From positions 1 through 36,004 of the forward strand of contig NCEV01000017.1 of NCBI GenBank assembly GCA_002280875.1: a DNA stretch of 36,004 nucleotides. The letters are read 5' to 3'. This document shows, in pieces, positions 1 through 36,004 of this stretch (its first letter is position 1; each line of letters begins with the position of its first letter). A program made the position numbers and the translations under genes. This DNA comes from Caulobacter sp. 32-67-35. GTDB lineage: Bacteria; Pseudomonadota; Alphaproteobacteria; Caulobacterales; Caulobacteraceae. Under the pieces are notes generated by a model. That model worked only from the letters and a program-made list of their open reading frames with translations, was not told the origin of the DNA and made no database searches.

Positions 1-1
1 G

Positions 2-529
2 GACATGGCCGAGCGGTTCAACCTGCCGGTCCTGACCTTTGTCGACACCGCCGGCGCCTATCCGGGCCTGGGCGCCGAGGAGCGCGGTCAGGCCGAGGCT
101 ATCGCCCGCTCCACCGAGCGCTGCCTGACCCTGGGCACGCCGATGATCGCCACCATCGTGGGCGAGGGCGGCTCGGGCGGAGCCATCGCCCTGGCCGGCG
201 CCAACAAGGTGCTGATCCTTGAGCACTCGATCTATTCGGTGATCAGCCCCGAAGGCGCGGCCTCGATCCTGTGGCGCGACGGCGCCCGGGCCAGGGACGC
301 AGCCGCCCAGATGCGGATCACCGCCCAGGACCTGATCAAGATCGGCATCGTCGACCGCATCATCGAAGAGCCCGCCGGCGGCGCCCATTCCGATCACGAA
401 GCCGCGCTCAAGGCCGTCGGCGACGCCGTTGAGGAAGAGCTGAAGGCGCTGTCGCGGCTCGATACCGCCGCCCTCAAGAAGCAGCGCTCGGACCGTTTCT
501 ACGCCATCGGCAAGGTCGGCCTGCAGTAG
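2..529 (+). CDS. accA: Acetyl-CoA carboxylase carboxyltransferase subunit alpha, C-terminal part
   Basis: This is the C-terminal 175 or so residues of AccA; the reading frame is open at the left edge, so the start lies outside the window. AccA and AccD form the carboxyltransferase that moves the carboxyl group from biotin to acetyl-CoA to make malonyl-CoA, the first step of fatty acid synthesis in the cytosol. The sequence shows the crotonase-fold core with the segment DTAGAYPGLGAEERGQ followed by the glycine-rich GEGGSGGAIAL, which in this family forms the acyl-CoA oxyanion region, and the SPEGAASILWRD block. The helical tail ends at a TAG stop. Nothing about the visible part is unusual. The following gene starts 51 bp downstream with its own ribosome site and is not obviously linked in function. 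Confidence 0.95.
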   Translation, partial: DMAERFNLPVLTFVDTAGAYPGLGAEERGQAEAIARSTERCLTLGTPMIATIVGEGGSGGAIALAGANKVLILEHSIYSVISPEGAASILWRDGARARDAAAQMRITAQDLIKIGIVDRIIEEPAGGAHSDHEAALKAVGDAVEEELKALSRLDTAALKKQRSDRFYAIGKVGLQ

Positions 530-580
530 GCGGGCGATCGGCGCGGCGGATCGGTCGCCGCCAAACCTCTGGAGAGCGCC

Positions 581-994
581 ATGACCCGTCTGCCCGCCTG
601 CATCCTGGCCCTGGCCCTCGCCACCCTGCCGTTAGGCGCCGCCCAGGCCGCTTCCAAGCCCGCCAACCCGACCCCGGCCTATGCCAGGTGCCTGGCCACC
701 CCGACCGGCCAGAGCACCCTGGGCATGATCCAGTGCGCCGCCGCCGAGCTGGCGATCCAGGACGCCCGCCTCAACCGCGCCTATCAGGCCGCCATCGCCC
801 GGCTGGAGCGGCCCCGCCAGAAGGCGGCGCTGCAAAAGGCCCAGCGGGCCTGGATCGCCTTCCGCGACGCCGATTGCGCGGCGTTTTTCGACGAGGACTG
901 GGGCTCGATGGCCCGGGTCGAGGCCAATGCCTGCGTCGTCGATCACACCATCCACCGGGCCAACGCCCTGGAGACCTTCCGCAAGGGTTATTGA
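581..994 (+). CDS. Secreted LprI-like (DUF1311) protein
   Basis: A 137-residue protein with a clear Sec signal peptide (hydrophobic stretch about residues 6-20, cleavage near AQA-A at 23) and a mature domain of the lysozyme-inhibitor LprI-like family. The family pattern is visible: a Cys near the start of the mature domain (YARCL), a second Cys (MIQC), a helix of the LNRAYQAAIARL type, the AQRAWIAFRDADC signature and a final Cys in EANAC. The cysteines suggest periplasmic disulfides. Family members were named after a mycobacterial lysozyme inhibitor, but most bacterial copies have no shown role, so inhibition of lysozyme here is only a possibility. A GGAGAG ribosome site lies just before the ATG. 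No functional link to the neighbours is apparent. Confidence 0.8.
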   Translation: MTRLPACILALALATLPLGAAQAASKPANPTPAYARCLATPTGQSTLGMIQCAAAELAIQDARLNRAYQAAIARLERPRQKAALQKAQRAWIAFRDADCAAFFDEDWGSMARVEANACVVDHTIHRANALETFRKGY

Positions 995-1041
995 AGCCCC
1001 CAGCTGCCCCCTTGCATGACGTTGGGGTCAACGGGCCATAG

Positions 1042-2049
<1,008 letters not shown>

Positions 2050-2121
2050 CGTCGCGGAACCGTCACTGGTCCCGCCCCGCCCAATGGCCGATGAAGGCCT
2101 GACGGGGCGAGGGGGACCAGA

Positions 2122-2730
2122 ATGGCCGATTCGATCGAGACGATGATCGACCGCCTGCGGGCGCTTGAGGAGCAGCTGGAGGCCGCCTTCGCGGCCGGGG
2201 CCGCGACCCATGGCCTGGAGCTGAAGAGCGGCAAGCCGCGCTTTGGCCCCGAGGTTCGCGCCAGCCAGCGCGGCCACAAGCGCCCCATCGACGTCTTCAG
2301 GACGCCCTGGCCCACCCTGCTGACCCTGCCGCTGATCTACGGCATGGTCATTCCGATGGCCCTGATGGACCTGGCCGTCAGCATCTATCAGCTGGGCTGC
2401 TTCACCGCCTGGGGGATCGAGCGGGTCCGCCGCCGCGACTATGTGGTTATCGACCGCCACCGGCTGAGCTATCTGAACCCGGTCCAGAAGCTCAACTGCG
2501 TTTATTGCGGCTATGGCAACGGCGTCATCGCCTATGCCCGCGAGATCACCGCCCGCACCGAGCAGTACTGGTGCCCGATCAAGCACGCCCTGAAGGTCAA
2601 GGGCAGCCACGAGCGCTACGCCGCCTTCCTCGACTATGGCGACGCCGAGGGCTTCGTGAAGAGCTCGGCCGCCTATCGCGAGCGGCTGAAGAAGGCCAAG
2701 GCCCGGGCTGAAGCGGCCAGGGGGGACTGA
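2122..2730 (+). CDS. Conserved hypothetical membrane protein with Cys/His cluster
   Basis: A 202-residue protein of unknown function. It has a short N-terminal amphipathic helix (residues 4-27, Glu/Leu/Arg rich), one or two closely spaced hydrophobic segments at about 65-99, and then a soluble domain. The soluble part holds a compact set of possible metal ligands: Cys126-x2-Cys129 in NCVYCGYGNG and Cys151-x3-His155 in YWCPIKH, a spacing that would suit zinc or an iron-sulfur centre. A charged helix ends the protein. AGGGGGACC lies just upstream of the ATG as ribosome site. I recognise this as a type of protein seen in several proteobacteria but know no assigned role. The gene is convergent with the small gene at 2967-3257, with a palindromic repeat between them. 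Confidence 0.7.
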   Translation: MADSIETMIDRLRALEEQLEAAFAAGAATHGLELKSGKPRFGPEVRASQRGHKRPIDVFRTPWPTLLTLPLIYGMVIPMALMDLAVSIYQLGCFTAWGIERVRRRDYVVIDRHRLSYLNPVQKLNCVYCGYGNGVIAYAREITARTEQYWCPIKHALKVKGSHERYAAFLDYGDAEGFVKSSAAYRERLKKAKARAEAARGD

Positions 2731-2792
2731 GCCGCCTTCATCTTCCCCCTCGCGGCAGGGCTGCCGCCTGTGGCGTTGTGAGGAAACGCCCT

Positions 2793-2902
2793 GTCATCCC
2801 GGACAAGTCCGGCGAGAGCCGGGCGCAGATCCGGGACCGCCGGAAGCGCTGCGTTCAGGCGTCGGTCCCGGATCTGCGTGCTGCGCACTTGTCCGGGATG
2901 AC
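2793..2902. repeat. Palindromic intergenic repeat, 110 bp
   Basis: The segment opens with GTCATCCCGGACAAGT and closes with its reverse complement ACTTGTCCGGGATGAC; inside, CGCAGATCCGGGACC pairs with GGTCCCGGATCTGCG. It would fold into one long interrupted hairpin. It lies between two convergent genes, a typical place for such extragenic palindromes in alphaproteobacteria, where it may act as a transcription barrier or mRNA end. It is different in sequence from the elements around 3863-4568 and from that at 23462-23599. Confidence 0.8.
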
Positions 2903-2966
2903 AGCCGTTTCTGGCCATAGGCTTTAGTCTGCCCTCTGGGGGAGGCTGCGCGGCTGATCAGGCCGA

Positions 2967-3257
2967 CTATCGCCCGATCAGCGCCACATCCATGGCCGCC
3001 CGCTCCATGGCCAGCAACCATTCCTGCCGCGCCTGATCCAGCTCGCGCGCCGCCTGGGCCTGACGGGCCTGCTGCGCGGCGTCGGCCGGGCCGGCGGCGC
3101 GGCGTGGTCGGGGCGAGGCCGGCGTGCGGCGGCGCGGCGGAGGGCAGGCGGCGCGCTCGGCCGTTTCGGCCGCCCACCGGGCGCGCAGGGCGTCGAGCTT
3201 GGCGGTGATGGCCTGGTACCAGGCGTTGACGCGGGCGTCGTGCGAGAGGTCGGTCAT
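2967..3257 (-). CDS. Small hypothetical helical protein
   Basis: A 96-residue frame with no recognised domain. The start is supported by CGGAGACACCCC directly before the ATG. The N-terminal half (NAWYQAITAKLDALRARWAAE) and the C-terminal half (ARELDQARQEWLLAMERAA) look like amphipathic helices, separated by a Pro/Arg-rich linker (PPPRRRTPASPRPRR). No signal peptide or membrane segment is visible. An overlapping frame on the other strand is open as well, as is common at this GC content, so the call rests on the ribosome site and the helical pattern. Upstream lies a region with several strong hairpins (3365-3632) that may be its leader. Function unknown. Confidence 0.5.
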   Translation of the reverse strand: MTDLSHDARVNAWYQAITAKLDALRARWAAETAERAACPPPRRRTPASPRPRRAAGPADAAQQARQAQAARELDQARQEWLLAMERAAMDVALIGR

Positions 3258-3364
3258 GGGGTGTCTCCGGGAATGTCTGTGGGGAGGATGCCGGCGGCGC
3301 GCGCCGGAATGGGCGCACGGCTTCGCCGCCGCGCCGGATCGCGGCGCGGGTGAAAACGGGAGAG

Positions 3365-3632
3365 GCGCGGGGCGTCCGGACCGCGTCCGGAGCTGTTGTG
3401 AAGAGTGTACCGTTTCGACGAAGCCTGACGCCCCGCGCGGTCGTTATCCCTCTGGCCGGGGCGCGCAGGCCTTGTTCAGCCTTATGCCCCACCCGGGTTT
3501 TGTCCTGCCTCGCGACGCACCCAGCCTGAAGCTGCGGCAACGCCGATTCCGGAGGACCCCGGAGCGAACCTTCGGGCGGGCGGGGGTCCTCCGACGGACC
3601 TCCCGATAGGCGGGTTTACGTCACCCGCCCTC
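3365..3632. other. Gene-free region with several perfect hairpins; possible leader or structured RNA
   Basis: No convincing gene lies between 3258 and 4061. This part holds four stems: GCGCGGGGCGTC (3365-3376) pairing with GACGCCCCGCGC (3427-3438), 12 bp perfect; a GGGGC...GCCCC stem near 3458-3490 with AGGC/GCCT inside; GGAGGACCCC (3551-3560) with GGGGTCCTCC (3583-3592), 10 bp perfect; and GGCGGGT (3609-3615) with ACCCGCC (3623-3629). None is followed by a T run. The region lies upstream of the minus-strand gene that starts at 3257 and could be its 5' leader, or a separate RNA. Hallmark motifs of RNase P RNA, SRP RNA, tmRNA and cobalamin riboswitches were not seen. Between 3633 and 3862 I see only a degraded repeat-like piece near 3719-3748. 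Confidence 0.35.
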
Positions 3633-3862
3633 CCATCAAGCCGGCCGGTCCCGCATCACGCGACTCCGGCGGCCCCGCTCGACCGCATCCACGCCGCGCG
3701 TCTCGGGCCGGATCCAAGAGCCCTCTCCCTCGCGACGGGATGGGGAGAAGTCTACGGGCGGTTTGGGTGCGTCTGATGGGCGCGATCGATTTTTTTGCAA
3801 GGTGTTGGAAGGGTTGGGGTTTGTGGCGGCGGGAGCGGGGATAAACTGCGCGCTATTCCCTT

Positions 3863-4025
3863 CCTTCTCCCCTTGCGGGAGAAGGTGGTCGCGAAGCAAC
3901 CGGATGAGGGGTCGATAGTCCTGTAAGCTAGGCGCCCGGACCCGACCGCCCTACGCGGCGGCCCTCGCCATCGACCCCTCACCCGACCCGCTACGCGGGC
4001 CACCCTCTCCCGCATGGGGAGAGGG
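3863..4025. repeat. Inverted-repeat element, copy A
   Basis: A 163-bp element. The left arm starts CCTTCTCCCCTTGCGGGAGA and runs to about 3916; the right arm (about 3970-4025) is its imperfect reverse complement, ending CCCGCATGGGGAGAGGG. The left arm contains its own small hairpin (TTCTCCC/GGGAGAA), as does the right. The middle reads TCCTGTAAGC then GGCGCCCGG, shared with copy B at 4407-4568. In the reading frame that copy B uses for the end of the DUF559 gene, copy A spells a similar ending (DEGSIVL then stop), although no upstream coding sequence is left. It may be the scar of an earlier DUF559 copy or an independent mobile repeat. Confidence 0.85.
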
Positions 4026-4041
4026 ATTGCAGCGCCCGGAT

Positions 4042-4056
4042 GTTCATGTATTGTTC
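4042..4056 (+). promoter_or_regulatory. Candidate LexA (SOS) box before the DUF559 gene
   Basis: GTTC at 4042-4045 and GTTC at 4053-4056 are separated by exactly seven bases, which is the alphaproteobacterial SOS box as known from Caulobacter and Rhizobiales. It ends 5 bp before the ATG at 4062. A weak TTGCAG (4027-4032) and TATTGT (4049-4054) with 16-bp spacing would put the box over the -10 element and give an almost leaderless mRNA. About one such match by chance is expected in a window of this size, so the position, not the match alone, is the argument. Confidence 0.5.
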
Positions 4057-4061
4057 TCATC

Positions 4062-4472
4062 ATGGTTGATCGCGCCCGACAACTCGCCTTCGCCCGCGCC
4101 CTGCGCCGCGAACCCCCAATGACCGAGCGACTGTTGTGGAAACTCCTCCGCGACCGCCGCCTCGACGGCCTGAAGTTTCGCCGCCAACTGCCGATCGGCC
4201 GCTATGTGGCGGACTTCGTCTGCCTGCGCCATCGCCTGATCATCGAGGCCGACGGCCCGCACCACGAAGAGCGCGCCGAGGTCGACGCCGTCAGAGACGC
4301 CTGGCTGGCGGCCCAAGGCTTCCGCGTCTTGCGCTTCACCAACAGGGCCATCCAGGGCTTCCCCGAAACCGTCCTGAACCAGATCCTGGCCGCCTGCGCC
4401 CCAAACCCTTCTCCCCTTGCGGGAGAAGGTGGCTCGCGCAGCGAGACGGATGAGGGGTGGATCGTCCTGTAA
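4062..4472 (+). CDS. DUF559 (Vsr-like endonuclease fold) protein
   Basis: A 136-residue protein of the DUF559 family, related in fold to the very-short-patch-repair and other PD-(D/E)xK nucleases. The family core is complete: ERLLWKLLRDRRLDGLKFRR near 22-41, PIGRYVADFVC with Asp51, LIIEADGPHH with Glu62 and two His, and the closing GFRVLRFTN near 86-94. Asp51 and Glu62 are the expected metal-binding residues. The biochemical role of these stand-alone proteins is not established; DNA repair or defence is an inference. I chose the ATG at 4062; an upstream in-frame ATG at 4014 would read through repeat copy A. The last 20 or so residues (PSPLAGEGGSRSETDEGW) are encoded by repeat copy B. A candidate SOS box precedes the start, and the gene faces uvrB. 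Confidence 0.85.
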   Translation: MVDRARQLAFARALRREPPMTERLLWKLLRDRRLDGLKFRRQLPIGRYVADFVCLRHRLIIEADGPHHEERAEVDAVRDAWLAAQGFRVLRFTNRAIQGFPETVLNQILAACAPNPSPLAGEGGSRSETDEGWIVL

Positions 4473-4568
4473 GCGGGGCGCCCGGCCGGTCGGCTGTGCG
4501 CGGCGGCGCCGATCTTCAACCCCTCATCCGGCGCTGACGCGCCACCCTCTCCCGCAAGGGGAGAGGGG
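4407..4568. repeat. Inverted-repeat element, copy B, overlapping the end of the DUF559 gene
   Basis: A 162-bp element in direct orientation with copy A (3863-4025); the first 26 bases are identical. The left arm encodes the last residues of the DUF559 protein and its TAA stop lies in the central part (CCTGTAAGC). The right arm (4519-4568) ends CCCGCAAGGGGAGAGG and stops directly at the TAA of uvrB (4569-4571 on the minus strand). The element thus fills the space between two convergent genes and could form a long hairpin in either transcript. Confidence 0.85.
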
Positions 4569-6833
<2,265 letters not shown>

Positions 6834-6873
6834 GGGGCTGAAAGTAGGGTCCCGCGCGCCGGAAGGCTAGGGG

Positions 6874-6900
6874 GCCTGCTGACGGCGAGTGTCAGCAGGC
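6874..6900 (-). terminator. Hairpin between the exported protein gene and uvrB
   Basis: GCCTGCTGAC (6874-6883) and GTCAGCAGGC (6891-6900) form a perfect 10-bp stem with a 7-base loop. It lies 9 bp after the stop of the gene at 6910-7731 and before uvrB on the same strand. No T run follows, so it may be a weak or Rho-assisted terminator or an mRNA stabiliser. Confidence 0.4.
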
Positions 6901-6909
6901 TGGCGGGAG

Positions 6910-7731
6910 CTACTTCGACCCGCACCCCGTCCAATGCTCCATCATCAGCGCCGTCCATGTCGCGTCGTCGCCGGTGCGGGTCTGGTCGAGGGTGAGGCTG
7001 TAGTCCCTGTATTCCTGGTGGTTGGGCAGGGACCACTGGGCGCCCAGGACAAAGCCGGCGGTCTTGTCGAGCCACAGGGGGCCGCCGACCCCGCCCTTCT
7101 TGGCGAAGGCCGGGCCGCCGACTTCGAACCGATAGGCCGGGCGGCCGCGCCAGGTTTCCTCACCGACGAAGCGGGCGTTCAGGGGGCCGAGAGCCTTCAG
7201 CAGCTTGCCGGGGTCCTCGCCGGGCCACAGCAGAGCGGCGCCGAAGCTGAAATCAGCCTTGGGGTCAGGGCGCGCCTGAAGGCTGGCGCTGAAGTCGGCC
7301 AGGTCGAAGTCATAGAGCATCCAGGGCTGGCCCTCGACCACGGTCGAAGCCTTGATCTCGGTTCCGGGCGGGGCGCCGGGCGGGTTGATCCGCAGGTCCA
7401 CGCGACCGGTGGCGGCGTCATGGACGATCTCGCCGAACGCGTCCTGGCCCCCCTGGCGGTTCAGCTTGCCGGCGGTGAGTCGGGCCGCCTGCCGACCGGT
7501 CGCATCGAGGTCGGCGGTGACCAGGGCCGAGGTGGTGCAGGGCGAGACACGCTTGTTGACCACGATCCGGGTGTGACTCTGGCGATACACATGGATGGTT
7601 TCCGGTTCGGAGCCGTCGATGTTGCTCCGCGTGTAGCTGAGGATCTGGCCGACCGGCTCAGCGGCCTGCGCGCCAAGCGCGAAAGCGCCAGCGGCCAAGG
7701 CCGTGGCGGTCATTTTCAAAATAGTCATCAT
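6910..7731 (-). CDS. Exported hypothetical protein
   Basis: A 273-residue protein with a Sec signal peptide (hydrophobic ATALAAGAFALG, cleavage after AQA near 23) and a beta-rich mature part that I do not recognise. The mature protein contains two cysteines far apart (PCTTSAL and the final WTGCGSK), which might form a disulfide in the periplasm. The repeated pattern of short strands with Gly/Asp turns suggests a beta-sandwich or LolA-like fold, but this is only an impression. AAGGTGAC lies before two adjacent ATGs (7731 and 7728); either may be used. A longer frame up to 7776 would lack a good ribosome site. It is divergent from the TonB receptor gene and may share the AT-rich region 7777-7931, in which I could not identify a convincing promoter. 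Confidence 0.7.
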   Translation of the reverse strand: MMTILKMTATALAAGAFALGAQAAEPVGQILSYTRSNIDGSEPETIHVYRQSHTRIVVNKRVSPCTTSALVTADLDATGRQAARLTAGKLNRQGGQDAFGEIVHDAATGRVDLRINPPGAPPGTEIKASTVVEGQPWMLYDFDLADFSASLQARPDPKADFSFGAALLWPGEDPGKLLKALGPLNARFVGEETWRGRPAYRFEVGGPAFAKKGGVGGPLWLDKTAGFVLGAQWSLPNHQEYRDYSLTLDQTRTGDDATWTALMMEHWTGCGSK

Positions 7732-7931
7732 GTCACCTTCTGAAGACAAGGGAGGGCGCCGCGCATAGATCTGCAAGTTAGGAATTTGTCATGATACGGA
7801 GCGGACGTTTCACGATTGCAATAGACCCAACCAATCAATGGAACTCCTTTTGACTATATTTTGCAGTCGAGGGGAACTTCTGTTTTTTCGGTATTCGATA
7901 TCGTCTTGTTGACGAAAGAGGGGAATTTATC

Positions 7932-10904
7932 GTGAAGCAATACAAGACTATACGACGGCGCCTGTTGGGGTCGAGCATGATCTGCGGCGTGGCCATCGCG
8001 GTGCTGGCCACAGGCCAGGCCTCGGCTCAAACGGCGGCGCCCGAGCCCGAGTCGACGGAAATCGAAGCGGTGGTTGTGACCGGTTCGCTGTTCCGCCGCA
8101 CCGACACCGAGACCCCGTCGCCGGTCACCGTGATGACCAGCGAAAGCCTGGCCCGGGCCGGCATCACCACGGCCACCGACGCCATCCGTTCAGTCTCGGC
8201 CGACGGCGCCGGCTCGATCGGCACCGGCTTCCAGAGCGGCTTCAGCGCCGGCGGCTCGGCCGTCTCGCTGCGCGGTCTGGGCGTGTCCTCGACCCTGGTG
8301 CTGGTGGACGGCCTGCGCTCGGCCAACTTCCCGATCAATGACGACGGCCACAACGCCTATGTCGACCTGAACTCGATCCCGTTCAGCCTGATCGACCGCA
8401 TCGAAGTGCTGAAGGACGGCGCCTCGTCGAGCTATGGCGCCGACGCCATCGGCGGCGTGGTCAACCTGATCCTGAAGAAGCAGTTCGTCGGCGTGGCCGG
8501 CAGCGCCGAATTTGGCGAAAGCGATCGCGGCGACGCCGAGCACAGGCAGTTCGACCTGACCCTGGGCTATGGCGACTATGCGCAGAGCGGCTGGAACTTC
8601 TACGTCAACGGCGAGTACCAGAAGGACGGCCGGGTCACCAACCACAGCCGCGGCTTCCCGTACAACACCCAGGACCTGAGCCGCATCGGCGGTCTGGACC
8701 AGAACACCGCCGACAGCACCCTGACCACGGCCACGCCCACCGCCGTCGTCACCCGCGTCAGCCAGACCGACCTGAACAACCCGCTGTCTGGCATGATCGG
8801 CGCCCCGCTGACCAACCAGTACCAGGCCCTGAACCTGAACTGCGCCAACGGCTCCTACACGGTGACCACGGGTTCGGCCCGGGGCACGAGCTGCAAGTAC
8901 GATCTGGTCGATCTCTACAACCAGATCGCGCCCTTCCAGGAGCGCTACGCCGTCAATGGTCGCCTGAGCGTGCGCCTGAGCGACAACATCGAGGGCTACA
9001 TCACCGGCAGCTTCTCGCATGACGAGGTGCGGATCAAAAACCAGCCGCGCACCATCCGGGCCACCCAGCCGTTCGGCGGTTCGCCCGCCGTCTCGTCGCT
9101 GAACCCGGGCATCGTGCTGCCGGTCTATGTCTGCGCGTCGGGCGTCAACTGCGCCACGGCCGGCGACCGCCGCCTGAACCCCAACAACCCGTTCGCCACC
9201 GCCTTCGCGGGCGATCCGGCCAACGGCGCGGCGCGCATCTACTATCTGTTTGGCGACATCCCGGCCGGCAGCGATCGCAGCAATGACGTGATCCGCGGCA
9301 CAGCCGGCCTCAAGGGCAGCTTCGGCGACGGCTGGGACTGGCGAATCGAAGGGGTCGCCGCGCGCGACAACCTGAAGATCACCCAGTACGGCTTCCTCAA
9401 CATCGCCAACCTGCTGAAGTCGATCAACACGGGCGGCTACAACTTCGTCAATCCGTCGGCCAACAGCGAAGCCGTCCGCGACTTCGTCTCGCCCGATGTG
9501 AAAACCCCGTCGCACTCGACCCTGCTGTCGCTGGACGGCTCGGTGACCAAGTCGCTGTGGACCCTGCCGGGCGGCGACATGCAGCTGGCCCTGGGCGGGC
9601 AGATCCGCAAGGAAACCCTGGTCAACAACAACCAGAACGAACGCCTGGACACCTATACCCTGACCACCTCGTCGGCCTTTGGCGAGCACACGGTCATGGC
9701 CGGCTATTTCGAAGTGCTGGCGCCGGTCACCGAGGACCTCGAGATCAACGTCTCGGGTCGTTATGACGACTATTCGGAAGGCTTCAGCCACTTCTCGCCA
9801 AAGATCGGCGCGAAATATACGCCGATCCGTCAGCTGGCTTTCCGGGGCACCTATTCCAAGGGTTTCCGGGCCCCGACCTTCGCCGAAGCCGGCGCACGCA
9901 GCCAGTATGCGGGCTTCTCGACCTTCACCACCCCGGCCGCCTTCCAGCTGGCGCACGGCGGCCTGACCTCGGCCGGCAACACCAACCCCTACGCCCAGTC
10001 CTACTCGCTGGGCGGCGGCTATGTGGGCAATCCGGACCTGAAGCCGGAGAAGTCGCGCAGCTTCACCGCCGGCGTGATCTTCGAGCCCACCCGCTGGCTG
10101 TCGGCCACGGTCGACTATTATGACGTCAAGAAGTCGGACCTGATCGTGGCGGGACCGCTGCTGGCCAACGCCCGCAACGCCTACTACACCCAGACCAATG
10201 TGACCGACGCCTGCGCCGCCGTAGCGGCCGTCGGGGCGGGCTATTCGTGCAACCTGATCGACGCCGTCGATCCGCTGTTCCCGAACGCCCTGCCGCGCGT
10301 GCTGATCATCAACGCGCCGTTCGTCAACGCCGACTACTCCAAGACCTCCGGGGTCGACGTCTCGGCCACCGGCCGGTTCGACCTGCCGGGCGAGGCCAAG
10401 CTGACCAGCCGCGTCGAGGTCACCCACGTGCTGAAGTACGACCTCCACACCACCGGCGGCGTGCAGAAGTATGCGGGCACGCTGGGCCCGTACCAGCTGT
10501 CGTCCGGCAACGGCACGCCCGACTGGCGCGGCAATTGGCAGAACACGGTGGAGTTTGGCCGCTACAGCCTGTCGGCCACCGCCTACTATGTCGGCAAGAT
10601 CAAGTCCGTGGCCGCCGACCAGCGGACCAGCACCGACTGCGTCACCGCCAACCAGTACGCGACCGGCAATACGGCGCTGGGCCAGCAGTTCTGCAACATC
10701 AAGAAGTTCGTCAATGTCGACCTGAACGGCACGGCGAAGATCAATGATGGCGTGACGCTGTACGGCCACGTCGGCAACCTGTTCGACGAACGGGCGCCGA
10801 TCGCGCCGGGCGCCTATGGCAGCGCGCCCAACTTCCTGACCACCTTCCACTATGCCGGCCTGATCGGCCGGACGTTCAAGATGGGCGTTCGCTTCGAATA
10901 CTAG
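7932..10904 (+). CDS. TonB-dependent outer-membrane receptor
   Basis: A 990-residue TonB-dependent receptor. It has a signal peptide ending near ASAQ at 30-33, a TonB-box-like segment EIEAVVVTGS at 43-52, a plug domain at about 55-182 with the typical LRGLG, TLVLVDGLR and IDRIEVLKDGASSSYGADAIGGVVN blocks split over residues 112-178, then a long barrel ending in the aromatic tail GVRFEY. Extracellular loops carry several paired cysteines (for example near LNCANG and GTSCKYD), typical of receptors in this order. The start is a GTG with AGAGGGG about 8 bp upstream. Transport is driven by TonB-ExbBD. The ligand cannot be told: no transport or metabolic gene sits beside it. A strong terminator follows. 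Confidence 0.95.
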   Translation: MKQYKTIRRRLLGSSMICGVAIAVLATGQASAQTAAPEPESTEIEAVVVTGSLFRRTDTETPSPVTVMTSESLARAGITTATDAIRSVSADGAGSIGTGFQSGFSAGGSAVSLRGLGVSSTLVLVDGLRSANFPINDDGHNAYVDLNSIPFSLIDRIEVLKDGASSSYGADAIGGVVNLILKKQFVGVAGSAEFGESDRGDAEHRQFDLTLGYGDYAQSGWNFYVNGEYQKDGRVTNHSRGFPYNTQDLSRIGGLDQNTADSTLTTATPTAVVTRVSQTDLNNPLSGMIGAPLTNQYQALNLNCANGSYTVTTGSARGTSCKYDLVDLYNQIAPFQERYAVNGRLSVRLSDNIEGYITGSFSHDEVRIKNQPRTIRATQPFGGSPAVSSLNPGIVLPVYVCASGVNCATAGDRRLNPNNPFATAFAGDPANGAARIYYLFGDIPAGSDRSNDVIRGTAGLKGSFGDGWDWRIEGVAARDNLKITQYGFLNIANLLKSINTGGYNFVNPSANSEAVRDFVSPDVKTPSHSTLLSLDGSVTKSLWTLPGGDMQLALGGQIRKETLVNNNQNERLDTYTLTTSSAFGEHTVMAGYFEVLAPVTEDLEINVSGRYDDYSEGFSHFSPKIGAKYTPIRQLAFRGTYSKGFRAPTFAEAGARSQYAGFSTFTTPAAFQLAHGGLTSAGNTNPYAQSYSLGGGYVGNPDLKPEKSRSFTAGVIFEPTRWLSATVDYYDVKKSDLIVAGPLLANARNAYYTQTNVTDACAAVAAVGAGYSCNLIDAVDPLFPNALPRVLIINAPFVNADYSKTSGVDVSATGRFDLPGEAKLTSRVEVTHVLKYDLHTTGGVQKYAGTLGPYQLSSGNGTPDWRGNWQNTVEFGRYSLSATAYYVGKIKSVAADQRTSTDCVTANQYATGNTALGQQFCNIKKFVNVDLNGTAKINDGVTLYGHVGNLFDERAPIAPGAYGSAPNFLTTFHYAGLIGRTFKMGVRFEY

Positions 10905-10926
10905 GCGAAGCGCGCCGCGCTGGAGG

Positions 10927-10957
10927 AGGCCGGTCCCGCAAGGGGCCGGCCTTTTTC
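10927..10957 (+). terminator. Rho-independent terminator of the TonB receptor gene
   Basis: AGGCCGGTCCC (10927-10937) pairs without interruption (one G-T pair) with GGGGCCGGCCT (10942-10952) around a GCAA tetraloop, followed by TTTTC. It lies 23 bp after the TonB receptor stop codon. Confidence 0.92.
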
Positions 10958-11057
10958 GGTTTGGATGCGCCGGCTTCCTGGAGCGGCGTCACAGGTAGTC
11001 GTCCAGACGGACGCCAGTCCTGAAGTTGGTTTCCTGAGGCTGTAGGATATCTAGCTG

Positions 11058-12116
11058 TCAGGCTTGATCGTCCTTTGTCCGGTCCGACAGCAGCTTCAGG
11101 CTATCGCGTTGACTCTGATACTCACGGATCACGTCGCGCGCCTCGATTAGCGCGGCTTTCAATCCGCTATCCTCAACATCGTCGCCTTCTTCTTCCTCAG
11201 TTTCAGGCGCAACAAAATCGACGCTTCCGCCCTTTTCGCTGAATGCCAATAGCTTTTCGATGGACTTAACGAGGGCGGTTTTGATCTCCCCGTCTTTACC
11301 CTTCAGCTGTTCTGTCAATACGGCTTCAATAGTCGTAACTGCACCGTCCCTTTTTGATTTCTCGATTTCTCTAAATTCTTTTTCCATTGTCTTCGTCAAA
11401 ATTCCCTTTTGACGAAGATCTTCCATGGAGGAGCGGACGTTTATTACGTCCATCGCTACACTGGTTATATTCTTAGATATCTTGGCCAAGAGCGTTGTAA
11501 ATAAAACGGTTCCGGCCAATATAAGAATTATGGATCCAGTTGCGGCCCCAACAACTTTCACATCTTCAGGTTTTTCATCGCACGCCATCGCAAGGCCGCG
11601 GATAATTTCATACCACTCTTTACCGGTATCCTTCCAATCTGTGACGTTGTTGATTGATACGTCATGCTGGAAGCCGACCCGGATAATGATGCGGTCATCA
11701 TCGGGTTCTATTTCGTTAGCTTCGAATCCGAGATTCGTTACCGCTTCGGCGTAAGCTGTAAATAAGGTGCGGGTTTTGTTGAGGGATTGGATCGCTTCAT
11801 TGATCCTTTGGACGGCTGTGGCCGGATCGTAGTTCGATGAGCGCACCACAGTGTCAACAAAGTTCGCACCATCTTGGCCCATGTAGATGTCGACGCCAAT
11901 CGCCGACAGCATTTTCAATTGTTGGATGGAGAGTTCGTCGAACCGTTGATCGGTCAAGAATTCGATCAATGCTTGAAGGGGTTCTTCGAGCGGCTGTTTG
12001 TCGCTTTGGCTTGCGTTGTGATTCAGAGGTTCGAGGAGCTTGGCGTAAAGCCGGTTCGTCTCGCGAAATTGGGAGTTGAACCAGATTGCTAGTCGATGAA
12101 GCTCATCGATATTCAT
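11058..12116 (-). CDS. Low-GC hypothetical membrane-anchored protein
   Basis: A 352-residue protein with no family I can name. A helical N-terminal half (1-130) leads to a segment with W161 and W168 followed by EIIRGLAMACDEKPEDVKVV and then GAATGSIILILAGTVLF, a hydrophobic stretch at 187-211 that is probably one membrane helix. After it come charged helices (about 225-295), an acidic stretch (ETEEEEGDDVED near 305-316) and a last helix. The pattern W..I.RG......P.D..VV....GSI.L recurs, from memory, in uncharacterised accessory proteins of many bacteria. Base composition is near half GC, clearly below the neighbours, and codon use is relaxed, which suggests recent transfer. The ATG overlaps the stop of a small upstream frame (ATGA), and its GAGG ribosome site is inside an 11-bp hairpin. 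Confidence 0.75.
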   Translation of the reverse strand: MNIDELHRLAIWFNSQFRETNRLYAKLLEPLNHNASQSDKQPLEEPLQALIEFLTDQRFDELSIQQLKMLSAIGVDIYMGQDGANFVDTVVRSSNYDPATAVQRINEAIQSLNKTRTLFTAYAEAVTNLGFEANEIEPDDDRIIIRVGFQHDVSINNVTDWKDTGKEWYEIIRGLAMACDEKPEDVKVVGAATGSIILILAGTVLFTTLLAKISKNITSVAMDVINVRSSMEDLRQKGILTKTMEKEFREIEKSKRDGAVTTIEAVLTEQLKGKDGEIKTALVKSIEKLLAFSEKGGSVDFVAPETEEEEGDDVEDSGLKAALIEARDVIREYQSQRDSLKLLSDRTKDDQA

Positions 12117-12304
12117 TCCAATTGCCTCGCTGGCTTTGCCTCAGCGGCGAGGCAATTCAACTTATCATCTAGCTTAACTATAGCAATTCCAGCTTCGATG
12201 CTCTTGGTATCTGCCGGTTGTCTCAGAACAGTCTCGGATATGGCCAACGGTCGACGTCGGAGCTCTCGCTTTTGACGGTTGTGGATCGGCGGCTCAGCCC
12301 CCAA
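12113..12304 (-). CDS. Candidate small upstream frame coupled to the low-GC gene
   Basis: A frame of up to 63 codons whose TGA overlaps the ATG of the low-GC gene in an ATGA. The downstream part (DTKSIEAGIAIVKLDDKLN, about residues 33-51) has the same low-GC character as the gene it precedes. The start is not clear: only TTG candidates are present (12304, or an internal one near 12244), without a good ribosome site, and the 5' end overlaps the end of the gene at 12294. It could be a leader peptide, the remains of a longer gene cut at the island border, or chance. Confidence 0.3.
   Translation of the reverse strand: MGAEPPIHNRQKRELRRRPLAISETVLRQPADTKSIEAGIAIVKLDDKLNCLAAEAKPARQLE
12120..12157 (-). 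promoter_or_regulatory. Hairpin that pairs the ribosome-binding site of the low-GC gene
   Basis: On the minus strand AATTGCCTCGC (12157-12147) pairs perfectly with GCGAGGCAATT (12130-12120), 11 bp. The 3' arm contains GAGG, eight bases before the ATG at 12116, so the only Shine-Dalgarno is held in the stem. The loop can form a further GGC/GCC pairing. The hairpin also falls in the last codons of the small upstream frame, so ribosomes passing through that frame would open it: the usual arrangement for translational coupling. Confidence 0.6.
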
Positions 12305-12866
12305 CCACCCGCTTCAGCGTCGTCCTGTTCCGCGAGATCCACGCCTCGCCGTCATCATCCAGGAAGTCGACCTCCTTCAAGCTCGTCATCACGTCGCCGT
12401 CGCGGACGAGAGTCTGGCGCAGGCGGGCGGGGCGGTTGTCGTCCTTGCCGGTGGTCTCGGCGACGATCGTCCAATGGGTCGCGTCGGCGGCCGGAGCGGG
12501 CAGGCGCAGGGTGGTGGTGTCCAGGCTTGTCTCGCGGCCCTTGCGGAAGCTGGCCGAGGTTTCCTTGCCGGTGGCCGGATCAAACAGCTCGACCGTAGTG
12601 ATACGCACGATGCCCACGCGCGGGCCATCGTCGAACTGGGCCTTGCGGATCAGGGTGACGCCGTCGCCCTGGTCCTCGATCAGCACCGTCATCGGGATGC
12701 CAAACCAGCGGTTGGCCGAATAGTCGAGATATTCCAGCTTGCCCTCCCACGGGCCCGCCGTGGCCATGCGCAGGGCGGCGATGTCCAGCGGGGCCCGGGC
12801 GGCGGCGGGCAGGCTGGCCAAGGCCAGGCCGGCGGTCAGCAAAAGGGCGAGGGCGCGGCGGCGCAT
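12294..12866 (-). CDS. Exported hypothetical protein
   Basis: A 190-residue protein with a signal peptide (MRRRALALLLTAGLALA, cleavage near ARA-P at 25) and a periplasmic domain of about 165 residues. The domain begins GPWEGKLEYLDYSANRWFGIP, continues with VTLIRKAQFDDGPRVGI and ends with EAWISRNRTTLKR. The alternating pattern suggests a small beta-barrel of the lipocalin kind, of unknown ligand. No cysteine is present in the mature part. TCCGGGGGCGAG-type context on the coding strand gives a modest ribosome site. It is divergent from the padR gene and shares the 141-bp intergenic region that carries the palindrome at 12948-12966, so it may be under the same control. Confidence 0.7.
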   Translation of the reverse strand: MRRRALALLLTAGLALASLPAAARAPLDIAALRMATAGPWEGKLEYLDYSANRWFGIPMTVLIEDQGDGVTLIRKAQFDDGPRVGIVRITTVELFDPATGKETSASFRKGRETSLDTTTLRLPAPAADATHWTIVAETTGKDDNRPARLRQTLVRDGDVMTSLKEVDFLDDDGEAWISRNRTTLKRVVGG

Positions 12867-12947
12867 GAATCGGATCTCCGGGGGCGAGCTTCACCTAAAG
12901 ATACGCCCTTGGCGAACATCGGGATGCGAGGCGTTTGACTCCCAATT

Positions 12948-12966
12948 CACTGTGTGACACACAGTG
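12948..12966. promoter_or_regulatory. Perfect 19-bp palindrome, candidate operator of the PadR regulator
   Basis: CACTGTGTGACACACAGTG is a perfect 9-1-9 palindrome. It starts 7 bp after a TTGACT (12935-12940) that could be a -35 element reading towards padR. Between it and the padR ATG (13008) there are further ACAC-rich direct repeats (CACACACCATG and GCACACCATG). Its location and symmetry fit an autoregulatory site for the dimeric PadR protein. No good -10 element is visible. Confidence 0.6.
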
Positions 12967-13007
12967 TATGTCACACACCATGTGGCGCACACGATACGGC
13001 GCACACC

Positions 13008-13337
13008 ATGCCAACGGAAACCGACATCTTTGAACAGCTCCGCCAGGAGCTTCGGCGGGGCACCCTGATCCTGGCCGTGCTGGCCCAGCTGCGGGTCGAG
13101 CGCTACGGCTACAGCCTGCGTCAGGCGCTGGCTTCGGTGGGCGTCGAGATCGACGAAGGCGCGCTCTATCCCATGCTGCGCCGGCTGGAAGGGCAGGGCC
13201 TGCTGTCCAGCGAGTGGCGCGAGGAAGACAAGCGCAAGAAGCGTTTCTACCGCCTGTCGAGCGAGGGCGAGGCCGTGCTGGCCCGCCTGGCCGACGAATG
13301 GCGCGCCATCAACGACACCCTGCAACCCCTGCTTTGA
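13008..13337 (+). CDS. PadR family transcriptional regulator
   Basis: A 109-residue winged-helix protein of the PadR family, short (subfamily 2) form. Visible are the helix RRGTLILAVLAQL near 17-28, the YGYSLRQAL helix at 33-41, the family hallmark GALYPMLRRLEGQGLLSSEW at 51-70, and the wing RKKRFYRLSSEGE near 77-88. Such small PadR proteins usually repress the operon they belong to, often a membrane protein with a HAAS domain, exactly as here. I chose the ATG at 13008, since residues before it would be translated from the operator region; there is no clear Shine-Dalgarno, so the mRNA may be leaderless. The next gene starts 14 bp downstream. Confidence 0.88.
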   Translation: MPTETDIFEQLRQELRRGTLILAVLAQLRVERYGYSLRQALASVGVEIDEGALYPMLRRLEGQGLLSSEWREEDKRKKRFYRLSSEGEAVLARLADEWRAINDTLQPLL

Positions 13338-13351
13338 GGAGAGGACGGATC

Positions 13352-14329
13352 ATGGATCTGCTCGACCGCTATCTGGGCGCCGTCGCCGCCCTCCTGCCCG
13401 CCGCCCAGCGCGACGACATCGTCGCCGAACTGCGCGACGTCCTGATGAGCCGTATCGAGGACCGGGAGGCCCAGCAGGGGCGTCCCCTCGACAAGAAGGC
13501 GCTGGAGGCCCTGTTCCGAGAGTTTGGCCATCCGCTGGCCGTGGCTGGACGCTATGGCCCCCAGCGCGCCCTGATCGGGGCGGAGCTCTATCCCTTCTAC
13601 ATCTTCGCGGTGAAGGTCGCCCTGGCCATCGCGGCGTTCGTGGCGGTGATCCCGGCAGTGTTTGGCGCCGTCACCAGCCATGGCGATGTCTCGCGCGCCA
13701 TCGGTCACGCGATCCACGCCTTCATTCCCAGCGCCCTGACGCTGATCGGAGCCATCACCATCATCGGGGCGATGATCGAGCGCGGCTGGATCAAGACCGG
13801 CGAGTTCGGCCAGTGGAGGGTCAGCGACCTGCCGCACATCTCGACGAAGAAGCAGTGGTTCCGCACCACGCGCTTCGAGGCCCTGTTCGAGGTCATCTTC
13901 ATGACCTTCTTCGCCCTGTGGTGGGCCGGCGTCGTGGACTTTCCCGGCAGCCGGGGGCCCTTTGGCCATGACGGCGAACTGCAGATCACGCTGGCGCCGA
14001 TCCTGACCCAGTTGCACACGCCGATCCTGCTGCTGGCCATTGGTCAGGCGCTGTCCGGCCTGATCCTGGTGACCCGCCCGGCCTGGATCGCGCCGCGCGC
14101 CGTCGCCGAGATCGTGCTGTCGATCGCCGGAATCGCCCTGGCCGCCGTCCTGTGGGGCCAGATGCCGCTGGTGACATTCGCCGGGCCGGGCGCCTCGGCC
14201 GAGGACTTCGTTACCCTTCGCCATGTCGCCGACAACATCTTCAGGGGCTGCGTGCTGGTCACGGTCGCCATCTGCGCCGGCAAGATCCTGATCGAGGGCT
14301 GGCGGCTGCTCCGGCTCACGTTCCGATAG
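13352..14329 (+). CDS. HAAS-type membrane protein, partner of PadR
   Basis: A 325-residue integral membrane protein. The first 70 residues (LDRYLGAVAALLPAAQRDDI, then LFREFGHPLAVAGRY) form the HAAS signalling domain commonly found in the gene next to PadR. Around six hydrophobic segments follow, between about residue 80 and the C-terminus, with a long loop near 150-180. GAGGAGAGGACGG before the ATG is a strong ribosome site. The pair presumably links a membrane event, such as envelope or drug stress, to PadR repression, but the signal is unknown; transport cannot be excluded. Confidence 0.75.
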   Translation: MDLLDRYLGAVAALLPAAQRDDIVAELRDVLMSRIEDREAQQGRPLDKKALEALFREFGHPLAVAGRYGPQRALIGAELYPFYIFAVKVALAIAAFVAVIPAVFGAVTSHGDVSRAIGHAIHAFIPSALTLIGAITIIGAMIERGWIKTGEFGQWRVSDLPHISTKKQWFRTTRFEALFEVIFMTFFALWWAGVVDFPGSRGPFGHDGELQITLAPILTQLHTPILLLAIGQALSGLILVTRPAWIAPRAVAEIVLSIAGIALAAVLWGQMPLVTFAGPGASAEDFVTLRHVADNIFRGCVLVTVAICAGKILIEGWRLLRLTFR

Positions 14330-14364
14330 ACGGGCCCGGCTGAGCTGTCAGGCGGCGACCGGGG

Positions 14365-14574
14365 CTATTTCCTTGGCTTGGAGGCGGTGTCGACCACGGC
14401 CCCGACGCCGGCCCCGACCACCGCGCCGACCGGTCCGCCGACCACGGCGCCAGCCGCCGCGCCGGTGGCTGCCCGCTGCTCCATATTGTGGCCGCAGGCG
14501 CCCAGGGCGAGGGCCGTCAGAGCGGCTGCCGGGGCCAGGGAAACGAGGCGGCGGACGTTAGGGTTAGGGGTCAT
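14365..14574 (-). CDS. Small lipoprotein with a glycine zipper
   Basis: A 69-residue lipoprotein. The signal peptide ends with a lipobox LGAC, making Cys27 the lipidated residue. The remaining part is a glycine zipper (GAAAGAVVGGPVGAVVGAGV), similar to the OsmB/YMGG family, which inserts in or lies along membranes. AAGAGGAGCG precedes the ATG as a strong ribosome site. It is convergent with the HAAS gene. Likely outer-membrane located, perhaps stress related by analogy with OsmB. The opposite strand is also open through this region but codes for low-complexity Pro/Arg/Ala and is not likely a gene. Confidence 0.8.
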   Translation of the reverse strand: MTPNPNVRRLVSLAPAAALTALALGACGHNMEQRAATGAAAGAVVGGPVGAVVGAGVGAVVDTASKPRK

Positions 14575-14850
14575 GAAGCGCTCCTCTTAGACGGTATTTG
14601 TCTGACTTGAGTAACGGCGCTCGCTGGCCGGATGTTCCCTGAATCAAGGGCCTTAGAACAGTGCGATCAATGCTTCGCACCGCGGCAGAGCAGCGAAATT
14701 TTTCACTGTCGGGTTTTTCTAGCGAATCAAGGCGTTAACGATCTTGACTGCGGCCAATGGGCCCAGATTGGATGCTGCACTGCGGCATGTGCTTGCGACT
14801 CGAGCGCTTATCGTTCATAAGCCCGTCACAAGCAGGTTTTCGGCCAGATC

Positions 14851-16089
14851 GTGAAACGGTCGAACCTCCGCCTCTGGGACTGCCCGACAGTGAGTTTTCC
14901 GGGTTCTCAGGAGCGTTTTTTGTCGGGGGGCGGTCCGCCCTCGCCGCGCAGGACACGAGTTTTGTATATCAAGTCGCAGACGGGCGCAGACGCGCGCGCG
15001 CTGGTCGGCGCCGTATTGGTCGGGTCCGCCACGGGCCTGGCGCTCGGTGCCGTTTACCTGGCCGGTGGGCTTGCCCAGACCGCCAACCAGCACGCCAGCG
15101 TAACACGCCTTGCAGACGGCGCTTCGGAGGGTTTCTCCGACGTCGCCCTGATCAATTCTGCTTCGCGCATGGACCAGGGCGCGCTCGCCGTGGCCCGTCG
15201 TCACGACCCCTACACTGTCGCGGGCGCCGCTCAGCGCGACCGCCAGGTTTCCCTTCTGGTCGCACGTCTAGAGAACCATCAGGCCAGCGCTTCGGTTCCC
15301 CGCAGCGGCCCGATGATGCTGCGCGCCAGCTTTGGCGGCCCGTTCAATCCGGCCGCCTCGCCCTTCCAGTTTGGCAATGTGCTGGAAAGCTCGCGCGAGC
15401 TCGAATGTCTGGCCGAGGCCGTCTATTACGAAGCCCGCGGCGAGACCCCCAGCGGTCAGGCCGCCGTGGCCCAGGTGGTGCTCAACCGCGTTCGCCACCC
15501 CGCCTTCCCCAAGTCGGTCTGCGGCGTGGTGTTCCAGGGCGCCCATCGCAAGATCGGTTGCCAGTTCAGCTTCGCCTGCGATGGCTCGATGGGCCGGGGT
15601 CGCGAACGCGGCGCCTGGAACCGGGCCCAGAAGATCGCCTCGCGCGCCCTCAGCGGCGCGGTGATGAACGAGGTCGGCTCGGCCACCCATTTCCACACCA
15701 CCGGCGTATCGCCCGGCTGGGGCCCGCGCCTGCTGAAGGTGGCCCAGGTCGGCATGCACGTGTTCTATCGCTTCGGCGGTCGCAACGGCGCGCCGGGCGC
15801 CTTCTCGTCGACCCCGCGTCCGTCCACCCTGGACGACCTGCCCAACGCGCCCGAGATCGCCAGCATCACCGCTGACGGCAAGGGCATGGCGTCCATCGGC
15901 GGCGTCGCCTATGCGGCCAACGCCGTCGCCACGCCAGTCGCCCAGCCCGCTCAGACTGGCGCCGGCATGGGCGGTCCGCTGGGTCAGGCCACCGAGCCGG
16001 CTTCGGCTCCGGCCAAGCCCGGGGTCGAGAAAACCTCGGCCGACAGCGTCAGGACGCCATCAGCGGCCGCGAGCGCAACTGCTTCCTGA
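14851..16089 (+). CDS. SleB-type cell-wall hydrolase
   Basis: Up to 412 residues with an N-terminal membrane anchor (about 51-72, ALVGAVLVGSATGLALGAVY) and a SleB/Hydrolase_2 domain at about 180-300. The domain begins ELECLAEAVYYEARGE (183-198), where a Glu acts as catalytic acid in this fold, followed by GQAAVAQVVLNRVRHPAFP, a CQFSF..D segment and HFHTTGVSP. These enzymes cleave peptidoglycan glycan strands. The C-terminal 100 residues are Ala/Pro/Thr rich and probably unstructured. The start is unsure: GTG at 14851, or TTG at 14962 with AGGA upstream, which would place the anchor nearer the N-terminus. The last 41 bp overlap the convergent SDR gene. The preceding 14575-14850 region holds no gene I can support. 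Confidence 0.85.
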   Translation: MKRSNLRLWDCPTVSFPGSQERFLSGGGPPSPRRTRVLYIKSQTGADARALVGAVLVGSATGLALGAVYLAGGLAQTANQHASVTRLADGASEGFSDVALINSASRMDQGALAVARRHDPYTVAGAAQRDRQVSLLVARLENHQASASVPRSGPMMLRASFGGPFNPAASPFQFGNVLESSRELECLAEAVYYEARGETPSGQAAVAQVVLNRVRHPAFPKSVCGVVFQGAHRKIGCQFSFACDGSMGRGRERGAWNRAQKIASRALSGAVMNEVGSATHFHTTGVSPGWGPRLLKVAQVGMHVFYRFGGRNGAPGAFSSTPRPSTLDDLPNAPEIASITADGKGMASIGGVAYAANAVATPVAQPAQTGAGMGGPLGQATEPASAPAKPGVEKTSADSVRTPSAAASATAS

Positions 16090-16867
16090 CCGCGCCGGGC
16101 ATGTGGCTGGTGGCGAAGCGCATCTGTTTGGCCCGCTTGCCCACCAGGTAGTGCAGCTCCTTGCCGGTGGCGGACTTGAACACCACCTCGGCGGCGTCCT
16201 CGACGGGATAGACCTCCAGTCCGCCCTTCTTGAGGGCGTCGGCCATGTTCTCGTTGCTGCCTGACGCCCCGGCGTTGAGGATTGGCGTCTCGATGAACCA
16301 CGGCATCACGCAGGCCACGCTCACCCCGTGGGCGGCGTATTCGATGTCGAGGGCTTCAGATAGGCCGCGCACGGCGAACTTGGTGGCCGAATAGACCGCC
16401 AGCTTGGGCGAGCCATAGAGGCCTGCGCAGGAGGCCACGTTGATCAATCGCCCGCCGCCGGCCTTCAGCAGCGCAAGGCCGGCCCGCGCGCCGTGGATGA
16501 CGCCCTTGATATTGATGTCGATCTGGATGTCGCAGTCGGCCTCGCTGAGGTCTTCCAGCGATCCGAACCGGGCCACGCCGGCATTGTTGAGCAGGGCGTC
16601 CAGCTTGCCGTCCGTCAGTCGGCCAAATTCGCCCAGGGCGTTGTCCCAGGCCTCGCGGTCGCGGACGTCGAGCCGGTAGGTCGCGCCATTGGCCGGGCCG
16701 ATGGCCAGCAGCGCGGCCTTCAGTCCCGCGACGTCGATGTCGGACAACCCCACGAACCAGCCGGCCGCGGCGAAGCGCTTGGCGCTGGCCAGGCCGATGC
16801 CGCTGGCGGCCCCGGTGATGAAGATGGTCTTGCGGCCCTTGGCGGCAATGTCGGCGCTGGCGCTCAT
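16049..16867 (-). CDS. SDR family oxidoreductase
   Basis: A 272-residue short-chain dehydrogenase/reductase. The classical motifs are all present: TGAASGIG at 18-25 for NAD(P) binding, a Asp at 43-45 (SDID) favouring NAD(H), NNAG at 94-97, catalytic Ser146, Tyr159 and Lys163 (YSATK). The substrate cannot be inferred. GGGGAGGATCG precedes the ATG at 16867; a longer version starting at 16927 lacks such support. The C-terminus (MRFATSHMPGAVRKQLRSRP) overlaps the last 41 bp of the convergent SleB gene. Confidence 0.9.
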   Translation of the reverse strand: MSASADIAAKGRKTIFITGAASGIGLASAKRFAAAGWFVGLSDIDVAGLKAALLAIGPANGATYRLDVRDREAWDNALGEFGRLTDGKLDALLNNAGVARFGSLEDLSEADCDIQIDINIKGVIHGARAGLALLKAGGGRLINVASCAGLYGSPKLAVYSATKFAVRGLSEALDIEYAAHGVSVACVMPWFIETPILNAGASGSNENMADALKKGGLEVYPVEDAAEVVFKSATGKELHYLVGKRAKQMRFATSHMPGAVRKQLRSRPLMAS

Positions 16868-16930
16868 TGGCGATCCTCCCCCTCGTTTATTATCAGCGAT
16901 CAGACGCCGGAGAGGGGGAAGGGTCAAGGC

Positions 16931-16957
16931 CCGCGCCCGTGAAGGACGCGGGCGCGG
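16931..16957 (-). terminator. GC-rich hairpin after the DUF1508 gene
   Basis: CCGCGCCCG (16931-16939) and CGGGCGCGG (16949-16957) form a perfect 9-bp stem with a 9-base loop, 9 bp after the stop of the minus-strand DUF1508 gene. No T run follows, so termination would be weak or need Rho. Confidence 0.45.
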
Positions 16958-16966
16958 ACGTCCAGA

Positions 16967-17146
16967 TCAGTCCGTCTGATCGTCGGTCTCGGCCTCGGGG
17001 CCGTTCTTCTTGATCGACTCGATGGCGTTCTTGGCCGAAGCCTTCGACGAATAGCCTTCCGTCGAGAACATCACTTCGCTGTTGTACATGAAGTTGACGC
17101 GGAACTCGCCCGCCTTGTCCTTCTTGATCACGAACTTGTAGGCCAT
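16967..17146 (-). CDS. DUF1508 (YegP-like) small protein
   Basis: A 59-residue protein, found by reading the strand directly. It begins MAYKFVIKKDKAGEFRVNF, then MYNSEVMFSTEGYSSKASAK and ends NAIESIKKNGPEAETDDQTD. This is a single DUF1508 repeat; the better known YegP of Escherichia coli has two. The pattern of aromatic strand, S-E-GY-S-K-A, and NAI.SI.KN is diagnostic. GGGAGACGACA before the ATG is a good ribosome site. The fold is a small alpha/beta unit; the role is unknown, but homologs are often abundant or stress induced in alphaproteobacteria. A GC-rich hairpin follows the stop codon. Confidence 0.9.
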   Translation of the reverse strand: MAYKFVIKKDKAGEFRVNFMYNSEVMFSTEGYSSKASAKNAIESIKKNGPEAETDDQTD

Positions 17147-17249
17147 TGTCGTCTCCCTGAAGCAAGGTTGGCTGTGTCGGCTTTTCGACTATGGAAGGGT
17201 CGCGCGAGCGGCGAGCTGGTGTCAATCGGGACTGACTTCGGAGATCTTG

Positions 17250-17822
17250 ATGAATCTTGACGACCGCCGCGACCAGCTGTCCCGCGAGCTGCTTTCCGTT
17301 GCGTATTGCGACCTCAACGCCGTCCAGCGTAGCGTCATTGACCTGATCGCCGCCGAGGCCCCGACCGGCCTGAACAAGGCGCTGGTGTCCGACGACCGCA
17401 GCTTCTGGGACCGGCTGGCCGACCGGGTCGCAGCGGTGGGGGGCTCGTGGGCCTTTATCGGGTCGTTCAGCGGAGTGCTGCTCTGCTGGGTGGCGCTCAA
17501 CCTGGTGCTCAGGCGCTGGAACCTGGCGTTCGACCCCTATCCCTTCATCTTCCTCAACCTGCTGCTCTCCACGGTCGCGGCCCTGCAGGCGCCGGTGATC
17601 ATGATGAGCCAGAACCGCCAGGCGGCGAAGGATCGCGAGAACGCCGAGCACGACTATGTCGTCAATCTGCGCGCCGAGCTGGAGATCATGCATCTGCACA
17701 GCAAGCTGGACGCCCTGCGCGATCGCGACATCGGCGGCATGGCCCGCGCCAACGCCGAGGCCCTGGCGCGTCTGGAGGCCCAGGTGGCGGCGCTGTCGGC
17801 CAAGCTGGACGCGCGGGGGTAG
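17250..17822 (+). CDS. DUF1003 family membrane protein
   Basis: A 190-residue protein of the DUF1003 family. Two membrane helices are visible, at about 66-88 (GSWAFIGSFSGVLLCWVAL) and 97-118 (YPFIFLNLLLSTVAALQAP), followed directly by the family signature MSQNRQAAKDR at 119-129. The C-terminal 55 residues form a coiled coil (LRAELEIMHLHSKLDALRDR and on). The start at ATG 17250 has CGGAG upstream; a TTG codon lies just in front. The family is widespread in bacteria and of unknown function; cyclic nucleotide or ion-linked roles have been guessed but not shown. The following 192 bp hold no gene and no clear promoter. Confidence 0.9.
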   Translation: MNLDDRRDQLSRELLSVAYCDLNAVQRSVIDLIAAEAPTGLNKALVSDDRSFWDRLADRVAAVGGSWAFIGSFSGVLLCWVALNLVLRRWNLAFDPYPFIFLNLLLSTVAALQAPVIMMSQNRQAAKDRENAEHDYVVNLRAELEIMHLHSKLDALRDRDIGGMARANAEALARLEAQVAALSAKLDARG

Positions 17823-18014
17823 GATTGCAGGCGCCCGCCGCTGGACGGACGGTCTGCATACTTCCTGCACAGAGCTATTCCCCCGGCGCCTGAAATGGCA
17901 AAGCTGTCATGGCGCGGCGCGCTTTCCTCCACATCCCGCGCGCCAAGCCGACCGAGTCTTCGTTAGCTCGTCCCCAACAGCCGTCGAACGGACGGCGCGA
18001 GGGGATTTCGTCGG

Positions 18015-19607
18015 ATGGAACTGGGCGGGCGTACACCCACAAGGCGACAGCTGCTGTCGGCCATCGCCGCGGTCGGCGGCACGGCGGCGCTGTATCAGGC
18101 CATGACCTCGCTGGGTCACGCGGCCGAGACCCAGTTCACCGGTCCGCCCAACCTGGCCGGCGCGCGCAAGGGCGCTTCGGTGATCGTGCTGGGGGCGGGC
18201 CTGGCCGGACTGCTGGCGGCCCACGAGCTGACCAAGGCCGGCTACAAGGTTCAGATCCTGGAATATCAGGACCGGGCCGGCGGCCGGAACTGGTCGCTGC
18301 GGGGCGGCGACACCTATACCGAGCTGGGCGGCGCCACCCAGAAGGTGGGTTACGCGCCGGGCAACTACTTCAATCCCGGCCCGTGGCGGATCCCGCACCA
18401 CCACAAGACCCTGCTGCACTACTGCAAGGCGTTCGGCGTGGCGCTGGAGCCCTTCATCCAGTTCAACCACAACACCTGGATCCATTCGTCGGAATCGTTC
18501 GGCGGCAAGCCCGTGCGGTTCAAGGCCGCGGCGGCCGACTTCGAGGGCAATGTCGCCGAGCTGCTGGCCAAGTCGGTCAACCAGAAGGCCCTGGACGATC
18601 AGGTCACCCCGGAAGACCGCGAGCGCCTGCTGGAGGCCCTGAAGGGCTGGGGCATGCTGGACAAGGATTACAGGTACGCCTCCAACCTGCGCTCGGCCTC
18701 GCACCGGGGCTATGACCGTCCGCCGGGCGGCGGCGTCAACGGCGCGCCGATCCCGTCCGCCCTCTACGGCCTGCACGACGTGCTGGACCCGCAGGTCTGG
18801 AGCTCGATGGCCTTCTTCATGGGTCACGAGATGCAGACCACCATGTTCCAGCCGGTGGGCGGCATGGACATGATCGGCAAGGCCTTCGCCAGGCAGGTCG
18901 AGGGTCAGATCACCTACAATGCCAAGGTCAGCAAGATCGCCCAGGACGACAAGGGCGTGGCCGTCACCTATACCGACACCGTGACGGGCAAGGTCGTGAC
19001 CGCCCAGGCCGATTGGTGCGTCTGCACCATTCCGCTGTCGGTGCTGGGCCAGATCGACACCCAGGTCACCGACGAGATGATGGCCGCCATCAAGGCCGTG
19101 CCCTATTCGGGCCAGGTCAAGATCGGCCTGGAGATGAAGCGCCGCTTCTGGGAGGAGGAAGACTCCATCTTCGGCGGTCACAGCTTCACCGACCAGGAGA
19201 TCGCCCTGATCTCCTATCCCAACAACAATCTGTTCGGCGACGGGCCGGCGGTGCTGCTGGGGGCCTTCGCCCGCGAGATGGGGGCCTATCGCCTGGCGGG
19301 CTTGACGCCGCAGCAGCGCATCGAGGTCGCCCTCCAGCAGGGCTCGGTCCTGCACCCGGCCAGCTATCGCAAGGAGTTCAGCAACGGCGCGTCCGTGGCC
19401 TGGAGCCGGGTGCCCTGGTCGTTGGGCTGCTGCGCCCGCTGGACCGAGCAATCCCGCAAGGAACACTACCAGACCCTGGTGGGCATGGACCGCCGCATCG
19501 TCCTGGCCGGCGAGCACGCCTCCTATGTCGGCTGCTGGATGGAGGGGGCGCTGCTGTCCTCGATCGACGCCATTACCCGCCTGCACAAGCGCGCCCTGGA
19601 GGCCTGA
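18015..19607 (+). CDS. Tat-exported flavin monoamine/L-amino-acid oxidase
   Basis: A 530-residue FAD-dependent amine oxidase. The N-terminus carries a twin-arginine type signal (PTRRQLLSAIAAVGGTAAL, Arg10-Arg11), so the folded flavoprotein is probably exported to the periplasm. VIVLGAGLAGLLAA at 57-69 is the FAD Rossmann motif, DRAGGRNWSLR at 86-96 the second FAD signature, and LAGEHASYVGCWMEGAL near 498-514 the C-terminal FAD-binding block. The next gene, 2 bp away, is a periplasmic c-type cytochrome, which suggests electrons go to the respiratory chain rather than to oxygen. The substrate (an amino acid or amine) is not visible from the sequence. No clear Shine-Dalgarno was found; GGCGCGAGGGGATTTCG lies upstream of the ATG. 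Confidence 0.88.
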   Translation: MELGGRTPTRRQLLSAIAAVGGTAALYQAMTSLGHAAETQFTGPPNLAGARKGASVIVLGAGLAGLLAAHELTKAGYKVQILEYQDRAGGRNWSLRGGDTYTELGGATQKVGYAPGNYFNPGPWRIPHHHKTLLHYCKAFGVALEPFIQFNHNTWIHSSESFGGKPVRFKAAAADFEGNVAELLAKSVNQKALDDQVTPEDRERLLEALKGWGMLDKDYRYASNLRSASHRGYDRPPGGGVNGAPIPSALYGLHDVLDPQVWSSMAFFMGHEMQTTMFQPVGGMDMIGKAFARQVEGQITYNAKVSKIAQDDKGVAVTYTDTVTGKVVTAQADWCVCTIPLSVLGQIDTQVTDEMMAAIKAVPYSGQVKIGLEMKRRFWEEEDSIFGGHSFTDQEIALISYPNNNLFGDGPAVLLGAFAREMGAYRLAGLTPQQRIEVALQQGSVLHPASYRKEFSNGASVAWSRVPWSLGCCARWTEQSRKEHYQTLVGMDRRIVLAGEHASYVGCWMEGALLSSIDAITRLHKRALEA

Positions 19608-19609
19608 GC

Positions 19610-20038
19610 ATGACCATCCGCTTCCCGATTGCCCTGGCCGCCGCAGCGCTCGCCATCACCGCGCCCGCCGTCGCCCAGACCCCGCCCGGCGGCGACACCG
19701 GCGGCGGCATTGTCCGCATCGCCAAGCCGGTGACGGGCAAGGAGGTCTATGAGGCTGTCTGCCAGGCCTGCCACATGGCCGACGCCAAGGGCGGGGTGGG
19801 AGCGGGGACCATTCCGGCCCTGGCGTCCAATCCGCGTCTGGCGGGAGCGGCCTATCCGATCTCGGCCATCGTACTGGGCAAGGGGGGCATGCCGGGCCTG
19901 ACCGGCTCGCTCGACGACACCCAGATCGCCGAAGTGGTGACCTATATCCGCACCAATTTCGGCAATGCCTATGCCAAGCCGGTGACAGCGGCCGAGGTCG
20001 CCAGGATCCCGCATCCGACCCGGGGCGGCGGGCACTGA
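19610..20038 (+). CDS. Periplasmic c-type cytochrome, partner of the amine oxidase
   Basis: A 142-residue class I cytochrome c. It has a Sec signal peptide (residues 1-22, AVAQ) and one haem-binding CQACH at 51-55; Met94 in GKGGMPG is the likely sixth ligand. The helix LDDTQIAEVVTYIRTNFGN at 101-119 is typical for the fold. Its ATG lies two bases after the stop of the flavin oxidase, so both are surely one operon, and the cytochrome most likely accepts electrons from the reduced flavin enzyme in the periplasm. Confidence 0.92.
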   Translation: MTIRFPIALAAAALAITAPAVAQTPPGGDTGGGIVRIAKPVTGKEVYEAVCQACHMADAKGGVGAGTIPALASNPRLAGAAYPISAIVLGKGGMPGLTGSLDDTQIAEVVTYIRTNFGNAYAKPVTAAEVARIPHPTRGGGH

Positions 20039-20081
20039 GCGAGGCGGAACCACCCGGCTGACCGCGCGTTCCGGACCTCTG

Positions 20082-21686
20082 GTGACGAGCCGGGGACGGG
20101 TTTTGGAACACGGGAAGAACTTGGCTTTGGCGCTTCCAGACGAGGATCGGTATCGGCTGCTGGTCGATGCGATCATCGACTACGCCATCTACATGCTCGA
20201 TATCGACGGCCGGGTCACCAGCTGGAATCCCGGCGCCCAGCGGTTCAAGGGCTATACGCCCGACGAGATCATTGGCCAGCATTTCTCGCGCTTCTACACC
20301 CCCGAAGACCAGGCGACGGGCGACCCCGCCACGGCCCTCGGCGTGGCCGCCCGTGAGGGCCGGTTCGAGAAGGAGGGCTGGCGCCAGCGCAAGGACGGCA
20401 GCCGATTCTGGGCGCATGTCGTGATCGACGCCATCCGGGACGAGGCCGGGGCCCTGATGGGGTTCGCCAAGATCACCCGCGACATCACCGAGCGCATGGA
20501 GACCCAGAAGGCGCTGGACCAGGCCCGCGAGGCGCTGTTCCAGTCGCAGAAGATGGAGGCCATCGGCCAGCTGACCGGCGGCGTGGCGCACGACTTCAAC
20601 AACCTGCTGATGGCCATCCTTGGCAGCCTGGAGCTGGTGCGAAAGCGCGTTCCCTACGATCCGCGCATCACGCCGTTGCTGGACAACGCCATGCAGGGCG
20701 CCGAGCGTGGCTCGATCCTGACCCAGCGCATGCTCGCCTTCGCGCGCAAGCAGGAACTGAAGATGGACGCCGTGGACGTGGCCAGCCTGGCCCGCGGCAT
20801 GATGACCTTTCTGGATCGCACCATCGGCGGCAAGATCGAGGTCAGTCTGCGCTTCCCCGCCGATCTGCCCCGGGTGCTGACCGATCCTTACCAGCTGGAG
20901 GCGGCGCTGATGAACCTGGCGGTCAATGCGCGCGACGCCATGCCCGACGGCGGTGACCTGATCATCAGCGGCAGTGCCGAACAGGTCGAAGGCCGCCCCG
21001 ATCTGGCCCCCGGCCACTATGTTCGCCTCAGCGTGACCGATACGGGTGAGGGCATGAGCCCGGAAACCGTTTCGCGCGCCACCGATCCGTTCTTCACCAC
21101 CAAGGGCGTGGGCAAGGGCACGGGCCTTGGCCTGTCCATGGTGCACGGCCTGGCCGCCCAGTCGGGCGGCGGCCTGTTCCTGACCAGCAAGGCCGGCGCC
21201 GGCACCCAGGTGGATCTGTACCTTCCCGTCGTGCGGAAGGACTGCGGCGCGGCCGCCAGGCCAGACGCCGTCGCGGCGACGGGTTCGGCCGGGCGCAAGC
21301 TGACCATCCTGGCGGTGGACGACGACCCCCTGGTCCTGACCAACACCACGGCGATGCTGGACGATCTGGGTCATCACGTGATCGCGGTGAATACGGGCAA
21401 GGACGCGCTGGAGATCCTGCGCAGCCGCCGCGACATCGACCTGATCGTCAGCGACGAGCTGATGCCGCACATGAGCGGCTCGCAGCTGGCAAAGGCCGTC
21501 CAGCGCAGCCATCCTGGCATGCCGTTCATCATCGCCACGGGCTATGCCGATCTGACGACGGTCGCAGGCGACGATACCCGGCTGGGCCTGCGCCGGCTGG
21601 CCAAGCCCTTCACGCAGGGCCTGCTGGCCCAGGTCGTCAGCGAAGCCATGGGTGGCGCGTCCTCGGCTGGCGTCTCGTCGCTTTAG
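20082..21686 (+). CDS. Soluble PAS hybrid histidine kinase / response regulator
   Basis: A protein of about 534 residues without membrane segments. Order of domains: PAS at about 25-140 (ITRDITER end signature at 131-138), HisKA with the phosphorylated His170 in GGVAHDFNNLL, HATPase with N282 in NLAVNARDAM, DTGEGM at 320-325 and GKGTGLGLSMV near 344-354, then a receiver at about 406-530 with acidic DDD at 413-415, the phosphoacceptor Asp458 in VSDELMP and Lys508. The GGVAHDFNN box is typical of alphaproteobacterial hybrid kinases. The PAS lacks the cysteine of LOV photosensors, so the signal may be redox or a ligand. The GTG start at 20082 is tentative; a TTG at 20103 is an alternative. No cognate regulator is adjacent. 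Confidence 0.9.
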   Translation: MTSRGRVLEHGKNLALALPDEDRYRLLVDAIIDYAIYMLDIDGRVTSWNPGAQRFKGYTPDEIIGQHFSRFYTPEDQATGDPATALGVAAREGRFEKEGWRQRKDGSRFWAHVVIDAIRDEAGALMGFAKITRDITERMETQKALDQAREALFQSQKMEAIGQLTGGVAHDFNNLLMAILGSLELVRKRVPYDPRITPLLDNAMQGAERGSILTQRMLAFARKQELKMDAVDVASLARGMMTFLDRTIGGKIEVSLRFPADLPRVLTDPYQLEAALMNLAVNARDAMPDGGDLIISGSAEQVEGRPDLAPGHYVRLSVTDTGEGMSPETVSRATDPFFTTKGVGKGTGLGLSMVHGLAAQSGGGLFLTSKAGAGTQVDLYLPVVRKDCGAAARPDAVAATGSAGRKLTILAVDDDPLVLTNTTAMLDDLGHHVIAVNTGKDALEILRSRRDIDLIVSDELMPHMSGSQLAKAVQRSHPGMPFIIATGYADLTTVAGDDTRLGLRRLAKPFTQGLLAQVVSEAMGGASSAGVSSL

Positions 21687-21702
21687 CGCAGATTGTCTGC
21701 GC
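21686..21702. terminator. Short perfect hairpin between convergent genes
   Basis: GCGCAGA (21686-21692) and TCTGCGC (21696-21702) form a 7-bp stem with a 3-base loop directly at the end of the histidine kinase gene and 17 bp from the end of the convergent regulator gene. No T run follows on either side, so this is a weak candidate for a shared mRNA end. Confidence 0.35.
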
Positions 21703-21718
21703 AAGAGCGCCGTTCAGC

Positions 21719-22660
21719 CTACCCCGCCTTCGCGCGTCGTCGCAGCGCCTGAGGGGGCTGACCAAACGCCCGGATAAAGGCGCGGCGCATGCGCTCTGGA
21801 TCGCCAAAGCCGGTTTCCAGGGCCACGTCCTCGACCTGCAGGGGCTGACTGTCCAGCAGGGCGCGGGCGGCCTCGACGCGCAGGCGTTCCACCGCCTTGG
21901 CCGGGGTGACCCCGGTCTCGGCGGTGAACAGCCGGGCGAAGTTGCGCGGGCTCATGGCGGCGCGGTCGGCCAGTTGCTCGACGCTGAGGGTTTCTGCCAG
22001 ATTTTCGCGCGCCCATGCCAGCAGGGCGTCGAAGCGGCGGGTCTGGATGTCGATCAGGGCCGAGAACTGCGACTGGCCGCCGGGGCGGCGGTGATAGACC
22101 ACCAGCTGCTGGGCCACGCGCCGGGCCACCGCCTCGCCCTCGTCGGCCCCGACCAGGGCCAGCGACAGGTCGATGCCGGCGGTGATGCCGGCCGAACTCC
22201 AGATCATGCCGTCCTGGACGAAGATCCGGTCGGGCTCCAGCTTGATGGCCGGATAGCGCTTCTGGATATCCTTGGTGCGGCTCCAGTGGGTGGTGGCGCG
22301 CCTGCCGTCCAGCAGGCCGGCCTCGGCCAGGATGTAGGTGCCTGAGCAGACGCTGGCGACGCGGCGCGCCGTCTTGGCCGTGTTGCGCACAAAGGCCAGG
22401 GTCTGGGGGCAGGTGGCCGGGGTCTTCACGCCGTCGCCGCCCGCCAGGATCAGGGTGTCCAGCGGCGGCGCGTCAGCTAGTGCGGTGGTGGCCATGGTCA
22501 GGCCAGACGAGCTGGCCACCATGCCGCCGTCCTTCGACAGAAAGACCAGCCGGTAGGCCCCCGGCGAGAACCGCGCGGCGATCTCGAAGGTGGCGATCGG
22601 CCCCGTGGCGTCCAGCAGCTGGAAGTCGGGATAGACCAGAAAGCCGATCGTGCGGGGCAT
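21719..22660 (-). CDS. GlxA-type AraC family regulator with DJ-1/PfpI domain
   Basis: A 313-residue regulator with a DJ-1/PfpI-like N-terminal domain (1-190) and two AraC helix-turn-helix motifs at about 215-310. The N-domain holds VASVCSGTYILAEAGLLDG with the nucleophile-elbow Cys and RRATTHW. The C-domain shows the AraC pattern SPRNFARLFTAETGVTPAK and ALETGFGDPERMRRAFIRAF. In GlxA-type proteins the DJ-1 domain is thought to sense a small ligand, not to catalyse. It is divergent, with 78 bp between starts, from an isonitrile-hydratase-like gene, its most likely target. Confidence 0.92.
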   Translation of the reverse strand: MPRTIGFLVYPDFQLLDATGPIATFEIAARFSPGAYRLVFLSKDGGMVASSSGLTMATTALADAPPLDTLILAGGDGVKTPATCPQTLAFVRNTAKTARRVASVCSGTYILAEAGLLDGRRATTHWSRTKDIQKRYPAIKLEPDRIFVQDGMIWSSAGITAGIDLSLALVGADEGEAVARRVAQQLVVYHRRPGGQSQFSALIDIQTRRFDALLAWARENLAETLSVEQLADRAAMSPRNFARLFTAETGVTPAKAVERLRVEAARALLDSQPLQVEDVALETGFGDPERMRRAFIRAFGQPPQALRRRAKAG

Positions 22661-22738
22661 GGCGGAATCCGAGGGAATTATGTCATTTCAGCCAGACGCT
22701 AGGCGCGGGATGGTGCGGCGTCAAACGGAGATGTCCCC

Positions 22739-23425
22739 ATGGCCGAGCCGCAACCGCTGAATATCGTCTTCGCCCTGTTTCCGGGCGTGACGCACCTGGA
22801 CTTTACCGGACCTCACCAGATCCTGTGCCGCCTTCCCGGCGCGAAAGTCACGGTCGCCAGCCTGGAGGGCGGCGAAATCGAGGCTGACGGCCTGATCTTC
22901 GCGCACCTGCCGCGCCTGACCGATGTCGAAGCGTGCGATGTGCTGGTGGTCCCCGGCGGGTTCGGGACGACGGAGGCCATGGCCAATCCGGCCTTCCTCG
23001 ATGAGATCCGCCGCCTGGCCGCCGGGGCCCGCTATGTGACGTCGGTTTGCACCGGCTCGCTGGTGCTGGGCGCTGCGGGGCTGTTGAAGGGCAAGCGGGC
23101 GGCCTGTCACTGGGCGTGGCGCGATCAGCTTTCTCTGTTTGGCGCGATCCCTGATCCCGGCCGTGTGGCGCGCGACGGCAATGTCTTCACCGGCGGCGGG
23201 GTCACGGCCGGCATCGATTTTGCCCTGACCATCGCCGCCGAGATCGCCGGCGAGGACGTGGCCCAGACGATCCAGCTGGCCGTGGAATATGCCCCGGCCC
23301 CGCCGTTCAACGCCGGGCGGCCCGAGACCGCGCCGGCCAGGGTGCTGGAGCGGGTGCAGCGCCTCTACGGCCAGGGCATGCCCGAGCGTCTGGCGGCGGC
23401 GGAGAAGGCCGGGGCGCTGGTTTAG
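22739..23425 (+). CDS. DJ-1/PfpI family protein, isonitrile hydratase-like
   Basis: A 228-residue DJ-1/PfpI enzyme. It closely follows, from memory, cyclohexyl-isocyanide hydratase (InhA) of Pseudomonas, which turns isonitriles into N-formamides: LFPGVTHLDFTGP at 13-25 with the conserved Asp21, SVCTGSLVLGAAGLL with the nucleophile Cys104 and Thr105, CHWAW, LFGAIPDPGRVARDGN, TGGGVTAGIDFALT and EYAPAPPF. Length matches too. The function is inferred; other members of this clade have no tested activity. CGGAGATGTCCCC precedes the ATG. It is divergent from the GlxA-type regulator, which probably controls it. Confidence 0.85.
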   Translation: MAEPQPLNIVFALFPGVTHLDFTGPHQILCRLPGAKVTVASLEGGEIEADGLIFAHLPRLTDVEACDVLVVPGGFGTTEAMANPAFLDEIRRLAAGARYVTSVCTGSLVLGAAGLLKGKRAACHWAWRDQLSLFGAIPDPGRVARDGNVFTGGGVTAGIDFALTIAAEIAGEDVAQTIQLAVEYAPAPPFNAGRPETAPARVLERVQRLYGQGMPERLAAAEKAGALV

Positions 23426-23461
23426 GCGCACTCCATCCTAACCTAACGCCCAATTTCGTTG

Positions 23462-23599
23462 CCTTCCTGGGCCTTGTGCCCAGGATCCATGCCGGCAGGA
23501 ACAGCTGAGAGGGCCGGTGCTCTTGGCCTTTCCGCATCGCTAGGATTTCAAGACAGCGCCGCCCTCGACAATGGGTCCTAGGTGCAAGGCCTAGGAAGG
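23462..23599. repeat. Palindromic intergenic repeat, 138 bp
   Basis: The left arm CCTTCCTGGGCCTTGTGCCC with AGGATCCATG behind it (23462-23491) is an imperfect reverse complement of the right arm CAATGGGTCCTAGGTGCAAG with GCCTAGGAAGG (23569-23599). The 77-base middle does not pair obviously. It is a second repeat family in this window, distinct from 2793-2902 and from the DUF559-linked elements. Confidence 0.75.
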
Positions 23600-23708
23600 C
23601 GGGTTCTTGGATAGTGAACTGGAGATAGAAGCCGGATTCGACATTCCACCATCCTCATCTACCCTCTCTCCAAAGCCGGCGAACGACCGGCGTGGGGGAG
23701 GGGATGTC

Positions 23709-25403
23709 ATGCGCAAACCATGGCTGTTGCTGGTGCTGGGTCTTGTCCTGGTGCTGGGCGGAAGCGCGCTGGCCTGGAAGGTCCAGACGGCGGGCGGGAT
23801 CAAGGTAACCGAGGTCAGCTTCCCCGGAACCGGCGGCGCGCCGATGAGCGGCCTGCTCTACACGCCGCCCAACGCCACGCCCGCGACTCCGGCCCCCGGC
23901 GTGCTGGCCGTGCACGGCTATATCAATTCCCGCGAGACCCAGAGCGGCTTCGCCATCGAGTTCGCGCGGCGCGGCTATGTGGTTCTGGCGCTCGACCAGA
24001 CTGGCCACGGCTATAGCGGCGGGGCGGCGTTCTCGAACGGCTTTGGCGGTCCCGATGGCCTGAACTATCTGCGCGGCCTGCCGACCGTCGACCCGGCCAA
24101 TATCGGGCTGGAAGGCCACAGCATGGGCGGCTGGACGGTGCTGGCCGCCGCGGCGACCATGCCTGACGCCTACAAGGCCGTGGTGCTGGAAGGCTCCTCG
24201 ACCGGCAAGCCGTTCGCCGCCGAGGGCTCGCCGACCTGGCCCAGGAACCTGGCCCTGGTGTTCAGCCAGTACGACGAGTTCTCCAAGCTGATGTGGGGAG
24301 TCGACCGGGCACGTGACGTCACGGGCAGTCCCAAGCTGCAGACCGTGTTTGGAGCCACGGCGCCGGTCCAGCCGGGCCGCGTCTATGGCTCGATCGCCGA
24401 CGGGACGGCGCGGGTGCTGCAAACCCCCGCCACCACCCATCCCGGCGACCATATCTCACCGACCGCCATCGGCCACGCCCTGGACTGGTTCGCCGCCACT
24501 CTGACGGGCGGGACCCCGCGCCCGGCCGGCGACCAGATCTGGATGTGGAAGGAGGCCGGCACGGGTCTCGCCCTGGTCGGGGCGGTGGCTCTGCTGCTGG
24601 GGACCTTCCAGGTGCTGCTGACCCTGCCGCTGTTCGCGGCTCTGCGTCAGCCGATTCAGCCGACCGTCGCCCGCCGCGACCGGGGCTGGTGGAGCGCTGT
24701 CGCCCTGACCGCCCTGCTGCCGGCCGTGACCTATTTCCCGTTCTTCATCCTGGGCATGGTGGCCCTGCCGCCTAACGCAATCTTCAAGCAGGGCATTACC
24801 AACCAGGTCCTGACCTGGGCGGCGCTGACGGCCCTGATCACCCTTGGGCTCGCGCTTCTGGGCAAGCGCGACAAGCCGTTGTTCAGCAATCGCTGGCGGC
24901 TGTCGCTGCTGATCGGTCTGTTCAGCGTGGCGGTGGTCTATGGCGCGCTGGAGCTGGTCCATCGCCTGTTCCTGGTCGATTTCCGCTTCTGGGTCGTGGC
25001 CCTGAAGCGCCTCAGCCCCGGCCAGGCCGATCTGGTGCTGGTCTATGTGCTGCCCCTCACCCTGGCCTTCGGGGTCACCCTGCGCACCCTGCTGGCCCGC
25101 ATCCCGGTGGCGGGCGAGAGAAACCTGGCCCGCTATGCCGGCGCCGTCCTGGCGCTCAGCGGCGGCTTCGCCCTGCTGCTGGCGCTCGACTACGGCGCGC
25201 TGTTCCTGACCGGCCGGCTGCCCACGGCGTTCGACCCGCTGTCGACCGTGGTGGCCATCCAGTTCCTGCCCCTGACGGCCCTGATCGCGGTGATCGGCGT
25301 CTTCACCTGGAAGCGCACCGGCGGCTATGCGGTCGCGACCGTGATCTGCGGCCTGCTGCTGACCTGGTACATGGTGGCGGGAACGGCGACGCAGGTGGTG
25401 TGA
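23709..25403 (+). CDS. Alpha/beta hydrolase fused to a polytopic membrane domain
   Basis: A 564-residue protein. After an N-terminal membrane anchor (5-22) comes an alpha/beta hydrolase domain with the oxyanion-hole HGYIN at 69-73, the DQTGHGYS segment and the nucleophile elbow GHSMGGW with Ser138; the catalytic His may be that in HPGDH near 280. The second half (about 290-560) has some seven hydrophobic helices with short loops and no known signature. With the anchor, the hydrolase would face the periplasm. Similar fusions exist in other bacteria without known substrate; lipid or peptide ester cleavage is a guess. The start at 23709 has GGGGGAGGGGATGTC upstream; an open extension to 23607 is less likely. 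Confidence 0.8.
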   Translation: MRKPWLLLVLGLVLVLGGSALAWKVQTAGGIKVTEVSFPGTGGAPMSGLLYTPPNATPATPAPGVLAVHGYINSRETQSGFAIEFARRGYVVLALDQTGHGYSGGAAFSNGFGGPDGLNYLRGLPTVDPANIGLEGHSMGGWTVLAAAATMPDAYKAVVLEGSSTGKPFAAEGSPTWPRNLALVFSQYDEFSKLMWGVDRARDVTGSPKLQTVFGATAPVQPGRVYGSIADGTARVLQTPATTHPGDHISPTAIGHALDWFAATLTGGTPRPAGDQIWMWKEAGTGLALVGAVALLLGTFQVLLTLPLFAALRQPIQPTVARRDRGWWSAVALTALLPAVTYFPFFILGMVALPPNAIFKQGITNQVLTWAALTALITLGLALLGKRDKPLFSNRWRLSLLIGLFSVAVVYGALELVHRLFLVDFRFWVVALKRLSPGQADLVLVYVLPLTLAFGVTLRTLLARIPVAGERNLARYAGAVLALSGGFALLLALDYGALFLTGRLPTAFDPLSTVVAIQFLPLTALIAVIGVFTWKRTGGYAVATVICGLLLTWYMVAGTATQVV

Positions 25404-25407
25404 GGGC

Positions 25408-26055
25408 TCAGGCCTCGGCGGCGATCTGGCGGAGGGCCTTCTCGAAATACTCCGCCGGCTGGCCGCCCGAGATCAGGTAGCGGTCATTGATGATCACGGC
25501 GGGGACCGAGCTGATGCCCGCGGTATGCCAGGCGCGCTCGGCTTCGCGCACTTCTTGGGCGTACTGGCCGGAGGCCAGCACGTCGCGGGCCGCCGCGCCG
25601 TCCAGGCCGGCCTTTTGCGCGGTCGCGACCAGGACATCATGGTCGGCGGGGCTGAGGCCGTCGGTGAAATAGGCGTCGAACAGCGCGCGCTTCAGGGCCT
25701 TCTGGCCGCCAATGATGCCGGCCCAGTGCAGCAGGCGGTGGGCGTCGAAGGTGTTGTAGATGCGGCTGGTCTCGCTGGTCTTCATCGTAAAGCCCACCGA
25801 GGCCGCACGCTCGTGAATCGCCTTGCGGTTGGCGGCCGACTGCTCCGGCGTCGCGCCATACTTCTCGCCGATATGCTCGACGATGTTCTGACCTTCGGGC
25901 GGCATGTTGGGATTCAGCTCGAAGGGCTGGAAATGGATCTCCGCCTCGACCAGATCCCCCACACGCTCCAAGGCCGTCTCCAGCCCGCCCAGGCCGACGA
26001 TGCACCAGGGGCAGGAGACGTCGGAGACGAAATCGATCTTCAGGGGCTTGGTCAT
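25408..26055 (-). CDS. DsbA family oxidoreductase (FrnE-like)
   Basis: A 215-residue thioredoxin-fold protein of the FrnE branch of the DsbA family. CPWC at 15-18 is the redox centre, preceded by DFVSDVS; the helical insertion contains FQPFELNPNMPPEGQNI, and the conserved SVPAVIINDRYLISGGQ with cis-Pro lies near 183-199. There is no signal peptide, so it acts in the cytosol, where family members reduce or isomerise thiols and are linked to polyketide or oxidative stress pathways. The ATG at 26055 has AGGACCTCGCCC upstream. It is convergent with the preceding hydrolase with 4 bp between stops. Between 26056 and 26295 only hairpins were seen, including a 10-bp inverted repeat at 26177-26225. 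Confidence 0.92.
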   Translation of the reverse strand: MTKPLKIDFVSDVSCPWCIVGLGGLETALERVGDLVEAEIHFQPFELNPNMPPEGQNIVEHIGEKYGATPEQSAANRKAIHERAASVGFTMKTSETSRIYNTFDAHRLLHWAGIIGGQKALKRALFDAYFTDGLSPADHDVLVATAQKAGLDGAAARDVLASGQYAQEVREAERAWHTAGISSVPAVIINDRYLISGGQPAEYFEKALRQIAAEA

Positions 26056-26257
26056 GGGCGAGGTCCTGGCGTGTTGCGCTTGCAGATATAGGCGCGGGCG
26101 CGGACGGTTCCAGCCCGGCGCTGACCTTGCCGCCTGCCACAGTCGGTCTTGAAATGACCCCAGTCGCGCCGTTGCAAAGCCGGGTTCGCCCACCAATCTA
26201 GGACTCGACGCGGACAACCCGGCTTCCCCCCGGCCGGCCCCGGCGTCCTTAAACGCG

Positions 26258-26288
26258 CAACGCTCGTGCTCCCCCGGCACGGGCGTTG
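26258..26288 (-). terminator. Hairpin terminator of the extradiol dioxygenase gene
   Basis: On the minus strand CAACGCCCGTGC (26288-26277) pairs with GCACGAGCGTTG (26269-26258), 12 bp with one mismatch and a 7-base loop, 8 bp after the stop of the dioxygenase gene. CGCGTTTAAGG follows, so only a short T run is present. Confidence 0.55.
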
Positions 26289-26295
26289 TTCGTAT

Positions 26296-27066
26296 TCAGC
26301 CGACCTTGACCCCCGTCATCGAGATCGCCGCGAAGACGTCGTCGGTGAAGAAGCTGACCGGCTCGCCCGCCCCCTGCGCGCCCAGCACGTAGAGGAGCGG
26401 CAGATAGTGCTCGGCGCTGTTGATCGCGATCTCGGCGTCGGGGCCGAGGGTCTCCCAGTCGATCAGCGGATCATGGTCCCCCGCCAGGATAAGCGCCTTG
26501 GCAGTCTCGTTGAAGCGGTCGGCCCATTCTGGCGCCTCGGGCCGGCGAAAGTCGGCGGCGCGCAGGTTGTGGACGATGTCGCCGCTGCCCATCATCAGCA
26601 CGCCCTCGTCGCGCAGGGCCGAGAGGCGGCGACCGGCCTCGTAGTGCCAGCGGCTGGAGCGGTCGCGGTCGAGGCTGATCTGCACCACGGGAATGTCGGC
26701 GTCGGGATACATCGGCTTCAGCACGCCCCAGGCGCCGTGGTCGAGGCCCCGGCTGGGGTGCTGGACCACCGGATCGGGCGACAGCTGCTCGCCAATCCTC
26801 GCCGCCAGGGCCGGATGGCCCGGCGCCGGGTATCGCACGTCGAACAGCGTCTGCGGGAAGCCGCCGAAATCATGGATGGTCTCGGGGTGCGGCGCGGCGC
26901 TGACGGCGGTGGCGCCGCGCGTCTCCCAGTGCGCGCTGACCATGGCGATGGCGCGCGGGCGCGGCAGGTCGCGGCCTATCGCGGCCCAGGCCCGACTCCA
27001 GGCGTTGTCTTCGATGGCGTTCATCGGCGAGCCGTGGCCGACAAACAGGGCGGGCATGCGGGTCAT
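26296..27066 (-). CDS. Extradiol dioxygenase, DODA/YgiD type
   Basis: A 256-residue class III extradiol ring-cleavage dioxygenase of the 4,5-DOPA dioxygenase (YgiD/LigB-like) group. The metal-site segments are visible: FVGHGSPMN with His11 near the N-terminus, MVSAHWETRG, and GSGDIVHNLR; the C-terminal AEHYLPLLYVLGA block is also typical. In bacteria the physiological substrate is generally unknown; catechols such as DOPA are accepted by tested members. The ATG at 27066 (MTRMPALF) was chosen because homologs begin there; an extension to 27138 would start in low-quality sequence. A hairpin terminator lies behind it. It is divergent from the acyltransferase gene. Confidence 0.88.
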   Translation of the reverse strand: MTRMPALFVGHGSPMNAIEDNAWSRAWAAIGRDLPRPRAIAMVSAHWETRGATAVSAAPHPETIHDFGGFPQTLFDVRYPAPGHPALAARIGEQLSPDPVVQHPSRGLDHGAWGVLKPMYPDADIPVVQISLDRDRSSRWHYEAGRRLSALRDEGVLMMGSGDIVHNLRAADFRRPEAPEWADRFNETAKALILAGDHDPLIDWETLGPDAEIAINSAEHYLPLLYVLGAQGAGEPVSFFTDDVFAAISMTGVKVG

Positions 27067-27176
27067 GGCGGCGCCTTTTTTAGAAACAGTACTGGTTGCA
27101 GATAGGCGCCGCGTCGCCATACCGCAAGCGGAACCCACGCGACGGCTTTTCCGGCGCGGCGGGCTTTGTTAAGGCC

Positions 27177-28181
27177 ATGGCGGTGTCCAGCTCTGCTTCG
27201 CCCCCTGACAGTTCCGCCACGGTCGAGACGCCGGTAATGGCCCGCGCCCGCCGCGCCGTTCGGGGCGGGGCCCTGGACTTCCTGCGGTTCCTGGCCTCGC
27301 TGCTGATCGTGCTCTACCACTTCGGGGCCGAGAGCCCGCTGCGGATCGAGCGCTTTCACCAGGTGTTTTCGCGCGGCTTTCTGGCCACGGACTTCTTCCT
27401 GATCCTGTCGGGCTATGTGCTGGGCCGGGCCTATGGCGCCTCGACCCTGTCAGGTCACATCACGCCGGGCCGGTTCTGGGTTCGCCGCGCCGCGCGGGTC
27501 TGGCCGGGGCACCTGATGGTGCTGGCGGCCATGGCCGTGCTGGTGCTGATCCTGAACGCCATCGGCACCGACGCCCACAAGCCCAGCCGCTTTGCCTGGG
27601 ACCAGCTGCCGGTCCAGGCCCTGCTGGTCCACGCCTGGGGCTTCCCCAGCGACGGCTGGAACCTGCCCAGCTGGTCGCTGTCTGCCCTGATCGTCTGCTA
27701 CGCGATCTTCCCGTTCCTGTGGAAGGCGGCCGACCGGGTGCGCCACGCGGTGGTGCTGCCGCTGGTCGGCGCAGCCGTGGTGCTGGTCTTCGAGGCCATC
27801 GCCCATTACGGCTTCGATCAGGCCCTGGCCGATCTGCGGCTCCAGTTCGGCGTCGTGCGGGCCCTGCCGCTGTTCGTGCTGGGCGTGTGCCTGGCCCGCG
27901 CGGTCGAGATGGACTGGCCCTCGGAAAAGGCGGCCCGGGTGCTGCTCTATGGCGGCGTCGTGGTGCTGGTCGGCTGGCAGACCCTGGACCGCTACGCCCT
28001 GCCGGACGTGCTGTGGTTCGACCTGCCCAGCCTCGCCGCCAACACCGTGCCGATCGGCATCGGCTGGCAGTGGCTGATGTGGCTGGCCGGCTTCCCGCTG
28101 GCCTATGGCGGGGCATGGCTGTTTCACACCTATGTGGACCAGCCCGTGCAGGACCGGCTGGCGCCGTGGTTGAGGCGGTAG
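27177..28181 (+). CDS. Acyltransferase 3 family membrane protein
   Basis: A 334-residue membrane acyltransferase (OafA/acyltransferase 3 type). The family motif is clear: ALDFLRFLASLLIVLYHFG with the catalytic His near residue 47, then FFLILSGYVLGRAYG and FWVRRAARVWPGH (the R-x-x-R region). Around ten hydrophobic helices span the rest. Members move acetyl or succinyl groups across the membrane onto polysaccharides, lipids or lipid A-linked sugars. There is no sugar gene beside it, so the acceptor is unknown. The ATG at 27177 is the first reasonable start; ribosome site AAGG is very close. Met48 of the longer frame (27237) is an alternative. Confidence 0.85.
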   Translation: MAVSSSASPPDSSATVETPVMARARRAVRGGALDFLRFLASLLIVLYHFGAESPLRIERFHQVFSRGFLATDFFLILSGYVLGRAYGASTLSGHITPGRFWVRRAARVWPGHLMVLAAMAVLVLILNAIGTDAHKPSRFAWDQLPVQALLVHAWGFPSDGWNLPSWSLSALIVCYAIFPFLWKAADRVRHAVVLPLVGAAVVLVFEAIAHYGFDQALADLRLQFGVVRALPLFVLGVCLARAVEMDWPSEKAARVLLYGGVVVLVGWQTLDRYALPDVLWFDLPSLAANTVPIGIGWQWLMWLAGFPLAYGGAWLFHTYVDQPVQDRLAPWLRR

Positions 28182-28187
28182 CCCGTT

Positions 28188-28937
28188 TCAGGCCGCCAGA
28201 AAGCTCGCGATCTGCGCCGCCAGGGCCGGTTCCATCACCGCGCTGAGGTGATCCCCGGCCACGCGCACTGCCCGCGCATTGCCCATCATCGCCGCAAGAC
28301 CCTCGGCCGAGCCATTGTCGTCGTCGGCGACGCCGGCGATCACCAGGGTCGGTAGGTCAAGGGCGCGCAGCTGCGCCTCGGACGTGGCCACAAACGAGGT
28401 CAGCACGCCCAGCATCGCCTCGGGGACGAGGCCGCTGGCCGCCATCATCGCCTGCACCCGCCGGCCTGCACGCGGGTCTTTGGCGGCCTCGCCGTGGCGG
28501 ATAGAGTCCTCGAACATCGCCGCGCGTGCGCCGGCCGCCATCAGGCCGCTGTCGCCCATGCCGCCGAGCACCAGTTTCGCCGGCCGGGCGCCGCGGGTCA
28601 GCATTCTCACTGCCGTCCGCGCGCCCAGCGAATAGCCGACGAGATCATAATCGGTCAGACCCAGATGGGCGATCAGCGCCTCCTGGTCGGCGGCCAGGAC
28701 GTCGGCAGGCCACGCGGCCGGCGCGACGGGCGCGGCGGAGCAGCCATGCCCGCGCAGGTCCGGCGCAATGACCTGGCGGCCCGTGGCGGCCACGGCGGCG
28801 GCGATACCGGGCGCAAACCAGTTGAACTCGGCATTGGCCAGGAAGCCATGCAGCATCAGGATTGGCCGGCCCTCGCCCAGGGTGCGCCAGGCGATCTCGA
28901 CGCCGTCGAAGCTCTTGAAGCGGTGCGGATGGGTCAT
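28188..28937 (-). CDS. Alpha/beta fold hydrolase
   Basis: A 249-residue soluble alpha/beta hydrolase. LHGFLAN at 29-35 is the oxyanion region, APDLRGHG at 58-65, GYSLGART with nucleophile Ser103, a late DD-motif (AGVADDDNG) for the catalytic acid and AGDHLSAV near the C-terminus for the His. No signal peptide is present. The substrate cannot be determined; related proteins are annotated as esterases or lactonases. It is convergent with the acyltransferase (6 bp between stops) and divergent from the phosphatase gene. Confidence 0.85.
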   Translation of the reverse strand: MTHPHRFKSFDGVEIAWRTLGEGRPILMLHGFLANAEFNWFAPGIAAAVAATGRQVIAPDLRGHGCSAAPVAPAAWPADVLAADQEALIAHLGLTDYDLVGYSLGARTAVRMLTRGARPAKLVLGGMGDSGLMAAGARAAMFEDSIRHGEAAKDPRAGRRVQAMMAASGLVPEAMLGVLTSFVATSEAQLRALDLPTLVIAGVADDDNGSAEGLAAMMGNARAVRVAGDHLSAVMEPALAAQIASFLAA

Positions 28938-29012
28938 GGGACGATCTTTTCAGGCGCGACGCGGGGCGTCCAGCGTCTCGCCAACGTCATCCTGGCGCGC
29001 TAACACCCGGTC

Positions 29013-29786
29013 ATGACCCGTCTGATCCCGCTGCAAGGCGTCGAGAACCTCCGCGACTATGGCGACTACGCCGCTGGTCTTGGCCGACTGAAGAAGGGTG
29101 TGCTGTACCGCGCCGCCCATCAGGCCGAGGCCACCGACGATGACCTGGACGCCCTGGCGGCCCTGAACATCGTCACCCTGGTCGACCTGCGCCGCCCCAA
29201 CGAGCGCGAGCGGTCGCCGTCGCGGCGCTGGACCGGTTTCTCGGCCGAGGTGATCGACAACGAACTGGGCGCGACCGGGCCGGACCCCTGGCATGAGTTC
29301 CTGAAAAGCTCAGACCTCTCCGAAGGCTCGATCCAGGCCTACATGGTCGAGTACTACCAGCGGGCCCCGTTCAAGGAACGCCACCTCGACCTGTTCTCGC
29401 GCTACTTCAGGGCGCTGGCGCAGGCCCGGGGACCGGTGCTCATCCACTGCGCCGCCGGCAAGGACCGCACGGGCATACTGGCCGCCCTGACCCACCACGT
29501 GGCCGGCGTGTCGGACGATGACGTGATCGACGACTATCTGCTGACCAACGACCCTGTCCGTTTCGAGCGACGCGGCCCCAAGTTCATGGAAATCATCCAC
29601 GAACTGACCGGCCGGACGCCCACAGAAGCGGCCGTCCGCGCGGCCATGGGCGTCGAGGCCCAGTACCTTGCGGCCGCCTTGGCAGCGATGAAGGAGCAGT
29701 TCGGCTCGCTGGACGGCTATCTGGAACAGGCGGTCGGCCTCAACGCCGACACCCGCGAGGCCGTGCGGGCGCATATCCTGCTCTAA
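29013..29786 (+). CDS. Tyrosine-protein phosphatase (LipA/MptpB-like)
   Basis: A 257-residue phosphatase of the bacterial tyrosine/lipid phosphatase group. The signature HCAAGKDRTG at 145-154 holds the nucleophile Cys146, Lys150, Asp151 and Arg152, a P-loop form seen in LipA and MptpB enzymes that act on phosphotyrosine and phosphoinositides. The N-terminal NLRDYGDYA at 12-20 and VDLRRPNERE at 57-66 are further family marks. There is no signal peptide. The physiological substrate is unknown. Upstream, GCGCTAACACC lies 7 bp before the ATG but no strong ribosome site is seen. Confidence 0.9.
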   Translation: MTRLIPLQGVENLRDYGDYAAGLGRLKKGVLYRAAHQAEATDDDLDALAALNIVTLVDLRRPNERERSPSRRWTGFSAEVIDNELGATGPDPWHEFLKSSDLSEGSIQAYMVEYYQRAPFKERHLDLFSRYFRALAQARGPVLIHCAAGKDRTGILAALTHHVAGVSDDDVIDDYLLTNDPVRFERRGPKFMEIIHELTGRTPTEAAVRAAMGVEAQYLAAALAAMKEQFGSLDGYLEQAVGLNADTREAVRAHILL

Positions 29787-29864
29787 CTCGCGGGTGACAA
29801 ACGCGCGTTTAACCGCCACGCTCCCCTGAAGCGACCGCATCAGACGGCGCCAAAGGGGTAGGGC

Positions 29865-31274
29865 ATGAGTGACGTCACGGGCGCGTTGGCGCGCGGCAAA
29901 CCGGCAGGTCTGTCGAAGAGTGCGCTCAGCTGGATCCTGCATCAGGGCGCCCGCGACCCCTATGTGATCCTGATCACCATCTACATCTTCGCCCCCTATT
30001 TCTCGCGGGTGCTGATCGGCGACCCGGTCAAGGGCCAGGCGGCCATGGCCGAGATCGCCACCATCTATGGCCTGATCACCGCCTTTACGGCCCCCCTGCT
30101 GGGGGCCTCGATCGAGCGCTATGGTCCGCGCAAGCCGTTCCTGCTGGCCGTGCTGGTCCTGATGACGCCCCTGCTGCTGGCCCTGTGGTTCGCCACCCCG
30201 ACGGGCGGGCTGTCGGTGGGCGTGGTGGGCCTGATCCTGATCGTGCTGGGCGTGGCCAACAACTGGGGCGACGTGCTCAACAATTCGCTGCTGGCCAGGG
30301 CCTGTGAGCGCGGGCAGGAACCACTGCTGTCTGGGCTGGGCTTCGCCCTGGCCAATTTCGTGTCGGTGGTGCTGCTGCTCTTCATGCTGTGGGGCTTTGT
30401 CTTGCCCGGCGAGGTGTCCTGGCCAGGCATTCCCGCCGCGCCGCTGTTTGGCATGCCCACCGATGCGCACGAGCCCAGCCGTCTGTCGGCGCCCCTGGCG
30501 GCCCTGGTCATGGTGCTGGGCGCGATCCCGTTCTTCCTGTGGACGCACGATGCGCCGCGCACCGGCCTGTCGATGGCGGCCAGCCTGCGCCATGGCGTGC
30601 GGCTGCTGGTCGACACCTTCAGCAACCTGAAGGGCCACCGGGACGCCGCCACGTTCCTGGCCGCGCGGATGCTCTATTGCGACGGCATGACCGCCCTGCT
30701 GGTGTTTGGCGGCCTGTTCGCCGCCGGGCTGATGGGCTGGGGCGCGCTGGAGATGCTGGCCTATGGCATTTCGCTGTCGATCTTCGGGGTGCTGGGCGGG
30801 TTCCTGGCGCCGTGGCTGGACAAGACCCTGGGCCCGCGCCGGGCGCTGCAGCTGGAGATCACCGCCTGCCTGATCGTGCTGATCGCCACCCTGGGCATGG
30901 GCAAGGACAGGATCCTCTATTTCTGGCCCTATGACCTCGCCGCCCAGGCCCCTGTCTGGGATGGCCCGCTGTTTCGCACCCTGCCCGAGGTGATCTATCT
31001 GGGCCTGGGCCTGCTGATCGCGGTGTTCGTCACGGCGCAATACGCCTCCAGCCGCACCCTGCTGGTGCGCCTGGCCCCGCCCGACCGCATCGCCGCCTTC
31101 TTCGGCCTGTTCGCCCTGTCGGGCACGGCGACGGTGTGGCTGGGTTCGCTGCTGGTGGCCCTGGCGACCAAGATCTTCCAGAGCCAGGTCGCCGGCTTCC
31201 TGCCCATCGTCGGCCTGTTGCTGGCCGGCGTGCTGGGGCTTTTCCTGGTCAAGGGCGGCGGCCGGGAGGACTGA
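29865..31274 (+). CDS. MFS transporter
   Basis: A 469-residue membrane protein of the major facilitator superfamily with about twelve hydrophobic helices. The loop between helices 2 and 3 reads LGASIERYGPRKP, an MFS motif A variant; a second, LAPWLDKTLGPRRAL, follows in the C-terminal half. It resembles the UMF1 (autophagy-Atg22-like) group in length and in the central hydrophilic loop (near 205-250). The substrate is not known. AAAGGGGTAGGGC before the ATG is the ribosome site. Confidence 0.88.
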   Translation: MSDVTGALARGKPAGLSKSALSWILHQGARDPYVILITIYIFAPYFSRVLIGDPVKGQAAMAEIATIYGLITAFTAPLLGASIERYGPRKPFLLAVLVLMTPLLLALWFATPTGGLSVGVVGLILIVLGVANNWGDVLNNSLLARACERGQEPLLSGLGFALANFVSVVLLLFMLWGFVLPGEVSWPGIPAAPLFGMPTDAHEPSRLSAPLAALVMVLGAIPFFLWTHDAPRTGLSMAASLRHGVRLLVDTFSNLKGHRDAATFLAARMLYCDGMTALLVFGGLFAAGLMGWGALEMLAYGISLSIFGVLGGFLAPWLDKTLGPRRALQLEITACLIVLIATLGMGKDRILYFWPYDLAAQAPVWDGPLFRTLPEVIYLGLGLLIAVFVTAQYASSRTLLVRLAPPDRIAAFFGLFALSGTATVWLGSLLVALATKIFQSQVAGFLPIVGLLLAGVLGLFLVKGGGRED

Positions 31275-31342
31275 AGGCGAGACTGCTGACACATCCTGAC
31301 AGTCGCCTGGTCCAGAATACGCCCTGTCAGAGGGAGCCGTTC

Positions 31343-31840
31343 ATGGTGAGTCCGCAGGTAGCAGCCCAGCCCATCGCCGATGGCCGGGACGATTTCGATT
31401 TCTTCATCGGCCGCTGGCGGGTGTCGCACCATCGCCTGGTCGGGCGGCTGACAGGGTCGACCGACTGGCAGGACTTCGACGGAACGACGCAGACGCGCAA
31501 GATCCTGGCGGGTCTGGGCAATATGGACGAGAACCTGCTGAACCTGCCGGCCGGCGCCTATCAGGCCGTCACCCTGCGCCTGTTTGATCCGGCCCGCGCC
31601 GTCTGGACCATCCACTGGATCGACGCCCGCATGGCCACGGTCGACGCCCCGATGATCGGCCGGTTTGTCGACGGCGTTGGCGAGTTCTTCGGCGACGATA
31701 CGCTGGACGGGCGCCTGATCCGGGTGCGGTTTCGCTGGTTCGTCGATGACGCCGACCACTGCCGCTGGGAGCAGGCCTTTTCGCCCGACGGCGGGGCCAG
31801 CTGGGAGACCAACTGGACGATGGCCTTCGAACGGACCTGA
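31343..31840 (+). CDS. Conserved hypothetical protein (lipocalin-like)
   Basis: A 165-residue soluble protein. It starts with a DFDFFIGRWRVSHHRL segment as seen in DUF1579-type and related small beta-barrel proteins, continues with YQAVTLRLFDPARAVWTIHW and ends with WETNWTMAFER. Family members are of unknown function. AGAGGGAGCCGTTC precedes the ATG. It is 68 bp after the MFS gene and 26 bp before pabB, but a link is not evident. Confidence 0.75.
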   Translation: MVSPQVAAQPIADGRDDFDFFIGRWRVSHHRLVGRLTGSTDWQDFDGTTQTRKILAGLGNMDENLLNLPAGAYQAVTLRLFDPARAVWTIHWIDARMATVDAPMIGRFVDGVGEFFGDDTLDGRLIRVRFRWFVDDADHCRWEQAFSPDGGASWETNWTMAFERT

Positions 31841-31866
31841 GCACCCCTCCCCAGGAGGCGGCGATA

Positions 31867-33216
31867 GTGTATCAACCCGCCATGCGCCGCGTCGCTCTCC
31901 TGTCCGCCCCTTGGCGCGAGCCGGTCTGGGCCCTTCAGCCGTTTCGGGACGAGCCGCACGCCTGCGCCCTGCTGTCGGGCGGGGGCGAGCGGTGGTCCTA
32001 TCTGCTGCGCGCGCCGCAGGCCGTGCTGACCCTGGACGCCGCCGACCCGCGCGACCCGTTTGAGGCCCTGGCCGCGCTGATCGGCCCGCGCCTGCCGGCC
32101 GATCCCGAGGGGCCGCCGTTCCAGGGCGGGGTGGTGGGTCTGGGCGCCTATGAGCTGGGCGACCGGGTCGAGCAACTGGGCCTCTCCCGCACCGGCTGGC
32201 CAGACCTGACCTGCGCCCGCTATGCCGCCCTGCTGGCCTTCGACCACCAGGAGCGCCGCGTTGTCGCGGTGGGGCGCGGCGATACGGACGGCGAGGCCCA
32301 GGCGCGCGCCGAGGCGGCCCTGACCTGGCTGGACGCCCCCGTCGATGCGCGGCCGCCGATCGAAGGGCCGCTGTGTCCCGTCCTCACCGCCACCGACGGC
32401 GAAGCCTATGAGGTCGCCGTGGCCGATGTGGTGGCGCGCATCCATGGCGGCGAGATCTTCCAGGCCAATATCGCCCGCGCCTGGACCGGGCGGCTGGCGG
32501 AGGGCGCTGATCCCTACGATCTGTTCACCCGCCTGCGCGGTCAGAGCCCGGCGCCGTTCTCGGCCTATTGGCGGCTGGAGGGCCGGGCGCTGGTCTCCAA
32601 CTCGCCCGAGCGGTTCCTGAAGGTGCGCGACGGCGCCATCGAGACCAAGCCGATCAAGGGCACGCGGCGACGCGGGGCGACGCCGACCGAAGACGCCCTG
32701 ATGGCCTCCGAGCTGTCGGCCAGCGTCAAGGACCGGGCCGAGAATCTGATGATCGTGGATCTGATGCGCAACGACCTGGCCCGGGTCAGCCCGCCCGGCA
32801 GCGTCAAGGTTCCGGAGCTTTTCAGGGTCGAGACCTTCGCCAATGTGCATCACCTGGTCTCGACGGTGACGGCGCGGCTGGCGCCGGGCCTCACCGTGGC
32901 CGACTTGCTGCGGGCCAGTTTTCCGCCGGGCTCGATCACCGGCGCGCCCAAGGTGCAGGCCATGACGCTGATCGCGCTCCTGGAGCCGCCGCGCGGTCCC
33001 TATTGCGGTTCGCTGTTCTGGGCCGGGTTCGACGGCAGTTTTGACTCCAGCGTGCTGATCCGCACGGTCGGCCTCGTGCGCGACGCCGACGGCTGGACGC
33101 TTGAGGCCCGGGCCGGGGCGGGGATCGTCGCCGACAGCGACCCGCATGCCGAACGCCTGGAGACCGAAACCAAGATCGCCGCCCTGAAGCGCGCGCTGAC
33201 CGAGGCTGTCAGATGA
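31867..33216 (+). CDS. pabB: Aminodeoxychorismate synthase component I
   Basis: A 449-residue PabB, which with the glutaminase PabA turns chorismate into 4-amino-4-deoxychorismate, the precursor of p-aminobenzoate and folate. The chorismate-enzyme motifs are all visible: GEIFQANIARAW near 196-207, SPERFL near 247-252, IKGTRRRG with Lys264 that takes part in catalysis in PabB-type enzymes, NLMIVDLMRNDL near 294-305, GSITGAPK near 356-363, and ARAGAGIVADSDPHAE near 417-432. The GTG start at 31867 has AGGAGG with 8-base spacing, so it is preferred over the ATG at 31882. The TGA overlaps the ATG of pabC in an ATGA, showing translational coupling of the two steps. Confidence 0.94.
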   Translation: MYQPAMRRVALLSAPWREPVWALQPFRDEPHACALLSGGGERWSYLLRAPQAVLTLDAADPRDPFEALAALIGPRLPADPEGPPFQGGVVGLGAYELGDRVEQLGLSRTGWPDLTCARYAALLAFDHQERRVVAVGRGDTDGEAQARAEAALTWLDAPVDARPPIEGPLCPVLTATDGEAYEVAVADVVARIHGGEIFQANIARAWTGRLAEGADPYDLFTRLRGQSPAPFSAYWRLEGRALVSNSPERFLKVRDGAIETKPIKGTRRRGATPTEDALMASELSASVKDRAENLMIVDLMRNDLARVSPPGSVKVPELFRVETFANVHHLVSTVTARLAPGLTVADLLRASFPPGSITGAPKVQAMTLIALLEPPRGPYCGSLFWAGFDGSFDSSVLIRTVGLVRDADGWTLEARAGAGIVADSDPHAERLETETKIAALKRALTEAVR

Positions 33217-33885
33217 TCCCCCTCGACGATCGCGGTCTGTTGCTGGGCGACGGGCTGTTTGAGACCATGCTTGCGCTCGACGGCGCCATCCCGCTGGTCG
33301 AGGCCCACCTGGACCCGGGCCGCCGTGCGTCTGACCGTGACGGCGGGGTCAGGCGGGCGGGGGCTGGATCGTCCGGCCCAGATCGCGCCCCGCCTGCGGG
33401 CGACCGCCGCCCTTTCGACGCCCATCGAGACCCCGGCGAGCCTGATCATCGCCCGGACCCGGCGCAACGAGGGCTCGCCGGCCTCGCGCCTGAAGACCCT
33501 GGCCTATCTCGACAATGTGCTGGCCCGCGCCGAGGCGACGGCGGCGGGAGCTGACGAGGCGGTGATGCTGAACAATGCCGGGCGCGTCGCCTGCGCGGCG
33601 GCGGCCAACCTGTTCTGGATCGAGGGAGAGCGGTTGCTGACCCCGGCCCTGGACTGCGGCGTGCTGGCTGGGATCACCCGGGCCCGGGTGCTGGCGGCCG
33701 CGCGGTCGTGGGAAATCGAGGTGCTGGAGATCGCCGCCGACGGCGCGCGGCTGGCGGGCGCCGACGCGATCTTCCTGACCAACAGCCTGATCGGCGTGCG
33801 GCCGGTCTCGCGGCTGGGGGCGCGCATCCTTGCGCCGCATCCGCTGACGGAGCGGCTGAGAGGCGTCTTTTCCTCACCCGCCTAG
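33213..33885 (+). pseudogene. pabC: Aminodeoxychorismate lyase, broken by an internal frameshifting deletion
   Basis: PabC is the PLP enzyme that turns aminodeoxychorismate into p-aminobenzoate and pyruvate. The first 32 codons read in the frame of the ATG at 33213 (DRGLLLGDGLFETMLALDG, LVEAHL). Behind 33312 or so the protein continues in another frame, with AVRLTVTAGSGGRGLDRP, then the PLP lysine in SRLKTLAYLDN, ANLFWIEGE and a normal C-terminus, stop at 33883-33885. Compared with PabC of Escherichia coli, about 33-35 residues between the AHL and the VRLT parts are missing, so the lesion is a deletion of roughly 100 bp that is not a multiple of three. A deletion in the assembly cannot be excluded. 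If real, this copy gives no working lyase. Confidence 0.85.
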
Positions 33886-33901
33886 CGGGGAGAGGCGACC
33901 C

Positions 33902-34471
33902 TCAGCTCACCCGCATCACGGTCTCGCTCTTGCGCGGCCGCAGATAGAAGGTGCGGTAGAAGTTCAGGGTCGAGGGCAGGATGAACTTGATCGGCGAGGT
34001 ATAGCCGTAGCTGGCCTTGGCCATGATCACGCTCTGGTTGGCGGGCAGCACGCCCACCGGGATCACGGTGGAGCCCAGCACCGTGCCCTTGGCGGGGCAG
34101 TTGCCGTGGCTGTTCCTGTTCTCCGACCAGTCGACCTTGTCCTTGCCCGTCGCATCCGACGAGATGCTGACCAGGCACATGCGCAGGGTCGTGGTCGGGA
34201 ACGGCGCCATGATCGTGTTGCCGATCGTGAAGATGTCGTCGCGGCGGGCGTCATTGAGCTGGGCGCTCTGGGCCACCAGGTCGCCGATCGATGAGGCGAT
34301 GTTGCTCAGGCGTCGCTGGGCCATCATCGCCTGGGTCAGCTCGGCCAGACCACAGTAGAAGATCACCAGCACCGGGGCGATCAGGGCGAACTCAACGGCC
34401 GAGACGCCGCGACGGTCGCGCCAGAAGCCTTTCAGGCCCTTCCGGGGGCGAGGGGTCAGTTTGTGGGGCAT
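33902..34471 (-). CDS. TadE-like pilus assembly protein
   Basis: A 189-residue protein of the TadE/TadG class of minor pilins. The N-terminal RRGVSAVEFALIAPVLVIFY (residues 20-39) is the family hallmark: a short basic leader and a Glu five or so residues into the hydrophobic helix, as in Flp-type prepilins cut by TadV/CpaA. The rest is a soluble domain with two cysteines (RMCLVS and NCPAKG). It overlaps the preceding TadE-like gene by 16 bp and so belongs to the same operon, divergent from pilA. Confidence 0.88.
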   Translation of the reverse strand: MPHKLTPRPRKGLKGFWRDRRGVSAVEFALIAPVLVIFYCGLAELTQAMMAQRRLSNIASSIGDLVAQSAQLNDARRDDIFTIGNTIMAPFPTTTLRMCLVSISSDATGKDKVDWSENRNSHGNCPAKGTVLGSTVIPVGVLPANQSVIMAKASYGYTSPIKFILPSTLNFYRTFYLRPRKSETVMRVS

Positions 34472-35034
34472 GTCACCGCCGCCGCGGGAGTGTCGGAATA
34501 GGGCTCGTTGGCGAAGGCCGTCGCCGCCGTCAGCATGCGCTTGCCGTTCGAGGTCTGCAGGCCGGTCTGCAGCAGGGGCGTGACCAGCGGCCAGTTGTAA
34601 TAGGCGCGGATCATGACGATGGAGCCAGGGCCGCCCGGATCCCAGCAGGGCGTGTTGGGCTTGGCGGCGCTCAGCGCCGTGCCCGAGGCCGAGAAGCCGC
34701 TGAAGGTGCGCACGTCCAGGCTCAGGGCCGCGTCGCAGGCCGAGCCCAGCCAGCTCATCTCGGTGCAGACGGCGGTCTTGAACGTGGCGGCGGTGCGACC
34801 GGCGGTCTGGACCTCGCCCGTGCGGATCGTACGGCCGACATCGATCACCGCGTTCTCGAGGGTCAGCGAGACCAGAAACACCAGGCCCAGCTCGATGATC
34901 GCGAAGACCAGCAGCAGGAAGGGAATGGAGACGAAGGCGAACTCGACGGTCACCGCGCCGCGTCGCGCCCGCGCAAAGCGGGCCAGCAGGCTGGCGCGGC
35001 GGCTGACGCGTTTGAGGCGGGCGACATGCGCCAT
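34456..35034 (-). CDS. TadE/TadG-like pilus assembly protein
   Basis: A 192-residue TadE-type minor pilin. RRGAVTVEFAFVSIPFLLL at 24-42 is the prepilin-like segment, with the conserved Glu31, followed by a helix to about 52. The soluble part has four or five cysteines (AVCTEM, GSACDA, TPCWDP, VTCPTN), probably in disulfides outside the inner membrane. It overlaps the next gene (33902-34471) by 16 bp. The two proteins are likely to form a heterodimer, as reported for TadE and TadF in other Tad systems. Confidence 0.88.
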   Translation of the reverse strand: MAHVARLKRVSRRASLLARFARARRGAVTVEFAFVSIPFLLLVFAIIELGLVFLVSLTLENAVIDVGRTIRTGEVQTAGRTAATFKTAVCTEMSWLGSACDAALSLDVRTFSGFSASGTALSAAKPNTPCWDPGGPGSIVMIRAYYNWPLVTPLLQTGLQTSNGKRMLTAATAFANEPYSDTPAAAVTCPTN

Positions 35035-35142
35035 GACGCTAGGGGTCCGTTTCGAAGCCGCCAGGGCTGGCGACGCCGGCAGTGTAGCCTTGCGCCCCTA
35101 ATCAGGTGTTTAAGGCGCGCGGCTGGTACGCGCGGGATTCCT

Positions 35143-35532
35143 TTAAGGGACGCTGGCGCCGCCCGCGGCGGGGGCGATGCGCGTGCACTGCACGCCGCAG
35201 GCATAGTTCCCGACACTATTGTTGCTGCGATAGACCGTGACGCCCCCGCCGCCATTCTCGGACACCATCACCTGGCGGTCGGTCAGGGCGCGGCCGGCGG
35301 CGTCGAACGCCAGGACGGTGGTGATGCCGGGGCGCTTGCCCATGATCACCAGGGTGCGCTCATTGACGACGCTGACATCGGCGATCAGCGGATCGCCCAC
35401 CACCACATCGCGAACCGCGCCCATCAGCGTGATGCGGGCGGCCTGGCCCGCCGGCACAGACAGACTTTCGGCATGCGCCGCAGCGCCCGCGAGGGCGAAA
35501 ACAGCGGCGAGAGCGAGCGACAGGCGGCGCAT
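35143..35532 (-). CDS. Pilus assembly protein with CpaC N-terminal-type domain
   Basis: A 129-residue exported protein with a signal peptide (1-21, AHA-E). Residues 23-95 match the N-terminal domain of the Tad secretin CpaC/RcpA (pilus formation protein N-terminal family): LSVPAGQAARITL, VVVGDPLIADVSV, LVIMGKRPGITTVLAFD and DRQVMVSE. The secretin domain itself is absent. Two cysteines (ACGVQC) are near the C-terminus. Such stand-alone domains occur beside tad loci and may help secretin assembly. A GC-rich palindrome with TTTAAGG/CCTTTAA ends at 35109-35146 overlaps the stop and may end transcription before the TadE genes. Confidence 0.85.
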   Translation of the reverse strand: MRRLSLALAAVFALAGAAAHAESLSVPAGQAARITLMGAVRDVVVGDPLIADVSVVNERTLVIMGKRPGITTVLAFDAAGRALTDRQVMVSENGGGGVTVYRSNNSVGNYACGVQCTRIAPAAGGASVP

Positions 35533-35738
35533 GAGGGTTCCAGTTCGATGCCAGGGCGCCGTCGAGACTGACTTTGAATGGTCAACAAAAGACTAAATCC
35601 GGCGCCCCCGCGACAACGTGACCATTCGGGAAATCGTTGATTCAAAAGGCTTTGATCGTCTTCATGCGCTGCGTGGTTAAGTAAAAGTAATGGTAAATAC
35701 AAATAAACCAAGAGAAAACTACCGAAAACTATTCCGGT

Positions 35739-35754
35739 GTTTACTGGCCATTAA
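35739..35754 (+). promoter_or_regulatory. Candidate CtrA box upstream of pilA
   Basis: GTTTA-N7-TTAA at 35739-35754 differs by one base from the CtrA full site (GTTAA-N7-TTAA, read on this strand). A second, weaker TTAA-N7-TAAT lies at 35677-35691. The first is 97 bp before the pilA ATG. In Caulobacter crescentus pilA is known to be activated by CtrA, so the site fits. The rest of the 319 bp between 35533 and 35851 is AT-rich and holds no gene. Confidence 0.6.
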
Positions 35755-35851
35755 GCGAGGTGGGGGAAATTGATCGTGTTTTCGGGGGTGAGCAAGTCAA
35801 CACGGCTTGAAGACCTCAAAATCAACCAACGATGATTTAGGAGATCAAGTC

Positions 35852-36004
35852 ATGTCGAAGTTCTTCACCCGCTTCCTGAACGACGAATCCGGCGCCACGG
35901 CCATCGAATATGGCCTGATCGTCGCCCTGATCGCCGTCGTGATCGTGACCGCCGTCACCACGCTGGGCACCAACCTGAAGACCACGTTCACCAACGTCGG
36001 CACC
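35852..36004 (+). CDS. pilA: Flp-type major pilin, 5' part
   Basis: The first 51 codons of a Flp/Fap pilin; the gene runs past the right edge. The class III leader MSKFFTRFLNDESG is followed by ATAIEYGLIVALIAVVIV. Cleavage after Gly14 by the CpaA peptidase would put Glu at +5 and Tyr at +6, the Flp hallmark. The start has TAGGAGATCAAGTC. PilA makes the polar adhesive pili of Caulobacter-type cells; the cpa assembly genes probably follow outside the window. Confidence 0.95.
   Translation, partial: MSKFFTRFLNDESGATAIEYGLIVALIAVVIVTAVTTLGTNLKTTFTNVGT

Follow-up and report, generated by a model that had tools for sequence, protein, structure and literature searches.

DUF559 nuclease genes and the hairpin repeats that bracket them: a probable mobile element resembling REP/RAYT systems

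Most DUF559 genes that we surveyed lie between inverted hairpin repeats, and the gene with its hairpin ends is probably a mobile element that works in the manner of REP/RAYT systems but with an unrelated nuclease of the PD-(D/E)xK type. This reading rests on the bracketing itself, on a unit whose edges are sharp in the best pairs of loci, on gene-less copies whose ends are fixed, on matching sites that have or lack the unit, on covariation between arm and protein, and on purifying selection on the gene. The window, meaning the whole stretch analyzed (36,004 nucleotides of contig NCEV01000017.1 from Caulobacter sp. 32-67-35), holds one such gene between two copies, A and B, of a palindromic repeat of roughly 162 bp, next to a frame at 4569-6833 that is putatively uvrB. 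The locus contains the following features.

3863-4025, + strand: repeat copy A, with a hairpin at 3863-3885, inner arms at 3901-3916 and 3970-3985, and a hairpin at 4003-4025; gene-less and MITE-like
3970-4028, + strand: upstream inverted arm toward the gene, made of the right half of copy A; its 59 nt are 83% complementary to 4404-4462; bracket score 91 (locus L002)
4062-4472, + strand: DUF559 gene, a predicted nuclease of 136 aa, with the domain at 4080-4397; an in-frame ATG also lies at 4014
4404-4462, + strand: downstream inverted arm toward the gene (the left half of copy B)
4407-4568, + strand: repeat copy B, oriented as copy A; its last base borders the uvrB stop codon at 4569
4569-6833, - strand: uvrB, the conserved neighbor used for same-site comparison among relatives

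The initial annotation had described copies A and B as direct repeats with identical first 26 bases and shared internal motifs, copy B supplying the end of the gene and copy A a similar ending without the rest of a gene. We confirmed this description. The copies share a 39-nt block (90% identical) and a 38-nt block (87%), with 81% identity overall, and their gene-facing parts form an inverted pair of 59 nt that is 83% complementary. The DUF559 frame crosses into copy B at residue 116 of 136, leaving the last 21 residues and the stop encoded by the repeat, and copy A carries DEGSIVL and a stop in the matching frame, as read from the sequence. The hairpin motif, with at most three mismatches, occurs four times in the window, twice in each copy, and not once in 100 shuffles; together with the block identities, this rules out a chance origin of the direct repeats. 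Folded as single-stranded DNA, copy B reaches -66 kcal/mol (z -8.4), which none of 200 shuffles matched. Elsewhere in the genome, elements like A and B gave at least 59 matches on both strands (from the best 40 of 81 candidates scored), which we read as about 24 genomic places.

Three other origins were considered and rejected. Rfam, searched with 3861-4572 for a known RNA family, returned only MIR1437 (score 43, gathering score 168) and MIR1858 (38, gathering score 137), which we take as chance matches of GC-rich hairpins because the scores are far under the gathering scores. A phage origin was set aside, as just one phage record matched, and weakly. The genome has 0 matches to Y1_Tnp (PF01797), which rejects a RAYT origin of its repeats.

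The window protein belongs to the DUF559 family (Pfam PF04480, E 1e-40, 138.4 bits against a cut-off of 20.6), and the Pfam scan gave no other match than a sub-threshold one to PF18741. Among named proteins, its best three matches come from Caulobacteraceae, Brevundimonas, and Phenylobacterium. The DUF559 gene is the only gene in the window unit, where no known transposase family (DDE, HUH, tyrosine, or serine) was found; the Pfam matches of this one gene are DUF559 and MTES_1575. A structure model has a mean pLDDT of 85.5, with values below 50 in the repeat-encoded tail (residues 121-136). Foldseek matched the model to 3hrl, an endonuclease-like protein (TM 0.86 by target length), to 3r3p, the homing endonuclease I-Bth0305I (TM 0.75 by target length), and to 1vsr, the Vsr structure (E 3.5e-3), and sequence searches of solved structures matched 3hrl (5e-38) and 3r3p (0.0018). 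Residues E22, D51, E62, D64, and H68, which are among those invariant across 80 sequences, putatively form the active site. By modeled fold and conserved acidic residues, DUF559 is a predicted nuclease of the PD-(D/E)xK / Vsr-like kind. The gene is under purifying selection: dN/dS was 0.04-0.16 in eight of nine DUF559 pairs, the remaining one being saturated, with two of the nine syntenic (L059/L062 and L130/L134).

We measured bracketing by taking 350 bp on each side of the domain and aligning one side to the reverse complement of the other, with random intervals from the same loci as the baseline. By Pfam search, the window's own genome (4.1 Mb in 163 contigs, 96% complete) has five DUF559 genes, and all five have arms on both sides, of differing sequence subtypes, with bracket scores of 97, 91 (the window), 70, 59, and 92. 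For named loci, chosen by protein similarity, 8 of 80 were untestable as the contig ended beside the gene; a score of at least 32 was reached by 43 of the 72 testable loci versus 27 of 3153 random intervals, and by 52, out of an equal number, when domain edges were taken from the profile instead. A second sample, from the window's phylum, was picked by domain score and not by flanks. It held 115 DUF559 genes, made up of 29 loci, 80 stretches taken down the match list (with three rows skipped, one of them at a contig start), and the five genes of the window's genome, one locus having two genes. Here, 85 of 115 genes scored at least 32, versus 14 of 1820 random intervals, and 81 of 115 scored at least 36, versus 2 of 1820. 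Over all loci pooled, 137 of 187 DUF559 genes are bracketed, and 50 of 187 are without an arm pair at the threshold.

The same test applied to Vsr genes, which encode a related fold, found none of 30 bracketed. Y1_Tnp genes were bracketed in 3 of 27 cases (3 of 30 untestable) and GIY-YIG genes in 12 of 29 (1 of 30 untestable), the latter by other repeats, and bracketing is therefore not unique to DUF559. Random intervals of these loci, kept just 350 bp away from the domain, scored in 0 of 890 cases at Vsr loci, 9 of 707 at Y1_Tnp loci, and 28 of 893 at GIY-YIG loci. The GIY-YIG arms (L253-L282) belong mostly to two other repeat superfamilies, of CTTCGACAAGCTCAG type and GTCATCCCCGCG type. A tree of the 187 DUF559 domains, 137 armed and 50 armless, requires a minimum of 38 changes of state, and the association is thus not that of one clade. 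The surveyed genomes are mostly from one phylum; the few named loci from other phyla had bracket scores of 51 (L054), 39 (L040), 38 (L099), 33 (L072), 33 (L075), 25 (L087), 21 (L050), and 19 (L043).

These counts bear on the proposal, made from the window alone, that a PD-(D/E)xK-like protein and a structured repeat form a module loosely like REP/RAYT. With DUF559 genes bracketed in 137 of 187 cases and Vsr genes in 0 of 30, the observation of the initial annotation is correct and general. The repeat-made protein tail also recurs: among 131 bracketed genes, 87 have a stop codon that falls on or past the beginning of the downstream arm. The proposed layout needs amending: direct copies flank the gene here and in a Sinorhizobium unit described below, but the usual plan is a pair of inverted arms, of which the direct-copy layout is one form.

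The arms have a recognizable form. A perfect stem of at least 7 is present in 112 of 131 arms versus 32 of 454 control stretches, and units measured between the outer edges of their best arms have a median length of 491 bp. A frequent arm reads CCCTCTCCC-loop-GGGAGAGGG and then, toward the gene, GGGTGAGGG. Of 131 arm pairs, 84 contain the half-stem CCYTCKCCC or a near complement, and 44 contain GGRTGAGGG or its complement. In genome-wide counts, 47 of 150 genomes contain the hairpin CCYTCTCCCN{2,8}GGGAGARGG, and 5 of 150 contain a palindrome made by permuting its letters. At least five hairpin matches were present in 23 of 31 genomes with DUF559 versus 6 of 119 others (Fisher p 3e-15, without correction for relatedness) and, within the window's class only, in 16 of 22 with DUF559 versus 0 of 16 without. 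The repeat is therefore linked to DUF559 genes, as had been proposed, and not scattered regardless of them. A genome was counted as having DUF559 at a match of E 1e-10 or better, and weaker matches were counted as without; one of the six hairpin-rich genomes in the latter group, G026, has such a weak match. Two genomes outside the DUF559-match group, G140 and G054, have 111 and 60 hairpin matches, for which a lost gene, an incomplete assembly, or another agent are candidate explanations.

Arm sequence and protein sequence covary. Between loci of different genomes, with 35 syntenic pairs dropped, arm similarity climbs with protein identity (Mantel r 0.27 versus at most 0.15 in 999 permutations), and the share of pairs with arm similarity above 0.6 goes from 2% at 30-35% identity (161 pairs) to 63% above 70% identity (16 pairs). 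In a paralog comparison, which gave a null result, arms were more similar to those of the nearest relative elsewhere than to those of same-genome paralogs in 23 cases and less similar in 21. In a post hoc look by eye, 12 of 14 cases were in favor where the nearest relative was at least 60% identical.

We compared eight pairs of loci, with mostly unrelated flanks, for the edges of likeness. In L123/L145, which lie 5.7 kb apart in one genome and are 86% alike, likeness begins and ends at the hairpin edges and the sequences outside are unrelated, and in L048/L108 both edges of likeness are likewise at the hairpins, making two such pairs of the eight. Three pairs (L165/L170, L034/L035, and L064/L139) are alike from the left hairpin edge to about the gene end, and the main match of L073/L078 runs from the gene to the right hairpin edge. 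Likeness begins about 22 bp outside the left hairpin in L055/L096 and is confined to the gene in L042/L110.

The genome of L123 and L145 has at least 39 element matches (from 40 of 51 candidates scored), all on contigs C31 and C8, and the copies among the matches listed comprise two gene-bearing units, six gene-less end pairs, of which two are truncated, and two solitary ends. Between the two arms of the L123 unit there is a single difference over 101 bases (score 197), the L123 and L145 genes have a pS of 0.66, and small GC-rich palindromes flank the copies of this genome, G197 (L123, L145, and L348-L377). Near-identical arms beside diverged genes, with GC-rich palindromes at the ends, suggest that the ends of the G197 element may have been homogenized. 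In the window's own genome, the element of L001 gave at least 20 matches (40 of 92 candidates scored) and that of L005 at least 135 on both strands (40 of 126 candidates scored). Among 39 L005-type sites fetched, 29 were complete by pattern, and the core is exactly 106 bp in 22 of these 29. Bases 1 and 3 outside the stems do not vary among the 29, being T and G to the left and A and C to the right, and TA is preferred farther out. The 29 complete copies showed no target-site duplication, the shared flank word being 3.28 versus 3.27 in shuffled pairings. On contig C18 of genome G000, the L005 DUF559 gene has several gene-less copies of its subtype within about 9 kb, an arrangement that resembles the clustering of repeats near rayt genes described in the available part of PMC2817692.

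Some relatives have the matching site without the unit. Sinorhizobium sp. K101 has a repeat-gene-repeat unit of about 720 bp (query positions 714-1435) on the window's plan. In Shinella sp. PSBB067, the K101 flanks (83% and 81% alike) are contiguous and joined where the unit would be, and in Rhizobium leguminosarum TP16 (76% and 68%) they are separated by 101 bp, in place of 861. The unit is absent at the matching site in both genera. As the unit is missing from two genera, its insertion in Sinorhizobium is the simpler reading of these alignments; its absence in Shinella and Rhizobium could also be a loss. At the uvrB-adjacent site, DUF559 is present in 1 of 30 loci of the genus, the window's own, with contig ends shortening some of the loci. 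Inspected by eye, L316 and L335 have at this site a single gene-less repeat of the window's subtype, and L318 has its right half. The two sites inspected (uvrB and Sinorhizobium) are intergenic, and no intron or intein context was seen at either. At another locus, L404 on pSymB of S. meliloti Ak57, the DUF559 gene neighbors an ISRm16 (IS4-like) transposase gene, which is situated among the flanking repeats.

In E. coli, the DUF559 gene is ycjD, between sapF and fabI (L343-L347), with a 41-nt hairpin of the same type downstream. Matches to the ycjD stretch were obtained in 3365 of 5426 genomes, almost always at a single place in each. Two E. coli strains without ycjD were inspected for a clean gene-less site, and none was found; in these strains, the region upstream of fabI holds a TetR gene and an efflux operon.

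DUF559 elements have a close parallel in REP/RAYT systems. As far as the available text of PMC2817692 and PMC6006769 goes, RAYT genes are flanked by two inverted REPs and coevolve and co-occur with REPs, and REPtrons, as reported in PMC6006769, do not appear to transpose as a unit. DUF559 elements likewise place a nuclease gene between inverted palindromic repeats, have many dispersed gene-less copies, and show gene-repeat coevolution and gene-repeat co-occurrence across genomes. They differ in the enzyme, RAYT being a Y1/HUH enzyme (PF01797) and DUF559 PD-(D/E)xK-like, and in having unlinked copies and sites without the unit, whereas REPtrons reportedly do not appear to transpose in this way. 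Since the traits are shared and the enzyme is not, DUF559 elements would work like REP/RAYT without being members. Vsr and I-Bth0305I (labeled EDxHD in the accessible portion of PMC9403480) resemble DUF559 in fold, as given by the 3r3p and 1vsr matches above, but DUF559 has hairpin arms at both ends and Vsr genes were bracketed in none of 30 cases. Like MITEs, the gene-less copies are short and have inverted ends in common with a gene-bearing unit; unlike MITEs, the 29 L005-type copies gave no target-site duplication and the gene-bearing unit is without a known transposase family.

The palindromic repeats of DUF559 type are perhaps the same as RIME or CIR. Many gene-less rhizobial copies (H114-H126) are about 117 bp. 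CIR of Caulobacter, in the portion of PMC2229807 available, is an alphaproteobacterial element of about 110 bp with two hairpin arms, a linker, and GANTC in a loop, and differs in this last point from copies A and B, where GANTC is absent. RIME of rhizobia is described in the available part of PMC2573895, which does not give its sequence. The same portions of the two texts (PMC2229807 and PMC2573895) attach no gene to these repeats.

In the mechanism that we propose, the DUF559 gene and its flanking hairpins would together make up a small mobile element, about 0.5-0.7 kb long. The protein, with its Vsr / I-Bth0305I fold, would recognize hairpin ends of its own subtype and cut at or near the hairpin foot. 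The unit, as well as gene-less MITE-like copies of just its two ends, would then be copied to new places, aided by host replication or repair. We infer both the role of DUF559 as mover of the units and the position of the cut.

A different history, which we consider unlikely, would make DUF559 a homing-type parasite that cuts gene-less repeats spread by other means and has its gene copied in by recombination repair. I-Bth0305I, one of the two nearest solved folds, is a homing endonuclease, and the single gene-less repeats of L316 and L335, at the uvrB site where the window has repeat-gene-repeat, suit such a history. However, the repeats concentrate in DUF559-bearing genomes and the gene-less copies have precise ends, which would require a second agent, and the window's genome has no Y1_Tnp gene. 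It is less probable still that DUF559 has a host function in Vsr-like or structure-specific repair, resolving hairpins or mismatches, with the repeats present through regulation or co-selection. The fold is like that of Vsr (E 3.5e-3), ycjD sits at nearly always one place in each of the 3365 genomes, and, in the available text of PMC12907096, the DUF559 protein VsrA of C. crescentus is required for, and causes, a DNA damage response in cells lacking the cytosine methylase and is predicted by the authors to act in mismatch repair. Yet true Vsr genes are never bracketed among the 30 examined, and a single genome with five DUF559 genes of differing arm subtypes, together with sharp-edged units, fits a mobile element better.

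Palindromic repeats could also be common intergenic filler, with small genes lying between them by chance or as cargo. The six hairpin-rich genomes among the 119 counted without DUF559 are in keeping with this, as are the 12 of 29 GIY-YIG loci bracketed by other repeats. We regard such a passive association as very improbable: random intervals of the same loci reached the threshold in only 14 of 1820 cases, Vsr and Y1_Tnp genes did so in 0 of 30 and 3 of 27, and arm and protein covary across unlinked loci. A mobile element made of the DUF559 gene and its hairpin ends is the explanation that we favor.

Catalogues of palindromic intergenic repeats go back decades, and few sources for them are known outside REP/RAYT. 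In the literature that we searched, which lay mostly outside subscription journals, we found no description of a link between DUF559 and palindromic repeats; this is weak evidence of novelty. More tentatively than for the element itself, we propose that DUF559 proteins may be the mobilizing enzymes of a widespread hairpin-ended class, outside known transposase folds, and the source of many proteobacterial palindromic repeats (possibly RIME and CIR among them), with stand-alone GIY-YIG nucleases acting likewise for other hairpins. With a gene that is bracketed by the repeats and co-occurs and covaries with them, the origin of such repeats becomes directly testable, including in E. coli through ycjD. 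If DUF559 drives movement, a nuclease superfamily would be added outside the known transposase classes, which would suggest that REP-like systems arose more than once. The DUF559 element may then explain the origin of scattered palindromic repeat families in many bacteria.
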